Assembly: GCA_029248745.1 (NCBI GenBank) | Contig: JAQWIT010000008.1 | Location: forward strand, 124,001-188,000 | Direction of reading: 5' to 3' | Length of the DNA stretch: 64,000 bases | Source of the DNA: Gammaproteobacteria bacterium | GTDB taxonomy: Bacteria; Pseudomonadota; Gammaproteobacteria; Nitrosococcales; Methylophagaceae | Shown here: positions 1-64,000 of the stretch, one piece after another | How positions within the stretch are numbered: the stretch's first letter is position 1 | Layout: every line of letters starts with the position of its first letter | Position numbers and translations under genes: made by a program | Notes under the pieces: generated by a model | Database searches by the model: none | What the model was told of the DNA's origin: nothing | Seen by the model: the letters and a program-made list of their open reading frames with translations, nothing else

Positions 1-323
1 TCAGTTGCATTGCGGAGTCTGAAATCTGCAGATAAGTCGATGACTTTGGTACCTTGTTTTATAAGTTCCGGCACCAATTCCATGGCAACGCAATGTGGCG
101 TAGCGAAAAACACAACGTCACAATTGGCTAATGGTTGTACTTCAGGCTGGCAAAAGAGTTGATCAAGATGGCCCCTTAAATTAGGGAATAAATCGGACAC
201 AGCTCTGCCTGCTTCACCGCGGGAGGTGATGCATTCTATGGTAACTTGCGGGTGGTTTACGAGTAAGCGCAATAGTTCTACGCCGGTATACCCGGTTGCG
301 CCAACAATGCCGACTTTGATCAT
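1..323 (-). CDS. argC: N-acetyl-gamma-glutamyl-phosphate reductase, N-terminal part
   Basis: The first 107 codons of ArgC, which reduces N-acetylglutamyl phosphate to the semialdehyde in arginine biosynthesis. The gene runs off the left edge, so the catalytic half is not visible. The N-terminus carries the NAD(P)-binding signature GATGYTG at residues 8-14, followed by the typical ELLRLL helix and a DLSADFR segment near residue 100. The ATG at 323 is preceded by an AAAGAGA purine stretch. It lies 65 bp downstream of the broken adenylate cyclase gene on the same strand. Identification is firm for the part seen. Confidence 0.93.
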
Positions 324-388
324 GATGTGTCTCTTTGGAGTCAGTAAAGCTTTACATAATAAAAGAGCTAGGTGTAAAGAGAAAGGAC

Positions 389-2306
389 TTAGTCGATGTT
401 TAGGTGTTTTTCGAAACGTAATTTTTGGGTGAGATAGTCCATTGTAGAGACTTTTTGAGGTTCATTGAAACGTATTTCGTTGATATAAAGTGGATAAGGA
501 ATATTTTGATTTTCTAAGACTGAGAATGAAGCTCGCAATTTGTTCGAAAGTGTTTTTTTCATTGGCTCGGCCAGATAACTTTGTTTTTCTGAGCTGGTTG
601 GTGGTGATATTGCTATTAGTTTCCAAGGTTTGGAGATAATTTTTGTTGGCTCAACTTTAAAATAACGAAGCGATAATTCAGGTTTGTATTGTTCGATATT
701 TTTTAAGAAATATTGAAAATGGATTAAGGCCGTTTGAGGTGTTAATTAGAGATTATGCTGAGTGATTAAGTTACCGAACTCATCGATGAAATGGATTGAA
801 AGTGTTGTTTTTCCTGATTTAGGAATGAGGCTGAGCATTTCTTCCTTTTGGCAGCTTAATAGGGCATTGAATAATTGTTTTGGATCGAGTTGTCGATCGA
901 GTTTCGACACTAAAAAATGTGATTTTGACTTATTGATGACAGGTTCGAGCTGTGTCGTATTTAATGGTGTTATGTCGACGCCTTCTGGTTGCCAGATAAG
1001 TTCGTAGAGGTTGTCTGTAATTAAGACAAGGTAATCACCATGTGTATTTTTTATGTAGTGAGTATTTACATCTGTATATAACTTTTCGAGGCCTTGGCTA
1101 ATGAGTGGCCCATGTGCATCTGAAGGGCAACAGCTGAATAGCGATGGTGTTGCTTTACTTTTTTGCCAGCAAGCACTGATATGTTGAAGAAGCTCAAGTG
1201 GTCCCGTTTTTCCTTTTGTTTGAAGGGCTTGCCATTCACCATTTGTCGTGTGGAATACACCATCAATACAATAAAGTAGGCTCTTGCCGAGATTCGCATA
1301 ATTGAGCGAGTCTTTGTGCAAGCTACTGAGTTGTATTATTTCTGGGTTATTGTATACCGCTTCTTCATTTTGCTCTAAATTAGCGATGAGAATAAGATGG
1401 TCTCTGGCGAGTGTTTTACTTGCAGTGGTGGGTTTTACGCTTTTTTGTTCGCTGAGTGAAGAGCGTAGCAATTGTTGCGCTAATGAAACGGCTGTTTTAA
1501 TTGGAGTTAGATTGGTTTTATCTGCAATGAGTATACGAGTGGTTTTGCTTAAAAGACCATTGAATACAGCCCAAGCTAATGCGTGTAATAAGGTGCTGTG
1601 TTGGTAGAGTGGGTGTTGTGTTTCCGACGATAACGGCACTAGACTTAATTTCCATTTACCGTTATTTGAAAATCGATTAAATGGTTGTGGACTTGTGTTC
1701 TTTGTTGTGAGTATTGTCTTTTAACTTACTGGTAATCTTCACCAGGGGAACAAACCACCAAAAGGGGCTGGCCCCAGCGAGCATTAAGCCATTGAGATAA
1801 AGTTGTTCTAATTGATCTGCAGGGAGTGGATCAGTCGTTAGCGTTTTTTCATTAAGCAACTGGATGTCGAGCGTAATATCAAGTGTGTTTGCCCATTGTG
1901 TTAAAAGTTGGAGTTTATAATTTAAGGCTTGTTGTTGTTCATCATTAATGTCGGTGTGAATGGTGTAAACACTGAATGCTAAGGGATTGTGAATGTTTAA
2001 TAAGCCGTAATGGCTAATGACAAAAATACCGGTTAAACCAAAATGATGAATGCCATGGCGTTTGTATTTGAAATTTTACTGAGTTTTTGTGCTTCGTTTA
2101 GGGTCTTATCATCGGCTTGATAATCGATAACACCGATCGGGGTATTTTTATCACCGTAACCCGGTAAATCTGCTAAGTTGGTATGAAGTAAAAAAGGGAA
2201 GAGCTTGAAAAAAAGGCTGTCGTTGCAGTGATACGAGCTTACTTAACCGTTCTATCAGTGTGCGGTTATGGTTACCGAAATGATTGATGATTTGGTTTGC
2301 ATCCAT
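389..2306 (-). pseudogene. cyaA: class I adenylate cyclase, degraded and internally deleted
   Basis: Remnant of a CyaA-type (class I) adenylate cyclase. An ATG at 2306, 9 bp after purH, opens an N-terminal segment. A 7-A run (2208-2214) shifts the frame into a stretch containing LPFLLHTNL and LPGYG, and a second shift near 2070 leads to the region that should hold the catalytic GS..D.D motif, here GLTG followed by residues without the aspartates. The next part reads EQQQALNYKLQLLTQWA and LAGASPFWWFVP, both family hallmarks, and stops at 1677. The middle of the protein is missing. The C-terminal part (ALAWAVFNGLL, LILIANLE) is open to an in-frame TAA at 746 and then continues in the same frame to 389. 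About 640 codons remain, against 850-950 in intact homologues. Non-functional as a cyclase. Confidence 0.85.
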
Positions 2307-2315
2307 CTCAGTTCA

Positions 2316-3878
2316 TTAGTGTCTAAAATGTCTCATGCCGGTGAAGACCATGGCAATGCCATTGTCATCAGCTGCAGCAATAACTTCGTCGTCACGCATT
2401 GAACCGCCAGGTTGAATAACAGCACTGATGCCTGCTTCAGCAGCGGCATCTAAGCCATCACGAAACGGGAAGAAGGCATCTGATGCCATGACCGCACCTG
2501 GTACGATTAAGCCCGCATCATCGGCTTTAATGCCTGCGATACGACTACTGACGACACGGCTCATTTGGCCCGCGCCGATACCGACGGTTTGTTGTTGATT
2601 AACGTAAACGATGGCGTTGGATTTGACGAATTTAGCGACGCGCCAAGCAAAACGTAAATCAGCCATTTGCTGTTCTGTTGGGGTTTTCTTTGTGACTACC
2701 TTTAGTTCGTCATCGGTGACTAGGGCTGTATCACGATCTTGTACTAACAAGCCGCCAGTGACGCGTTTGTAATCTAAGCCCTGACTTTGCTGTGTCGGGA
2801 ATGGGCCACAATCTAACAAACGGACATTGGCTTTCTGGCTCACGACCGCTTTTGCTTCTTCGCTGATATCAGGTGCGATGATGACTTCAACAAATTGACG
2901 ATCAATGATGGCCTGCGCCGTTGCTGCATCAAGTATTTGGTTAAATGCAATAATGCCGCCGAAGGCAGAGGTTGGATCAGTTTGGTAGGCTAAGTCGTAT
3001 GCTGTTAATAAATCATCAGCGGTGGCGACGCCACAAGGGTTAGCATGCTTGACGATGACGCAAGCAGGTGCTTCAGGGAAGGCTTTAACGCATTCTAATG
3101 CAGCATCTGTATCGGTAATATTATTATAAGATAGGGCTTTGCCTTGTACTTGAGTGGCGGCACTGATGGTGCCAGACTCAGGTTGTTGCTCTGTGTAGAA
3201 TGCAGCGTTTTGATGCGGGTTTTCACCGTAACGCATGTCTTGGGCTTTATGAAATTGACTATTGAATGTACGTGGAAACTCAACAGGGGCTTCATCGGTA
3301 ATTTTGCCGAGGTAATTAGCAATCATGCCGTCGTAATAAGCTGTGTGCTCAAATGTTTTAACAGCAAGATCAAAACGTGTTGCGTTATCAACACCACCGT
3401 TAGTTGCAATCTGGGATACCACTTTATCGTAATCACTTGGGTCTATTAATACGGTGACTGCTGCGTGATTTTTTGCTGCTGCACGCAACATAGTCGGGCC
3501 GCCAATATCAATATTTTCAATGGCCATTGGTAACGTGCAGTCATCACGTGCAATTGTTGCTTCAAAAGGGTAGAGATTGACGACGACTAAATCGATGGGG
3601 CTGATGTCATGTTCTGCCATGATGGCTTCGTCTGTTCCGCGCCGGCCGAGAAGTCCACCATGGATTTTAGGGTGTAGAGTCTTTATGCGACCGGCCATCA
3701 TTTCTGGAAAGCCGGTATGTTCCGAGACTTCTTTTACGGGTAGTCCCGCTTCTTGTAACAATTTAGCTGTGCCACCAGTTGAGAGTAGCTCAACACCTAA
3801 ATCACTCAGTTTTTGAGCGAGTTCAAGTACGCCGGTTTTGTCTGACACACTGAGCAGTGCACGTTGGATCTTATTCAT
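2316..3878 (-). CDS. purH: bifunctional AICAR transformylase / IMP cyclohydrolase
   Basis: PurH catalyses the last two steps of de novo IMP synthesis: formylation of AICAR from 10-formyl-tetrahydrofolate, then ring closure. The 520 residues match the usual length. The N-terminal MGS-like cyclohydrolase domain shows STGGTAKLL (about 34-42) and [13 protein letters not shown] (about 65-77). The C-terminal transformylase domain has the active-site KHANPCGVA segment (about 267-275). It starts 25 bp after fis, so it probably belongs to the prmA-dusB-fis operon, as in pseudomonads. Its downstream neighbour is the broken cyaA rather than purD. Confidence 0.97.
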
Positions 3879-3903
3879 GAAACGAACCTTAAAGATAAAA
3901 TAA

Positions 3904-4191
3904 TTATTCGATGAGACCGTAGGTTTTGAGCTTTTTACGCAGCGTACCTCGGTTGATGCCTAGGATTTCTGAGGCACGGCATTGATTGCCTTTGGTGTGT
4001 TCTAGTGTTGCTTTGAGTAGTGGGAGTTCCACTTCTGCAAGTAATAAGTCATATAAATTAGCGGTATGGTGGCCGTCTAATTGTTTGAAATAATCCTTGA
4101 TTGCGGCTTCGACTGATTGACTTAAGGAGCACTTGTCTGCGTCATGGACAGTGGCATCTTGAAGAATGGTGTTCAGTTTTTGTGTCGTCAT
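3904..4191 (-). CDS. fis: nucleoid-associated DNA-bending protein Fis
   Basis: Fis is a homodimeric nucleoid protein that bends DNA and modulates rRNA and growth-phase transcription. The 95-residue length is standard. The C-terminal helix-turn-helix reads [20 protein letters not shown] (about 69-88), nearly identical to other gammaproteobacterial Fis proteins. The ATG overlaps the end of dusB (4188-4191), the widely conserved dusB-fis arrangement that implies co-transcription and translational coupling. Confidence 0.96.
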
Positions 4192-5192
4192 GCCGCTATT
4201 GTCTCACTTTGAGCTAAATTATTGAAAAACTGTTCCGTGAAGTCTAATTGTTCTTGTGGTTGTTCGAAGGTATTCATTTGCTGGCGGAAAGGATTGCCAT
4301 TACGCAAGCCTTTACTATACCAAGCGATGTGTTTTCTAGCCATTCGAACACCGGTGTAGTCACCGTAAAAGTCGTATAGTGCATGTAGATGTTCAATCAG
4401 AACCTGTTGTACCTCTGGAATAGCGGGTGCTTCGAGTAAGGTGTCATGTTCTAAGAAGTGGAGGATTTGTCTGAAAATCCAAGGGTTGCCTTGTGCTGCC
4501 CTGCCGATCATGAGGCCATCGGCATGTGTTTGCTCGAGCACAGTTTTCGCTTTTTCGGGACTACAGATGTCGCCATTAGCAATAACAGGGATGGAGATGG
4601 CTGACTTGATTGCTGCGATGGTGTCATATTCCGCATTGCCTTTGTAAGCGCAAGCACGTGTTCGTCCATGTACGGCAAGTGCTTGAATGCCTGATTGTTC
4701 TGCAATTTTAGCGATGGTGACGCCATTACGATGTTCAGGATCCCAACCGGTTCTAATTTTTAATGTAACTGGTACGTCTACGGCTTTGACAACAGCTTCT
4801 AGTATGTCAGTGACGAGAGCCTCGTTTTGTAGCAATGCTGAGCCGGCCATGACATTGCAAACTTTCTTAGCGGGACATCCCATATTGATGTCAATGATAT
4901 GGGCACCATGCTCGACATTGTGCTGAGCGGCTTCTGCCAGCATGAGCGGATCAGCACCGGCAATTTGAATACTACGGGGTTCAGGTTCACCAATATGGTT
5001 AGCACGGAGTAAAGATTTTTTGCTGGCCCATAATGTTTTATTGGCGGTGATCATTTCTGACACCGCCATGCCTGCACCTAGCTTCCGACATAATTGGCGA
5101 AAAGGTCTATCTGTAACCCCTGCCATTGGCGCTAAAAATAGATTGTTGGGTAAGGCATAAGGTCCAATTTTTATGGGCGTGTTAATCATCAC
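4188..5192 (-). CDS. dusB: tRNA-dihydrouridine synthase B
   Basis: FMN enzyme that reduces specific uridines of tRNA to dihydrouridine. The 334 residues form the Dus TIM barrel followed by a helical tRNA-binding domain. Visible motifs are PMAGVTDRPFR near residue 22 and the active-site cysteine segment NMGCPAKKVC near residue 105. It overlaps prmA upstream (5182-5192) and fis downstream by four bases, so the three genes are translationally coupled. The B subtype follows from the dusB-fis context. Confidence 0.96.
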   Translation of the reverse strand: MMINTPIKIGPYALPNNLFLAPMAGVTDRPFRQLCRKLGAGMAVSEMITANKTLWASKKSLLRANHIGEPEPRSIQIAGADPLMLAEAAQHNVEHGAHIIDINMGCPAKKVCNVMAGSALLQNEALVTDILEAVVKAVDVPVTLKIRTGWDPEHRNGVTIAKIAEQSGIQALAVHGRTRACAYKGNAEYDTIAAIKSAISIPVIANGDICSPEKAKTVLEQTHADGLMIGRAAQGNPWIFRQILHFLEHDTLLEAPAIPEVQQVLIEHLHALYDFYGDYTGVRMARKHIAWYSKGLRNGNPFRQQMNTFEQPQEQLDFTEQFFNNLAQSETIAA

Positions 5193-6057
5193 GGTGGCCT
5201 ACTAAACGGACCCATTCATCCTTTAAAACAGATGCTTCCATTTCAAATGTGATTTGATAGGCGTCACTGACAGAGCTGGCTTGACTTTCGAGGATACCCG
5301 ATAAAATAATGTCTGCTCGAGGCTTACTCAATGCAATAAGTGTGGGTGCTAAAGTTTGTAATGGGCCAGCTAAAATATTGGCGATGACTAAATCAGCAGT
5401 GATGTCGGGACAGTCCGCCGGTAAAAAGGTCTCAATCACAACGCCGTTGCGTTCTGCATTGGCTTGAGTGGCTTCTAATGCTTGAGGATCAATATCGACA
5501 CCAATAACTTGTTTGGCACCGAGTAATGCGGCTGCGATGGCGAGAATGCCGCTGCCACAGCCATAGTCGATGACAACTTTATCTTTGACTTGGGCTCGAT
5601 CTAACCAGTTCAGGCATAAAGCGGTAGTGGGATGCGTCCCTGTACCAAAAGCCAAACCAGGATCAAGCAGAATATTGATGGCATTGGGATTCGGCGGTTC
5701 GTGCCAGCTTGGACAAATCCAGAGCTGTTTACCAAAACACATTGGGTGGAAGTTATCCATCCACTCTCTTACCCAATCTTTATCTTCAACCGCTTCGATT
5801 CGATAGGGTGGTATGGCTTCTGGTGCCATAAGCTGTGTTAATTTGACAACTATATTTTCAGTGTCGCTGTCGGCTTCAAATAGTGCGATAACATTCGTTG
5901 CCTGCCATAAAGGTGTTGAACCGATTTCAGGTTCGTAAATGGGCTGATCGGCATTATCTTGGAATGTAACGGCGTTGGCTCCACACTCTGATAAACGGTC
6001 AGAAAGTGGATCAGCACCGTCAGGTGTACTGCTGAAAATAAACTGGATCCAAGCCAT
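5182..6057 (-). CDS. prmA: ribosomal protein L11 methyltransferase
   Basis: PrmA trimethylates ribosomal protein L11 using S-adenosylmethionine. The 291-residue protein has the small N-terminal substrate-binding domain, then a Rossmann methyltransferase domain with DPGLAFGTGTHPTT near residue 132, the SAM-binding DYGCGSGILAIAA near 163, and the family-specific NILAGPL near 226. It is followed by dusB with an 11 bp overlap and preceded by accC with a short gap, the usual gammaproteobacterial order. Confidence 0.96.
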   Translation of the reverse strand: MAWIQFIFSSTPDGADPLSDRLSECGANAVTFQDNADQPIYEPEIGSTPLWQATNVIALFEADSDTENIVVKLTQLMAPEAIPPYRIEAVEDKDWVREWMDNFHPMCFGKQLWICPSWHEPPNPNAINILLDPGLAFGTGTHPTTALCLNWLDRAQVKDKVVIDYGCGSGILAIAAALLGAKQVIGVDIDPQALEATQANAERNGVVIETFLPADCPDITADLVIANILAGPLQTLAPTLIALSKPRADIILSGILESQASSVSDAYQITFEMEASVLKDEWVRLVGHRDD

Positions 6058-6104
6058 GGCTAGTTTTGTGCTGAAACGCTGGCGAGAAGATCCATATTTT
6101 TTAT

Positions 6105-7445
6105 TTAGAGACCGAGTTTCTTTTCAAGGTAGTGGATATTGGTACCACCAGCCTGGAAATTGAGGTCATTAAGAATATCTTGTTGAAGCGCAACATTAGT
6201 CTTGATACCTTCAATACCAATTTCATTTAGAGCGGTCCGCATCCGAGCCATAGCTGATTCGCGGGTTTTACCATATGAAATCAGTTTGCCGATCAATGAG
6301 TCATAGTTTGGTGGTACACGATAGCCACTATAGACGTGTGAATCCATACGTATGCCAGCACCACCTGGTGCGTGATAGTGGGTGATGGTCCCAGGACTGG
6401 GCATAAATGTTTTGGCATCTTCGGCATTGATACGACATTCGATAGCATGACCGCTGATCACGACATCTTCTTGTTTGAGAGATAAAGGTTCGCCAGCTGC
6501 AATGCGAATTTGTTCTGCGACTAAGTCAGAATCTGTTATACGTTCTGTAACAGGGTGTTCGACTTGGATACGAGTATTCATTTCAATGAAATAAAATTCA
6601 CCATCTTGATATAAGAATTCGAAGGTACCTGCACCGCGATAGCCGATTCTAATACAAGCATCAGCACAAATTTTACCCATACGTTGGCGTAACTCGGGTG
6701 TAATGCCAGGCGCAGGTGCTTCTTCAAGGACTTTTTGATGGCGACGTTGCATCGAACAGTCACGCTCACCTAAGTGGATTGCATTACCATGCTGATCAGC
6801 GAGCACTTGGAATTCAACATGACGCGGGTTTTCTAGGAATTTTTCCATGTAGACGATATCGTTGGCGAAAGCGGCTTTGGCTTCGCTACGCGTTAGAGCA
6901 ATGGCATTTAGAAGGTGGGCTTCGCTGTGGACTTCACGCATACCACGCCCACCACCACCACCAGAAGCTTTGATAATGATAGGGTAACCAATTTCTTTAG
7001 CGATACGCAGATTGGTTGTATCATCATCACCCAAAGGGCCATCTGAACCAGGTACACAAGGTACGCCTGCTTCGTTCATTGCAGCGATAGCCGAGACTTT
7101 GTCACCCATTAGACGAATGGTGTCGGCTTTAGGGCCAATAAAAATGAAGCCGCTTTGTTCGACGCGTTCTGAGAAATCGGCATTCTCAGATAAAAAACCG
7201 TAACCGGGATGAATAGCTGATGCGTCGGTGATTTCTGCTGCGCTAATGAGCGCTGGGATATTTAGATAACTTTCATTTGAAGGTGCAGGGCCGATACAGA
7301 CGGTTTCATCTGCCAATAAGACGTGTTTGAGATCGCGATCGACATCAGAATGGACAGCAACTGTTTTGATTCCTAATTCTTGGCAGGCACGTAATATACG
7401 GAGGGCAATTTCACCTCGATTGGCAATGACAATTTTCTCGATCAT
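6105..7445 (-). CDS. accC: biotin carboxylase subunit of acetyl-CoA carboxylase
   Basis: AccC carboxylates the biotin on AccB with bicarbonate and ATP, the first half-reaction of malonyl-CoA formation for fatty acid synthesis. The 446 residues match the family. Seen are the N-terminal fold ([12 protein letters not shown]), the glycine-rich ATP-grasp loop GGGGRGM near residue 165, and the catalytic [14 protein letters not shown] near 288-301. It starts 63 bp after accB; accB and accC form one operon with aroQ upstream. Confidence 0.98.
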
Positions 7446-7508
7446 GATGTTTCTTTATCCATGGTTAATCTGGGGCGGGTCGTTATAAATTAGAAAGCAC
7501 AAGTCTCA

Positions 7509-7964
7509 TTATTCGATGATAATTAAGGGCTCATCAAACTCTACGGGGTGTCCATTTTCGACCAAGATGGCTTTGATCACACCGCTGCGATCTGATTCAA
7601 TTTGGTTGAACATTTTCATGGCTTCAATGATGCAAATAACATCACCTTCTGCGACTGTTTGCCCGACCTCAGCGAGAGGCGCAGCTTCAGGTGATGATGA
7701 ACGGTAGAAAGTCCCTACCATCGGTGATTTAACGGCATTAGTGGTATTGTTAGCCGGCGTTGGTGTTGCTTCTATTTGTGCTGCTGGTGCTGCAATAGGC
7801 GCTGGTGCTTGAGCTGGCATTGCGGGCGCTGCCATGACCATTGGCGCTGTATTAGAACTGTTTCGGCTAATGCGTACTGATTCTTCACCTTCTTGAATTT
7901 CGATTTCGGCGACGTCTGATTCTTGGATCAAGTCGATCAATTTTTTTATTTTGCGAATATCCAT
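7509..7964 (-). CDS. accB: biotin carboxyl carrier protein of acetyl-CoA carboxylase
   Basis: AccB carries the biotin that shuttles carboxyl groups between AccC and the carboxyltransferase. The 151-residue protein has a charged N-terminal helix ([14 protein letters not shown]), a proline/alanine-rich linker (about 45-75), and a biotinyl domain with the EAMKM motif, the modified lysine being about residue 117. It lies between aroQ and accC with short spacers. Confidence 0.98.
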
Positions 7965-7980
7965 AAAGTAACCTTAAATT

Positions 7981-8418
7981 TTAGTGAGTCTGTTTGATAG
8001 CAGCTTGTAGTGCGAGGTCATAACCCTGTGCACCCAAGCCACAGATAACGCCATAGGCGATATCAGATAAATAAGAATGATGTCTAAACGTTTCTCGTGC
8101 CTGTACATTTGATAAATGTACTTCGATAAAAGGAATATCAATCGCAGCCAAGGCATCGCGTATAGCGACACTAGTGTGAGTGAACGCAGCGGGATTAATG
8201 ATAATAAAATCGGTGTTGTTTGTTCTTGCTGTTTGGATTTTATCAACGAGGTCATGTTCAGCATTACTTTGGAAGCTTTCTAATTCATGGCCTTGGTGGC
8301 TAGCAAGTTCGGTTAGATTGTCGACAATATCTTGAAGTGTTTCTGAACCATAAACTTCGGGTTCGCGCGTTCCTAAGAGGTTTAAGTTAGGGCCGTGAAG
8401 CACAAGAAATTTTGCCAT
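7981..8418 (-). CDS. aroQ: type II 3-dehydroquinate dehydratase
   Basis: Converts 3-dehydroquinate to 3-dehydroshikimate, the third step of the shikimate pathway. The 145-residue length and the motifs [15 protein letters not shown] (about 10-24), [16 protein letters not shown] (about 75-90) and EVHLSN (about 98-103) are those of the small dodecameric type II enzyme. It is the first gene of the aroQ-accB-accC group; accB begins 16 bp after its stop. The promoter probably lies in the 129 bp between this gene and dsbD, although no clear -35/-10 pair stands out there. Confidence 0.96.
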
Positions 8419-8547
8419 TATGGAGGGTTTCTAACCTGAATCAGACGAGATGAGGCAAATTTTGCACCAGAGATGGTTAAATGTCCAGTTTTTTAGTAGA
8501 AAAAGCGCTTTTTTGTCGCTAAATTCGCCGAACTCGGCTTCAAAGGA

Positions 8548-10365
8548 TTATTTCCCAATAGCAGGAATTGAGTTGAGATGGTCATTGAAATCTTTGGGAT
8601 TCATTGTGCCGACAAGCCGGTGTTGCTTGTATTCACCGCCTTGAGGGCCAAAAAATAAGATAGTGGGTGGCCCGAAGATGCCGAACTGTTTTAAAAATGC
8701 TTTGTGTTCATGATTGTTGTCAGTCATATCGAGTTTTAAGGTGAGTGTGTTGGCCAATGTCGACATAACAGCGGGATCTTTGAATGTCGTCATTTCCATT
8801 GTTTTACATTCCACGCACCAATCAGCATATAGTTCAAGCATGACGGGTTGATTGCTTTGTGTTAGTTGTTGATCTAGATCGTTTAGGTTGTTAATTTTTG
8901 TAAATTTAAGGCCGGTTTGGGCATATCCCGTCGAACTAATGCCCGTTCCTGACGTTAGCCCTTGTAGCGGTTGCCAGACATTTTGACTACCGCTAGCACC
9001 ACCAATAATTAGCAATGCACCATAAATTAAGATGATGATGCCTAAGCCTTTCGAAAGTTTTTCGGTGCCATTAGAGGATAGCGTCAGTGTATTTAAAGCC
9101 CCTAAATAGATGGCTGATACGACGAAAAGGCTACCCCAAAGTAGTAATGCGACTGAGCTAGGGATAATGCGTTCGAGTAGCCAAATAGCTAACCCTAACA
9201 TCATCACGCCAAAAATGGCTTTGATGCTGTCCATCCATGTACCCGCTTTAGGAAGTAATGTGCCAGCAGATGTTCCTATGGCAAGTAATGGTACGCCCAT
9301 ACCCATACTGAGGGCGAAGAGTGCAGAGGCACCTAATATAGGGTCACCATGTTGGCCGATAAAAATGAGGGCGCCAGCTAAAGGAGGTGCCAGGCAAGGG
9401 CCTACGATAAGTCCAGACAATAAACCCATTAAGGCAACACCAGCGAGTTTACCGCCTTTTTGTTGATGACTCATTTGATGTAAACGATCTTGCAGGCGTT
9501 GTGGTAATTGCAATTCGTAGAGTCCGAACATGGATAGAGACAGAACGACGAAAAGAATACTGAAACCGCCAATGACCCAGGGGTTTTGTAACATCGTTTG
9601 TATATTGGCGCCCAGTAAACCCGTCAATAGGCCAGCAATGGTATAGGTGATCGACATGGCCAGTACATAGACAAGCGATAGTGTGAATGCACGGCGAGTT
9701 GTGAGGTGGTCACCTTCTCCTACGATGATGCTGGAAAGGATAGGGATCATCGGGAATACACAAGGTGTGAAAGCCAATAAAATACCGATCCCGAAGAAGC
9801 TCAGGAGTACAGTAAACAAGTTATCTTGGGCGAGGCTTTGTGCAAGTCGATCTTGTTCAGATAAAGGTTGTGTCGGTTGTGGGGTGACAGTTGTGTCATT
9901 GCTTGGTGTGTAGGTCGGTAACAGTAATTCCAATTTTTTCTTAGTCGGCGGATAACAGATGTTAAAGATCTCATTGCAGCCCTGATAATGAGCAATAAAA
10001 GTGATGGCTTGTTCTACCTGACTACGATTAAGCGTTAGGTCAATATTGATATCATGTAGATAGACTTCGGTAGGGCCAAAAATTTCATCATCTTTGGTTT
10101 TACTCTTGGGCGACGTGTAAGGCAGAATTTGAACAGGGGTTTCAGCTTCTATTTCAAATTTAATCTTATCCCTATAGATATAATTGCCTGGTGCAACGGT
10201 AAACTCAGCAGATAAGGTCGTCGGGTTGATGACATTAATGGCAAATTGAAAAGCTTCATCTTGCGAAGGAGGCATATCTTCAACGCTACCACCGAAGAGG
10301 TCTGCCTGTGCAGGCATGAGAAATGTCATGCTAAGGGTCAGTATTAGGAATAGCCGTTTTATCAT
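8548..10365 (-). CDS. dsbD: thiol:disulfide interchange protein DsbD
   Basis: Inner-membrane reductase that passes electrons from cytoplasmic thioredoxin to the periplasm, keeping DsbC and cytochrome c maturation partners reduced. The 605-residue protein has a signal peptide (about 1-21), an N-terminal periplasmic domain with the pair CNEIFNIC, eight or so membrane segments with the cysteines in TPCVFPMIP and GPCLAPPLAG, and a C-terminal thioredoxin-like domain with WCVEC (cysteines about 517 and 520). All three redox pairs are present. It is transcribed away from pit across a 136 bp gap. Confidence 0.96.
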   Translation of the reverse strand: MIKRLFLILTLSMTFLMPAQADLFGGSVEDMPPSQDEAFQFAINVINPTTLSAEFTVAPGNYIYRDKIKFEIEAETPVQILPYTSPKSKTKDDEIFGPTEVYLHDINIDLTLNRSQVEQAITFIAHYQGCNEIFNICYPPTKKKLELLLPTYTPSNDTTVTPQPTQPLSEQDRLAQSLAQDNLFTVLLSFFGIGILLAFTPCVFPMIPILSSIIVGEGDHLTTRRAFTLSLVYVLAMSITYTIAGLLTGLLGANIQTMLQNPWVIGGFSILFVVLSLSMFGLYELQLPQRLQDRLHQMSHQQKGGKLAGVALMGLLSGLIVGPCLAPPLAGALIFIGQHGDPILGASALFALSMGMGVPLLAIGTSAGTLLPKAGTWMDSIKAIFGVMMLGLAIWLLERIIPSSVALLLWGSLFVVSAIYLGALNTLTLSSNGTEKLSKGLGIIILIYGALLIIGGASGSQNVWQPLQGLTSGTGISSTGYAQTGLKFTKINNLNDLDQQLTQSNQPVMLELYADWCVECKTMEMTTFKDPAVMSTLANTLTLKLDMTDNNHEHKAFLKQFGIFGPPTILFFGPQGGEYKQHRLVGTMNPKDFNDHLNSIPAIGK

Positions 10366-10401
10366 GTTTTATTTCGTACTGTTTAGTAGGTTTGTGTGTA
10401 G

Positions 10402-10416
10402 ATTAACTCTGTTAAT
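10402..10416. promoter_or_regulatory. short inverted repeat between dsbD and pit
   Basis: ATTAAC and GTTAAT flank a TCT spacer, a perfect 6 bp inverted repeat in the 136 bp divergent gap between dsbD and the PiT gene. It could be an operator for either gene, but AT-rich palindromes of this size arise by chance. No Pho box is visible in this gap, so the PiT gene does not obviously belong to the PhoB regulon. Confidence 0.2.
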
Positions 10417-10501
10417 GGGTAATTGTTTCATTTTTTCAGATAAAAAACTAATTCAGTGCTAATGTAGCGACTTTATTGTTTGATGACGAATATTAAAAGT
10501 A

Positions 10502-12145
10502 ATGAATAATAGCCAGGTTACTGATGAATCCCTTTCGCAATCAACGGGAAGTGATCTTGCCCGTTTAGCTGCCGGACTGCTGTTTTTAGCAGTTGTTTTA
10601 GGGTTTAGTTTTTACTTCGTAGGACCGAGTTCAAATCAATTGTTTTTAGCGATTGCTGCTGTTTTTGGTGGCTACATGGCGATGAATATTGGCGCCAATG
10701 ATGTCGCGAATAATGTTGGTCCTGCTGTAGGGTCGAAAGCGATGACAATGGGTTGGGCGATTGTCATTGCGATGATTTTTGAAGCGAGTGGTGCCATTAT
10801 CGCTGGTGGTGATGTGGTGTCAACGATCAAGAAAGGCATCATTGACATTGAGGCTTTCGGGGAAAATACAGACCATTTCACATGGGCAATGATGGCGGCA
10901 TTGTTGGCTGCTGCCTTGTGGTTAAATTTGGCGACATGGGCTAGAGCACCTGTTTCAACAACGCATTCTATTGTGGGTGGCGTGATGGGGGCTGGTATTG
11001 CTGCAGCGGGTTTTAGCATTGTTGATTGGGCCACGATGGCTAAAATCGCCAGTTCATGGGTCATTTCTCCTGTGATAGGTGGTGTGATCGCAGCTTTATT
11101 CTTATTTGCAATTAAAAAGACCATTATTTTTAAAGAAGACAAAGTCGCTGCTTCGTATCGTTGGGTGCCGGTTTATGTTGCTGTGATGGCTTGGGCCTTT
11201 GTGACTTATCTTGTTTTAAAAGGGTTAAAAAAGATTTGGCCAGAGATAATGCAATTATCGAATGAGCTATTCTTTTTTACCGTTGAAGTGACAAAGAAAC
11301 CAACTTTCCCAACCGCGCTATTTTTAGGTGGTTTGGTGGCAATTCTGGTTTATGGTGCGGTTAAAAAACGTCTTCGTTCAAAACTAGATCATTTAGATAA
11401 TACGCGTGAGAGTGTGAATATTCTATTTACCGTACCACTCATTTTCGCTGCATCATTATTGAGTTTTGCCCATGGTGCCAATGATGTGGCCAATGCGATT
11501 GGTCCACTAGCAGCGATTAACGATGCAGTGATGACGGGCGGGATTTCTGCTAAGGCTGAGATTCCATTTTGGGTGATGGGTGTGGGTGCTTTTGGTCTGG
11601 CAATTGGCTTGGCATTGTATGGCCCTCGTCTGATTAAAACCGTCGGGAGTGGCATTACAGACTTAGATCCTATGCGGGCTTTTTCTGTTGCTATGGCAGC
11701 CGCGATTACCGTTATTATTGCCAGTCAATTAGGTTTACCCGTAAGTTCAACCCATATTGCAATTGGCGGCATATTTGGCGTTGGTTTACTACGACAAAGG
11801 CTCGATAAAAATAGTACGTTACTGGCTGAAATAAAGAGAGAGAAGGCGGTTGTACAAGGTGAGAAAGCACGTTTGAAAGCGTTATATGAACAGTTGAATC
11901 AGGTCGAAAGTCGCGATGGACGGTCAGCTGAAAATTCTGAAGAAATGCTACGTATTTATAAGTTAATTGATGAAGAAAGAGCGGTTATTAAAACGGCTAA
12001 AAAAGAACTGAAAAAAGACCAAAAGAGTCTATATATCAAACAAGGAATGATTCAAAAAATCATCACAGCTTGGTTAATTACGGTGCCTTCAGCGGCTGTA
12101 TTATCGGCCTGCATTTTTTATACTATCCAAAGTTTCATGAGTTAA
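10502..12145 (+). CDS. low-affinity inorganic phosphate transporter, PiT family
   Basis: Metal-phosphate/proton symporter of the inner membrane. The 547-residue protein contains the duplicated PiT signature: GANDVANNVGPAVGSKA in the first half (about 63-79) and GANDVANAIGPLAA in the second (about 329-342), with APVSTTHSIVGG and LPVSSTHIAIGG following each copy. Between about residues 440 and 510, before the last membrane segment, it has a charged helical stretch rich in K, E and R that looks like a cytoplasmic coiled coil. It heads the phosphate island but is separated from phoBR by recQ. Confidence 0.93.
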   Translation: MNNSQVTDESLSQSTGSDLARLAAGLLFLAVVLGFSFYFVGPSSNQLFLAIAAVFGGYMAMNIGANDVANNVGPAVGSKAMTMGWAIVIAMIFEASGAIIAGGDVVSTIKKGIIDIEAFGENTDHFTWAMMAALLAAALWLNLATWARAPVSTTHSIVGGVMGAGIAAAGFSIVDWATMAKIASSWVISPVIGGVIAALFLFAIKKTIIFKEDKVAASYRWVPVYVAVMAWAFVTYLVLKGLKKIWPEIMQLSNELFFFTVEVTKKPTFPTALFLGGLVAILVYGAVKKRLRSKLDHLDNTRESVNILFTVPLIFAASLLSFAHGANDVANAIGPLAAINDAVMTGGISAKAEIPFWVMGVGAFGLAIGLALYGPRLIKTVGSGITDLDPMRAFSVAMAAAITVIIASQLGLPVSSTHIAIGGIFGVGLLRQRLDKNSTLLAEIKREKAVVQGEKARLKALYEQLNQVESRDGRSAENSEEMLRIYKLIDEERAVIKTAKKELKKDQKSLYIKQGMIQKIITAWLITVPSAAVLSACIFYTIQSFMS

Positions 12146-12174
12146 TGTAACGGATTTATAGCGCTTAATTTAGG

Positions 12175-14307
12175 ATGGATAGCGTAAAGGGAATTCTTAA
12201 TAGCGTCTTTGGTTATGATGCCTTTCGGCATAGCCAGGAAGAGATCATTCAAACCCTTGTTAGCGGTGGCGATGCGCTGGTTTTGATGCCAACGGGCGGC
12301 GGGAAGTCGTTGTGCTATCAAGTGCCGGCTTTGGCGCGTGATGGTGTAGCGATTGTTATTTCACCCTTAATTGCTTTAATGCAGGATCAGGTTGATGCAT
12401 TACAGCAGTTAGGTATCAATGCGGCTTTTATCAATTCTAGTCAGACAGCTGAATCGGTACGGCAAGTCGAACAGGCGCTGTTAGCTGGTGAGCTTAAGTT
12501 ACTTTACATCGCCCCTGAACGTTTGTTAATGCCGACGATGCTGGCTTTATTATCTTCTTGTGAGTTGGCACTTTTTGCGATTGATGAAGCACATTGTGTG
12601 TCGCAGTGGGGACATGATTTTCGTCAGGATTATCAGCAGCTCACTATTCTGCATGAACGCTTTCCTGTGGTGCCGCGTATTGCCTTGACTGCAACCGCCG
12701 ATCAGCGGACGCGTGAAGAAATTATTACCCAGTTGGGCTTAGAAGGTGCCCAAGCTTTTATCAATAGTTTTGATCGCCCCAATATTCATTATGCAATTTC
12801 TGAAGGGAATAACCCTAAAAACCGGCTTTGGCAATTTCTTGAGCAACACCATTCGACTGACGCTGGTATTGTTTATTGTTTATCGCGTAAAAAGGTGGAG
12901 GCGATTGCCGAATGGTTAAGTGACCAAGGTAGGATTGCCTTACCCTATCATGCTGGCTTGCCTCAAGTGGTACGGCAAGAAAATCAACAACGCTTCTTAC
13001 GAGAAGAAGGCGTGATTATTGTCGCGACGATTGCTTTCGGGATGGGTATTGATAAACCTGACGTAAGATTTGTTGCTCATTTGAACTTGCCGAAAAGTAT
13101 TGAAGCTTATTATCAAGAGACGGGTCGTGCAGGTCGTGATGGTGAGCCAGCAAATGCTTGGATGGCTTATGGCTTGCAAGATGTCATTACCTTACGTCAG
13201 TTTATGCAAAATTCTGATGCTGATGAGGCACATAAGCGTGTTGAGTATCATAAGTTAGAATCCATGTTGGGCTTATGTGAGTTGATAAGCTGTCGCCGTC
13301 GGGCGATCCTGAGCTATTTTGATGAGGAGAGCTCAGGGCAATGTGGTCAGTGCGATAATTGTCAGACTCCACCTGCTCAATGGGATGCAACAGAAGATGT
13401 TCAAAAGGTGCTCTCTTGTGTGTATCGAACACAACAGCGGTTTGGTGTTAATTATATTATTGATATTTTATTGGGTAAGCTCGATGAGCGAATTCAACAA
13501 AATGGCCACGATCAACTGAGTACGTTCGGATTGGGGCAACATAAAACGGCAGCAGAATGGCGGAGTATATTCAGGCAATTGATCGCATTGGGTTATGTTG
13601 ATATTGATGTGTCGCGTTATGGCGCTTTGTGTTTAACGGAGCAATGTCGTTCTGTTTTAAAAGGACAAGCAACATTGGCATTGCGTCAATATGAAGCGCC
13701 ACAGAAGGTGAGTAAAGAACGGGGTAAAAAGTCAGCTCTTAGACCGCAGGATGAACCACTATGGATAGCACTCAAAGCATTGAGGTTGAGGTTAGCCGAA
13801 GAATTGGGTCTGCCGCCTTATGTTGTTTTTCATGATGCGACTTTGCAAGAGATGTTGAAGCACCGACCGGATAGCTTGGATAAAATGGCTAAAATATCTG
13901 GGGTCGGTGAGCAAAAGTTACTTAAGTATGGCAATGACTTCATAGCAGAAATTGCGCAACACCCATTATCTTCACTTTTAGATAACCGCCTCAGTGATAC
14001 GGTGAATGAAACGTTATTATTGCATGAGCAAGGTGCTTCGGTTGAAGTAATTGCGGCCGAACGTACGATTAAAGAAACAACGGTTTATATACATTTGGCA
14101 GATGCGATCGAGGTTGGGCTATTGGATGTGAAGGCTGTTTTAGGTTTACCTGATGAGGATTATGTTGCGATTGTGAGGATGATCGAATCTTTTGGTGATG
14201 ATGAAAAAGGGAAGCTCAAACCGGTTTATGATGCATTGGATGGTGAATATGATTACGGTATTTTGCGTTGTGTTAGAGCCAGTTTGTTAGGTAACTCTCC
14301 TTTTTAG
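12175..14307 (+). CDS. recQ: ATP-dependent DNA helicase RecQ
   Basis: 3'-5' superfamily 2 helicase for recombination and replication-fork repair. The 710-residue protein shows Walker A TGGGKS (40-45), the DEAH box followed by [10 protein letters not shown] (about 139), motif [11 protein letters not shown], a zinc-binding cysteine set (CRRR, CGQCDNC), the winged-helix RQC domain and a C-terminal HRDC domain (about 525-600). The ATG at 12175 is preceded by TTAGG. The roughly 110 residues after HRDC match the longer RecQ form. It starts 29 bp after the PiT gene. Confidence 0.96.
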
Positions 14308-14323
14308 TACTATTTTGGAATAA

Positions 14324-14341
14324 ATGTTACAAATCTGTCAT
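14324..14341 (+). promoter_or_regulatory. candidate Pho box upstream of phoB
   Basis: Two 7-mers spaced 11 bp apart, ATGTTAC and CTGTCAT, separated by AAAT, resemble the PhoB half-site pair (CTGTCAT-N4-CTGTCAT). The second half is exact, the first is weak. It lies about 50 bp before the phoB ATG, where an autoregulatory site is expected. Support is moderate because only one half-site is good. Confidence 0.5.
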
Positions 14342-14390
14342 ATTTGGTCGGTATGATGCTAACCAATTGTAATTAGCGAAAGGTTAATTT

Positions 14391-15077
14391 ATGGCTACAC
14401 AGGTTTTAGTCGTTGAAGATGATGTCGCGATCAGGGATATGTTGTGTTTTTCTTTGCGTCATTCTGGTTTTGAGTGTGATGCAGTCGGTGATGCAGAGTC
14501 TGGTCTAACGCAATTGGCGCAACAACAACCGGATATTATTTTATTAGATTGGATGTTGCCTGACATCGATGGCATTGAATTTATCCGCCGTTTGAGGGCG
14601 AATGCTTATTTTGCTGAGATACCTGTCATTATGTTGACTGCAAAGGGTGAAAGCGAAGATATAGTTAAAGGCTTGGGCGTAGGCGCTGATGATTATGTCA
14701 ATAAGCCGTTTTCACCGCCTGAATTAATGGCGAGAATTAAGGCCGTATTACGTCGTTGCCAGTTGCCAGATGCGGATGAGGCGTTGCAGTTTGATAGCCT
14801 ACGTTTAGATCTGAAAAGTCATCGCGTGATGGTTGAAGATGAACGCATCGATTTAGGTCCAACAGAGTTTCGTCTACTGCATTTTTTCATGAAAAACCCT
14901 GAACGCGCATATAGTCGTGGTCAGTTACTGGATCATGTCTGGGGCAATACGGTTTATATTGAGGAACGTACGGTGGATGTCCATATTAGGCGTTTGCGCA
15001 AAGTATTAGAACCCTCTCAACATGATAACTTGGTTCAAACAGTACGCGGTGTAGGTTACCGTTTTACAGCTGATTAG
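14391..15077 (+). CDS. phoB: phosphate regulon response regulator PhoB
   Basis: OmpR-family transcription factor activated by PhoR under phosphate starvation. The 228-residue protein has a receiver domain with acidic residues E9/D10, phospho-acceptor D53 (LLDWMLPD) and the conserved lysine in NKPFSP (about 105), then a winged-helix domain with GPTEFRLLHFF and ERTVDVHIRRLRKVL. It is followed by phoR after 14 bp and sits directly upstream of the pst operon, which fixes its role in phosphate sensing. Confidence 0.97.
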   Translation: MATQVLVVEDDVAIRDMLCFSLRHSGFECDAVGDAESGLTQLAQQQPDIILLDWMLPDIDGIEFIRRLRANAYFAEIPVIMLTAKGESEDIVKGLGVGADDYVNKPFSPPELMARIKAVLRRCQLPDADEALQFDSLRLDLKSHRVMVEDERIDLGPTEFRLLHFFMKNPERAYSRGQLLDHVWGNTVYIEERTVDVHIRRLRKVLEPSQHDNLVQTVRGVGYRFTAD

Positions 15078-15091
15078 GTTGTATTAAAGTA

Positions 15092-16399
15092 ATGAGCTGG
15101 GATTATTGGCGTCTATTAACAATCGTTTTTATTGCGGGGTTTATTGGTCTGCTATTTGGGCAGATGATGACCTTTATGTTTTTAGCTGCATTTTTGTATG
15201 CCCTATGGTTGCAAGATTCCTGGAATAAATTATTAAAGTGGGTAAAAAAGCCCAAGAAAAACCCTTCACCGACAGCAGAAGGTGCTATTGATGATGTGTG
15301 TCGGGAAATTGAACGGGTCAGGCAACAGAATAATTCTCGGAAGAAAAAATTAGCGGGGTATTTGAAACGGTTCCAGTCAGCGACTGCGGCATTGCCTGAT
15401 GCAGTCGTTGTTTTAGGCGCTTTTGGGGAAGTGGATTGGGCAAACGATTCCGCCAAGACATTACTGGGTGTACGTTGGCCCCGCGATAGCCATGTACGGG
15501 TCAATAATTTAATTCGTGACCCCGATTTTCAACAATTGATTTCTGACTCGACTGCGATTGGTCAAACCATTGTTGTCCATTCTCCAGTGAACTCAGAGGT
15601 TCAGTTAGAAATTAAGATCGTGAGTTATATGGGTAGTGGCAGAATGTTGTTGGCCAGAGATATGACACAAACGGTTAAGCTTCAGAAGATGCGGCGGGAC
15701 TTTGTCGCGAATGTGTCGCATGAGTTACGTACACCACTCACAGTATTACGCGGTTATTTTGAAATGTTTGACGATAAGACGCCGGCAGATCAATGGCAGA
15801 ATGCATTACCGGCGATGCGCCAGCAGTCGGAGAGAATGAGTGATATGTTGCATGAGCTATTGACACTCTCTCGCTTAGAAACAGGTGAAAAAGCATTGCA
15901 AGTTGTACCTGTCGATATGGGTGCTACACTCCAGGAAATTATTGCTGATGCTACTCAGCTTGCTCAATATGATAACCATGAGATTAAGTTAAATTTGGAT
16001 AGCGAACATTGGTTACTTGCGGACTTGGATGAATTGCGTAGTGCCATTTCGAATTTGGTTTTTAATGCGGTGAAATATACACCCGCAGGCTGCCGGGTTA
16101 CGATTACTTGGGCCGTTGACCAGTTAGAAGGGCATGTCGAAGTTGCTGATATGGGTGATGGTATTGCTGAGCATCATTTAGAGCGATTGACGGAGCGTTT
16201 TTATCGTGTTGATAGTGGTCGTTCACAAGGCGATGGTGGTACAGGTTTAGGATTGGCTATCGTTAAGCATGTGTTGCAACGACATGACGCTATATTAAAA
16301 ATTAATAGTGAGTTGGGTAAAGGGACGCGTTTCGCTTGTCATTTTCCGATTCAAAGCGTGGTGAGGAAACCACAAGCACTGAACCTAGCTTCGCTTTAA
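15092..16399 (+). CDS. phoR: phosphate regulon sensor histidine kinase PhoR
   Basis: Membrane-bound kinase that phosphorylates PhoB when Pst transport and PhoU signal low phosphate. The 435-residue protein has two closely spaced N-terminal membrane segments (about 6-45), a basic linker, a PAS-like domain (about 95-195), the HisKA motif NVSHELRTPLTVL with its histidine near residue 210, and the ATPase boxes NLVFNAVKYTP, DMGDGI and GGTGLGLAIVKH. There is no large periplasmic sensor domain, as usual for PhoR. It is co-transcribed with phoB. Confidence 0.96.
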   Translation: MSWDYWRLLTIVFIAGFIGLLFGQMMTFMFLAAFLYALWLQDSWNKLLKWVKKPKKNPSPTAEGAIDDVCREIERVRQQNNSRKKKLAGYLKRFQSATAALPDAVVVLGAFGEVDWANDSAKTLLGVRWPRDSHVRVNNLIRDPDFQQLISDSTAIGQTIVVHSPVNSEVQLEIKIVSYMGSGRMLLARDMTQTVKLQKMRRDFVANVSHELRTPLTVLRGYFEMFDDKTPADQWQNALPAMRQQSERMSDMLHELLTLSRLETGEKALQVVPVDMGATLQEIIADATQLAQYDNHEIKLNLDSEHWLLADLDELRSAISNLVFNAVKYTPAGCRVTITWAVDQLEGHVEVADMGDGIAEHHLERLTERFYRVDSGRSQGDGGTGLGLAIVKHVLQRHDAILKINSELGKGTRFACHFPIQSVVRKPQALNLASL

Positions 16400-16427
16400 G
16401 GCCCGATAAACAGGTACTAGGGTTCTT

Positions 16428-16467
16428 TTGTCATACAATTGTCATAATTATTTCATATCATTGTCAC
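16428..16467 (+). promoter_or_regulatory. tandem Pho boxes before pstS
   Basis: Four 7-mers repeat with an exact 11 bp period: TTGTCAT at 16428, TTGTCAT at 16439, ATTTCAT at 16450 and TTGTCAC at 16461. This equals two adjacent Pho boxes (consensus CTGTCAT-N4-CTGTCAT), enough for two PhoB dimers. They end 68 bp before the pstS start, so PhoB very probably activates pstS here. The period and match are seen directly; binding is inferred. Confidence 0.85.
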
Positions 16468-16535
16468 ACTCGGTCTAGATACTAATCACAGTAATTCGAT
16501 TACTACATATTATTAATTTGGGAGTTGGACAAGAT

Positions 16536-17489
16536 ATGTTCATGAAAAAACTAGCTATTTTAGGGGTGGCGGTCTCGATGACTTTTTCGGCAACAGCTTT
16601 TGCTGATGTTGATGCAGCATTACCTGATTATCAAAAAGCAAGTGGTGTTTCTGGCAAGCTTCCTAGTGTTGGTTCTGATACTTTGGCGAACCTGATGACG
16701 CTTTGGGCTGAAGAATTTAAGCGTGAATACCCTAATGTGAGTATTCAAATTCAGGCAGCGGGTTCTTCTACTGCGCCACCCGCTTTAACAGAGGGCACAG
16801 CTAGCTTTGGCCCTATGAGCCGTAAGATGAAAGACAAAGAAATTGGTGCATTTGAATCAAAATTTGGTTACAAGCCTACGCCGATCCGTGTGGCTATTGA
16901 TGCCTTAGCGGTATACACGCACAAAGATAATCCTCTTGAAGGATTAAGTATTCCAGAAGTGGATGCTATTTTCTCCGCAACGCGTAAATGTGGCCACTCA
17001 GAAGATATTACTAATTGGACACAGTTAGGAAGTAACTTAGGAAGCATTCAAATTTATGGCCGTAACTCAGTGTCTGGTACTTATGGCTACTTTAAAAAGA
17101 AAGCACTTTGTAAAGGTGACTTTAAAGATAACGTCAATGAGCAACCCGGTTCAGCATCTGTCGTTCAAGGCGTGACTAAATCATTAAATGGTATCGGTTA
17201 CTCTGGTATCGGTTATAAAACATCAGGTGTTAAAGCGTTGGCTTTGACGAAAAAGCCTGGTGGGGAGATGATTCCAGCAACTAAAGCAAATGCAGCGAAT
17301 GGCACTTACCCACTCTCTCGTTACCTGTATGTTTACGTAAATAAAGCGCCCAACAAACCTTTAGCCCCAATTGATCGTGAGTTTGTGAAATTGGTTCTTT
17401 CTAAAATAGGTCAGAAAGTGGTTGTTAAAGATGGTTATGTCCCATTACCACCTGCAGTGGTAGAAAAAGAATTAGCTAAAATTCAATAG
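16536..17489 (+). CDS. pstS: periplasmic phosphate-binding protein PstS
   Basis: Captures phosphate in the periplasm and delivers it to the PstCAB transporter. The ATG at 16536 (317 residues) is chosen because GGGAG lies 11 bp upstream. A signal peptide, [11 protein letters not shown]...TAFA, covers about residues 3-23. Binding-loop motifs are visible: [33 protein letters not shown] and [12 protein letters not shown]. It is transcribed from a strong Pho-box promoter and followed by a terminator, so it should be made in excess over the membrane components. Confidence 0.96.
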
Positions 17490-17508
17490 ATTTAGTTAAG
17501 AACATTAG

Positions 17509-17538
17509 AACGCCCTGCAGAGGTTATGCGGGGCGTTT
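17509..17538 (+). terminator. hairpin between pstS and pstC
   Basis: CGCCCTGCA (17511-17519) pairs with TGCGGGGCG (17527-17535), a 9 bp stem with one G-T pair, a 7-base loop, AA before it and TTT after it. The T tract is short. Its position, 20 bp after the pstS stop and 130 bp before pstC, suggests a partial terminator that lowers pstCAB expression relative to pstS. Confidence 0.7.
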
Positions 17539-17669
17539 GTTATTATTAACGGGTTATAGTAAGCCGTTAAATCTATGTGTTGTTGTTACACGATTTTCAC
17601 ATAAATCAGTTGTAGTTATTTTTAAATGTGTATTTCATTTCACCGAAACAGGGCTTGAGTGCTGAAATT

Positions 17670-19943
17670 ATGGCTGAACGTTCATCAATTGGTAGTGTAT
17701 TACCTGCTGCAAACTCTCCGATAGCGAAGCGTCGACGTGCTTGGCGTGAGTTTAAAGACCATGCTGCTCGGTACGGTGTGGCGATGGGTGGTGTTTCGGT
17801 TATTTTTGCCATTGTGCTCATTTTTTTCTATCTGTTATATGTCGTGATGCCCTTATTCAGTGGTGCCGAGATAGAAATAGAATCTGAGTATGTGTTAGCT
17901 GAAAATAAAATAGTTCATTTGGCTTTAAATGAATATAACGATGTCGCGCTTTCTGTTGATATGGCAGGGGAAGTGCAGTTTTTTGCTGCGGATTCCGGCC
18001 AAACTATTGTCAAGCCAGAATTACCATTGCTTGCCGATAAACAAATCACCAGTTTTAGTCATGGTGACTATACAACAGGTGTGTTGGCTTATGGCTTTGA
18101 CAACGGTCAGGCTTTGATTTTTAAGCGTGAATATAAAATCACTTACCCTGATGATAAACGTAAGATTACGCCGTTGATAACTTACCCTGTTGGTGAGGGA
18201 TTATTCAATGTCGATGAACAGGGACGGCTACTGAGAGCCTTAACGGTACAGAGTAACGAGGAACAAACCACTTTAATTGGTTTGAGTGACGCAAATACTT
18301 TAGTGGTATTAGGCCTTATACGTGAAGAAGATTTCATGGATGAAGATGTTTTTACCATTGAGGAAATGCGAACAGAAATTACGCTGCCAGAAGGTGAGAA
18401 CATTACCCATATCCAAATGGATGTTGATCAACGAGAGTTATATTTAGTTGATGATGAAGGCTTCCTGACTTACTACGATATCAGTGTTATTACAGCCCCT
18501 AATTTAATACAAAAAATTAAGGCGGTGCCTTCTGGGGTTGATGTGACTGCTTTGTCATTTTTGACGGGTGGTATTTCAATTTTGGTGGGGCGTAGTGATG
18601 GCCAAATTGATCAATGGTTTCCATTAAGGGATATCCATAACAATTACACACTACATAATGTGCGTTATTTTAAAGATCAATCATCACCCATTGTTGCTTT
18701 GGCGCCAGAATATTCACGCAAAGGTTTTGTTGCACTGGATGAATCTGGCCAGATGGGTATTTACCATACCACGGCAGAACGGACATTATTGGTTGAGACA
18801 CTAGCAGACAATGGCGAAGTGGCCATTGGGCTCTCTCCTAAGGCCAATGGTGTACTGGCAGTGTCAAAAACGGGCCAAGCGACATTGGTTGCGATCGATA
18901 ATGAGCATCCAGAGGTGTCATGGCATTCATTATGGCAAGAAGTCTGGTATGAGAGCCGTGATAAGCCAGAATTTATTTGGCAATCCTCTTCAGCCAGTAA
19001 TGACTTTGAGCCAAAATTTAGTTTAAGTCCGTTGATATTTGGCACGATAAAAGCCGCTTTTTACGCCATGCTGGTGGCAGTGCCGTTAGCGATTATGGGT
19101 GCGATATATACCGCTTATTTTATGTCGCCAAAAATGCGAACTTTGGTTAAGCCGACGATTGAGATTATGGAGGCATTGCCGACCGTTATTTTAGGGTTCT
19201 TGGCTGGGTTATGGTTAGCCCCAATTGTTGAAGGTAATCTGCCAGGGGTCTTTTCCATTCTGGTGATGTTGCCAATTATGACGATACTCACGGCCTATCT
19301 GTGGACTAAACTGCCTGCTGCATGGCGTGAGTCAATTCCAGATGGCTGGGAAGCCGCGATATTGGTGCCTGTTGTGGTGTTTATCGGTGTTGTATCAATG
19401 CTGGTGAGTCCAACGCTTGAACTCTGGTTATTCAATGGCGATATGCCGAGATGGTTGGATGAGATGGGTATTGGTTTTGATCAACGTAACTCTTTAGTGG
19501 TTGGACTGGTAATGGGTTTCGCGGTGATTCCAACGATTTTCTCGATCACGGAAGATGCTATTTTTGGTGTACCGAAGCACTTAACAATTGGCTCATTAGC
19601 GCTTGGTGCGACACCTTGGCAGACATTGACACGTGTTGTGTTGTTGACAGCTAGCCCGGGTATTTTCTCAGCGGTGATGATTGGTTTGGGCCGTGCGGTG
19701 GGTGAAACGATGATTGTATTGATGGCGACGGGTAATACCCCGATTATGGACTTTAATATTTTTGAAGGTTTTAGGGCGTTATCGGCCAATATTGCCGTTG
19801 AAATGCCTGAAGCAGAGGTGGCCAGTACACATTATCGTGTGCTGTTCTTAGCCGCTTTAGTGTTGTTTATGACAACGTTTATTTTCAATACCGTAGCTGA
19901 GGTGGTTCGTCAGCGCTTACGTGTTAAATACAGTAGTCTTTAG
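17670..19943 (+). CDS. pstC: phosphate ABC transporter permease PstC, long form
   Basis: One of the two membrane subunits of the high-affinity phosphate importer. The ATG at 17670 gives 757 residues; a GTG at 17628 would add 14 residues. A first membrane segment (about 40-65) precedes a hydrophilic domain of about 390 residues, presumably periplasmic, before the canonical permease core with membrane segments and the EAA-type loop ([21 protein letters not shown]) that contacts PstB. The extra domain is absent from the 319-residue E. coli protein but is known in pseudomonad-type PstC. A cytoplasmic basic N-terminus (AKRRRAWREF) is visible. Confidence 0.93.
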   Translation: MAERSSIGSVLPAANSPIAKRRRAWREFKDHAARYGVAMGGVSVIFAIVLIFFYLLYVVMPLFSGAEIEIESEYVLAENKIVHLALNEYNDVALSVDMAGEVQFFAADSGQTIVKPELPLLADKQITSFSHGDYTTGVLAYGFDNGQALIFKREYKITYPDDKRKITPLITYPVGEGLFNVDEQGRLLRALTVQSNEEQTTLIGLSDANTLVVLGLIREEDFMDEDVFTIEEMRTEITLPEGENITHIQMDVDQRELYLVDDEGFLTYYDISVITAPNLIQKIKAVPSGVDVTALSFLTGGISILVGRSDGQIDQWFPLRDIHNNYTLHNVRYFKDQSSPIVALAPEYSRKGFVALDESGQMGIYHTTAERTLLVETLADNGEVAIGLSPKANGVLAVSKTGQATLVAIDNEHPEVSWHSLWQEVWYESRDKPEFIWQSSSASNDFEPKFSLSPLIFGTIKAAFYAMLVAVPLAIMGAIYTAYFMSPKMRTLVKPTIEIMEALPTVILGFLAGLWLAPIVEGNLPGVFSILVMLPIMTILTAYLWTKLPAAWRESIPDGWEAAILVPVVVFIGVVSMLVSPTLELWLFNGDMPRWLDEMGIGFDQRNSLVVGLVMGFAVIPTIFSITEDAIFGVPKHLTIGSLALGATPWQTLTRVVLLTASPGIFSAVMIGLGRAVGETMIVLMATGNTPIMDFNIFEGFRALSANIAVEMPEAEVASTHYRVLFLAALVLFMTTFIFNTVAEVVRQRLRVKYSSL

Positions 19944-19955
19944 GTGAGTAAAACG

Positions 19956-21626
19956 ATGTCGAAGCAATCAATGTCTTCTTGGCTTAAAAACGGTACACCC
20001 TGGGTCTGGCTTAATGCTGGTGCGGTGAGTATTAGTTTGGTGATGGTTATTGGTCTATTGGGTTTAATAGCTGTCCGTGGTTTAAGCCACTTTTGGCCGC
20101 CCGATATTGTGGCTGTCAATTACAGTGAACCCGGCTCAGTCCCCATTACGTTGTTGGGCGAAATTGTTGATAAGGAAACGGTTTCGGCATTGCGTTTAAA
20201 GAATGCTGGGGTTGATTTGCCAGAAGGGCAATCAGCAGGCCAGCGTTACTTGCTGAAAGTGGGCAATCGAGATTACTTTGGCCTTGATTTTAGATGGATT
20301 AATGGCCCATGGATGATGGAGCAAGAACGACCAGAACATGTTGTTGCTATTGAACGACGTGAGTGGGGACATTTCTATGGTTATTTAGCAGGCGTTAAAG
20401 AATCAGGAGAGTGGATTGCTAAAGGTGATGGAGCATGGAGCGAATTGCAAAAAAGGCTTGAGCGAAGTAATGGGCTAGTTGATGAAATCAAGCAAATAGA
20501 AAAAAATGAAATCGGCGAGATAAATCATGGCCTTGAATCATTACGTTTAGAGGAAAGGCAACTAGAGCTAGAAGGTGTTGAGACGGGGTCGTTACAGCAT
20601 CAGGAAATTGCGCAATCCCGGAAAGACTGGGATGAAAAATATGCCGTTATTCAGCAAACATTAGGTGATTTATATACGTCGCTTAATCGTGATCAGATGA
20701 TGATGATCATTTCAGATGGACGTGAAGTAGAAATTCCACTGTCTAAAGTCGTTGTCGCCTATCAGCCTAATGCGATGAGTACGATAGATAAGTTAGAATT
20801 CTACTTTCATGAGGTGTGGAAATTTGTATCAGGTGACCCCCGTGAGGCGAATACCGAAGGGGGTATTTTCCCTGCTATTTTCGGTACGGTGATGATGGTG
20901 CTGATAATGGCTATCTTGGTGACACCTTTTGGCGTGATTGCTGCTGTTTACCTAAAAGAATATGCGACGCAAGGTCCGATGATTCGCTTGATTCGTATTG
21001 CCGTTAATAATCTAGCAGGTGTGCCATCTATTGTTTATGGTGTGTTCGGGCTTGGATTTTTCGTTTATTTCTTGGGTGGCAATATTGATGAATTGTTTTT
21101 CCAAGCGAGTTTACCTTCACCAACCTTTGGTACGCCAGGCTTAATGTGGGCCTCATTAACGCTGGCCATTTTGACGGTACCAGTGGTGATTGTCGCAACA
21201 GAGGAAGGTTTGTCGCGTATTCCTCGTAATATCCGTGAGGGAAGTTTGGCGTTAGGCGCTACGAAAGCGGAAACATTATGGCGAACAGTGTTGCCGATGG
21301 CTGCGCCAGCGATGATGACTGGGCTGATATTGGCTGTGGCGAGGGCAGCTGGGGAAGTCGCTCCACTAATGATGGTGGGTGTGGTGAAATTAGCACCAGC
21401 TTTAGCAGTTGACTCGATAGCACCTTATTTGCATTTAGATCGACAATTTATGCATTTGGGTTTCCATATTTATGATGTCGGTTTTCAAAGCCCTAATGTT
21501 GAAGCTGCTCGGCCTTTGGTTTATGCCACGGCCTTATTATTGGTCATGATCATTATTGTATTAAATATCACAGCGATTAGTTTTCGTAATCGTTTACGTG
21601 AAAATTCTAAGGCGAGTGAGAATTAA
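19956..21626 (+). CDS. pstA: phosphate ABC transporter permease PstA, long form
   Basis: Second membrane subunit of the Pst importer. The ATG at 19956 is preferred over the GTG at 19944 because GGTGAG sits 7 bp before it; this gives 556 residues. After a first membrane segment (about 18-42) comes a hydrophilic domain of about 250 residues with a helical, glutamate-rich middle (about 160-215). The permease core follows, with [12 protein letters not shown] and an EAA-type loop ([22 protein letters not shown]). It abuts pstC and pstB. Confidence 0.93.
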
Positions 21627-21627
21627 A

Positions 21628-22473
21628 ATGGAAGCAACGAAAGAACAGCAAACCACCTCGGCACGTGCGATTGATATAGAGACATTACAGCGTGGTCAGA
21701 AACTAGATATTGGTAATGAAACAACTTGTATAGCAGTGAAATACTTCAATTTGTTTTATGGTCAAAAGCAGGCGCTATTTGATATTAACATGAAGGTAGC
21801 TAAGAATCGTGTCACAGCATTTATTGGTCCCAGTGGTTGCGGTAAGTCGACGTTACTAAGAAGCTTTAATCGGATGAATGATCTGATCGATTCGGTTCAG
21901 ATTAATGGCGAGATGTTGCTAGATGGTCAAGATATAAATAAGCCTTCAGTGAATGTGGCTGATTTACGTCGCCAAGTCGGTATGGTGTTTCAAAAGCCGA
22001 ATCCTTTCCCGAAGTCGATATATGAGAACGTGGCATATGGCTTGAGGTTACAAGGTGTCAATGATCGCTCTACATTGGATAAAGTGGTTGAAAAGTCATT
22101 GAAAGGTGCAGCGCTTTGGGATGAAGTGAAAGATCGCTTGCATGAGTCAGCAATGGGTATGTCTGGTGGTCAGCAACAACGCTTAGTGATTGCTAGGGCC
22201 ATTGCGATTGAGCCAGAAGTGTTATTGCTGGACGAGCCGGCATCAGCTTTGGATCCACTCTCTACGCTAAAAATTGAAGAGTTGATTTATGAGCTCAAAG
22301 ATAAATATACGATTGTTATCGTGACGCATAATATGCAACAGGCAGCACGTGTATCAGACTATACGGCCTTTATGTATATGGGTGAATTAATCGAGTTTGG
22401 TGCAACAGATGAATTGTTTACGAACCCTTCTAAAAAGCAAACGGAAGATTACATTACAGGACGTTACGGCTAA
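21628..22473 (+). CDS. pstB: phosphate ABC transporter ATP-binding protein PstB
   Basis: ATPase of the Pst importer. The ATG at 21628, one base after the pstA stop, gives 281 residues; an upstream start at 21598 would overlap pstA. Walker [10 protein letters not shown], signature MSGGQQQRL, Walker [14 protein letters not shown] and the switch histidine in [11 protein letters not shown] are all intact. The [24 protein letters not shown] C-terminal region is typical of PstB. It ends 24 bp before phoU. Confidence 0.97.
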
Positions 22474-22497
22474 CTTAGTGCGTTAATAGGAGTTTTT

Positions 22498-23208
22498 ATG
22501 GTTACAAATTCACAACATATTTCGCAGCAGTTTGAAAAAGAGTTACAAGATATCCGTTCATTGGTTTTAGCAATGGGTGGATTGATTGAGCAACAAGTTG
22601 CAAATGCACAAAAAGCATTATTAACGGCGGATATTGAGTTAGCACGAAGTGTCATCGCACTTGATGAAGAAGTTAATGAATTAGAAGTTAAAATTGATGA
22701 AGAGTGTATTCAGATTATTGCGCTTCGTCAGCCGACAGCAAGTGATTTACGTTTGGTTGCAGGTATATTGAAAACGATTACTGATTTAGAACGCATTGGA
22801 GATGAATCAGTGAGTATCGCTCGTATGGCGATGAATTTGTCTGAAAAAGATAGGCCTAAAAAGAATTACCGCGAGTTACAGTCGATGGGTAATCATGTGC
22901 TTGGTATGTTGCGTGATGCTTTGGATGCATTTGCACGTGTTGACGCTGAACAGGCGATGAAAGTGGCGCATGAAGACCGCGATATTGATTCTGAATATGA
23001 AAGTATTATTCGTCAATTGATTACTTACATGATGGAAGATCCTCGCACGGTTACGAGGGTAATAGATATGATGTGGTCGGCGCGTTCTTTGGAACGTATT
23101 GGTGACCATGCATCGAATATTTGCGAGCATGTTATTTACTTAGTGGAAGGAAAAGATGTCCGCCATTTGAGTCTTGAAAAAATGGAAGAGGTTGTTCAGG
23201 GTAAGTAA
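22498..23208 (+). CDS. phoU: phosphate signalling protein PhoU
   Basis: Negative modulator that links Pst transport to PhoR and keeps the Pho regulon off when phosphate is plentiful. The 236 residues form two copies of a three-helix bundle; the metal-binding repeats are seen as DLERIGDESVSIA (about 98-110) and SLERIGDHASNICE (about 201-214). A GGAG ribosome site precedes the ATG. It closes the pst operon, with a terminator 20 bp after it. Confidence 0.97.
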   Translation: MVTNSQHISQQFEKELQDIRSLVLAMGGLIEQQVANAQKALLTADIELARSVIALDEEVNELEVKIDEECIQIIALRQPTASDLRLVAGILKTITDLERIGDESVSIARMAMNLSEKDRPKKNYRELQSMGNHVLGMLRDALDAFARVDAEQAMKVAHEDRDIDSEYESIIRQLITYMMEDPRTVTRVIDMMWSARSLERIGDHASNICEHVIYLVEGKDVRHLSLEKMEEVVQGK

Positions 23209-23229
23209 ATTTCTTTCTGACATTGATAA

Positions 23230-23256
23230 AAAGCTCGTACGGTGTACGGGCTTTTT
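23230..23256 (+). terminator. rho-independent terminator after phoU
   Basis: The stem GCTCGTAC (23233-23240) pairs with GTACGGGC (23244-23251) around a GGT loop, preceded by an A run and followed by six T residues. It ends the pstSCAB-phoU transcript and separates it from ppx. Confidence 0.88.
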
Positions 23257-23319
23257 TATGCCTATAGTTCTTGTTTGAAATATAGAAACGAACTTTATTT
23301 GGCATGTTTATCGTGACTG

Positions 23320-24849
23320 ATGCAGAATATTGCGATGGATAAACAAAATGATAAAACGATTCTCGCTGCTGTTGATTTAGGCTCTAATAGTTTTCATATG
23401 GTGATAGCGAAGCTGCGTGATAACCATTTTCAAGTTGTTGATAAATTGCGTGAGATGGTTCAGTTACGTGCGGGTCTGGATAGCCGTGGCCGTTTAAGTG
23501 CTATTGCACAGGAAAGGGCATTAGACTGTTTAGAGCGTTTTGGTCAACGCATTCAAAATTTGCCTGAAGGCAGCGGCAGCGTTCGTGTAGTAGGTACCAA
23601 TACATTGCGGGTAGCTAAGAATAGCGATGCCTTTTTGAAAAAAGCGAAAAAAGCGTTAGGTCACCCCATTGAAATTATTGAAGGTGAAGAAGAGGCTAGG
23701 CTTATTTATCTGGGCGTGGCACATGCGCTGAGTTTCGATAATACAAGACGTTTGGTGATGGATATTGGTGGTGGGAGTACTGAATTCATTATCGGTGAGC
23801 GGTTTGAAGGGATCGAACGTGAGAGCTTAGGAATGGGTTGTGTTAGCTTTTCACAAGCTTTCTTTTCTGGCGGTAGTATCACTAAAGAAAAGATGAAAAG
23901 AGCGATTATCGCTGCTGCTACGCGCCTACGTGCGATTCAAAAACAGTATCGTGATATTGGTTGGGATGAAGCTGTTGGCGCATCCGGTACGATTCGTTGT
24001 GTCGCAAATATTGTTAAGGAAGCGGGTTGGGCCGTCGATGGTACGATTACCGCTCAATCTCTTGATAAATTGATTGAACTGATGATTGAATCGGGTCACA
24101 TTGATGTAGTGCCATTGGGTAATTTAAGTGCAGAAAGGCGTTCTGTATTGCCCGGTGGCGTCGCTGTATTGAGGGCATCATTTGAGCAGTTGAAAATCAA
24201 GCAGATGATGGTGTCTGATGGGGCATTAAGAGAAGGTCTGTTGTACGATTTATTAGGGCGTATTAGCCATGATGATGAGCGTGAGAGGACGGTGTCAGCG
24301 ATGGCGAGGCGATACCATGCAGACCAAGCACAGACAGAGCGTGTTGTGCTCATGCTGGACGATTTCTTTGATCAGGTAGCAAAGCCTTGGCGGTTAGAAA
24401 AGCACTATCGCCACCAATTACATTGGGTAGCGACATTGCATGAAATAGGACTTTCCATTTCACATCATCAATATCAAAAGCATTCTTATTATTTGTTAGC
24501 CCATTCGAACTTGCCTGGTTTTTCTCGTGAGGAACAGCATGCCCTAGCTGCAATGGTGAGAGGCCAACGGCGGCGTTTTTCGCTGAAATATATTAAGCGA
24601 TTACCGAAGGATATCCAGTTAACGACACAGCGGTTAACGGTGTTATTAAGGTTGGCCTTAGTCTTTAATCGGGGCCGCAGTATTGAAGAAGCGACACCAG
24701 TTAAGCTTGAGGCTAAGTCAAAAGAAATCAAACTTTTATTGCCAGCGGATTGGTTGGCTGAACACCCTTTAACGGAAGCAGATTTATTACAAGAAGTGGC
24801 TTATTTGCAAGAAATAGGTCTCAATCTGACGATTCGAGAAGGGCTTTGA
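23320..24849 (+). CDS. ppx: exopolyphosphatase
   Basis: Ppx/GppA-family phosphatase that releases phosphate from the ends of polyphosphate chains and may also act on pppGpp. The 509-residue protein has the ASKHA fold with AAVDLGSNSFHMV near residue 17 and the second phosphate loop MDIGGGSTEFI near 147, then a C-terminal HD-like helical domain (about 330-509). An ATG at 23335 is an equally plausible start. It follows the pst operon and is convergent with the reductase gene, with one base between their stop codons. The location ties polyphosphate use to phosphate uptake. Confidence 0.94.
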   Translation: MQNIAMDKQNDKTILAAVDLGSNSFHMVIAKLRDNHFQVVDKLREMVQLRAGLDSRGRLSAIAQERALDCLERFGQRIQNLPEGSGSVRVVGTNTLRVAKNSDAFLKKAKKALGHPIEIIEGEEEARLIYLGVAHALSFDNTRRLVMDIGGGSTEFIIGERFEGIERESLGMGCVSFSQAFFSGGSITKEKMKRAIIAAATRLRAIQKQYRDIGWDEAVGASGTIRCVANIVKEAGWAVDGTITAQSLDKLIELMIESGHIDVVPLGNLSAERRSVLPGGVAVLRASFEQLKIKQMMVSDGALREGLLYDLLGRISHDDERERTVSAMARRYHADQAQTERVVLMLDDFFDQVAKPWRLEKHYRHQLHWVATLHEIGLSISHHQYQKHSYYLLAHSNLPGFSREEQHALAAMVRGQRRRFSLKYIKRLPKDIQLTTQRLTVLLRLALVFNRGRSIEEATPVKLEAKSKEIKLLLPADWLAEHPLTEADLLQEVAYLQEIGLNLTIREGL

Positions 24850-24850
24850 T

Positions 24851-25864
24851 TTAATCTGCGTCGCAATCGACGCTGATATCATTATTTAAAGGTAATGATT
24901 GGCATAATAAAATTTTACCTTTTTCTTTTTCGTTGTCTGACAAAATGTCGCTATTACGCATAACGACTTCACCCGCTGTTTTCATGACGGCACACATGCC
25001 ACATTTTGCTTTTTGACAAAAGTAAGCAGGTTTTAAATCATGGGCTAGCATGCTTTCTAACAAGGTTTTTCCTGCAAGGTACGGTACGATGTGACTTTCA
25101 CCATCTAATATGGCATTGAAGCTAGCGATGTCGCTAGGTAACTGTGCTTCGGTATCAAGAGTTGATTCCGCATCAGATGCAAAACGCTCAATGAAGATAT
25201 GCTGATCGGCTACGCCTAGTTTTCTCAAGGCATTTTCGGTTAAGTCCATAAATGGGCCGGGCCCACAAATGAAGAAATCTTGATCGAGTTGTTCATCAAT
25301 GAAATGATTAATGATCGTTTCATTGACTCGACCATTTTCGCTGCTTAAATGGTGATGGCAGCTGAAACGTTCTGGGTATTGATCGCTTAATTCTGTTAAT
25401 GCTTGTTTAAAAATGATTTGCTGGTCATTTGAATTGGCATAAAATAACGTAACAGTTAATTCCGTATTGGCCAAGGTGTGTTTAATGATCGACATAATGG
25501 GTGTAATGCCACTGCCTGCTGCAAATAAAGATAGAGGTCTCTGATTCTCAGTAGGGACAAAGCGGCCACTAGGTGACGCGATATCAATGATATCGCCCTC
25601 TTTTACATTGTCATTAAGTAAGTTTGAGATTCTGCCGTCTTTGACCCGCTTCACCGTGATGGTCATTTTTGCTTGATCAGGGCTGCTAGATAATGAATAG
25701 CAACGATCGAGATAGCTTTCTTCCCAAGGTAAGCGTAAAGATAAGAATTGGCCTGCTTGAAACTGGAAAAGGCTTTGGTATTTGTCTTCTATTTGGAAGG
25801 TAAATGATTTCGCAAGTGAGGTCTCATCAGTAATGTTACTGACGACAAGCGGGTAAAAATTCAT
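24851..25864 (-). CDS. FAD/NAD(P)H reductase with C-terminal plant-type 2Fe-2S domain
   Basis: Electron-transfer reductase of the ferredoxin-NADP reductase superfamily. The 337-residue protein has an FAD domain with DRCYSLSSSP (about 53-62), an NAD(P)H domain starting at AAGSGITPIMS and containing FFICGPGPFM, and a C-terminal ferredoxin domain with C-X4-C-X2-C (CQKAKCGMC) and a fourth cysteine about 30 residues later. This order matches PaaE, KshB and Hcr reductases. No matching oxygenase or hybrid-cluster protein gene is adjacent, so the electron acceptor is unknown. It stands alone between ppx and the receptor gene. Confidence 0.85.
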   Translation of the reverse strand: MNFYPLVVSNITDETSLAKSFTFQIEDKYQSLFQFQAGQFLSLRLPWEESYLDRCYSLSSSPDQAKMTITVKRVKDGRISNLLNDNVKEGDIIDIASPSGRFVPTENQRPLSLFAAGSGITPIMSIIKHTLANTELTVTLFYANSNDQQIIFKQALTELSDQYPERFSCHHHLSSENGRVNETIINHFIDEQLDQDFFICGPGPFMDLTENALRKLGVADQHIFIERFASDAESTLDTEAQLPSDIASFNAILDGESHIVPYLAGKTLLESMLAHDLKPAYFCQKAKCGMCAVMKTAGEVVMRNSDILSDNEKEKGKILLCQSLPLNNDISVDCDAD

Positions 25865-26042
25865 TATTTAAGCCTTTTGTATTGTGTGCGTTCTAGCGGT
25901 TTAGGTTTTGGGAGATGACAGTATACAACGATGGCTTAATTTGGTCATTTGTAGGGTGAATAAAGCAGAGATAGGAAAAGAGGTTTTCCCAGGTTTTACC
26001 CCCTTTCCAGATTGAACGGGGGTAGGAGATGATGAATAAGGT

Positions 26043-28121
26043 TTAGAAGTCGACGTTGACGTTAATGTAAGCACTACGGCCCAGACCAGGTACGCGATCG
26101 CCCATAGCCAAATCTGGGTTACCAGCAGCTCGATTTGTACCACCTAGATGATTCACATAGTAACGATCAAATAGGTTATTCACACCGGCTAGCATTGTTA
26201 CGGCAGGTGTAACTTGGTACTGACCAGAGATGTTGAAGAGTGCATAGCCGCCAGTATTTTGTTCATTGTTTTCATCAGACACTTTGTTTTGTCTTGCCAC
26301 TGTTTCTGCTTCCATACTGACCTGCCAAGTTGGTTGCACATATGTAACTGAGGTAATGGCATTCAGGGGGGCAATGCGGTATAAGTCATCATTGGTATCA
26401 CGACGTTCACCTCTAACATAGCTGATGGTTCCTGCTAATTGCCAGTTTTGAGATAAAGCCGCTGACCAGTTAGCATCTATACCATAGAGTTTGGCGTCGA
26501 CATTGCTGAATTTAAGCAGTGTTGATGTTGGTACACCCATCATCATGCTCATTTCATTGGCGACCATTTGTTGTTGAGCTGTTGCAGCGCCCTCTACACC
26601 TTGGATGTAGTCATTGATGTGGTGGTAGAACACACGCGGCGAAAAGGCGAATTGGTGTGTGTGCCAATCGAGTCCTACCTCAAATTGATAAGCGACTTCA
26701 TGATCTAAATCGACATCACCGACATATCTTCGACCATCAGCTAGACCACCTGTACTTTGCAGGGGGGCCCACAGATAACGCTCTTGGTAACTAGGTGCGC
26801 GCGCTTTACGTGCAAAACCCACCTCGAAATCAAGTTCTTGCGAAAATGTATGAGTCAAGGTTGCAAAAATATCTATTAAGTTTTCTTCTTGATTTAAATC
26901 TTCACCATTAAAGGCTGTATTCAATGCTATCAAACCGGCAGATGCACCAGCGAAGACACCTGCATTCCCAGAGTTCATCTCAACGCGGCTATAACGCAGT
27001 CCTGTTTCTAGGTTTAGGCCTTGTGGCGCCTCTCCTTTCCATTCTGCGAAGAGGCTATATCTATCACGTTCAGCATCTTTGAAATTATCAACAAAAAAAG
27101 CTGAAACGTTTGGATTGTATATGGTTGTGTTATGTTCTGCTTGGTCGAGATCGATACCAAATAACCAATTTTGATGTTGGTAATGGAAACCTAAGCCTTT
27201 AGCCTGAACTTCAGCAAAGGTATGTCTAGACCGCATTGGTGATACTTGTCCGTTCGTGCGTTGAGAGAAATTATTCATCTCGTGTTCGATATCTTGGTGA
27301 TGCAGCTTGAGTGTATAACTATCACCATTAGATGAATAATCGGTAAAACTTGCTTTAACATTTTCACCACGGAAGTAGAGAATATCCATGGGTAATGCAA
27401 CCGTACCAGTGTCACCCATATCGAAATGTTCGACATCAAGCCCGAATGCTTTACCACTGCCTTGGTAGCCGTAGTGCACACCGATAGTATCTCTATCGTG
27501 TTCACTTGAGCGGATTCTACCGCCATCGAATTTTTGGTTATCACCTCTATCTGAACTACCTGTGAGTTGTAGGCGGTGATTTTGATTGGTAACCGCGGTA
27601 GTTAGATTAAGTTGTCGAGTATTACCATTGCTGGCATAAGCGGCATTTGCGCTGCCTTTGATTTCAGCTTCATCTGTTAGGCCGAAGTCCAATTTCTTGG
27701 ATGTTGCTGAAATTGTACCGCCAATGGTTTCAATCCCTGTTCTGACTGGTGCAATACCTCTGTAGACGGATACTTGGTCAGTGCGTGATGCTGGGAGGTA
27801 GCTTAGTGGTGAGTCCATGCTGTTAGGGCCGGCTTCACGTTGGCCGAAACCGTCCAGTACGACGTTGACACGTTTGCCAAATAGACCGCGGTATTGAGCG
27901 ATACTGGTGACGGCACCATTGGTATTTACATTGGCGCCTGGAAGGCGTTTGATTAAGGCACCAATATCTGTTGATGCAGCTGGTACTGTAGGCAGTGCAT
28001 AAGGGATTTCTTCAGCCGATGCACCTTGGACGGACATCGACGGCAATGAAACTGTTTCAGCTTGTGCTGCTGAAAGCACAACTAATAAAAAAGGAGTTGA
28101 TAATAATCTAAAGCTCTTCAA
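26043..28121 (-). CDS. TonB-dependent outer-membrane receptor
   Basis: Outer-membrane beta-barrel that imports a scarce ligand using TonB energy. The start is a TTG at 28121 with a strong AGGAG site 6 bp before it. A signal peptide ending SAAQA (about residue 21) is followed by a plug domain (about 30-150; VNVVLDGFGQR, GGTISA) and a 22-strand-type barrel ending in VNVDF with the terminal phenylalanine. The plug segment with MDSPLSY and VYRGIAPVRTG recalls OprC/NosA-type copper receptors, and a methionine-rich loop (MSMMMG) occurs near residue 510. Copper as ligand is inference; other metals or siderophores remain possible. Confidence 0.88.
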   Translation of the reverse strand: MKSFRLLSTPFLLVVLSAAQAETVSLPSMSVQGASAEEIPYALPTVPAASTDIGALIKRLPGANVNTNGAVTSIAQYRGLFGKRVNVVLDGFGQREAGPNSMDSPLSYLPASRTDQVSVYRGIAPVRTGIETIGGTISATSKKLDFGLTDEAEIKGSANAAYASNGNTRQLNLTTAVTNQNHRLQLTGSSDRGDNQKFDGGRIRSSEHDRDTIGVHYGYQGSGKAFGLDVEHFDMGDTGTVALPMDILYFRGENVKASFTDYSSNGDSYTLKLHHQDIEHEMNNFSQRTNGQVSPMRSRHTFAEVQAKGLGFHYQHQNWLFGIDLDQAEHNTTIYNPNVSAFFVDNFKDAERDRYSLFAEWKGEAPQGLNLETGLRYSRVEMNSGNAGVFAGASAGLIALNTAFNGEDLNQEENLIDIFATLTHTFSQELDFEVGFARKARAPSYQERYLWAPLQSTGGLADGRRYVGDVDLDHEVAYQFEVGLDWHTHQFAFSPRVFYHHINDYIQGVEGAATAQQQMVANEMSMMMGVPTSTLLKFSNVDAKLYGIDANWSAALSQNWQLAGTISYVRGERRDTNDDLYRIAPLNAITSVTYVQPTWQVSMEAETVARQNKVSDENNEQNTGGYALFNISGQYQVTPAVTMLAGVNNLFDRYYVNHLGGTNRAAGNPDLAMGDRVPGLGRSAYINVNVDF

Positions 28122-28280
28122 GGTATTCTCCTAGCTGTACATGCAAAAATTATAAAAGCCGAACAGTGTATATTTATGTGTTTTTTGCATATAAAGTATG
28201 TGAAATGACACAATTTACGTCTTTTTTGGCGTGTTACTGTACTATTTAGTTAATTTTTTTGATTGGTAGGGTTTTAGAAA

Positions 28281-29012
28281 ATGGAAGCTATCACAGGCTC
28301 CTATATTACGGCTTTTTTATTGGGCCTTTTTAGTACGGTGCATTGTTTGGCAATGTGTGGGTCGGTGATCGGCGCTTTGACGTTAAGTCTGCCGATTGAA
28401 GTGCGTGAGAGCCAACGAAAAATGTTGCCTTATGTGTTCAATTATAATTTGGGGCGAATTTTAAGTTACGCCGCGGCAGGTGCGGTTGTTGGTTTGTTGA
28501 GTTCGCCATTGGCCAGTATTGATGGTCATACTGCTTTACGCTATTTATCTATTATTGTGATGATTGCAATGGGCTTGTATCTAGCAGGTTGGTTTCCAAA
28601 ATTTGCCAAGATGGAGCGGTTTGGTGTTCCGATTTGGCGTTGGTTGCAGCCTATTGGACAAAAACTATTACCGGTTAAGACATTTTCTCAAGCATTTTGG
28701 TTAGGGATTGTTTGGGGTTGGTTGCCTTGTGGTTTGGTGTATGCGGCATTGGCCGTAGCAGCGACGGTTGGTGAGCCTGTGCAAGCCGCTTTGGTCATGT
28801 TTTCTTTTGGTTTAGGGACTTTACCTGCCGTAATGGGAGCGGGTCTATTTACGGGATTGGTCTCTTCGCTTGTAAGGGCAAAGCATATGAGGCAGGTGGC
28901 GGGGGTGTCGATTATTGTGATGGCTTTGATGACATTACTTTTGCCACACGAACATACTGATGAGCAACATGAAATTGAGTTTCATCACATTGGCGATGGA
29001 GCAGCAGAATGA
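28281..29012 (+). CDS. UreH/TauE-SafE-like membrane protein
   Basis: Integral inner-membrane protein of 243 residues with about six hydrophobic segments in two halves. The first half has STVHCLAMCGS (about 19-29), the signature of the sulfite exporter TauE/SafE-UreH_2 group found near cytochrome oxidase and metal-handling genes. The second half has WGWLPCGLVYAAL (about 148-160). The C-terminal tail is rich in histidine (HEHTDEQHEIEFHH), suggesting metal binding. It diverges from the TonB receptor across 159 bp and overlaps the next gene by four bases. A role in metal (copper or nickel) movement is inferred. Confidence 0.8.
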   Translation: MEAITGSYITAFLLGLFSTVHCLAMCGSVIGALTLSLPIEVRESQRKMLPYVFNYNLGRILSYAAAGAVVGLLSSPLASIDGHTALRYLSIIVMIAMGLYLAGWFPKFAKMERFGVPIWRWLQPIGQKLLPVKTFSQAFWLGIVWGWLPCGLVYAALAVAATVGEPVQAALVMFSFGLGTLPAVMGAGLFTGLVSSLVRAKHMRQVAGVSIIVMALMTLLLPHEHTDEQHEIEFHHIGDGAAE

Positions 29013-29932
29013 TTAAAGGCATTTTAGGTCAATCCCCAGAATTGATGCATTTATTGCGTACTTTGCCGATGATTGCCTTGAGCGAGGCGAGTGTCATAAT
29101 TCAGGGTGAGACGGGCACAGGGAAGGAGTTAATTGCTCAGGCGTTGCATTCCGAAAGTCGCCGTAAAGATAAACCGCTAGTCACGATTAATTGTGCTGCA
29201 CTGCCAGAAGACAATATAGAAGTTGATTTGTTCGGCCAATGTAATACTGAAGGGGAAATCATTCATCACGGACGCTTGTTGGCAGCAGAAGGCGGCACGA
29301 TATTTTTTGATAATGTCGAGTCATTGCCGCAATCGGTTCAAGCTAAGGTACTTCGGTTTTTAGAGGCTGGCGAGTGTCAATTGCAAGGTTTTCATCGATT
29401 ACAGACGGTTGATGTGCGTATTGTCGCTGCTAGCAGTGCCGATTTACAAAGTCTAGCGGATGCTGGGCGTTTTCGACGGGATCTGTTTTATCGATTGCAG
29501 GTGGTTCCAATCATAGTGCCGCCGTTAAGAGAGCGAACAAATGATATTTTAATGCTGTTACGCCATTTTGGCCGCGAATTTTCTGGTAGTAATGCGGTTG
29601 TACGTTACAACAAAGAGGCGGAGCATTGTTTACTGACTTATGCTTGGCCAGGCAATATCCGTGAGCTCATTAATTTTTGTCAAAGAATGGCTTTATTACA
29701 TCCAGGGAAAGCGATCCAAGCTGATGATTTATCACCTGAGATGATGCCTGAAGTGGCAGCAGGGAATCAGGTGTTTACTTTGCCGCCTACTGGGATAAAG
29801 TTAGCGCAGGTTGAATTGGATTTGATTGAACAAGCACTCGAAATGGCTTCAGGTAACCGCTCAAAAGCGGCAAGATTATTAGGAATTAGTCGGGATACCT
29901 TGTTATATAGGATGCAAAAACATGCACTCTAG
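29009..29932 (+). CDS. AAA+ enhancer-binding-type regulator without GAFTGA loop
   Basis: Resembles the AAA+ plus Fis-type HTH part of NtrC-family activators, with no N-terminal sensor domain. The 307 residues contain Walker A GETGTGKE (33-40), the arginine-finger region FRRDLFYRL (about 153), PPLRERTNDI and WPGNIREL, and a C-terminal helix-turn-helix (GNRSKAARLLGISRDTLLYRM). The segment where GAFTGA should be reads FGQCNTEGEIIHHGRL (75-90), and Walker B reads GGTIFFDN (95-102) in place of ...DE. The sigma-54 contact loop is therefore missing, as in TyrR. Translation is coupled to the upstream membrane protein by an ATGA overlap. Confidence 0.85.
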   Translation: MIKGILGQSPELMHLLRTLPMIALSEASVIIQGETGTGKELIAQALHSESRRKDKPLVTINCAALPEDNIEVDLFGQCNTEGEIIHHGRLLAAEGGTIFFDNVESLPQSVQAKVLRFLEAGECQLQGFHRLQTVDVRIVAASSADLQSLADAGRFRRDLFYRLQVVPIIVPPLRERTNDILMLLRHFGREFSGSNAVVRYNKEAEHCLLTYAWPGNIRELINFCQRMALLHPGKAIQADDLSPEMMPEVAAGNQVFTLPPTGIKLAQVELDLIEQALEMASGNRSKAARLLGISRDTLLYRMQKHAL

Positions 29933-29969
29933 CCTAAAGTAGCAATGTATTAATGTTTTTAGGTGGCAT

Positions 29970-30803
29970 ATGAAACAGTATCTGGCTTTATTGCAAGATG
30001 TAATGGATAGCGGGACTGATAGGGGAGATCGTACTGGAACGGGTACTCGCTCGGTTTTGGGACGCCAAGTTCGATACGATTTGGCAGAAGGTTTTCCGTT
30101 GCTCACGACGAAAAAGTTACATATTCGCAGTATTTTGCATGAACTTCTTTGGTTTTTAAGCGGCGAAACCAATATCCAATATCTGCAAGATAATGGTGTG
30201 TCTATTTGGAATGACTGGGCGACGGAGTCGGGTGAATTAGGCCCCGTTTATGGCGCGCAGTGGCGGCGCTGGCAAGGTGCTGATGTACAGGTGTTTGATC
30301 AAGTTGCAGCATTAGTGGATGGACTTAAAAATAATCCAGATAGTCGGCGACATATTATCAGTGGTTGGAATGTGGCTTTGTTGCCTGATGAATCTAAGAA
30401 ACCATGGGAAAATGCTGAAGCAGGTTTGATGGCATTACCCCCTTGCCATTTGTTGTATCAGTTTTATGTCGCCGATGGTAAGTTGAGTGCGTCTTTATAT
30501 ATCCGTTCAAATGACTTGTTTTTGGGTAACCCATATAACACGGCTTCTTTAGCATTTTTGACGCATATGCTGGCACAGCAATGTGACTTGGATGTGGGTG
30601 AGATTGTGATGAGTATCGGTGATGCGCATATCTACACGAATCACTTTGAGCAGGTCAAAACACAATTGAGTCGGACGCCGGGTGCACTGCCTCAATTAAA
30701 GATAAAACGAAAACCAGACTCAATATTTGATTATAAATTTGAAGACTTCGAAATTGTAAATTATGAGGCACAGGCACATATAGCCGCACCCATTGCAGTT
30801 TAA
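29970..30803 (+). CDS. thyA: thymidylate synthase
   Basis: Methylates dUMP to dTMP using 5,10-methylene-tetrahydrofolate. The 277-residue protein has [12 protein letters not shown] near the start, the catalytic cysteine in [10 protein letters not shown], and the dUMP-binding [12 protein letters not shown]. Length is slightly above the 264 residues of E. coli ThyA. It follows the AAA+ regulator by 37 bp and is convergent with the radC fragment. Confidence 0.98.
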
Positions 30804-30806
30804 CAA

Positions 30807-31196
30807 CTAAGGAAAACAGGGACAGGGAGATAAGGGATAGCCGCGTAAACGTTGTTTTAAAAACAATTGGGTTGTCTGGTTATCAGTAAACACATTGCCT
30901 TGACTGAGTGTTGAAGCCATATGGCATCGACTCATCTCCATGACCTCTCGAAGCTGTACAAATCTCACAGTGCCTAGGCCGTGTTGTTGGCAGAACTGTT
31001 TTTTATCTGCGTCTGAGAGGGTTCTTAAACTGCCAAGTTGATCGAGCAGTTGGCATGCCAGTTGAACTGCTGATATTCCTGTGACGCCAGTATGCAAAAA
31101 GATAGCGAGTAACTCTGCATCAGATAAGACTGTTGCACCATATTGTAAAAATTTTTCTCTTGGCCGTTCATCTTTCGGCCAGTCTTTTATTGCCAT
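30807..31196 (-). pseudogene. radC: RadC/UPF0758, truncated N-terminal fragment
   Basis: Only the N-terminal half of a RadC-family protein remains (129 codons against about 224). The ATG at 31196 has GGAAAGGA 6 bp upstream. The expected N-terminal features are present: KDWPKDERPREK, LSDAELLAIFLHTG and the helix-hairpin-helix-like region. The reading frame leaves homology after FLKQRLRGYP and ends eight residues later, three bases before the thyA stop. The MPN/JAMM metal-binding domain is entirely lost, so the gene is probably dead. The breakpoint lies at a GGGACAGGGA sequence abutting thyA. Confidence 0.8.
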
Positions 31197-31341
31197 AGAG
31201 TATCCTTTCCATGGGTTATTTACTGCCATTTAATCCATTTAAATGGCCTATTTTCAGCGTGTCTGGTTTTAAGTTTATGATAGGGCTTTTTTGATAGAGT
31301 ACAATCTCCACTTCATATAGTCTAACAAGGGTTATTGAATC

Positions 31342-31941
31342 ATGGGAAGTCGCCTTATTAAGCATTTTTGTTTGTTATTTGTTTTATTGAGCAGCACTAC
31401 GGTGATTTCGGAGCCATTAACGCATAAACAAAAGAGTTGTCTTTCATGTCATACCGTGAATAGCCGCACGGCTTTTCGTGGCCCACAAATTGGCGGATTG
31501 CCGGAAGCCTATATTTATCAGCAATTGGTTGATTTCAAAACAGGACTGCGTGTTGGCGTGGATGAACAAAATGTGATGGCAGCTGTATCGCAGAGTATGA
31601 GTGAAGCACAAATGAAAGACATTGCAGAATGGGCAGCCGGTCTTGAAACAACAGCGATGTTTGACCATAGCAAAGCTTCTGATCTACCAGGTTTTCAAGT
31701 TTATGAGACGACCTGCCTAGATTGTCATAGCAGCTTTATGGGACGCTTAATAACGGGCAGTCCAAATTTAGAAAGTTTGAGTCCAGATTATCTCGTTAGG
31801 CAGCTACACCTGTTTCGAAATGGAAGCCGTCATTTCAAATCCCCGACGAAACATCAAACAAAAATGATGAAAGTGGTGAAAGACTTAAGTGAAGTAGACT
31901 TTGCTAATTTGAATGCCTTTATAAAAAGCGCAATGCCTTAA
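31342..31941 (+). CDS. di-haem cytochrome c, c4-like
   Basis: Periplasmic electron carrier of 199 residues with a signal peptide (about 1-23) and two haem-binding CxxCH motifs, CLSCH at 33-37 and CLDCH at 125-129. Each half ends in a methionine-containing stretch suitable for axial ligation, and the spacing of about 90 residues matches cytochrome c4-type proteins. It stands alone between the radC fragment and miaB, so its redox partner cannot be read from context. A role in respiration is likely. Confidence 0.88.
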   Translation: MGSRLIKHFCLLFVLLSSTTVISEPLTHKQKSCLSCHTVNSRTAFRGPQIGGLPEAYIYQQLVDFKTGLRVGVDEQNVMAAVSQSMSEAQMKDIAEWAAGLETTAMFDHSKASDLPGFQVYETTCLDCHSSFMGRLITGSPNLESLSPDYLVRQLHLFRNGSRHFKSPTKHQTKMMKVVKDLSEVDFANLNAFIKSAMP

Positions 31942-32064
31942 GATCATTGGATTTGATCTTTGTCGGTAACGAAAAAAGTAGGCAGCAATAATAAAAACAA
32001 TCACTTGCTTTGAGTTTACTGGCTAAAAAGGGTATTCTAATTTCCCTTTTTTCACGAATGTATC

Positions 32065-33405
32065 ATGCCCGGTAAACTATTTATTAAGACCTTTGGCTGC
32101 CAGATGAATGAGTATGACTCATCGAAGATGGCAGATGTCCTTGCAGCGTCACATCAGCTAGAAGTCACTGACGTGGCTGAAGATGCCGATGTACTGCTTT
32201 TGAATACCTGTTCGATTCGTGAAAAAGCGCAAGAGAAGGTATTTCATCAGTTGGGTCGTTGGAAGCGCTGGAAAGACGATAAACCCAATTTGGTGATTGG
32301 CGTTGGTGGTTGCGTGGCGAGTCAAGAAGGCGATGCGATTCGACGTCGTGCACCTTATGTTGATTTGATTTTTGGACCACAAACTTTGCATCGTTTACCT
32401 TCTATGTTGACGGATGTTCATAACAGTCAGCAACCTCGCATGGATATTTCTTTCCCTGAAATTGAGAAGTTTGATAATTTGCCGGCTGCTAAGTCAGAAG
32501 GTCCAACGGCATTTGTGTCGATTATGGAAGGTTGTAGTAAATATTGCACGTTCTGTGTGGTGCCTTATACCCGTGGTGAGGAAGTGAGTCGCCCTGTTGA
32601 CAGCGTATTAGCAGAGATTCGTGGTTTGGCCGCACAAGGTGTGCGTGAAGTGAATTTACTGGGTCAAAATGTGAATGCCTATCGTGGCGATCTTGATGGT
32701 GAAGATACAGCTGATTTGGCCTTATTGATTCATTATGTCGCAGCGATTGAAGGCATTGACCGCATTCGTTTTACCACATCACACCCGGTTGAATTTTCTG
32801 ATAGTTTGGTCGAGGCATTTGCTGAAGTGCCTGAATTAGTGAGCCATTTACATTTGCCAGTACAATCTGGTTCAGATCGTATTTTGGCGATGATGAAACG
32901 AGGTCATACGGTACAAGACTACAAAGATAAAATTGCACGTATTAGGGCGGCACGCCCCGATTTAAGCATGTCTAGTGACTTTATTATTGGTTTTCCTGAT
33001 GAGCAAGAAGCTGACTTCCAGGATACGGTTGATTTGATTAAAGAGATTGGCTTTGATCACTCCTTTAGCTTTATTTACAGCGCACGTCCTGGCACACCTG
33101 CTTCTGCATTTATTGATTCAGTGAAGGGTGAGACCAAGAAAGAACGATTGAAAGTTGTACAAGATGTATTACGTGAGTTAGAGAATAAGCACAGTGCAGA
33201 CATGCTTGGGACAACGCAGCGCTTATTGGTGGAGCGAGCGGCTCAGCGTTACGAAGGTGAGCTGGCGGGACGAACTGAAAATAATCGCGTGGTCAATTTT
33301 GTTGGGGATGCATCGCTGATAGGACAATTTGTTGATGTTCACATTACAGAGGCGTATACCAATTCATTACGTGGTGAGTTGCTGATTGAGCCAGCCATTG
33401 CCTAA
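32065..33405 (+). CDS. miaB: tRNA-2-methylthio-N6-dimethylallyladenosine synthase
   Basis: Radical-SAM enzyme that adds the methylthio group to i6A37 of tRNA. The 446 residues hold the N-terminal UPF0004 domain with cysteines in [19 protein letters not shown] and [11 protein letters not shown], the radical-SAM motif GCSKYCTFC (about residues 155-165), and a C-terminal TRAM domain (about 380-446). All six cluster cysteines are present. It starts the miaB-phoH-ybeY-corC-lnt series. Confidence 0.98.
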
Positions 33406-33423
33406 TTCAAGGAAACTTTATTT

Positions 33424-34398
33424 GTGACTGCTTCATCTACCTCGTTAGACTCTATTAGCTTTGAGTTAAGCCCGATTGACAATGAACGCTTGGCTAATTT
33501 ATGCGGCCATTTGGATGAGTATTTACGGATGATGGAGCGTGGCTTTGGTGTTGAAATCAATAACCGAGGTGGTAAGTTCCAAATTATTGGTCCAGCAGTG
33601 GTGTTGACTGACGTTCAAGATGTGGTTCATGGTTTGTATGCTGAAACATCACAATCTGTTCTAGAACCTGAACAGGTTCATCTTGCGATTCGGGAAGTGG
33701 GCGGTTCTGGGACGATTGCAGAGCCAGAACAGAAAGAAATCATGATTAAGACCAAGCGAGGCTTGGTTAAAGCACGTGGAGAAAACCAGCAAGCGTATCT
33801 ACGTCGTGTGATGACGCATGATATCAACTTTGGTATTGGGCCAGCGGGTACGGGTAAAACCTATTTAGCAGTGGCTTGTGCAGTTGAGGCTTTGGAACGT
33901 GATTTTGCTCGCCGCATTGTCTTGGTACGGCCTGCTGTTGAGGCGGGTGAGAAGCTCGGTTTCCTACCAGGTGATTTGACACAAAAAGTCGATCCTTATT
34001 TACGACCGCTTTATGATGCTTTATACGAGATGTTGGGATTTGAACGCGTTGCGAAATTGATTGAGCGGAATGTGATTGAGGTTGCACCATTGGCTTATAT
34101 GCGCGGCCGGACATTGAATGAATCATTTATTATTTTAGATGAAGCGCAAAACACGACGACAGAACAAATGAAAATGTTTTTGACGCGTCTTGGCTATAAC
34201 TCTACAGCTGTGATAACCGGTGATATTACGCAGATCGATTTACCAGGTTCGCAGAAATCTGGTTTGCGTGATGCAAGCGAAATTCTTAAAGATGTTGAAG
34301 GCATTGGGTTTACTTTTTTCCAAGCGAAAGATGTGGTGAGACATTCTTTGGTACAGAAGGTGATCGTCGCTTATGAAAAGGCGGGTAAAGTTAGTTAA
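33424..34398 (+). CDS. ybeZ: PhoH-like ATPase (YbeZ)
   Basis: Cytoplasmic P-loop ATPase of the PhoH family, thought to work with YbeY in RNA or ribosome maturation. The 324-residue protein starts at a GTG. It has an N-terminal KH-like segment, Walker A GPAGTGKT (about residue 139) and Walker B FIILDEAQN (about 236). The RPAVEAGEKLGFLPGDL block after Walker A is a family hallmark. The stop overlaps the ybeY start (TAATG). Confidence 0.93.
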   Translation: MTASSTSLDSISFELSPIDNERLANLCGHLDEYLRMMERGFGVEINNRGGKFQIIGPAVVLTDVQDVVHGLYAETSQSVLEPEQVHLAIREVGGSGTIAEPEQKEIMIKTKRGLVKARGENQQAYLRRVMTHDINFGIGPAGTGKTYLAVACAVEALERDFARRIVLVRPAVEAGEKLGFLPGDLTQKVDPYLRPLYDALYEMLGFERVAKLIERNVIEVAPLAYMRGRTLNESFIILDEAQNTTTEQMKMFLTRLGYNSTAVITGDITQIDLPGSQKSGLRDASEILKDVEGIGFTFFQAKDVVRHSLVQKVIVAYEKAGKVS

Positions 34399-34862
34399 TG
34401 GCTGTCATGGTTGATCTTCAACAGGCTTGTGAGGGTAATATCCCCGATACACAATTGATACAGCAATGGGCTGAGTCTGCCCTGAAGCAGGTGAAAGAAG
34501 ATTGTGAATTGAGCATTCGTTTAGTGGATGAAAGTGAAAGTGCTGAATTGAACGAGACTTATCGCGGTAAGGTGGGTCCAACGAATGTGTTGTCATTTCC
34601 ATTTGATACAGAAATTGAATTAACGCCAATTTTGTTGGGTGATTTGGTTATTTGTGTGCCGGTGGTAGAGCGTGAAGCGAAAGCGCAATCTAAGCTTAGC
34701 GAACATCATTGGGCACATATGGTCATACATGGATGTTTACATTTATTAGGGTTTGATCACATTGATGATGCGGATGCAGTTGAAATGGAAACGTTAGAAA
34801 CGGATATTCTGAGATCATTGGCAATTAAAGATCCTTATCAAGTACAAGGTAACGACATATGA
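34398..34862 (+). CDS. ybeY: endoribonuclease YbeY
   Basis: Zinc metalloenzyme needed for 16S rRNA 3' end maturation and 70S quality control. The 154 residues include the zinc site HMVIHGCLHLLGFDH (H-x3-H-x5-H) and the NVLSFPF segment. It is coupled by overlap to ybeZ before and corC after (ATGA), the standard order. Confidence 0.96.
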   Translation: MAVMVDLQQACEGNIPDTQLIQQWAESALKQVKEDCELSIRLVDESESAELNETYRGKVGPTNVLSFPFDTEIELTPILLGDLVICVPVVEREAKAQSKLSEHHWAHMVIHGCLHLLGFDHIDDADAVEMETLETDILRSLAIKDPYQVQGNDI

Positions 34863-35713
34863 GTGAGGGACAGCAGAGTCGGTCCAAATTATTATCGTGG
34901 TCGCAAAGGCTGAGTAAACTGTTTCTAGAGCCGCAAGATCAAGAGCAGTTGGTCGAGTTGATTCGTTCGGCTTCTGAACGACATATTCTGGATGCAGAAG
35001 CACTTTCTATTGTTGAAGGGGCTTTGAGCGTGGCTCAGATGCAAGCGCGAGATATCATGATTCCGCGTTCCCAAGTTGTGATGCTCTCACGTGATGCTTC
35101 ACAGGAAGATATTCTCAAACTGATGACGGAAACAGCCCATTCACGTTTTCCTGTGATTGATGATGACCGTGATGATGTGATCGGTATTTTATTGGCTAAA
35201 GATGTTTTATCGATGGTGGTTTCTACCGGTAAATTTGAGTTTGATTTACGGGAATTATTGCGTCCTGCGGTGTTTATTCCTGAGAGTAAGCGTTTAAATG
35301 TTTTGTTGAGCGAGTTTCGTATTCGACGGAATCATATGGCGATTGTCGTTGATGAGTATGGTGGTGTGGCTGGGATGGTCACTATTGAGAATGTACTAGA
35401 ACAAATCGTCGGTGAAATTGAAGATGAGCATGATATAGATAGTGATGCGCCCATTTTACAACGTGATGAATCCACCTACGCGATTAAAGCGTTAACGGAG
35501 CTCGAAGAATTTAATGAGCGCTTTGATGCCGGTTGGAGCGATGATGATTTCGATACTGTCGGTGGTTTTATCACTAATCAATTCGGCCATTTACCTGAGC
35601 GTGGAGAGATGATTGCGGTTGGTGATTTCGAGTTTACAGTTATTCGTTCTGATAATAGGCGTTTACATCTGCTTGAAATGAAGATTGTTTCTGGCACTGG
35701 TGATCGGACATAG
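34859..35713 (+). CDS. corC: CBS-domain protein CorC (YbeX)
   Basis: Two-CBS-domain protein with a C-terminal CorC/HlyC domain; linked to magnesium/cobalt efflux and more recently to ribosome metabolism. The 284 residues show ARDIMIPRSQVV (about 60), FPVIDDDRDDVIGILLAKD, a second CBS repeat ending in DEYGGVAGMVTIENVLEQIVGEI, and the CorC domain (GWSDDDFDTVGGFI). It lacks the membrane DUF21 domain, as expected. The stop overlaps the lnt GTG start. Confidence 0.94.
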   Translation: MSEGQQSRSKLLSWSQRLSKLFLEPQDQEQLVELIRSASERHILDAEALSIVEGALSVAQMQARDIMIPRSQVVMLSRDASQEDILKLMTETAHSRFPVIDDDRDDVIGILLAKDVLSMVVSTGKFEFDLRELLRPAVFIPESKRLNVLLSEFRIRRNHMAIVVDEYGGVAGMVTIENVLEQIVGEIEDEHDIDSDAPILQRDESTYAIKALTELEEFNERFDAGWSDDDFDTVGGFITNQFGHLPERGEMIAVGDFEFTVIRSDNRRLHLLEMKIVSGTGDRT

Positions 35714-37230
35714 TGACAACGTCGTCTATGGAGCCAAAGCCCAATTGGCTAGGGCATGTTGTTGCATTGATAGCTGGTATGTCTTTGCCTTTGGCTTTTT
35801 CGCCTTTTGATTATTACCCCATTGCAATTCTTAGTTTGACGCTATTGTTCCTGTGCTGGCAGCATGTCGATGCCCGTACGGCTGCACTTAGGGGGTTTTT
35901 ATTTGGCTTGGGTTTATTTGGTGTCGGCATTTCGTGGATTTATGTCGCGATCCATGTTTTTGGCCAAGCCAGTGTATTTTTAGCGGGTGCTTTAACAACG
36001 GTTTTCGTCGCCTTTTTAGCCTTTTATACGGCGGGCTTAGGTTGGGGCGTTAAACGTTTAAGTCGCTCGTTAACTTTATCAGGCGCTGATTTTGTTTTGT
36101 TATTGCCCGTTTCATGGTTGGCTTTTGAGTGGTTTAAGGCCTGGTTTTTAACGGGGTTTCCATGGCTTGAAGTAGGCGTGAGTCAAATTGCAGGCCCATT
36201 GAGTGGCTACATACCCCTCGTTGGGGCATTCGGCGTGTCTTTGATTGCTGCTTTCTCGGCTGGGGTACTGGCTTATTGTTGGCATTATAAGAAATTATTG
36301 GGGTTGCTGCTTGTTGTGCTGGTTTGGTCTGCAGGTTATGCCTTGCAATCGGTGGTGTGGACAACTGAAAAGGGTGAAGCGCTGACAGTTACGATTGTTC
36401 AAGGTAATGTGCCACAAGATATTAAGTGGGATAAGGAGCAAGTTATAAAGACGTTGGCTTTATACCAAGCTGAGACCGAACGACATTGGTCGAGTGATCT
36501 GGTCGTATGGCCAGAGAATGCTATCACGGCATTTTATCACCAAGTAAAGTCATTTTATTTAGATCCCTTGGCAGTAGCAGCACGCGAGCATAAAACAGAT
36601 ATTTTGCTGGGTTTGCCTATTTATGAGGCTGAGAATGAACTCTATTACAATGGGATGATGTCTTTAGGTTCAGATGTTGGTTTTTACCACAAACGCCATT
36701 TGGTACCTTTTGGTGATTATGTGCCATTCGAATGGTTACGTGGACTAATTGCTTTTTTCAATTTGCCGATGTCATCGTTTGCGATTGGTGCAGATAGACA
36801 GCCATTGTTAACTGCTGGAGGGCAGAAGGTCGGTGTTTCTATTTGTTATGAAGATACGTTCTCAAATGAGGTGCTAGAAACGTTACCAGAGGCCAGTATA
36901 TTGGTGAATGCAACGAATAATGCTTGGTATGGCGATTCTTTTGCACCGCATCAACATCTTCAAATTTCACAGAACCGTGCTTTAGAAATGGGACGAGCTA
37001 TCATTCGAGCGACAACGAATGGTGTGTCAGCATTTATTGATCACAAAGGTCAGCTAGAAGCGACAACAAGACAATTTGAACAGGCTGCATTGACAGGAAA
37101 AGTACAACCTCGTCAGGGATCAACGTTTTATGTGCAGTGGCAGAGATGGCCAATATTTGGATTAGCGCTGTTCATGTTCGTGGTGTGGGCGTATTATCGG
37201 CAAAGTAATTCTAAATCACAGACCCATTAA
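35713..37230 (+). CDS. lnt: apolipoprotein N-acyltransferase
   Basis: Inner-membrane enzyme that adds the third acyl chain to lipoproteins. The 505-residue protein has several N-terminal membrane segments (about 15-215) and a periplasmic nitrilase-type domain with the catalytic triad: Glu in WPENAIT (about 270), Lys in YHKRHLVPFGDYVPFE (about 320) and Cys in VSICYED (about 375). A last membrane segment lies at about 475-495. A GTG at 35713 overlaps the corC stop; an ATG at 35728 is an alternative start. The stop overlaps the trkH start. Confidence 0.96.
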   Translation: MTTSSMEPKPNWLGHVVALIAGMSLPLAFSPFDYYPIAILSLTLLFLCWQHVDARTAALRGFLFGLGLFGVGISWIYVAIHVFGQASVFLAGALTTVFVAFLAFYTAGLGWGVKRLSRSLTLSGADFVLLLPVSWLAFEWFKAWFLTGFPWLEVGVSQIAGPLSGYIPLVGAFGVSLIAAFSAGVLAYCWHYKKLLGLLLVVLVWSAGYALQSVVWTTEKGEALTVTIVQGNVPQDIKWDKEQVIKTLALYQAETERHWSSDLVVWPENAITAFYHQVKSFYLDPLAVAAREHKTDILLGLPIYEAENELYYNGMMSLGSDVGFYHKRHLVPFGDYVPFEWLRGLIAFFNLPMSSFAIGADRQPLLTAGGQKVGVSICYEDTFSNEVLETLPEASILVNATNNAWYGDSFAPHQHLQISQNRALEMGRAIIRATTNGVSAFIDHKGQLEATTRQFEQAALTGKVQPRQGSTFYVQWQRWPIFGLALFMFVVWAYYRQSNSKSQTH

Positions 37231-38681
37231 TGCAGTTTTTAACGATTCAACGTATTTTAGGTATTTTATTAGGCTTGTTTAGCTTAACGATGCTACCGCC
37301 GATCGCAGTATCGTTGTTTTATCAAGACGGTTCAACGCAAGCATTTGTTTCTGCATTCTTTTTATTGCTAGTCACTGGTCTTCTTTTTTGGTTTCCCGTT
37401 CGTTCCCATCGAAAAGAATTGAAAGTGCGAGATGGCTTTTTGGTTGTCGTTATGTTTTGGGTCACTTTGGGCTTATCAGGGGCTGTGCCGTTTTTTTTGA
37501 CGCAAGTACCCGAAATGTCGTTCACCGATGCGGTTTTTGAATCAGTTTCTGGATTGACGACGACGGGCGCAACGGTCTTGGTTGGTTTAGATAATTTGCC
37601 GAAGGCTGTTTTGTTTTACCGCCAATTTTTGCAATGGTTAGGTGGTATGGGGATTGTTGTTCTAGCCGTGGCCATTTTACCTTTATTAGGTATTGGTGGG
37701 ATGCAGTTATATCGTGCTGAAACACCTGGGCCGATGAAAGATTCAAAGCTAACACCACGTATTACTGAGACGGCTAAAGCCTTATGGTATATCTATCTCA
37801 CGCTTACGGTGCTTTGTACGCTTGCTTATTATTTTGTTGGCATGTCATGGTTTGATGCCATTGGACATAGCTTTTCGACAGTGGCGATTGGTGGGTTTTC
37901 GACCCATGATATGAGCATGGGGTATTTTGATAGCGCGGCTGTTGAAATGGTCGCGGTCTTTTTCATGCTGCTTGCCGGTATGAATTTTTCATTGCATTTC
38001 TTAGCTTGGCGTCATCGCTCAATTAAACATTATTGGATGGATTCTGAGTTGCGCGCTTATTTGTCAGTGTTACTACTGGCTTCTGTTGTGACTGCGACCT
38101 ACTTATATTTTACTCATACCTTTGCTGATCCATGGACCGCGGTGCATCAAGGTATTTTCCAGGCGGTATCAATAGGAACGACGACAGGTTTTACCACAAC
38201 AGATTATTATTTATGGCCAGGTTTCTTGCCGATCATGTTGTTAATGGCCAGTTATATCGGCGGGTGTGCCGGTTCTGTTGGTGGCGGTATGAAAGTGATT
38301 AGGGTCATGCTGTTATTTAAGCAAGGTTACCGGGAAATTTTGCGATTGATTCATCCGAATGCGGTATTCGCGATTAAGGTGAACAATAAAGTTTTACCGT
38401 CAAAGGTAGTGGGGGCGGTTTGGGGCTTTTTGGCACTTTACGTCTTTAGTTTTAGTTTTATGCATTTGTTATTGATGTCGACGGGTCTGGATATTGTCAC
38501 TTCGTTTTCTGCGGTCACAGCTTGTTTGAATAATTTAGGCCCAGGTTTAGGGGAAGTTGGGGCTAATTATGGCAGCATTAATTCGCCATCTAAGTGGGTG
38601 TTATGTATGGCGATGTTATTGGGTCGTTTGGAGATTTTCACCTTATTAGTGGTGCTAACACCGGCATTTTGGAAACGTTAA
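37230..38681 (+). CDS. trkH: Trk potassium uptake membrane subunit TrkH
   Basis: Ion-conducting subunit of the Trk potassium system. The 483-residue protein is hydrophobic, with four pore-loop repeats visible as SGLTTTGATV, TVAIGGFSTHD, SIGTTTGFTTTD and TACLNNLGPGLGEVG. Trk function requires the cytoplasmic NAD-binding subunit TrkA, which is not in this window. It overlaps the end of lnt, an unusual addition to the ybeY-lnt operon. Confidence 0.95.
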   Translation: MQFLTIQRILGILLGLFSLTMLPPIAVSLFYQDGSTQAFVSAFFLLLVTGLLFWFPVRSHRKELKVRDGFLVVVMFWVTLGLSGAVPFFLTQVPEMSFTDAVFESVSGLTTTGATVLVGLDNLPKAVLFYRQFLQWLGGMGIVVLAVAILPLLGIGGMQLYRAETPGPMKDSKLTPRITETAKALWYIYLTLTVLCTLAYYFVGMSWFDAIGHSFSTVAIGGFSTHDMSMGYFDSAAVEMVAVFFMLLAGMNFSLHFLAWRHRSIKHYWMDSELRAYLSVLLLASVVTATYLYFTHTFADPWTAVHQGIFQAVSIGTTTGFTTTDYYLWPGFLPIMLLMASYIGGCAGSVGGGMKVIRVMLLFKQGYREILRLIHPNAVFAIKVNNKVLPSKVVGAVWGFLALYVFSFSFMHLLLMSTGLDIVTSFSAVTACLNNLGPGLGEVGANYGSINSPSKWVLCMAMLLGRLEIFTLLVVLTPAFWKR

Positions 38682-38684
38682 ACG

Positions 38685-39266
38685 ATGCAATCAGTACAAG
38701 ACAAATGGGATAATATTTATCAGCAAAAAGAAGGAGATCCTCGTGTCGCTGAGGTGTTGCAACATAACCACTATTTGCTGCCAGAAAAAGGTGTGGCATT
38801 AGATCTAGCCTGTGGTTTGGGCGATAATGCGATGATGATGGCTGAGAAAGGGTTGAATGTGATGGCGTGGGATATTTCTCCTGTTGCTATTACACATTTA
38901 GAGCAAGAGGCTAACGCTCGTGGTTTAACGACTATTGATGCTCAAGTGAGAGATGTTGTGGTTGCGCCACCAGAACCAAATAGCATAGACGTATTGTTGG
39001 TGAGTTTATTTTTGGAACGCTCGCTTTGCCCAGCCTTGTTAGCCGCCTTAAAACCTGGCGGTTTATTGTTGTATCAAACTTATTGTCAGCAGAAAGTACA
39101 TGCTGGTGGTCCGAATAATCCGGATTATTTATTAGCAGATAACGAATTGTTGCGGTTATTCCCCGGATTGAAATTGCGCGTTTATCGCGAAGAATCGCTA
39201 TTGGGCCGACATGAGATCGGTATGCGAAACCAAGCTTGGATGATGGCAGAGAAGCCTTTGTTGTAG
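38685..39266 (+). CDS. class I SAM-dependent methyltransferase
   Basis: Cytoplasmic methyltransferase of 193 residues. The SAM-binding loop ALDLACGLGDNAMMMAEKG (about 38-56) and the following acidic strand NVMAWDISPVAI are clear. The overall form resembles TehB/thiopurine-type small-molecule methyltransferases (WDNIYQQKE near the N-terminus). Substrate unknown. It begins 3 bp after trkH, so it is probably co-transcribed with it. Confidence 0.82.
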   Translation: MQSVQDKWDNIYQQKEGDPRVAEVLQHNHYLLPEKGVALDLACGLGDNAMMMAEKGLNVMAWDISPVAITHLEQEANARGLTTIDAQVRDVVVAPPEPNSIDVLLVSLFLERSLCPALLAALKPGGLLLYQTYCQQKVHAGGPNNPDYLLADNELLRLFPGLKLRVYREESLLGRHEIGMRNQAWMMAEKPLL

Positions 39267-39374
39267 GTTGCTGTTAAATTAAAGTTGCTGTTGTTTTAAT
39301 AGATCAGTAGTATTGCACGGCTCTGACGGCCCTGTTTGGGAAGTTTAATTAGTCAAATAAGATATGAGATAGAT

Positions 39375-39575
39375 ATGAAAACGGATATCCACCCAGAATA
39401 TAATGAGATTGATGTGACTTGCAGCTGTGGCAACACATTCAAAACACGTTCAACACGTTCTGAAGCATTGACTTTAGATGTGTGTTCAGAATGTCATCCG
39501 TTTTATACGGGTAAGCAAAAAATGCTTGATACTGCTGGACGTGTTGATAAATTCCGTCAAAAATACGGAAAATAA
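39375..39575 (+). CDS. rpmE: 50S ribosomal protein L31
   Basis: Small ribosomal protein of 66 residues beginning MKTDIHPEY. It has the zinc-binding cysteines CSCG (16-19) and CSEC, so it is the C+ (zinc-containing) paralogue. The ATG at 39375 is preceded by GAGATAG; an upstream in-frame start would add 13 residues unlike the family. The 108 bp upstream presumably contain its promoter. Confidence 0.97.
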
Positions 39576-39585
39576 CTTTCAGACT

Positions 39586-39614
39586 AATCATGTGTCAATA
39601 ATGACATCATGATT
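39586..39614. repeat. imperfect hairpin after rpmE
   Basis: AATCATG-TGTCA (39586-39597) pairs with TGACA-T-CATGATT (39602-39614) around an ATAA loop, giving 12 pairs with one bulged T. No T tract follows, so it is a poor intrinsic terminator. It begins 10 bp after rpmE and ends 18 bp before the M48 protease start, so it could be an operator or an RNA processing site. Confidence 0.45.
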
Positions 39615-39632
39615 TGAATTGAGGCCGTACTT

Positions 39633-41105
39633 ATGAGTACAAGTCATCGATTATTACAAAGCCTCTGCTTATCAGCAGGGGCTTTGTTGTTTTTGATTCT
39701 AGCTGGTTGCGCCCAAAACCCAGTGAGTGGCAAAAATGATTTTGTCACGATGAGTGAAGACAGCGAAATCAGCGTTGGGCGGGAAAACCATCCGAAAATA
39801 ATGGCAGAGTATGGCCGTTATGAAGATGAGGCTTTGCAACGTTATGTCCAGTCTGTAGGTGAGCGCCTAGCCGCTGTTAGTCATCGTAAAGAATTGATTT
39901 ATCGTTTTACCGTATTAGATTCGCCAGTGATTAATGCTTTTGCCTTGCCTGGTGGTTATATTTATATCACGCGTGGTTTGATGGCTTATTTAAATTCTGA
40001 GGCTGAATTAGCAGCGGTATTAGGCCATGAGATTGGCCATGTCACAGCACGGCATGGGGTTCGACAACAAAGCGCAGCACAGGCCGCCAATATTGGTTAT
40101 GTGTTGGGGACGATTTTAGTGCCGGAGTTACGCGGTGTTGGCTCGCAAGATCTATTTAATATGCTGGGCGGTGCATTATTGAGTGGTTATGGTCGGGAGC
40201 ATGAGTTAGAGTCTGATGGACTAGGTGCGGAATATTTAGCGCGTGCTGGTTATGATCCGAAGGCGATGCTAGATGTAATACGTGTATTAAAGAATCAAGC
40301 GACTTTTGCCGCGATGGAAGCCAAGAGACAAGGCAAACAGCCAAGGGCTTATCATGGTGTGTTTGCAACTCACCCTGATAATGACACGCGTTTGCAAAGT
40401 GTAGTTGGCGCTGCGAATCGTTATGTTGTGCCGAATGCTCAGCTTAAGCGTGATGTTTATTTCGATACTATAAACGGGATGTCATTCGGAGATAGTCCGA
40501 GACAAGGCGTTCGTTCTGGCCGGCATTTTTATCATGCCGACATGGGCTTTGCAGTGAGTTTCCCTGAAGGGTGGCGGATCAATAATCTACCTGCTCGTTT
40601 GCAGGCGGTCGCTGATGGTGGAAAAGCTTTTATTGAAATGACAGCAGCAGATTTGAATCGCCGTTTATCACCAGCACAATTTATGAAGCAACGACTGGGT
40701 GTTGAACGTATAAAAGCGGGCCAAGTATTGAATGAAAATGGTCTAGAAGGCTATACAGGGCTTGTCGATGCTGAGGGTGGTGGTTTGGTTCGACTCAGTG
40801 TGCTGTATCTGGGCGAAAAAGCCTATATTTTTATTAGTGCGACTAAAGATAAAAGATTGTTTAATCAATTTGACGCTAGGTTTATATCGGTAGCAAAAAG
40901 TTTTCATCGTCTACGTAAAGATGAAAAAGTTTTAGCGCAAGGTCAAAAGCTTATCGTTAAAACTGTTGGGCGGCAAGATAGTTACCGGTTATGGTCGAAG
41001 AGTACACCGATTACGAATAGTCCTTTGTCACAACTCCGATTGTTGAATGGCCAATACCCTTCTGGGGAACTGCGCTTCGGTCAAAAGGCTAAACGGGTTA
41101 AGTGA
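39633..41105 (+). CDS. M48-family zinc metalloprotease, lipoprotein
   Basis: Envelope protease of 490 residues. A signal peptide ends in the lipobox LAGC (cysteine about residue 27), predicting outer-membrane anchoring. The zinc site HEIGHVTARHG (about 130) and the downstream ESDGLGAEYLARAGYDP (about 190) define the M48 Ste24/LoiP-type fold. The C-terminal part lacks clear TPR repeats and contains a basic region ending PLSQLRLLNGQYP and GQKAKRVK, as in pseudomonad M48 lipoproteins. It is convergent with the PBP gene, one base separating their ends. Confidence 0.88.
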   Translation: MSTSHRLLQSLCLSAGALLFLILAGCAQNPVSGKNDFVTMSEDSEISVGRENHPKIMAEYGRYEDEALQRYVQSVGERLAAVSHRKELIYRFTVLDSPVINAFALPGGYIYITRGLMAYLNSEAELAAVLGHEIGHVTARHGVRQQSAAQAANIGYVLGTILVPELRGVGSQDLFNMLGGALLSGYGREHELESDGLGAEYLARAGYDPKAMLDVIRVLKNQATFAAMEAKRQGKQPRAYHGVFATHPDNDTRLQSVVGAANRYVVPNAQLKRDVYFDTINGMSFGDSPRQGVRSGRHFYHADMGFAVSFPEGWRINNLPARLQAVADGGKAFIEMTAADLNRRLSPAQFMKQRLGVERIKAGQVLNENGLEGYTGLVDAEGGGLVRLSVLYLGEKAYIFISATKDKRLFNQFDARFISVAKSFHRLRKDEKVLAQGQKLIVKTVGRQDSYRLWSKSTPITNSPLSQLRLLNGQYPSGELRFGQKAKRVK

Positions 41106-41106
41106 A

Positions 41107-43491
41107 TCAGAATAAGTCTATGATGGGTTCGACGGTCGTACTGCCTTCTTGGTTGGTGGTGCTGAAGGTTTTACTGTACTCCAATGGGAGATAGTCACTT
41201 CTAAACGTCTCGTAGACCCCGTCTGTTCCGTTCCCTGCAAGGAGGCCTGTTTCTGGATCGATTTTGACGGTGACCATATCTTGAGGTTGTTCTAATAGTT
41301 GCTCGGGCACATCTTTAAGTGCTGCTTGCATAAAATCTATCCACATTGGAAGTGCAGCACGGCCTCCTGTTTCATAACGGCCGAGAGAGCGCGGTGAATC
41401 AAAGCCAACCCAGCTGATGGCGACGAGGTTGGGTGTGAACCCATTAAACCAGGCGTCGACTTGATCGTTGGTTGTGCCTGTTTTTCCCGCCAGATCATTT
41501 CGGCCAATTCGCATTGCATTTCGGCCTGTCCCGTGTTTGACAACATCACGTAGTAGACTATTCATGATGTAAGCATTTTGTGGTGTCATGATACGTTGTG
41601 CTGCTGGACGATCGTTTTCCAGTTCAATTTGAATGGGTTTGTCGCTTAAGCAATATGGACAAACGGTATCGGGAATAGCTTGCATTAATGTGGTGCCATT
41701 GACATCTTCGATGCGTTTGATGAGATAAGGTTCAACGCGGTATCCACCATTAGCCAGTGCGGCATAGGCGCGAGCCATATCCCATGGTGCAGCGCTACCA
41801 CTACCCAATGCGAGAGAAAGGTTACGCGGCATTTGATCAGGTTGGAAGCCGAAACGTGCGGCGTAATCGGTTGCAAAAGGGGCGGTGATATCACGTAACA
41901 ATCGGATAGAGACAAGGTTTCGAGAATGAGTAAGTGCTACTCTTAACCGTGTCGGACCATAAAATTTTCCACTATAGTTAGACGGTCGCCAAGTGTCTTC
42001 CAGACTCGGGTCGTCTAGCACGACAGGTGCATCATTAATAACTGAAGCAGGGGTATAACCTTTTTCTAATGCTGCTGAATAAAGAAAGGGTTTGAACCCA
42101 GAGCCTGGTTGTCGGCGTGATTGTGTGACGCGATTGAACTTGCTGTTGTAAAAATCAAAGCCGCCATTTAAGGCCGTTACAGCACCATCTTCAGGTTCTA
42201 AGGCTATTAAGGCGCCTTGGGCTTCAGGGAGTTGTGCTAATTGCCACTCACCGTCATTGTTTTGATAGAAATAATTAATGTCACCCAGTGAAAAAACATC
42301 AGCTACTTTCTTAGGTTTTTCCCCCATACTGTTGGTGCTAAGTTGTTTTCTAGCCCAAGCGATGTGTTTGAAAGGGATGTCCGTTAGGCCTTTATCTTTA
42401 ATGTGGACGACTGCGGTGTCCTTTTGGGTCTCAATGGTGAGACCTGGATGTAATGGACCAATATTGCTATTTCCCTCCAAGAGCATTTGCAGGTTTTCTT
42501 CTGTAATGATTTCAGGTAGCTGGACTTGCTTAAGCGGTCCGCGGTAGCCGTGACGATGATCATAGCTGATTAACGCTTTTTGTAATGCAGTGTTAGCAGC
42601 TTGTTGGTGTTTACTCTGAATGGTGGTGTAGACGTTTAATCCCATATTGTAGACGTCTTCACCATATTGCTGTGTTAATTGGGTACGAATCACTTCTGCT
42701 ACATAGGGTGCATGGACTTGAATTTCACGGCTGTGGTAACGGGCTGTGATGGGAAGTTCCATTGCATCTTTATAGTTTTGTTCAGAGATGTAACCTACTT
42801 CCCACATCCGGCGTAGCACATAATTTCTTCGTTGTAATGCACGTTCTGGGTTGGCGATGGGGTTAAATTTAGAGGGTGCCTTAGGTAAACCAGCGATCAT
42901 TGCTGCTTCAGCAAGGGTGAGTGTTTCCAGGGGTTTGCCATAATAGACTTTAGCTGTAGCACCTATGCCGTATGCGCGTTTTCCAAGGTAAATTTTATTA
43001 AGGTATAAAGTAATAATTTCTTCTTTACTGAGCACTTGTTCAATTTGGATTGCGAGAATGATTTCATTGAGCTTTCGTAAATATGTTTTTTCTGAACTTA
43101 AGAAAAAATTACGTGCTAATTGCATGGTAATGGTGCTGCCACCTTGTGCTTTTTTCCCTGTCATTACGAGGCTATAAGCTGCTCTAAGTAGCCCTTGATA
43201 ATCGACTCCAGGGTGCTCAAAGAAACGATCATCTTCAGATGCTAAAAAAGCATGAATGACCTTATCTGGAATGGTTTCGTACTGAACAGGAATACGTCTT
43301 TTATCGCCGAACTCAGCGATCAGTTTGTTTTCTGCACTATAAATTCTTAATGGTGTTTGAAGCTGAATTTCTTTTAGTGATTCGGTTGGCGGAAGTTGTG
43401 GTGCGAGTACGTAATAAATACTGACGCCGGCGATGATTGCCATTAAAAGAGCAATAAAAAGGAAGGCAAATAATTGTTTAATGTGACGTAG
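41107..43491 (-). CDS. mrcA: class A penicillin-binding protein 1A
   Basis: Bifunctional peptidoglycan synthase. The ATG at 43491 (794 residues) places the membrane anchor at about 5-30; a longer frame to 43554 is open but unlikely. The GT51 glycosyltransferase domain has ASEDDRFFEHPG and GGSTITMQLARN. The transpeptidase domain has the SxxK serine in PGSGFKPF, SRN, and KTG in LAGKTGTTND. The position upstream of the pil/aroK/aroB locus is the usual one for ponA/mrcA. Confidence 0.95.
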   Translation of the reverse strand, partial: LRHIKQLFAFLFIALLMAIIAGVSIYYVLAPQLPPTESLKEIQLQTPLRIYSAENKLIAEFGDKRRIPVQYETIPDKVIHAFLASEDDRFFEHPGVDYQGLLRAAYSLVMTGKKAQGGSTITMQLARNFFLSSEKTYLRKLNEIILAIQIEQVLSKEEIITLYLNKIYLGKRAYGIGATAKVYYGKPLETLTLAEAAMIAGLPKAPSKFNPIANPERALQRRNYVLRRMWEVGYISEQNYKDAMELPITARYHSREIQVHAPYVAEVIRTQLTQQYGEDVYNMGLNVYTTIQSKHQQAANTALQKALISYDHRHGYRGPLKQVQLPEIITEENLQMLLEGNSNIGPLHPGLTIETQKDTAVVHIKDKGLTDIPFKHIAWARKQLSTNSMGEKPKKVADVFSLGDINYFYQNNDGEWQLAQLPEAQGALIALEPEDGAVTALNGGFDFYNSKFNRVTQSRRQPGSGFKPFLYSAALEKGYTPASVINDAPVVLDDPSLEDTWRPSNYSGKFYGPTRLRVALTHSRNLVSIRLLRDITAPFATDYAARFGFQPDQMPRNLSLALGSGSAAPWDMARAYAALANGGYRVEPYLIKRIEDVNGTTLMQAIPDTVCPYCLSDKPIQIELENDRPAAQRIMTPQNAYIMNSLLRDVVKHGTGRNAMRIGRNDLAGKTGTTNDQVDAWFNGFTPNLVAISWVGFDSPRSLGRYETGGRAALPMWIDFMQAALKDVPEQLLEQPQDMVTVKIDPETGLLAGNGTDGVYETFRSDYLPLEYSKTFSTTNQEGSTTVEPIIDLF

Positions 43492-43694
43492 CATGAGGTT
43501 TTTATAAATGTTCGCTTGAAAATGGGCCGTCCAGTGGCTGTAAGTATATCCCACGAATTGGTTAAAACAGAACTAAAGAAATTTTAGGGCATGATATTGT
43601 TTTTAATAGAGACATGCACTATATTCTTAACAAACTACTTTAAGATGTAATTGTAATGTGTAGAGCGTTGCCATGTTATTTAGGAGTTAAGCAG

Positions 43695-44123
43695 TTGGTG
43701 TTTGGACAAAAATCCTCTTTGTTTTGGGATTGATATCAGTTCACCTGTGGTGAAAATGCTAAAAACTCGGCCAGGTAAATGGTAAGTATAGCGTTGAATC
43801 ATTTGCTGTTGAACCGTTACCACTTAATTCTGTTGTCGAAGGTCGAATCGAGAACGTAGAAGAAGTCGCCGGTGCGATCAAACGAGCAATTAAGAAATCT
43901 GGGGTGAAAGCTAAAGATGCGGCAATGGCTGTTTCTGTCAATTCAGCGATTACGAAAATCATTTTCTTTCCTGCCGATATGTCAGAGTCTGAGATGGAAG
44001 AACAAATCATGATGGAAGCAGATAACTGTATTCCTTATCCATTGGAAGAAGTTAGGTTAGATTCTGAGGTGGTAGGTTCTTAGTCTGCTGATCCTGAAGC
44101 GATGGAAGTGTTACTTGCAGTAT
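43695..44123 (+). pseudogene. pilM: type IV pilus assembly protein PilM, 5' remnant
   Basis: Degraded 5' part of pilM, whose product is the cytoplasmic actin-like protein of the type IV pilus alignment complex. Homology starts near a TTG/GTG at 43695-43698 (VFGQKSSLF), shifts frame to GIDISSPVVKMLK, shifts again at about 43790, and then runs openly through VESFAVEPLPLNSVVEGRI, MEEQIMMEADNCIPYPLEEV and RLDSEVVGS to a TAG at 44083, resuming with EAMEVLLAV. Homology ends at about 44123, where pilQ sequence begins. About 40 per cent of the gene remains. Confidence 0.85.
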
Positions 44124-44225
44124 CATTTAGGTCATTTGTTTAAAACGACAACGGGTCAAAATGACAAGGCGGAATTATTGATTTTTGTGATGCTTAAGAT
44201 CGTTAAAGAGAGTTTGAATTTTTAA
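44124..44225 (+). pseudogene. pilQ: PilQ secretin, last 33 codons
   Basis: Reads HLGHLFKTTTGQNDKAELLI then FVMLKIVKESLNF and stop. This is the C-terminal end of a PilQ secretin (usual form: GxLFKxxx...KxELLIFITPKIV). It directly follows the pilM remnant, so the remaining part of pilM, all of pilN, pilO and pilP, and almost all of pilQ are gone. Without the N-terminal 650 or more residues it cannot function. Confidence 0.82.
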
Positions 44226-44250
44226 CTATCAAAAGTTTTTAGTGATATAA

Positions 44251-44275
44251 GCCGGGCTTTAGCCCGGCCTTTTTG
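44251..44275 (+). terminator. rho-independent terminator of the former pil operon
   Basis: GCCGGGCT (44251-44258) pairs with AGCCCGGC (44261-44268) around a TT loop, followed by C and five T residues. A strong, undamaged intrinsic terminator 25 bp after the pilQ remnant and 33 bp before aroK, probably the original end of the pilMNOPQ transcript. Confidence 0.92.
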
Positions 44276-44307
44276 TTTATGCGGTTAAAAGTTGAGATAA
44301 TGCTGAA

Positions 44308-44829
44308 GTGATTACAAGTAATATTTTTCTTATTGGTCCGATGGGGGCTGGGAAGTCGACGGTGGGCAAGCAGTTGGCTAAGGCTTTAGGCCGTGATTTT
44401 TATGATACGGATAAAGAAATAGAACGGCGCACAGGCGTGTCGATTTCTTGGATCTTTGAAATGGAAGGTGAGTCAGGTTTTCGACAACGAGAACAAAAAG
44501 TTTTGGATGAGTTAAGCCAGCTTAAAAATATTGTTTTAGCCACGGGTGGTGGGATTGTGTTACCTGAAGAAAACCGCCGGATGTTGCGTTCACGTGGTTA
44601 TGTTGTGTATTTATCCACTTCTATTGAGCAGTTATTGCGAAGAACAAATAAGGATAAAAATAGGCCTTTGTTGCAGACGGATAATCCTAGAGAAACAGTC
44701 AAGGCATTGATGGCGGAACGAACACCGTTATATCAAGGGGTGGCAGATATTGAATTACGGACGGGCGAACAGTCTATACAATATGTTGTTTCAGGCTTGG
44801 TTAATCAATTAGAACAGATAGATCAATAA
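44308..44829 (+). CDS. aroK: shikimate kinase
   Basis: Phosphorylates shikimate with ATP in aromatic amino acid synthesis. The 173 residues have Walker [10 protein letters not shown] (about 8-16), [11 protein letters not shown], and the shikimate-binding LATGGGIV (about 78). It starts at a GTG. It keeps its usual place between the pil genes and aroB and is fully intact even though both flanks are decayed. Confidence 0.97.
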
Positions 44830-44837
44830 GGTTAATA

Positions 44838-45923
44838 ATGAAGACATTAACAGTCGCTTTGGGTGAGCGCACTTACCCTATTTACATTGGCTCAGACTTA
44901 CTGAACCAAGCTGGATTATTGTCACAGCATATTCAAGGTGATTCAGTCTGTATTGTCACTAATACCACGGTCTCACCACTTTATTTAGAACAGCTCATGT
45001 CGATATTATCAACGGATTTCAAATGTGAATCTGTCGTATTACCTGATGGTGAGGAGCACAAAAGTTTAGATGTGCTGAACCAGGTTTTTGACAAATTGTT
45101 AACATCACGATTTTCAAGACAAGTCACACTAATTGCTTTGGGCGGAGGCGTTATTGGCGATATGACTGGCTTTGCTGCTGCTTGTTATCAACGTGGTGTG
45201 CCTTTTATTCAGGTGCCGACAACATTATTAGCTCAAGTGGATTCTTCAGTGGGGGGAAAAACAGCAGTTAATCATGCATTAGGTAAAAATATGATTGGTG
45301 CTTTTTATCAGCCGCAATGTGTGCTTGCAGATACTGATACGCTGATGACTTTGGATGATCGTCAGTTATCTTCGGGTTTAGCCGAAGTTATTAAATATGG
45401 CTTGATTAATGACATTGATTTCTTTGAGTGGCTAGAAGAACATATCGAGGCATTGGTGGCCCGTGATCCTTTTGTATTGGCTGAAGCGATTGAACGTTCA
45501 TGTCAAGATAAAGCTAACATTGTGGCAGGGGATGAGCGAGAGCAGGGTGTGCGGGCGATACTTAATTTAGGCCATACATTTGGTCATGCGATTGAGACAG
45601 GTATGGGGTATGGTGAAATCATACATGGCGAAGCGGTCGCTATTGGAATGGTAATGGCTGCAGACTTATCGATGCGACATGGTTGGCTGGCTGAGTCTGA
45701 TGTAGTGAGAGCCAAAAAATTATTGCTTGCTGCCGGCCTTCCAATTGATACGCCAGAGGGTATGACTTCTGAGATGTTTATGAAATTGATGTCTGTTGAT
45801 AAGAAGGTGCAATCTGGTGTGATACGTTTGGTGCTATTAAAACAGCTTGGCCAAGCTTTTATCAGTGACGACTACGAATCAACTATGCTGGCTCAAACAT
45901 TAGCTCACTTTGAACACGGGTGA
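44838..45923 (+). CDS. aroB: 3-dehydroquinate synthase
   Basis: Converts DAHP to 3-dehydroquinate, the second shikimate step, using NAD and a divalent metal. The 361-residue protein shows [10 protein letters not shown] (about 74), [19 protein letters not shown] (about 103), and the metal-binding region [11 protein letters not shown] (about 239). It starts 8 bp after aroK and is followed by the damX remnant at 13 bp. Confidence 0.97.
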
Positions 45924-45936
45924 GGAGGAGCCCGAG

Positions 45937-47383
45937 ATGAGGGAATTGGTAACACCAACAAGTGATTCTGCCTATGTCACCAAGCTTGCTCTCCGTTCTA
46001 TCCCGTTTAATGACCAGGTTGATTCAAGCTTTTTCATGCAGGTGGCCAAGCAGGCCATCGCCTAAATTTATTACTTCACTTTGTTAGAGCGAGCAATAAA
46101 ATTGCCAACTTGGTTGCGGACAAAGGGTTTGGCAAGTCAACATTATTGACTGAACTTCAGCAAAGAACAGGTGATGAAATTCGACTGTGTTTTATTGATG
46201 CTCAGCAACATACAGTATTACCAGCCATTCTTGGGCAGTGCTTGGTTTGCCTAGGAGTCAGTAGTCATAAGATCGAAACAGCAGAATATCCTATTCAGGT
46301 CTTTAAACATCGATTAGCACAATTAAGACAGTCAAGTATTACGCCAGTTATGTTAATTGATAATGCAGAAGAGTTGAATGTGGCTTTGCGGACTGAATTA
46401 GCAAGGTGGTTATAATGGGAAGGGGAACAAGGCGCTTTATTACAAGCCGTTGTGGCATCGGTACGGCCATTTGTGTTACCTGGCCCGGCCCAAAATAGAT
46501 TACAGGCTGTTACGTTGCCAGCCTTATCAGGAAATGAATTATCATCCTATTTGATGCACCGTTTGATTGGCGTCGGTTTCCAAGGTGAGACCCTATTTTT
46601 AGAGAAAGACTTAAAGCAAATTTATCAACAATCGATGGGAAATCTTAATCTTGTCAATCAATTAGCACACTAGCAATTGCACGGTATTAAACTGGTTAAG
46701 CCGACTTTAGCGTTATTAGATAATTGGTTAGCTAAGACGACTATGCGTTGGCCAGGTTTAGCCGTTGTTGTTGTGACGTTACTGTTGTTGTTACTGTTTC
46801 AAGATACGATTAGTCAATAGTTAACGGAAGTATCCGATGAAGCTGCCATAGATGATGTCACAGAGATTATTGAGGAAGAGGCAGAGTTGCCTATTGTTGT
46901 GACGTAAGCTCAGGCAGAACGAGACGAATTAGCTGATTTAATTGCAGACATTCCTAATATTAATGAGCAGGAAGCCGCAGCGCTTGAATCGATTGATCTG
47001 AAAAAAAGAAGGAGCCGGTACAGCGTCCTGTTTTTGTCGCACCTGCTGAGCCGTTAGTGAGTGTGCCCGATTTTCTGAAACAGGATTGGTTAATGGCACA
47101 GCCAGTCAGCCATTATACATTCCAATTGATGGGGCCTTGGGCACGAGAGGAAGTGTACGATTTTATTGACCAGTATGCATTGGTCGGTGATGTGGCTGTT
47201 TTTGAACGCATGCGTAACGGCCAGGTATGGCATGTTTTAGTTTATGGGTCTTTTAAAGATAAACAAGCGGCTTTAAAAGCTAGTGCAGCTTGGCCACCAC
47301 CGTTGAATACCCTGCCATCGTGGTTGCGTAAAATGAGTAGTGTCCAACAGCAAATCAAAGATAAGGCTGTAATTTCTCAATAA
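45937..47383 (+). pseudogene. damX: DamX-like AAA/SPOR protein, multiply disrupted
   Basis: Remnant of the damX-type gene usual behind aroB. The ATG at 45937 has GGAGGAG upstream. An in-frame TAA at 46063 is followed by NLLLHFVRASNKIA and a degenerate Walker A (ADKGFGKST), then PVMLIDNAEEL and a TAA at 46413, a further segment ending at TAG 46671, a single membrane helix (PGLAVVVVTLLLLLLF) with a TAG at 46818, an acidic linker with a TAA at 46906, and a frameshift near the A run at about 47005. The last 108 codons form a SPOR domain (HYTFQLMGPWAREEV). SPOR proteins bind septal peptidoglycan. The 3' end overlaps the next gene on the other strand by 29 bp. Confidence 0.85.
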
Positions 47384-48554
47384 GGGCTTTAGCATTGATT
47401 TGTTTGTTCGCGAAAACGGCGCGATAAACCTCTTTGTTATTTCTTTTAGCGGTGGAGAGTATGCCTTGTTGTAGGAGTTTATCGAGATTCTTATTCGTTT
47501 CGAAGCAAACAATGCCACTGGGTGAAGTGAACGTAGGCCAATTTGTTAACTCATTGAGCTTTTCTGAAAAGAATTGTGCTTGTTCTAGCGTGAAGCGACT
47601 ACTTTGGCGTAAGGTTTCGACGCCTGACGAAACCAGTGTGAACCACAGTGGTAGAAAACTCTCTCCGCCTTGTGAACCTGGTAGTCTATTATTAGGTTGT
47701 TGTTGGAGATAATCTGCCTCAATTGACAGCATTAAATTGACAGGCTGTTGATAGAGAAGCACGCTACAAGGCTTAGGCTGCCCCCATGCTTTATGTGGAT
47801 CAAAGCATATCGAGTTTGCTTGAAATCCTGGCTTTTCAAATAAGTCTTGACGTTCGGGTAGTAATTTTAAATGGCCGCCCCATGCCGCATCGATATGGCA
47901 CCAAGTATCGATTTGATTGGCCAGTTTTATACAGTCACTTATTGGATCGAAGATACCCGTTGACGTTGTACCGGCAGTGGCGATGATGGCAAGAGGCTGT
48001 TTAACTTGGCATGCTGCACTGAGTTGCATTAGGTTTACTTTATCTTCGTTATCTGTCGCAATAGGCTGGCATGTCAGCCCTAAAATTTGGCACGCTTTAT
48101 AAATGGAATAGTGGGCTGTTTGTGCGAGATAAACGGTATCTCTGTTTGGATATCGTTGCTTGGCTTGCCAGAGTGCTTCTAAGTTACCGTAGCTTGCACC
48201 GGCAGTGAAATGGCCATGGTTTTGCTCGAAAACGTCGCACAGCCAGTCTAACGTCTGGTTTTTAAGTGCATTGAGTACGGGATATAGCTCTGGTGAGAGT
48301 AAATTACCATTGTGCAGGCTCGAGAGTATTTGTCCGATTAAGCTCTCATTGCTGATGCTGGTAGTCATATGGGCCGCCCAGCCTGTGCTTTGATGCTGAC
48401 ACCCTTCTGCAAGTAATTGTTGTACTTGATTGGCGATAATATCCATATCGTTACCCTGATCATCAATGGTTGTAGATTTAATTGCTAGGGCTTCAAATGA
48501 GGTCACTTCTTTTAGTTGTTGAAGTGTTTTGAGGGCTTGATCTAACTCTGTCAT
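47355..48554 (-). CDS. PLP-dependent decarboxylase, tyrosine/aspartate decarboxylase-like (MfnA type)
   Basis: Group II pyridoxal-phosphate decarboxylase of 399 residues. Visible are the histidine that stacks on the cofactor (QTAHYS, His148), the aspartate in HIDAAWGG (Asp222), and the Schiff-base lysine in DPHKAWG (Lys255). In methanogens MfnA of this family makes tyramine for methanofuran. It is the last gene of an operon with MfnD-, MfnE- and MfnF-type genes and overlaps the kinase gene by four bases, so tyramine production for a methylofuran cofactor is the likely role. Aspartate (beta-alanine) or another amino acid cannot be excluded. Confidence 0.8.
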   Translation of the reverse strand: MTELDQALKTLQQLKEVTSFEALAIKSTTIDDQGNDMDIIANQVQQLLAEGCQHQSTGWAAHMTTSISNESLIGQILSSLHNGNLLSPELYPVLNALKNQTLDWLCDVFEQNHGHFTAGASYGNLEALWQAKQRYPNRDTVYLAQTAHYSIYKACQILGLTCQPIATDNEDKVNLMQLSAACQVKQPLAIIATAGTTSTGIFDPISDCIKLANQIDTWCHIDAAWGGHLKLLPERQDLFEKPGFQANSICFDPHKAWGQPKPCSVLLYQQPVNLMLSIEADYLQQQPNNRLPGSQGGESFLPLWFTLVSSGVETLRQSSRFTLEQAQFFSEKLNELTNWPTFTSPSGIVCFETNKNLDKLLQQGILSTAKRNNKEVYRAVFANKQINAKALIEKLQPYL

Positions 48555-49144
48555 AGTACTAGTGCTTGTTTCGGTAGGGCTAGAGAGTAGTCTGTTATTT
48601 GGCTTACATCGAACAGTTCAGTGACTATTTCAGTGTCGTTATACTGTTTTGGAAATGTTAGATCTAAAGTGCCTATCTTGCTTAATGTCTGGATGGAGTT
48701 GTATTGCTGTATTTGATGTTTGAGTAGAGTTAGCTTTTTAGGTTTCAATTGTTGCGCTAACCATAATGCGAGACTATCTGAAGTCGTCTCCCAGTTTTGT
48801 CTTATTTGCTTTTCTTTTAATAAGTTATTATCTGGAAGCCAGATCGACAGCATGTTCTCTGGTGCTTTGAAAGGTGCTTGTGTTGGGTAATACAAAGGGA
48901 TGGATCGATCACAAAGACCGAGTAACAGTAGGCCGAATTGTGACATAGCTAGTAAGGCCATATGGTGGGCATGGGCATCATCAATATTATGCTGTTGTTG
49001 GGCTTGTCTTATTTGGTCAGCGAAGGGGCCGCCACCAGGGACAATGATGATAGACTCACGCTGAGAGAGTGTGGCTAATTTATCCAGCCAATTGGGTAAT
49101 AAGCGGCTATTAAAAAGGCTACCGCCTAATTTGACGATGACCAT
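48551..49144 (-). CDS. amino-acid-kinase-fold protein, MfnE-like
   Basis: Small kinase of 197 residues with the amino-acid-kinase N-terminal motif VKLGGSLF (3-10), GGGPFAD (about 37-43) and a central TTSDSLALWLA segment. The protein is shorter than aspartate or glutamate kinases (about 260 or more) and close to MfnE, which phosphorylates aminomethylfuranmethanol phosphate in methanofuran synthesis. It overlaps the decarboxylase gene and is separated from pabB by two bases. Function assigned from context and fold. Confidence 0.75.
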   Translation of the reverse strand: MVIVKLGGSLFNSRLLPNWLDKLATLSQRESIIIVPGGGPFADQIRQAQQQHNIDDAHAHHMALLAMSQFGLLLLGLCDRSIPLYYPTQAPFKAPENMLSIWLPDNNLLKEKQIRQNWETTSDSLALWLAQQLKPKKLTLLKHQIQQYNSIQTLSKIGTLDLTFPKQYNDTEIVTELFDVSQITDYSLALPKQALVL

Positions 49145-49146
49145 GG

Positions 49147-50532
49147 CTAACGTAACTGATCAATGATATTCAATATTGCTGCCGCTTTGTCATGGACTTC
49201 TTGGTACTCTTGTTCGGCGTTTGAATCAGCCACGATACCACCGCCAGCCCAAAAGCGAAGGCGATTATTATTGTAGACGAGTGTTCGGATAAGGATGTTA
49301 CTGTCCATATTGCCATCAAAACCGATGTAAGCCATGCTGCCACAATAGGCACCACGTCTATCCGGTTCTAGTTCTTCAATGATTTCCATTGCTCGGAGTT
49401 TGGGCGCACCTGTAATTGAGCCACCAGGGAAACAAGCACGGAGTAATGAAACAGCAGTTTCATGTTCTGCGAGCATGCCTGTAATGGTGCTGACGAGATG
49501 GTGAACGGTAGCGAAGGTTTCTAGTGCAAAGGGTTTGGGAACGTTTATCGAACCTGACTGGCAGGCTTTGCCTAGATCATTACGTAGTAAGTCGACGATC
49601 ATTAAGTTTTCTGCCCGATCTTTAATACTGTTTTGTAGTTCATTTGCTAATGCAATATCCCGTTTTGGATTAGTGAGATCCCGGGGTCTTGTGCCTTTAA
49701 TTGGTTTTGTCTCGACTTGACCTTGTTTTAGTTTTAATAAGCGTTCTGGTGATGAACTGATAATGCTCAAGTTCGGTGTATCAAAGAAACAAGAAAAGGG
49801 GGCTGCATTTTGCTTTCGTAACAAAGCATAAACATGCCAAGGATCGCCTTCAGCTGCAATTTCAAACCGTTTGGCAAGGTTGACTTGGTAGCAGTCGCCT
49901 TCACGAATATACTCTTTTATTTTGTCGAAGGCAGTATTGTATTGTGTTGTTCCAAGTTGGCTGTTTAAGCTGCCAGAAACGGTCATCGTTTGTTGGGGAG
50001 GCATTTGGTCAGCATTGAGAAGAGAGATCAATTGTTGCCAGCTTTGTTCGGTCGAGGCATCCAATTTGAAGCTGGCTAAATAGCATTGCTTTAATTTGTG
50101 ATCGATTACAACCGCCCAGTCATAGAGACCAACAAGCATATCTGCTGCATTCTCTTGGTTAGCCGCTATATTAGGTAAATCTTCAATCTGACGACCTAAG
50201 TCATAACTAAAGAGGCCAATTGCACCACCACAAAATGGCAAGTTTGTTGTTGCTTGTTTGGGGTGCTCTGAGAGCTGTTGTTGTAAAACTTGAAAAGGGT
50301 CACCAGAAATTATGTCGGTTGACTTATGTGTTTCAATTGTTGTTTGTTGACCATGGGTGGTTAATGTTTTGAAAGGCGCTGCCGCAATGATGTCGTAACG
50401 ACTATTAAGGGTTGTGTCTGTTGTACTATCGAAAAAGACCGGCCAAGGTAAATGGCGGATACGATTAAAATAGTCGCTTGAATCCGAGCTGTAGGGTAAG
50501 GGTTCACAAAAAGGTGGGAGAAGTGTCGACAT
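49147..50532 (-). CDS. pabB: aminodeoxychorismate synthase component I
   Basis: Chorismate-using enzyme that with a glutamine amidotransferase makes 4-amino-4-deoxychorismate, the precursor of p-aminobenzoate. The 461 residues show the N-terminal PabB/TrpE fold and C-terminal motifs KPIKGTRPRDL (about 277), NLMIVDLLRNDLG, FPGGSITGAPKLRAMEIIEELEP in its usual place and GGGIVADS. The PIKGT lysine is that of PabB rather than TrpE (PxxGT). Its place within methanofuran-type genes suggests supply of PABA, which is the starting unit of tetrahydromethanopterin as well as folate. Confidence 0.93.
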   Translation of the reverse strand: MSTLLPPFCEPLPYSSDSSDYFNRIRHLPWPVFFDSTTDTTLNSRYDIIAAAPFKTLTTHGQQTTIETHKSTDIISGDPFQVLQQQLSEHPKQATTNLPFCGGAIGLFSYDLGRQIEDLPNIAANQENAADMLVGLYDWAVVIDHKLKQCYLASFKLDASTEQSWQQLISLLNADQMPPQQTMTVSGSLNSQLGTTQYNTAFDKIKEYIREGDCYQVNLAKRFEIAAEGDPWHVYALLRKQNAAPFSCFFDTPNLSIISSSPERLLKLKQGQVETKPIKGTRPRDLTNPKRDIALANELQNSIKDRAENLMIVDLLRNDLGKACQSGSINVPKPFALETFATVHHLVSTITGMLAEHETAVSLLRACFPGGSITGAPKLRAMEIIEELEPDRRGAYCGSMAYIGFDGNMDSNILIRTLVYNNNRLRFWAGGGIVADSNAEQEYQEVHDKAAAILNIIDQLR

Positions 50533-50541
50533 GTCAGTATT

Positions 50542-51582
50542 TTACGATAACTGCTGGCAGGCAAGAAGGGCTATTGCAGCAACAGGCGCATGATCTGTTG
50601 CTTGAGATGAGTGTGGTGATGTAAGCTCGCCAAACTCGATATATGGACTACCTAGTTGTTCTGCAAATTCTCGGGCCATAAAGCGTCCTATCCCTGCGCC
50701 AATGATGGGGGCTTGTGGAGACATAGGATTGTGGTGACTTAATACATTTTGACAGGCTTGTTGGAGTTGTTGGGATTGTTGTTGCGTAAACCAGTTTGCT
50801 AAGGCCAGCCAATCTTGCTCAGGAAAATTGTAGCCATCGGTACCGAGTAATCTAGCGAGGCGGCGGATACAGTCTTGTTTTTGCCAAGGCTGGCCATCGG
50901 ATGAATGATCTTGAATATGGTCAGGATTTAATTGTCCCGTTATAGACCAGCAATCCCCGCTGGTAGCAAAGACTTCGGCAGCGATTCTAATGGTTTTATT
51001 GTCAAAAGGGACGGAGTGAGCAATGGAAATGAGCGGCGTTCTGATAACGCCCGTGTAATGTAATTCACTGTTCGCCTGACGTTGGTAATCGGTATAAGCT
51101 TTGGCCTGAACTAGGTGGGCATCAATAGCGATGATATCGCTAGTGGTACTGCCTATGTCGATAAACAGGCCTTGTTTTACATGAGTTGCCGTATAGGCTG
51201 CACTGGCATGCCAATTCAGGGAGGCAACGTGTTGCCAGTCTGCAATGGCTTCTTTTGGTGTAAGCCAGCCATGTGCCCCTGCATAGATGTGGCAATGATG
51301 TTTGTTTAATCGTGTTTCAACACATTCTATGATTGCTGCAACACCTGCTTGTCGATCGGGAAAGATATCGACTAATTCACCGGTCATGGTTATGGCGTTA
51401 ACATGTGCAGACAGCTTGAGATTTTGAATTGCGGTGTCTATCGCTTTTTCCAATTGCTCGATGCCTCGCCAAAGCGGGCAAGGTAATTCAAACACTTGGC
51501 GTAATTCACCTTGTTGTGTGCATTGCGCGACTTTGAGGTGAGCACCACCAATATCCCATGCCGTAATCATATTTTGTGTCAT
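50542..51582 (-). CDS. H4MPT-linked C1 pathway protein, MfnF-like
   Basis: 346-residue protein of the hydantoinase/oxoprolinase superfamily with an ASKHA fold: WDIGGAHLK (9-17), FIDIGSTTSDIIAID (about 139-153) and GAGIGRF near the C-terminus. This matches the group annotated as probable H4MPT-linked C1 transfer pathway protein in methylotrophs, related to methanogen MfnF, which joins the furan and the glutamyl-tyramine parts of methanofuran. It overlaps the ATP-grasp gene upstream (ATGA) and precedes pabB by 9 bp. Confidence 0.82.
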   Translation of the reverse strand: MTQNMITAWDIGGAHLKVAQCTQQGELRQVFELPCPLWRGIEQLEKAIDTAIQNLKLSAHVNAITMTGELVDIFPDRQAGVAAIIECVETRLNKHHCHIYAGAHGWLTPKEAIADWQHVASLNWHASAAYTATHVKQGLFIDIGSTTSDIIAIDAHLVQAKAYTDYQRQANSELHYTGVIRTPLISIAHSVPFDNKTIRIAAEVFATSGDCWSITGQLNPDHIQDHSSDGQPWQKQDCIRRLARLLGTDGYNFPEQDWLALANWFTQQQSQQLQQACQNVLSHHNPMSPQAPIIGAGIGRFMAREFAEQLGSPYIEFGELTSPHSSQATDHAPVAAIALLACQQLS

Positions 51583-52595
51583 AAGGTCAGTTTGATCGTT
51601 TGTCGCCGTGTAATGGGATTCACTGATTTATTTTCTATTATGTCAAAGAAACGTTGCATTGGGTTGAGGTTTAATGAGTGAGTGAGCCCAGTGTAACTTG
51701 TTGTGTGTCTTGGGTTAATATCAACGATGAAGTGTCCTTGTTGATTACTGATTAAATCGATGCCAATAAAGCCGACTAATCCAGGTACGGCAGTATGTAA
51801 CCTCTTGGCGAGCAGGTTTATTTGTTTCAGACTTGGGATGTCATCAACATGATTGATAGTACAGGCGGATAAGGATAGTTTTCCTTGTGACTGTTCAAGG
51901 TGTTGTCGATTGATGGAGAGGACTTCAATCGCATTTTTTGAGGCTAACAAACAGAGGCTGATGGTTTTTCCGCCTATGTAGGGCTGGACTATGTATTGTT
52001 CTAATTCTTGAGTTTGTTTAGCATTTAGGCTTTTTTGTAAATCTGTTGTAGATTTAAAGTAAGTGGTGTTAATGCAGCCTGCACCGTCTCGAGGTTTGAG
52101 TATAAAGCCATTCTGAGGGTTAGCGGATGGAACGTGCCATTTGGAAGCCAATTGGGTTGTTATTGTTGGTATACCTGTCTGTACGAGGTGTTGATAACAA
52201 TGTAATTTGTCGCTACATAATTGTATTGTTGTTGGTTGGCAACCCAAAAGCATTTTACCGGCATCGGCGGCTTGCTGCTGGAGCATTGCTAAGGTATTGT
52301 CGGTTTCTGGCGCGATGATGAGGATGGCATCGCAGCGTTGTAAATGTTGCTCCCAAGCTTGGTGATAGTCATTTAAAGTCGTGACGGTATGGCAGTGGTG
52401 TTGGTCATTTTTCTCAAAGAGATCAAGTTTGTTAAGTCGTTTGTCTCTGAGTGTCATTAAACTACACTGTTGTGTGGCATGGCTGTCCTCTAATACAGCC
52501 ATCACCATTTGATCTCCTTCTTTAGCAAGAGTTGGAGGTAGCTTTTGTTCAGCTAGCGCACCGCTTGTGATATGTTCGTAAACAAATAGTTTCAT
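51579..52595 (-). CDS. ATP-grasp ligase, MfnD-like
   Basis: 338-residue ATP-grasp enzyme. It begins with KLFVYEHITSG, has FILKPRDGAGC (about residue 182-192) for nucleotide binding, and metal-binding residues in GIDLI and VDINPRHTTSY (about 294-312). These match the ATP-grasp proteins of methylotroph cofactor clusters and MfnD, which ligates glutamate to tyramine. It is the first gene of the five-gene minus-strand operon. No Shine-Dalgarno sequence is apparent before the ATG, and only 23 bp separate it from the divergent HisA-like gene. Confidence 0.78.
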   Translation of the reverse strand: MKLFVYEHITSGALAEQKLPPTLAKEGDQMVMAVLEDSHATQQCSLMTLRDKRLNKLDLFEKNDQHHCHTVTTLNDYHQAWEQHLQRCDAILIIAPETDNTLAMLQQQAADAGKMLLGCQPTTIQLCSDKLHCYQHLVQTGIPTITTQLASKWHVPSANPQNGFILKPRDGAGCINTTYFKSTTDLQKSLNAKQTQELEQYIVQPYIGGKTISLCLLASKNAIEVLSINRQHLEQSQGKLSLSACTINHVDDIPSLKQINLLAKRLHTAVPGLVGFIGIDLISNQQGHFIVDINPRHTTSYTGLTHSLNLNPMQRFFDIIENKSVNPITRRQTIKLTL

Positions 52596-52618
52596 TGGAG
52601 TTCTATCGAGGAGGTTGA

Positions 52619-53335
52619 GTGGAGATTATACCGGTCATTGATTTGATGGGGGGAAAGGTTGTACACGCTAAGGCCGGAGAACGACAAACTTATCAAGCTA
52701 TTCAATCTGTCTTGACCAAAGCGACCGACTTACATTCAGTTGTTGCTGATATCTTGTCCTTTTACCCATTCAAAACGATGTACATCGCTGATTTAGATGC
52801 GATAACGGGCAGAGGCCTTGATGTTACTCAATATCAACGATGCTTAGCCCAATTCCCAGAGGTCACGTTTTGGCTTGATGCAGGGGTTTGTAACCAAGCT
52901 GATTGCGATAGCTTTCCGATTTCGGAACGCTTAGTGATGGCTTTGGGCAGTGAAAGCTTACAAACATTGTCTTTATTAAAAGAGGCTCGGTCTTCTGTGC
53001 TTTCATTGGATTTTAAACAAGGCCGTTTTCTGGGAGATCAGCGCCTATTAGAGCAAGTCGAATTATGGCCAGATAAGGTGATTGTGATGAATTTAGATCG
53101 GGTCGGATTAAGTCAGGGGCCAGATTTAGTTTTAATGGGGGCTTTGCGAGAAAAGAAACGGGAGGTGAGTCTGATCGCAGCGGGTGGTGTTCGTCTGGAA
53201 GATATTACTATTTTAGCTGAGTTAGGTGTGGAGCAGGTGTTAATCGCAAGTCTCCTGCATCAAGGTCTGTTGACACGTGAATGCCTAAGGATTATAAGTG
53301 AGCCCGTCTCAATCAAGGGCGGGCTCACTGAATAA
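52619..53335 (+). CDS. HisA/HisF-related TIM-barrel protein of the C1-cofactor cluster
   Basis: 238-residue protein with the HisA fold: PVIDLMGGKVVHAKAG (about 5-20), an IADLDAITGRG strand-loop (about 57-67), and the C-terminal phosphate-binding IAAGGVRLEDI and VLIASLLHQG. It is distinct from histidine HisA, since catalytic loops differ and no his genes surround it, and fits the HisAF-related family shared by methanogens and H4MPT-using methylotrophs. The start is a GTG with GGAGG 4 bp before it. It is transcribed opposite to the flanking cofactor genes. The reaction is unknown. Confidence 0.8.
   Translation: MEIIPVIDLMGGKVVHAKAGERQTYQAIQSVLTKATDLHSVVADILSFYPFKTMYIADLDAITGRGLDVTQYQRCLAQFPEVTFWLDAGVCNQADCDSFPISERLVMALGSESLQTLSLLKEARSSVLSLDFKQGRFLGDQRLLEQVELWPDKVIVMNLDRVGLSQGPDLVLMGALREKKREVSLIAAGGVRLEDITILAELGVEQVLIASLLHQGLLTRECLRIISEPVSIKGGLTE
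53297..53329. repeat. strong inverted repeat between convergent HisA-like gene and fae
   Basis: AGTGAGCCCG (53297-53306) and CGGGCTCACT (53320-53329) form a perfect 10 bp stem with a 13-base loop, placed over the last codons of the HisA-like gene and 17 bp from the fae stop codon. No T tract follows on either strand, so it is not a textbook terminator, but the position suits a bidirectional transcript end or 3' stabiliser. Confidence 0.55.
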
Positions 53336-53345
53336 TCTGACTTAC

Positions 53346-53867
53346 TCAGCCTTCTGCAGCGAAAGGATGCTCAGAAGCTTTGTATTGTGCTACAACATCA
53401 GCTGCTTTAGGTTCACGTGCTACAGCGCGTTTGATTGATTCTTTTGTTGCACGGTAGTTCCAATCTTGAATTTTTTGATCGTTGTCTGCTGTTGGAGAAA
53501 TGAAAACACCAACACAGATGAAACAATCATCAGCTTCAGCCATAGGAATTGTGCCATCTTCAACACACTCAGCAACAGCCACAGCAACGCCGCGCTGTGC
53601 TGGGCCGAACATTTGAACGGCTTGTTTCATGTTTTTGATAGTGACTTTGTTAAACATAACTGTTGCAGGTTTCACCATTAAATTAGGCGCAACTACAGCA
53701 AGTAAGCCATTAACACCGGCTTTTTGGTCTGTTAGTGTGCGGCAAAAGGCATCTTCTGCTGCTGAACCACGAGGGCCCATAACTAAGTCAATATGAGCAA
53801 CGTTGTCTAGATCTCCATCTTCAATGACAAGAGATTCCCCTACAAGTACACGATCGATAACTGGCAT
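53346..53867 (-). CDS. fae: formaldehyde-activating enzyme
   Basis: Fae condenses formaldehyde with tetrahydromethanopterin to methylene-H4MPT, the entry to formaldehyde oxidation and detoxification in methylotrophs. The 173 residues match bacterial Fae throughout: [20 protein letters not shown] near the start, [23 protein letters not shown], and [18 protein letters not shown] in the C-terminal half. An AGGA site lies 10 bp before the ATG. It is a single-gene unit with its own leader holding a hairpin. This gene together with mch proves an H4MPT-dependent C1 pathway. Confidence 0.98.
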
Positions 53868-53913
53868 ATTATTTTGTCCTGTTCCAAAAAATTATTAAAA
53901 ATTCTCAATTAAT

Positions 53914-53935
53914 TCAACACTCCCTCGAGTGTTGA
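53914..53935 (-). promoter_or_regulatory. hairpin in the fae leader
   Basis: TCAACACTC (53914-53922) and GAGTGTTGA (53927-53935) form a perfect 9 bp inverted repeat with a 4-base loop, 47-68 bp before the fae start. A possible -10 (TATAAC) lies just upstream on the minus strand near 53940. It could be an operator or a 5' UTR stem that stabilises this presumably abundant mRNA. No T run follows directly in the transcript direction. Confidence 0.5.
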
Positions 53936-54011
53936 GGTTATACGTATTAAAGGAACGTATGCCCTGCTCAGTATTATGATTTTTTAGGATACACAATGAC
54001 TGAAATTCTTT

Positions 54012-54860
54012 TTAAGAAAGCGCCTGAGAAAATGCATAAATTAGCAAGCTTGCGGCGGCCATATCTGCAGTTGTACCCGGGTTAATCGCATTCTGCTTTA
54101 ATTCTGTGTCCCATAGGGTGATGTCGGTCTCAAATTCACTCAGATTCTGGTTTTTCGCCATCTTTTCGATTATTTTTTTTGACCTAGTCATCACTGTGGT
54201 TGCACATGCCAAACCTTGTTTGCGATATATCAAGCTGTCTGGCATTGCTGACAGAAGCTTAAGATACGCGAAAGCGGTAGCCCATTCAATACTTTCCCCA
54301 CAATTAATCGATAATGTCAAATTGCTTAAACCGACCTCAAAAATATCATGATAGTTATTGCTATATTGTGCTGCGATTGAATCATAATCTTCAGCAAGCT
54401 GCATAGCCTGTTTTAGGCCTACTGTCGGAGTTGAATGAATGTCTTGCTCTTTATTTTTTCCAAGGCCCCCAGGCTGGGCAATTTGAATCGCTTGATAGGC
54501 TAATTTTGTATCTTCATTAGAGAGAGAGTTGAGGGTGCGCGATAACGCTGTCGGTAATTGTTCAAAATACTGGCATGAGTGGATGGCTTTGCAGAGTGGT
54601 GCAAAGAGTAAAATGATGCCTAGATTGGTGTTACAGTCTACAACCGTCCTGGTTGCTTTGACTGCATTTAAGATCATTTCGCCGATACTTTGATCGGGTT
54701 GTGATAAGCCGAGTGCGATAGCATGTGCACTGTCGATAAATTGTTGTATCGACATGTCATGGCCATCACTAAAGCAATTAACATTGCCGGGTTTGGGTGC
54801 TGATACTTCTTGAATACATGCCCAAGTAATCGCGTTTTCTATTTCCTTAGTGCTGAGCAT
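54012..54860 (-). CDS. CitG-like (triphosphoribosyl-dephospho-CoA synthase family) protein of the H4MPT cluster
   Basis: 282 residues from the ATG at 54860 (the frame is open to 54920 but the homologous start is MLSTKEIENAI). Motifs of the CitG/MdcB family are clear: EVSAPKPGNVN (about 18-28), NTNLGIILLFAPLC (about 77-90) and PGGLGKNKEQD. Genes of this family recur in methylotroph H4MPT clusters. CitG makes an alpha-ribosyl linkage from ATP, and H4MPT carries an alpha-linked ribose 5-phosphate, so a similar transfer is a reasonable inference, not shown. The start overlaps the ATP-grasp gene. Confidence 0.8.
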   Translation of the reverse strand: MLSTKEIENAITWACIQEVSAPKPGNVNCFSDGHDMSIQQFIDSAHAIALGLSQPDQSIGEMILNAVKATRTVVDCNTNLGIILLFAPLCKAIHSCQYFEQLPTALSRTLNSLSNEDTKLAYQAIQIAQPGGLGKNKEQDIHSTPTVGLKQAMQLAEDYDSIAAQYSNNYHDIFEVGLSNLTLSINCGESIEWATAFAYLKLLSAMPDSLIYRKQGLACATTVMTRSKKIIEKMAKNQNLSEFETDITLWDTELKQNAINPGTTADMAAASLLIYAFSQALS

Positions 54861-55767
54861 GTTCTGTTTGGGGAGTTGTGGTAAGACGCTTATTAATGGC
54901 TTGTACGATGTGATGAGCAATATTGATCCCTGTCGCTTGTTGTAAGCCCTTCCAAGCAGGGATGCTGTTGACTTCTAAAACGGTGTAACTACCATCTTGC
55001 GCGCGGATAATATCAACACCAGCATAAGCCGCATCCACTGCTTTACTTGCATTTAAAGCTAAAGCCATCATGTCATCGTTTATTGTAGCTGCTAAGCAGT
55101 CTGCACCTTGTGCAAAATTGGTGATCCAATGTTTGGCATGGCGCGACATGGCCGCTACGACTTGGTTATCGATGACCATAAGACGCCAATCTTGCCATTG
55201 GTTTGGTGTATAAGGCTCGATGTAATGCTGTAAATAAAAAGCGTCACCGACAGGTATTTGTTTTCTCAGTTCAGCCAATGATGTGATTTTTTTAATGCCT
55301 TTACCTTGGCAACCAAACAGGGGCTTTAGGACCAGTGCATGGCCTTGTTTTAATTGTTGTTCAGCAATGCGCTGTGCTTTTTGGCTGTTTTCACAAGCCC
55401 AGGTTTTAGGTGTTGTAATGCCAGCGAGATGAAGACGTAATGATGTTCGGGCTTTATCGACTGTATGTTCAATAGCTTTAGCCGTATTCTGAACGGGGAT
55501 ATTTAACTCTGCCAGCGTATGGAGAATGTCCATTCTCAAGGTAATTTGTTCTAAAGTCCCAGGTGCAATGCCGCGTACAATCACGGCGTCAGGTAATTTG
55601 CCTTCTAAACCGGGTATCCATAGGCCATGTTCAGCATTGAGATCAATCGCGCAATCTGCCAAGTCTGCTAGCGTGACATCAACATCATAATCTGCAAAAG
55701 CATTGAGGAGTTGGTTGCTATGCCAGCCATGCGTGTCATTAAAAATGACGATATGTTGAGATGCCAT
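54847..55767 (-). CDS. RimK-type ATP-grasp ligase of the H4MPT cluster
   Basis: 306-residue ATP-grasp protein with a RimK-like layout: an N-terminal domain (MASQHIVIFND), VDKARTSLRLHLAGITTPKT (about 126-145), ALVLKPLFGCQGKGI (about 172-186) and the metal-binding VDIIRA and VLEVNSIPAWKGLQ near the C-terminus. Such ligases add glutamate residues; archaeal MptN acts on H4MPT this way. It lies 12 bp after mch and overlaps the CitG-like gene, so modification of H4MPT or methylofuran is more likely than ribosomal S6 modification. Confidence 0.8.
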   Translation of the reverse strand: MASQHIVIFNDTHGWHSNQLLNAFADYDVDVTLADLADCAIDLNAEHGLWIPGLEGKLPDAVIVRGIAPGTLEQITLRMDILHTLAELNIPVQNTAKAIEHTVDKARTSLRLHLAGITTPKTWACENSQKAQRIAEQQLKQGHALVLKPLFGCQGKGIKKITSLAELRKQIPVGDAFYLQHYIEPYTPNQWQDWRLMVIDNQVVAAMSRHAKHWITNFAQGADCLAATINDDMMALALNASKAVDAAYAGVDIIRAQDGSYTVLEVNSIPAWKGLQQATGINIAHHIVQAINKRLTTTPQTEHAQH

Positions 55768-55779
55768 TACTAAGTTTGG

Positions 55780-56763
55780 TTATAACCCGAAAGAAGTCGT
55801 TAGCATTGCCTCATTCAATTCCCCTGCAGTGTAACTGTTGCCGCTATTAGCATTTGTCACAATGACTTTGGCAGGGCTGAATAACATAGGGTCAATTTTA
55901 AAGAAATCATATTCATATGATTTAAAAATCTCGCCAAAAGGACGACCATAATCTGAAGAAGTATTACTTGGCATTTTCTCTGCTAAGTCTTTGGCTTCAT
56001 CATCGCTTGACTGGACAAAGAGATGAACCAAACCACCATATAAGATTGCATCATTGGTGCGACCCATACCTGTCATGAAGTCTCCGCCTGGTGGTGCGAC
56101 AGGTGTCACACCAAAGCCATCGATAATTCTATCCATTGGGAAGTGCAAAGTGTGGGCTTTGTGCATGGCAACTTCTAAAACACGAATGGCGATTTGCATT
56201 ACACCTGCAGTGCTTGAGGTTGGTGTTAAGATAAAGGTCAATTCATCAGCTGCAATACCGCAATCTTTGGCTACTTTTTCCGCTACTTCGACGGGTGGGA
56301 ATTTATCGACTTCTAATACGATACAAGTGCTGTCAGCGTTATCTTTGTAGCGAAACTCTTTAAGGACTTCTTCTTTAGCGGCTAAAGCGCGGCCAGGTCC
56401 GGAGCCCAGTGCATAAAACTCGCTTTCTTCGCTTTTGTGAGACAGACTCCAACCCGCATATTGACTACCTAAGCAGCTTAATACCGGTGTTTTTGCATGT
56501 ACATTGACAGACCAGGGCCAGTTATCAAAACCGCTATTGGTGCTTAATGTTACTGTGCCAAGCCCACCCATGCAGATTTCGCCAATTAAGCGACCGGCTT
56601 CTAGCCCACCGACACAATTTATCCCGGCATCAATGATGCGTGTCCCGTTACTTAATGTACGGACTTCTAATTGCAAAGCTTGTGCGTCAGCAACGAGTTG
56701 GTCAACTAATGGCTGGCAGGCAGCGTTAACGCTGGTCCAGTTAGCGGAAATTGCACTACTCAT
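55780..56763 (-). CDS. mch: methenyl-tetrahydromethanopterin cyclohydrolase
   Basis: Hydrolyses methenyl-H4MPT to 5-formyl-H4MPT in the oxidation of formaldehyde to formate. The 327 residues match the family in length. Recognisable parts are GINCVGGLEAGRLIGEICMGGLG in the N-terminal third, a SGPGRALAAKE segment (about 122-132) and FGVTPVAPPGGDFMTGMGRTNDA (about 220-240). It heads an operon with the RimK-like and CitG-like genes. Partner genes (mtdB, fhcABCD) are not in the window. Confidence 0.97.
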   Translation of the reverse strand: MSSAISANWTSVNAACQPLVDQLVADAQALQLEVRTLSNGTRIIDAGINCVGGLEAGRLIGEICMGGLGTVTLSTNSGFDNWPWSVNVHAKTPVLSCLGSQYAGWSLSHKSEESEFYALGSGPGRALAAKEEVLKEFRYKDNADSTCIVLEVDKFPPVEVAEKVAKDCGIAADELTFILTPTSSTAGVMQIAIRVLEVAMHKAHTLHFPMDRIIDGFGVTPVAPPGGDFMTGMGRTNDAILYGGLVHLFVQSSDDEAKDLAEKMPSNTSSDYGRPFGEIFKSYEYDFFKIDPMLFSPAKVIVTNANSGNSYTAGELNEAMLTTSFGL

Positions 56764-56841
56764 ATGGGATGAAGTCCTATCTTGGTTATTTATGAAAACT
56801 ATTTAGGTATGGCAGTTTACTGTAATTACTACAGGATTTGT

Positions 56842-58074
56842 TCAGTTTTTATGGTCTTGTTTCACTTTTTTCATGACATGGCTAATCGCTTGTATCCGTT
56901 GTTTGTCGAGTGCTTCTGAAATGGCTTTTCCTTCGAGACCTTGCGCAAGGATGTTTTTGACGTCGATAGCTTTGCATGCTTCATAGCATTGTTTAAAAAT
57001 AGCGACGTTTGGCATGTCAGCATCTTCATAGCCGGGGCGTCCTCGAAAATCGGCTTCACTGGCGAGTAGATATTGTTCAAACTGTTGTGGTTTTCTAAAG
57101 GCATCTATAGCATTGATGACGTCGAGAATAGTCTTGGATTTTAACTCCATCAACAGATGCATATGGGTATGGTATTCAGCTACTTTGATGGCCAATGTTT
57201 GGATATCTTTAGGGGCTCGAATACGTTGGCAGAGCTCTTCGGTTAGTTTAATACTTCGGACTTCGTGGCCATTATGCTGCGGCAAAATGGCTTTGGGTGT
57301 AGTGCCTTTTCCTAAATCATGGCAGAGCGCAGCGAAAATAACAGCGGTATCTTGACTTAATCGGGCAGCTTGGTCGATGACCATCATTACATGTACTCCG
57401 GTATCGACTTCAGGGTGCCATTTTGGGACTTGGGGCACGCCAAATAAGCGATCGACTTCAGGAAATAAGGATTGTAAGGCACCTGTATCGCGTAGCGAGG
57501 TAAAAAAACGGGAGGGTTGCGCGGTTTGCAGGGCTTTCGCTAATTCTTGCCAAACACGTTCGGGGACCAAATGATCAAGTTCTTTTGCGCTTATCATTTG
57601 TTGAATCAAGTCTTTGGTTTCATCAGCAATCGTAAAGTCAAACCGTGCCGCGAAGCGTGCGATTCGTAGTACACGAACTGGGTCTTCGGTAAATGCAAGG
57701 GAGACATGCCGTAGCACGTTATCTTTTATATCTTGTTGGCCATCATAGGGATCGATTAATTGGCCATTAGTATCTTGGGCAATGGCATTGATGGTTAAAT
57801 CACGACGGGCAAGATCTTGTTCGAGTGTGACATCGGGTGAAGCATGAATCGCAAAGCCTTTATAGCCTGGTGCTGTTTTACGCTCCGTTCTTGCGAGGGC
57901 ATATTCTTCTTGGGTTTTTGGGTGAAGGAAAACAGGGAAGTCTTTACCTATAGAGCGGTAACCTTGTTTCAACATATCATTTGGGCTCGCACCCACTACA
58001 ACCCAATCCCGGTCTTTTATCGGAAGGCCAAGGAGTTGATCGCGGACACTGCCGCCGACAAGATAAGTTTCCAT
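56842..58074 (-). CDS. cca: CCA-adding tRNA nucleotidyltransferase with HD domain
   Basis: Adds or repairs the 3' CCA of tRNA. The 410-residue protein has the class II nucleotidyltransferase motif YLVGGSVRDQLLGLPIKDRDWVV at the N-terminus, RRDLTINAIAQ (about 110), and a C-terminal HD phosphohydrolase domain with ALCHDLGKG (about 250), matching the E. coli type (412 residues). It is oriented away from the H4MPT genes and 43 bp downstream of slt. Confidence 0.96.
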   Translation of the reverse strand: METYLVGGSVRDQLLGLPIKDRDWVVVGASPNDMLKQGYRSIGKDFPVFLHPKTQEEYALARTERKTAPGYKGFAIHASPDVTLEQDLARRDLTINAIAQDTNGQLIDPYDGQQDIKDNVLRHVSLAFTEDPVRVLRIARFAARFDFTIADETKDLIQQMISAKELDHLVPERVWQELAKALQTAQPSRFFTSLRDTGALQSLFPEVDRLFGVPQVPKWHPEVDTGVHVMMVIDQAARLSQDTAVIFAALCHDLGKGTTPKAILPQHNGHEVRSIKLTEELCQRIRAPKDIQTLAIKVAEYHTHMHLLMELKSKTILDVINAIDAFRKPQQFEQYLLASEADFRGRPGYEDADMPNVAIFKQCYEACKAIDVKNILAQGLEGKAISEALDKQRIQAISHVMKKVKQDHKN

Positions 58075-58117
58075 GTAGTTAGTTTAACCTAGCTTTCATA
58101 GACAATTCTTTTCAAAA

Positions 58118-60061
58118 CTAGTTTTTAGGTTGAACAGCCGGCATACGTCTTAGAAGAGGTGTTATTTTTTGCTTGCGTTGGTAATCAAAAATAGCGGCGT
58201 AACTGATGACATTTGCGGTGTACTTTCTGGTTTCATTGAAAGGAATATTTTCAATCCAAATATCTGCAGGTAAGGTCTTTTCCGGTAGCCAGCGTGTTAC
58301 ACGGCTGGGCCCAGCGTTATAAGAAGCCGTGGCGAGAACGGGGTTTTTCTGGTGTTCATCATAAACTTGTCGTAAGTAAGCACTACCTAATTGGATGTTG
58401 CGTCGTGGGGTAACTAATTCTGATAAGTTTTTAAGTGGGGCTTTGATACGCCTAGCAATTGAACGTGCTGTTTTGGGCATCAATTGCATTAGGCCACGTG
58501 CACCAACGCGTGAACGGGCTTTGACGTTAAAGGCACTTTCTTGTCTTACCACACCGAGTAACCAAGAGGGGTCTAAGCCGGTTTGTTTGCCTGCCTGAAT
58601 CATATTTTGTTCGTAGATGACTGGAAAACGTAAATTAAGATCGTTCCATGATTTTGCTTTACTGAGTAAGGCGATCGTTTGATCATGCCAACCCCAATCG
58701 TGGGTCAATGTGGCTAATATTTCAAGATCACGTTTGGGTAATATTTGCTTCAGATAATAGGCCTGTTGTCGTGCTTCTGTGTTCATACTAAGCACATAAA
58801 ACTCGTGTAACTGTTGTATCTCTAGTCGATTTGAGAAAGCCGTGATCTGTTGTTTAGTTAAGGGTAAGGGCTGGTGATTTAGGTGATATTTTTTGCCCAA
58901 TTTATCGGCGGAGAGGAAACCATAATAATCACGTTCCAGCATGAGTTTGTGATAAATTTTATCGGCTTTTCGCTGCTGCCCTTGTGCTGCGTAACTGCGC
59001 GCTAGCCAGTATTGCCAACGAGTTGTGTTACGTTCCTCCATGCTTAGGCTCCGAATGGCTTTTTGGGTGGCTGGCCAATCCTGTTGCCACAAAGTTGCAC
59101 GTGCTCTCCAATGCTGATGGGGTGTCTCGCCATAAAAATGCAGCGTTCTATCTTGCCTGTTGAGTGCAGCTCGCGTTGCGATAATGCCTTGAATAGTGTG
59201 TCGTTCAGTTATGCTGAATTTATATTCTTGTTTTAATCTCTGCCATTGTCTAAAAGCATGTTCTGTCGATTTTTGGGCTAAACGTGTTAGGCCATATTCG
59301 ATCAAGGTTTTATTCAAGGTTTGGGCATTGAGGAAATTCGGCAATTTGAGAGGCGTGCTTGATGGCATTAATTGAAGTTGGCTGAGTGGGTTTTTAGTCA
59401 TGCGCTGCCAGTGAGAGAGCCATTTTTTTGCTATGGCGGGATCTTTCGTTGACTTGGCGAGATAGTTCGCAAGAGAAAATTGTTGTTGTTTGACGGCAAG
59501 TTGAAGCCTTTGCCAACGCAGTTTCTCTGTTAGTTTTCCTTGGTCTTTTAAAAACTGGAAGGCGACATCACAGTTTTTATGTTGCGACTTGCCAATTAAC
59601 CAGAGGTCAGTGGTTTCTTTTAATGCCCGGTGTCGCTTACCTGTTTTGATAAGTGCGGTTAACTGTGTGCATTGCCGTGCAGAGTTTTGTGGCACTTGAT
59701 AGACATTTAGGTAATCAGACCATTGTTTGTTTTTGGCTAGTTTGTCTAACCAGGTATTACGGAGTCTGTCTGCATAGAAACTATGACTATTTTGCTTGAT
59801 AAAATGTGTTAGGTCTTTGGGCTGTTGAACGGTTGGGTTATTTCGTAGATAACGGTATTCAAGATAATGTTTGAGTGGATAGTCAGCAAGTTGTTTTTTA
59901 TGAAGATGGAATTGGTTGAATTGCTCGTTTTGAAGGGCTTTGAGAGCAAGTTGAAATTGCGTGCGCTGCTTTTCTAATGCCGGGTTACTCACAGCGTGGC
60001 TATGCGAGGACAAAAGAAGAAGAAGGAGGCCGAAAATGAGCCGGATATGAAAAAAAAACAT
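58118..60061 (-). CDS. slt: soluble lytic murein transglycosylase
   Basis: Periplasmic enzyme that cleaves peptidoglycan glycan strands to 1,6-anhydro products. The 647-residue protein has a signal peptide (about 1-23), a long superhelical alpha domain, and the C-terminal goose-type lysozyme domain with catalytic Glu in VRQESAFN (about 508) followed by RGLMQLMPKTA and ASYNAGPSRVTRW. Length is as in Slt70. It sits between cca and chpC. Confidence 0.95.
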   Translation of the reverse strand: MFFFHIRLIFGLLLLLLSSHSHAVSNPALEKQRTQFQLALKALQNEQFNQFHLHKKQLADYPLKHYLEYRYLRNNPTVQQPKDLTHFIKQNSHSFYADRLRNTWLDKLAKNKQWSDYLNVYQVPQNSARQCTQLTALIKTGKRHRALKETTDLWLIGKSQHKNCDVAFQFLKDQGKLTEKLRWQRLQLAVKQQQFSLANYLAKSTKDPAIAKKWLSHWQRMTKNPLSQLQLMPSSTPLKLPNFLNAQTLNKTLIEYGLTRLAQKSTEHAFRQWQRLKQEYKFSITERHTIQGIIATRAALNRQDRTLHFYGETPHQHWRARATLWQQDWPATQKAIRSLSMEERNTTRWQYWLARSYAAQGQQRKADKIYHKLMLERDYYGFLSADKLGKKYHLNHQPLPLTKQQITAFSNRLEIQQLHEFYVLSMNTEARQQAYYLKQILPKRDLEILATLTHDWGWHDQTIALLSKAKSWNDLNLRFPVIYEQNMIQAGKQTGLDPSWLLGVVRQESAFNVKARSRVGARGLMQLMPKTARSIARRIKAPLKNLSELVTPRRNIQLGSAYLRQVYDEHQKNPVLATASYNAGPSRVTRWLPEKTLPADIWIENIPFNETRKYTANVISYAAIFDYQRKQKITPLLRRMPAVQPKN

Positions 60062-60111
60062 GGAGTTATCATAAACTAAAAAGCTTATGATGCACGTTTA
60101 ATTACTCTTTT

Positions 60112-60573
60112 TTAACGGTGTTGTAGGATGAGCTCTTCGAGTTCATCTAGATTTGGGATATAGGCGATTTTATTGCCGATGTGGGTACGGCAATGTAAAT
60201 ACGCAGATGTTGCGGTATTATCATCGACTAATTTGAGTGCACTTTCATTAATATGAATTAATTGCGGCGAGCCATGGCAGGGCAAAGCATAAGCTTGTAG
60301 TTTGGTGTCAGGGTTTATACTGTGGGTGATGCATAGCTTATTGGCTTCTTTACTATGGCTGTCTTCGTTTTCTATTAGGTTTTCCAGATCAAGAATAGCT
60401 AATTGTTGAAATTGCCATTCATATTGACCGATATAGTAACTGGGCTTGTCTTCCGCGAGCGTGATTCTCGGCATGGGGATGACTTCAGCAATAGTGGTGT
60501 TTGGCAGTAAAAAATAGTGTTGTTGCAGTGGAATCAGCATGCAAGGAATGGGGTCAGTAGAAAGCTCAGCCAT
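60112..60573 (-). CDS. chpC: CheW-like adaptor of the Pil-Chp system
   Basis: 153-residue single CheW domain. It follows chpA by 26 bp and shows the CheW pattern: PCMLIPLQQHYFLLPNTTIAEVIPMP at the start and LAILDLENLI near residue 55. In pseudomonads chpC encodes the second CheW-type adaptor of the chemosensory system that controls type IV pili and cAMP. The name rests on the position after chpA; other CheW paralogues are possible. Confidence 0.78.
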   Translation of the reverse strand: MAELSTDPIPCMLIPLQQHYFLLPNTTIAEVIPMPRITLAEDKPSYYIGQYEWQFQQLAILDLENLIENEDSHSKEANKLCITHSINPDTKLQAYALPCHGSPQLIHINESALKLVDDNTATSAYLHCRTHIGNKIAYIPNLDELEELILQHR

Positions 60574-60599
60574 GTGGAATTCCTGAAAGTGTACTCAAG

Positions 60600-63500
60600 T
60601 TAATCATGCTCTGGGTATTTCGCACCCAATAAGTTTTGCAGTGTATCGACTAACTCACCTCCTTGATAGGGTTTACCAAGATATGCGTTGACACCAATAT
60701 TACGAGCACGGGTACGGTGTTTGTCCCCTGTTCGTGATGTGATCATGATAATAGGAATATCACTGAATTGTTCATCATTTCTAACCAATGTTGCAAACTC
60801 GAAACCATCCATTCTTGGCATTTCGACGTCAAGTAAAATAACATCTGGTACTTGTTCATTCAATAATGCAACTGCATCGATACCATCACGGGCAGTAGTG
60901 ACTTCAAAACCATGACGTTTTAACAAGTTGCGGGATGCTTTACGCATGGTGATCGAATCATCGACGACCATGGCAACGGGTAGACGGGTTTGGGTTGATT
61001 CCAATGTTGAAATAGCACTATTGAGTAAATTGTCTGCAGCAATCGTTTTATCGACGGTGTTAATGAGGGTCGGAATATCGAGTACAAAAACAACCTGTCC
61101 ATCGCGTAAAATCGTAGCGCCATTAATAGCTTCGATATGACCTAACTGTTCACCAACTGATTTCAAGACGATCTCGCGGCTGCTATTAATTGAATCGACA
61201 ACGAGTGCGACTTGTACTTCACTAGAGTTAAACAAGAGTAGTGGCTGTTGTGGTGGATGCTCATCTTGTAATCTAAAGGGCTGATTAAGCAAGCTTGCTA
61301 GGGCCATAAACTTATAATAGGTCCCATTGAACTCGTATCGCGCTTCATCCCCCTGAGCTAATAACTCTTTTACTTCTTTAATCGAGATCCGTTCAATCGC
61401 ACGAACTGAAGCAAGCGGTACAGCATATTGGTCATCTGCACAGCCGATGAGTAATGCCTGTATAACGGAGAGCGATAGAGGTAAGCGAATACTAAAACTT
61501 GAACCTTGTCCTGGCACGGATTGGATTGATAGTCGTCCTTTCAATGTCCTAATTTCACTGTTGACGACATCCATGCCAACACCACGCCCTACTGGTTGGG
61601 AAATATCATCTGCGGTACTAAAACCTGAATGCAAAATGAGCTGGATGAGTTCGTCATCACTTGGCATTTTATCTGGATTGATTAAGTTCTTAGCAAGCGC
61701 TTTCTCTCGAATTTTTTCAACGTCAATTCCATTACCGTCGTCTGATAAAGTGATCAAGATCTCTGAACCATCACTCGTAATAGTAAGCGTTAAATTCGCG
61801 ACGATATCTTTTCCTGCTTGTTTGCGTTCTTCCTCACTTTCGATACCGTGTGAAATGGCATTTCGGAGGATATGTTCAATGGGTGCAACGATGTGATCGA
61901 GAATGGTTCTATCGAGTTCTCTATCTGCACCGTAAACCATTAATTCAGATTTTTTACCAAGATCATCGTTGGTTTGTCTGACGATACGTTCGAAGCGAGG
62001 CACTAGTCCGCTGAAGGGGAGTAAGCGGGTGTTCATTAGGACTTGTTGAAGATCAGTACTGAGACGAGATTGTTGAATCAGAATGGTGTCAGATTCTATA
62101 AAGAGCCCTTCAATTGTACGGGTAATGTCGTGTAAGTCGGTGACACTTTCTGTTAAACCACGTGAAAGTTGCTGAATTTGTGAAAAGCGATCAAGTTCAA
62201 GCGGATCGAATTCTGACCTACTTTGGTTGGCAGTATCTTCATAGGGGAATAGGATTTGTGCTTCTGTTTCCATTTCTAATTTACACAGTTGATCTTGTAA
62301 GCGTTCAACTGTTGATTCCATTTCGCTTAGTTGCTGCCGCATAGCCGTATTTTGTTGGCTGACACGATCTCGTGAGATATTGATTTCGCCTGCGAAGTTG
62401 GTTAGGAAACCGAGGAGTTCGGCCTTAACCCTGACTTGTTCGTTGTTGCCGCTAGCTGGTTTACTACTTGTTGCTATTTGCTCAGCTTCAACAGGTGCAC
62501 TGATAGTTGGAATAAGTTGGGTAACATCAATTTCAGGGCTAGTTGATTCTACAGACTGGCCGTTGAATTGTTCTATCTCTGTAATGAGATCACTTGCAGA
62601 CATGATATTGTCACGTCGACTTAGTTGATCCTGCATATCTGCCAAGCGATCTCGGCATCGTTGTAATAGATTAAAGAATGCTTCGTTAGTGTCGCATTGA
62701 TTGTCACTGGCCATGATAGCGAGTGATTCTGTGTGATGCGTTAAATCGGCAATAGGCGTAATGGCTGTTAGACGGGAGCCATCTTTTAAGGTGTGGAGGT
62801 CGCGTTGTAATTGTAATGCGGCTTCGTCATCTTCCGGGTTTTGCTGCCATTGTTTTATGGCATTACCACTTGATTCCAATAGTTCTGCACATTCTTCTGT
62901 AAAGGTTTCTAGTAATTCATCATCTGTTTCGGGAATGATGAATGGACCACTATCGATGATGTTGTTATTAGTTTCAACGGTATCGGATGTGACTAAACGT
63001 ATGGTATGAAGCGTATCGAAATAGTGTTCGACTTGTGCTGAGAAGTCTTCAACATCCGAAGGATCTCGGTTATTCCTTAGATTCTCGACGATGTTATTGA
63101 CTTGTATGGAACCGGTGTCTATCAGCGACGAGACTGTTGAAGCAGATATATCTGCTTCTGCTGAAAGTCGAAACAGTGATTGATAGGCCTCTTTCAGCTC
63201 ATTGACATCGGCATACGCTGAGCTTTCGCTGAGCTTAGCGAGTGTGTATTTTATAGCCGATTTATAGTCTTCATCATGAGGTAATTGCTGAAGTTGTTGT
63301 CTTAACAGGTGATATTGTTCTAGTAATTCATCTGTTTCTTCTAGGAAGACAGATAATGTCTCAGGATCGATACGATGTGTTGGGTTGCTTTTTTCTATAG
63401 TTAATTCACTAAGCAGTGCGAATAAGTTTTCGGTTTGTTCTGAGGTATCTCTTTCTTCTAAGGCGTCATCGATTAAACTTTCAAAGTCGTTAAGCCATGT

Positions 63501-64000
63501 ATTCAGTGTATTTAGTTGAACTTCATTCAGCTGCACATTTTGTTGATAAAATTGGCGTAGCTTATCATCGAAGGTGATAGAAACATCTGAGATAGCGTTG
63601 ATTTCAACTATCGCTGCACAGCCTTTGATGGCATGGGTGATTTGAATAATTGCTTCACTTATATTGAAAGGTGCTGTTGCATTGGATAAGTGATCTTTGA
63701 ATGCACTGATATGGACAGACACTTCATCGCTAAAGATTTGGCGTAATTCATGATCTGTTGTTTCAGTATTTTCTGCTGCAGCTTCAGTTTCCGGGGAAAT
63801 GAGACTATTAATGGCAGTTTGTAATGCTTCGACCTCATTGTCTTCCGACATGTTACCTTGTGTAAAACGTGTCACTAAGGCGGGAATAAGTTGATGGCTT
63901 GATGAAACAAGTTCTTGGAAGGTAGTTGATGTTTCAATTTGATTATCAAGTGCGCGGTTAAGCAGGTCTTCGACAGACCAAGCTAATTCACCAATTTTGT
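60600..64000 (-). CDS. chpA: ChpA/PilL-type hybrid chemosensory histidine kinase, partial
   Basis: The open frame reaches the window edge, so the N-terminus is missing; 1,132 codons are visible. The edge segment IGELAWSVEDLLNRALDN is typical of ChpA. Hpt domains follow with phosphoryl sites in THAIKGCA and LHTLKDGSRL (the usual LKGGAR glycine is D here). Then come the kinase ATPase boxes (ILRNAISHGIE, LSDDGNGID, GRGVGMDVV), a CheW-like domain (SVIQALLIG) and a C-terminal receiver with VVDDS and phospho-acceptor in LLDVEMPRMDG. It resembles P. aeruginosa ChpA, with fewer visible Hpt domains. Acts upstream of pilus motors and adenylate cyclase in known systems. Confidence 0.9.
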   Translation of the reverse strand, partial: KIGELAWSVEDLLNRALDNQIETSTTFQELVSSSHQLIPALVTRFTQGNMSEDNEVEALQTAINSLISPETEAAAENTETTDHELRQIFSDEVSVHISAFKDHLSNATAPFNISEAIIQITHAIKGCAAIVEINAISDVSITFDDKLRQFYQQNVQLNEVQLNTLNTWLNDFESLIDDALEERDTSEQTENLFALLSELTIEKSNPTHRIDPETLSVFLEETDELLEQYHLLRQQLQQLPHDEDYKSAIKYTLAKLSESSAYADVNELKEAYQSLFRLSAEADISASTVSSLIDTGSIQVNNIVENLRNNRDPSDVEDFSAQVEHYFDTLHTIRLVTSDTVETNNNIIDSGPFIIPETDDELLETFTEECAELLESSGNAIKQWQQNPEDDEAALQLQRDLHTLKDGSRLTAITPIADLTHHTESLAIMASDNQCDTNEAFFNLLQRCRDRLADMQDQLSRRDNIMSASDLITEIEQFNGQSVESTSPEIDVTQLIPTISAPVEAEQIATSSKPASGNNEQVRVKAELLGFLTNFAGEINISRDRVSQQNTAMRQQLSEMESTVERLQDQLCKLEMETEAQILFPYEDTANQSRSEFDPLELDRFSQIQQLSRGLTESVTDLHDITRTIEGLFIESDTILIQQSRLSTDLQQVLMNTRLLPFSGLVPRFERIVRQTNDDLGKKSELMVYGADRELDRTILDHIVAPIEHILRNAISHGIESEEERKQAGKDIVANLTLTITSDGSEILITLSDDGNGIDVEKIREKALAKNLINPDKMPSDDELIQLILHSGFSTADDISQPVGRGVGMDVVNSEIRTLKGRLSIQSVPGQGSSFSIRLPLSLSVIQALLIGCADDQYAVPLASVRAIERISIKEVKELLAQGDEARYEFNGTYYKFMALASLLNQPFRLQDEHPPQQPLLLFNSSEVQVALVVDSINSSREIVLKSVGEQLGHIEAINGATILRDGQVVFVLDIPTLINTVDKTIAADNLLNSAISTLESTQTRLPVAMVVDDSITMRKASRNLLKRHGFEVTTARDGIDAVALLNEQVPDVILLDVEMPRMDGFEFATLVRNDEQFSDIPIIMITSRTGDKHRTRARNIGVNAYLGKPYQGGELVDTLQNLLGAKYPEHD

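Follow-up and report, generated by a model that had tools for sequence, protein, structure and literature searches.

The gene order mrcA-pilMNOPQ-aroK-aroB is described as general for the secretins of type IVa pili in the accessible part of PMC7545093. The locus studied here shares the neighbours, order and strands of the pilMNOPQ operon outlined there between mrcA/ponA and aroK-aroB, and pieces of PilM and PilQ can be recognised in it. Unlike that operon, it has lost pilNOP and most of pilQ to deletion and its pilM is broken, leaving a remnant. Among the methylotrophic Methylophilaceae, a series of progressively smaller genomes is reported to have lost pili, flagella and chemotaxis (PMC6794327, in the sections available). 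Our case resembles that series, as far as those sections describe it, in the graded genome sizes within one group, in an intermediate of about 1.7 Mb and in the loss of pili and motility, but it concerns another family and has visible scars, whereas the streamlined genomes there hold few pseudogenes. To judge by our reading of window genes and by a 73% AroB match to a Methylophaga MAG (L004), the genome studied here may be that of a methylotroph close to Methylophaga. In Pseudomonas aeruginosa, the Pil-Chp system controls type IV pili and increases cAMP levels, according to the excerpted text of PMC12632253. The genome studied here has PilG, PilH, PilI, PilJ, ChpA and a ChpC-like protein with the expected domains, yet unlike the P. 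aeruginosa system they stand without a pilus machine. In the literature searched, to the extent that its texts were accessible, we recognised no paper describing this genome or its scars.

Stepwise reductive loss by deletion and pseudogene decay is a well-known principle, of which the scar is an ordinary product. It is almost certain, in our judgement, that the feature is a pseudogene scar of pilMNOPQ and that it marks one stage in the disappearance of the whole pilus machinery from this genome.

The remnant between mrcA and aroK

The window is the whole stretch of 64,000 nucleotides that was analysed (G000:C12:124001-188000); G000, the genome carrying it, is a draft assembly of 20 contigs and 1.73 Mb with a completeness rating of 99.99%. 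The features, in window coordinates, are as follows.

41107..43554, minus strand: mrcA (penicillin-binding protein 1A), intact divergent neighbour; ORF of 815 aa, 85% identical to that of relative G012 over 815 residues
43698..44125, plus strand: pilM relic, first ~149 codons, with two 1-base insertions, one 3-base deletion and one TAG
44081..44083, plus strand: the TAG in frame within the pilM relic, at the end of a 59-aa frame (nucleotide alignment)
44123..44126, plus strand: deletion junction pilM'/'pilQ, ambiguous over CA at 44124-44125
44124..44225, plus strand: pilQ relic, last 33 codons and stop (tblastn)
44251..44268, plus strand: pilQ terminator hairpin, intact, followed by CTTTTTG; a hairpin in the same place in 17/17 genomes displayed (by eye)
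44308..44829, plus strand: aroK, intact (ORF, homology)
44838..45923, plus strand: aroB, intact (ORF, homology)
60112..64000, minus strand: in-window part of the Pil-Chp cluster (chpC-like gene and 3' part of chpA), intact

The true start of mrcA may sit further inside its ORF. In the list of open reading frames, the interval between mrcA and aroK holds no long open frame. The preliminary description had read it as about 430 bp of frameshifted pilM joined at about 44123/44124 to 102 bp of the pilQ 3' end, and the tblastn search it proposed, made with G012 proteins, bears this out: PilM residues 29-149 match window positions 43763-44125 (82.6% identity, E 4e-60) and PilQ residues 681-713 match 44124-44222 (75.8% identity, E 2e-8), while PilN, PilO and PilP have no match in the window at E 0.01. 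In the G012 reference locus used for the pilM-pilQ alignment (L145), PilM and PilQ are named by NCBIfam; PilN, PilO and PilP, which have no NCBIfam match, are named by position and size. The Pfam PilM_2 profile also matches the pilM relic, with 124 bits and two stops within the match. The scar combines pilM and pilQ homology in the syntenic place with a reading frame disrupted by two 1-base insertions and a TAG. In the nucleotide alignment with G012, the 1-base insertions, together with a 3-base deletion, lie close to the start of pilM; the relic begins with GTG, where G012 has ATG, and the frame from this GTG at 43698 closes after 11 codons.

By blastn against L145, positions 43400-44125 of the window align with pilM and 44125 onward with pilQ, and L145 7741-12135 has no counterpart. 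These 4,395 bases comprise the rest of pilM, all of pilNOP and most of pilQ, so that the internal deletion proposed earlier is upheld by the comparison with relatives while its size, put at about 4 kb, becomes 4.4 kb. PilM ends at codon TCA (44123-44125) and pilQ resumes at CAT (44124-44126); the CA at 44124-44125 could come from either side, and within this 2-base overlap the join was placed correctly. Aligning the locus with relatives, as had been suggested, located the deletion ends and revealed no microhomology beyond the two ambiguous bases, a weak test given that G012, about 80% identical, is a proxy and not the true ancestor. The longest word shared within 60 nt of both ends in G012 measures 6, a length reached by 96.5% of random pairs. 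As far as this proxy ancestor tells, the deletion would have been driven by no long repeat. The terminator, described as undamaged, is indeed so: its hairpin, GCCGGGC-TTTA-GCCCGGC, has 7/7 G-C pairs and a loop of 4.

The point decay of pilM, another earlier claim, is visible not only in the insertions and the TAG but also in a loss of codon-position bias. In 121 pilM codons, the G000 branch carries 6, 9 and 6 changes at codon positions 1, 2 and 3, compared with 2, 0 and 9 on the G012 branch. Pooled as positions 1+2 versus 3, the relic gives 15:6, a small sample of 21 changes, against 140:169 in five intact control genes (mrcA, aroK, aroB, slt and a 430-aa neighbour; Fisher p 0.024) and 2:9 on the G012 branch (p 0.008). 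Second positions take 9/21 of the changes in the relic and 42/309 in the intact genes (p 0.002). Changes therefore no longer favour third codon positions, which indicates that the pilM relic evolves as a pseudogene. The excess in the relic, about 13 changes over 242 first and second positions, amounts to some 5% divergence, and synonymous divergence between G000 and G012 is near saturation; from these figures, the onset of decay can be roughly estimated as recent.

Some further observations concern the surroundings. A GATAAT-like box at window 44296-44308, 6 bases before the aroK GTG, was seen by eye in G000 and several relatives and is absent from the promoter scan; it looks as if aroK had its own, almost leaderless promoter. 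The gene after aroB (window 45937-47374), which we take to be damX-like, partly from its position, has a frameshift and stops, and measures 473-485 aa in four relatives. Beside a thymidylate synthase-like gene, a frame at window 30807-31229, presumably radC-like, looks truncated, with its last part out of frame. Two intervals in otherwise densely coding surroundings, 324-745 (422 bases) and 1640-2315 (676 bases), contain no frame of 95 aa.

Losses across the genome and the genus

The earlier reading confined the loss of the alignment subcomplex and the secretin to this locus; the loss at the locus stands, but in G000 it is genome-wide. The search for other pilQ, pilB, pilT and pilA copies that had been proposed found no secretin, no PilC/T2SSF match and no pilin in the whole genome (the best match to N_methyl, the pilin N-terminal motif, stays below cut-off at 14.9 bits), and T2SSE matches only pieces of pilT-like genes. 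Of the components of a functional type IVa pilus, secretin, PilC, assembly ATPase and pilin are missing and PilD is present. With the secretin and the alignment proteins gone, pilus assembly from the pilMNOPQ locus is impossible.

Similar scars occur at other loci. The pilB-pilC locus lacks 5.8 kb: ~45 codons from the beginning of pilB are fused in frame to ~60 codons from the end of a GGDEF-EAL gene. This fusion is an open 104-codon frame (L197 9204-9518, minus strand) ahead of the prepilin peptidase gene pilD, which is itself an intact 289-aa frame with Pfam A24 domains. At an msh-type locus, the head of a PilM-like (mshI-like) gene, about 190 codons, is joined to the final ~23 codons of the last gene, with 1.9 kb missing. 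At the pilT-pilU locus, 23 pilT codons remain and pilU was not found in a 10 kb stretch. Three further pilT-like genes are broken, one frameshifted (L154), another frameshifted and a third headless (both L155). For the msh-type ATPase and pilin locus of G012 (L158), absence from G000 rests on the genome-wide profile searches. All four operons (pilMNOPQ, pilB-pilC, msh-type and pilT-pilU) keep the head of their first gene. These heads may have been retained because the divergent upstream neighbours, mrcA and the genes that we take to be lysA-like and yggS-like, need the shared region.

The aroK locus was found in 28 of the 29 genus genomes searched, G003 being the only one without it. That the interval usually carries pilMNOPQ, as the preliminary description assumed, agrees with the position of the pilQ 3' end, which directly precedes aroK in 25 of the 28, the contig cutting off the front of pilQ in some. 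The exceptions are G000, which keeps only the 33-codon tail, and G018 and G022, in which mrcA adjoins aroK instead of pilQ. The whole operon is present in six of eight relatives' loci examined (G012, G010, G016, G042, G043 and G011, not G018 and G022). Secretin profiles match 25 of the 29 genomes, those without a match being G000, G018, G022 and G003, an assembly of 260 contigs with pilM at a contig end.

No trace of pilM remains in G018 and G022, where the region upstream of mrcA leads straight into the last pilQ bases and the terminator; the hairpin ahead of aroK was spared in this loss as well as in that of G000. A FastTree tree was built from concatenated proteins (mostly AroK and AroB only, more genes for ten genomes) and rooted on two distant outgroups with partial data. 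In it, G012 and G003 cluster with G000 (support 1.0), and G010 clusters (0.992) with the pair of G018 and G022 (1.0). Because G012 and G010 are intact, this grouping implies that pilMNOPQ was lost at least twice: G018 and G022 lost it separately from G000, by a different deletion.

Alternative explanations and the course of the loss

A pilus-less ancestor common to G000, G018 and G022 would account for the small genomes of all three, none of which has a full PilM, a secretin or intact T2SSE motors. However, such an ancestor is contradicted by the placement of G012 and G003 with G000 and of G010 with the other two, since G012 and G010 have whole operons. The pilM sequence still seen in G000 is, moreover, gone from G018 and G022. 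We rejected a shared ancestral loss on the strength of the tree and of the differing breakpoints, and regard it as very improbable. The remnant might instead still encode a short functional product, either a chimera of the pilM and pilQ pieces or a small protein translated from the frame of 59 aa at 43904-44083. That frame does exist, and the 33 codons of the pilQ tail can be read without a stop, but two frameshifts and the TAG break any chimera, and the codon-position bias is lost in the pilM part. A relative sharing the short frame would have spoken for function, but the pilM'-'pilQ join is absent from all 27 other genomes with the aroK locus. On these grounds, a functional product was rejected and has hardly any probability left.

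An operon present in the organism and collapsed by an assembly or binning error is equally hard to credit. G000 is a draft of 20 contigs, in which a gene lying in a gap could escape, but the scars examined are all contig-internal. The pilM stub has point lesions of its own, like scars lie on several other contigs, and the whole-genome secretin and T2SSF searches are empty. Furthermore, a collapse requires repeats, and the ends in G012 share no word longer than expected by chance; we rejected this explanation too.

On the favoured reading, a pseudogene scar, the ancestor had divergent mrcA followed by pilMNOPQ, aroK and aroB, as in nearly all relatives. The 4.4 kb removed, in one event or several nested ones, lay between codon ~149 of pilM and codon ~680 of pilQ; the flanks were presumably indispensable, with the start region of divergent mrcA on the left and the terminator and aroK start on the right. 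The pilM stub has been decaying neutrally, its point decay beginning before or after the deletion, and the reduction as a whole may reflect relaxed selection on surface motility or adhesion. The intact pilD and Chp genes count against this reading, being unlike a uniformly decayed pilus system.

The Pil-Chp cluster and the meaning of the scar

The Pil-Chp cluster continues beyond the window to about 68961 (window coordinates; L153) with pilJ, pilI, pilH and pilG. A ChpA-type kinase stands together with PilJ, PilI, PilG, PilH and a ChpC-like CheW protein. ChpA, 1,868 aa long, combines Hpt, HATPase, CheW and receiver domains; no other CheA-type match at 1e-40 was found in G000, whereas many relatives have further ones. 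With no pilus machine found in the genome, control of type IV pili by this system is presumably impossible. The six open Chp genes (about 2,900 codons) contain neither frameshift nor stop, and their changes on the G000 branch, 217:218 for positions 1+2 versus 3 against 140:169 in the control genes (p 0.23), give no clear sign of relaxation. Taken singly, pilG changed more on the G000 branch, with 9, 11 and 18 changes at codon positions 1, 2 and 3, compared with 4, 0 and 8 in G012.

Since ChpA is the only CheA-type kinase found and pili are gone, the cluster might be a kept orphan, maintained for a pilus-independent output (cAMP or another regulator). Unbroken genes with a codon-position ratio like that of intact genes argue against a simple lag in decay. 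Against a lasting function, the same genes are loose, partly deleted or broken in the pilus-less G018 and G022, and judging from these sequence comparisons we consider a kept orphan unlikely. G018 has a shortened, frameshifted chpA and a broken chpC, and has lost pilG/pilH; G022 has a chpA cut down to 744 aa and no chpC, and its contig ends before pilG/pilH. Their dN/dS values are 0.30 for PilJ, 0.26 for PilI and 0.41 for ChpA, as against 0.05-0.16 for aroK, aroB, mrcA and slt (values for 'pilG' in these two genomes, which are cross-matches to the ChpA receiver domain, were left out). The order of loss that this suggests is the pilus machine first, and the chemosensory controller and peptidase later.

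On a practical matter, the locus is a warning that PilM or PilQ matches upstream of aroK can be remnants. The scar itself is a clean, readable intermediate stage on the way to losing a large surface machine, and one genus spans a graded series from intact genomes through the readable scars of G000 to G018 and G022, in which the operon is erased to its terminator.

Follow-up and report, generated by a model that had tools for sequence, protein, structure and literature searches.

The conversion of tyrosine to tyramine is the only decarboxylation known in the pathway to methylofuran (MYFR), and it decides whether the cofactor is of the tyramine or the tyrosine type (PMC8141765). The source of the tyramine is a puzzle in several bacteria that make the tyramine type and have no homologue of MfnA. 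The window analysed here, a stretch of 64,000 nucleotides from a member of the Methylophagaceae with a near-complete genome of 1.73 Mb, contains a methylofuran operon that ends in a gene for a PLP-dependent decarboxylase. The locus thus raises the question of whether this enzyme is MfnA and whether it makes tyramine.

The operon and its surroundings

The operon consists of five tightly packed open reading frames at 47355-52595, all on the minus strand. Its gene content and order can be read directly from the DNA, and the family matches agree with the succession given in the initial annotation: an ATP-grasp protein, an MfnF-like protein, pabB, an MfnE-like kinase and a decarboxylase. The first gene (51579-52595) encodes an MfnD-like ATP-grasp ligase (ATP-grasp_3; matches to PF02655 and PF18301), corresponding to orf1 of methylotrophs and predicted to be a tyramine/tyrosine-glutamate ligase. 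Its top NCBIfam match is MfnD_Meth (NF040722), at 98 bits and below the curated cut-off of 400, and it occupies the same place in all 32 family loci; bacterial orf1 is already regarded as a homologue of mfnD (PMC5020050). The start of the second gene (50542-51582) lies within the mfnD stop codon, in an ATGA overlap of 4 bp at 51579-51582. Its product, Orf9, matches TIGR03123 (one_C_unchar_1) with 314 bits against a cut-off of 244 and the narrower MfnF model NF040623 with 147 bits against a cut-off of 520, and is the predicted joiner of the furan pyrophosphate and the tyramine or tyrosine part.

After a gap of 9 bases follows pabB (49147-50532), encoding component I of aminodeoxychorismate synthase (TIGR00553, 370 bits; cut-off 328), and after 2 more bases the gene for the MfnE-like protein Orf21 (48551-49144), a kinase with the amino-acid-kinase fold (PF00696, AA_kinase) whose top NCBIfam match is MfnE (NF040622), at 73 bits and below the curated cut-off of 300. 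The last gene (47355-48554) starts within the mfnE stop codon, again in a 4 bp ATGA overlap (48551-48554), and encodes a group II PLP decarboxylase (Pyridoxal_deC, PF00282; 137 bits, cut-off 27) that belongs to a clade specific to the Methylophagaceae.

The neighbouring genes complete an island for H4MPT and methylofuran. Next to mfnD is orf17 (52619-53335, plus strand; HisA/HisF-like, TIGR00734, 114 bits), which is needed for methylofuran in M. extorquens (PMC8141765). The two genes are divergent, with start codons 23 bp apart (52595-52619), so either their promoters lie inside each other's coding sequence or mfnD is read from farther upstream, antisense to orf17. Beyond them, on the minus strand, are the genes for the formaldehyde-activating enzyme Fae (53346-53867; TIGR03126, 214 bits, above cut-off), a CitG-like protein at the orf7 position (54012-54920; PF01874, 228 bits), a MyfB/Orf5-like glutamate ligase of the RimK type, for the polyglutamate chain (54847-55767; MptN_Meth, 219 bits; rimK_fam, above cut-off), and the methenyl-H4MPT cyclohydrolase Mch (55780-56763; TIGR03120, 406 bits, above cut-off). 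Thus mch, orf5, fae, orf17, orf1/mfnD, orf9/mfnF, pabB and orf21/mfnE all cluster here.

The initial annotation had noted that MfnB is absent from the window, and it is indeed found elsewhere in the genome (G000:C13:49758-50399, 216 bits), adjoined by a DHPS-like gene and AfpA, while an ATP-grasp protein of the OrfY/MyfA type and MptG are encoded on contig C1. MfnC was not identified in the window's genome. With MyfB/Orf5, Orf17, Fae and Mch in the island and MfnB, OrfY/MyfA and MptG outside it, the proposal of a methylofuran assembly island holds, and the block is the standard bacterial gene island for this one-carbon carrier.

Conservation of the operon and the place of pabB

The order mfnD-mfnF-pabB-mfnE-decarboxylase is observed, in the same orientation, in 32 of 32 Methylophagaceae loci read, and most of these carry the whole block, from a tRNA-nucleotidyltransferase gene and mch through aroB-aroK. 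Since identity between the decarboxylases of the family is 36-65%, this shared order is not due to chance. Orthologues of the decarboxylase are present in 53 of 57 family genomes, including Methylophaga thiooxydans, M. aminisulfidivorans and M. muralis. One family member, G003, with a genome of 1.1 Mb that is 100% complete, has neither mfnF nor the decarboxylase and retains a single chorismate-binding gene, which suggests that this streamlined lineage has lost the methylofuran pathway. In another, only 495 bases separate mfnF from a contig end in the direction in which the downstream genes are expected, and the absence of the decarboxylase there may be an artefact.

The interval between aroB and the decarboxylase has a history of its own. 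In the window it holds a decayed damX-like (AAA/SPOR) gene (45924-47383, plus strand), the longest open piece of which is 130 aa. The gene is split by a frameshift in one relative, intact (480-572 aa) in twelve others checked with the full interval, and gone from two with genomes of 1.5 and 1.2 Mb, in which aroB and the decarboxylase gene abut. This is a graded loss series that accompanies genome reduction.

Across the class, 369 genomes were sampled, and TIGR03123 scores above its cut-off in 40 of them. At the loci read from other families pabB follows mfnF directly in 37 cases out of 40, usually with mfnE next, and the association of pabB with the methylofuran/H4MPT pathway has already been published (PMC3615186, PMC4109929). 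The special coupling of chorismate flow to C1 cofactors that had been read into the embedded pabB is therefore lost as a feature of this locus. The operon does supply a PabB, as proposed, but not one dedicated to H4MPT: a search for a second pabB found none in the genome. One further chorismate-binding gene is present, a trpE that belongs to a trpE-G-D-C cluster, and the trpG of this cluster is the sole above-cut-off candidate for the PabA subunit. This also disposes of the idea of PabB as a dedicated second copy. As the only one in the genome, it must serve folate as well as H4MPT. Exactly two chorismate-binding genes are likewise present in 40 of 44 pathway-bearing genomes. The island pabB is the cell's general source of p-aminobenzoate, an arrangement that is known already and not peculiar to this window.

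The decarboxylase is distributed differently. A comparison across gammaproteobacteria, as the initial annotation had suggested, recovers the pabB arrangement broadly and the decarboxylase after mfnE only in Methylophagaceae among the loci read. No alternative decarboxylase was found among the ORFs scanned directly after mfnE in other families. A search of 44 genomes, nearly all of them MYFR-positive, found related genes in 17, but never within the operon, and the idea that MYFR bacteria in general have the enzyme there was thus rejected. The well-matched relatives in other MYFR genomes are about 500 aa long; one genome has a related gene about 6 kb past the mfnE end, next to the gene for a sigma-54 regulator. 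Another clade of group II decarboxylases, short at about 410 aa, comes from Burkholderiales and from a MAG of the Acidiferrobacteraceae (L105, L107, L110 and L111), and it was dropped as a pathway lead after no mfnF was found in these four genomes.

Catalytic residues, fold and descent of the decarboxylase

The window's genome was found to encode no PF00282 protein besides the decarboxylase. An alignment of 28 members directly displays an invariant set of catalytic residues, Lys255 (the Schiff-base lysine), His148, Asp222, the loop tyrosine Tyr282 and Arg378, which align with Lys245, His132, Asp206, the loop tyrosine and Arg371 of MfnA. In group II enzymes, an unvarying tyrosine in this loop is consistent with simple decarboxylation to an amine. 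A model of the monomer, of good confidence (pLDDT 86.7), has the group II fold, with fold-search Z scores of 35-39, but this search does not separate subfamilies, since MfnA entries score 36-37 and the diaminobutyrate, aromatic and glutamate types 36-39. Nor do sequence models, since all 28 members match those for histidine (HDC), aspartate (PanP), diaminobutyrate (DABA) and MfnA decarboxylases about equally. No feature of the sequence by itself singles out a substrate, and we infer tyrosine from the genomic setting.

The initial annotation had called the enzyme MfnA-like. It is a group II PLP enzyme with its catalytic residues intact, but it does not appear to be an MfnA orthologue. For the window protein alone, MfnA (TIGR03812) is the top NCBIfam match, yet at 119.1 bits against a curated cut-off of 299.4. 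Identity to M. jannaschii MfnA is 20%, about equal to that with sphingosine-phosphate lyase, and rises to 25-28% with diaminobutyrate-type and Sphaerobacter decarboxylases. A profile of the family likewise scores 186 bits against the diaminobutyrate-type structure, 179 against that from Sphaerobacter and 101 against MfnA, whereas MfnA, queried with a sequence that aligned with 3f9t along its full length of 396 residues, has sphingosine-phosphate lyases as its own nearest solved relatives (123 bits). In a maximum-likelihood tree, the Methylophagaceae decarboxylases are directly observed as one clade (support 100/100), and MfnA and sphingosine-phosphate lyase fall together beyond a 98/99 branch that splits them from all the others. 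MfnA is represented by one row only, and both it and the lyase have long branches, so that the case against descent from MfnA is strong without being conclusive.

A predicted tyramine route and its place among known systems

The reading that we favour is that the Methylophagaceae recruited a tyrosine decarboxylase independently and make a tyramine-type methylofuran, which is probable, though with substantial room for doubt as to substrate, product and cofactor type. A role in the pathway is favoured because the decarboxylase gene ends the operon at all of the loci read, is coupled to mfnE through the ATGA overlap and is absent together with mfnF from G003. The first four genes, for MfnD, MfnF, PabB and MfnE, are the core that bacterial H4MPT/methylofuran islands conserve. 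An ancestor of the Methylophagaceae would have gained a group II PLP decarboxylase, drawn from the part of the superfamily that holds the diaminobutyrate and aromatic decarboxylases, at the 3' end of the operon and in translational coupling with mfnE. The enzyme would most likely convert free L-tyrosine to tyramine, which MfnD would join to glutamate, while MfnB, a transaminase and MfnE would produce the furan pyrophosphate. The halves would be united by MfnF and then extended with a polyglutamate tail by OrfY/MyfA and MyfB, to give tyramine-type methylofuran. The job of MfnA would thus be done without descent from MfnA, and PabB would provide p-aminobenzoate for both H4MPT and folate.

The decarboxylase might instead have a different small amino acid as its substrate (aspartate, glutamate, diaminobutyrate, histidine or serine) and yield an amine that is used elsewhere, its place in the operon reflecting co-regulation only. 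This is rather unlikely, and it draws on the nearest solved relatives of the family, the diaminobutyrate-type, cysteine-sulfinate and glutamate decarboxylases (186-138 bits), and on the evenly matched HDC, PanP, DABA and MfnA models. Such mere co-regulation is hard to square with an invariant position and mfnE coupling in the face of such sequence divergence, or with the joint absence with mfnF, and the formation of tyramine is the one decarboxylation known in the pathway (PMC8141765). One version of this idea, in which the enzyme supplies beta-alanine in place of a missing PanD, was rejected: PanD, the classic aspartate decarboxylase, is present, and beta-alanine supply thus needs no second enzyme.

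It is improbable that the decarboxylase acts on a tyrosine-containing intermediate (glutamyl-tyrosine or the tyrosine-type core) or carries out a decarboxylation-coupled transamination that replaces MfnC. MfnC has no assigned enzyme in bacteria (PMC8141765), and the coupling partner of the decarboxylase gene, mfnE, encodes the enzyme for the step directly after MfnC. However, the other MYFR lineages sampled do not have the gene in the operon and would all need another enzyme for the MfnC step, and the invariant loop tyrosine is typical of simple decarboxylases. If this were true, the Methylophagaceae would have a different route to methylofuran. Finally, descent of the enzyme from archaea as a true MfnA, along with the rest of the pathway, is very improbable, since its similar length (399 vs 396 aa) and top NCBIfam match to MfnA are outweighed by a score far below the cut-off, an identity no higher than with sphingosine-phosphate lyase, the affinity of MfnA for the lyases and the 98/99 split in the tree.

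How does this compare with known systems? MfnA of Methanocaldococcus jannaschii (3f9t, 6lds), an L-tyrosine decarboxylase that also acts on L-aspartate, shares with the Methylophagaceae enzyme the group II PLP fold, the length and the catalytic Lys, His, Asp, loop Tyr and Arg, and the same reaction is predicted for both, although the two belong to different branches of the superfamily. The nearest solved relatives, the diaminobutyrate-type and Sphaerobacter decarboxylases (8zpi, 4rit), have an HM...NNNxLSxExxP region in common with the Methylophagaceae enzyme but are about 80 residues longer. We know of no link between decarboxylases of this type and C1 metabolism.

The archaeal-like H4MPT/methylofuran island of methylotrophic proteobacteria (mch, orf5, orf7, fae, orf17, orf1, orf9, pabB, orf21), as described by Kalyuzhnaya (2005) according to its citation in PMC4109929 and PMC3615186, contains these genes in the order seen here, with pabB among them; the group II decarboxylase after mfnE sets the Methylophagaceae apart.

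For the cofactor, the closest comparison is with the nine bacterial strains tested by Hemmann et al. (2021; PMC8141765), six of which make tyramine-type MYFR. A tyramine cofactor, which the initial annotation had implied to be a departure for bacteria, is therefore no novelty. Three of the six producers have an MfnA homologue and three do not, no strain with such a homologue made the tyrosine type, and Hemmann et al. proposed that there are further tyrosine decarboxylases (PMC8141765). With three producers lacking an MfnA homologue, a decarboxylase beside the operon is not a necessary sign of the tyramine type, and MfnD does not discriminate either, since M. album, a tyrosine-type producer, also has an MfnD-like paralogue (PMC8141765). 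The same cofactor as in the six producers is predicted for the Methylophagaceae. However, of the bacterial mfnA candidates Mfla_2033, Snov_0063 and VAPA_RS28950, the only one with a described place, Mfla_2033, adjoins the mxa cluster. Methylorubrum extorquens can incorporate supplied tyramine into MYFR. What is new is thus not the cofactor type but an operon-encoded, independently recruited candidate for the tyrosine decarboxylase. Fixed in the operon of a whole family and not MfnA by descent, it suggests that different decarboxylases have been recruited more than once for the tyramine step. Its own predicted role is specific and can be tested genetically in culturable Methylophaga.
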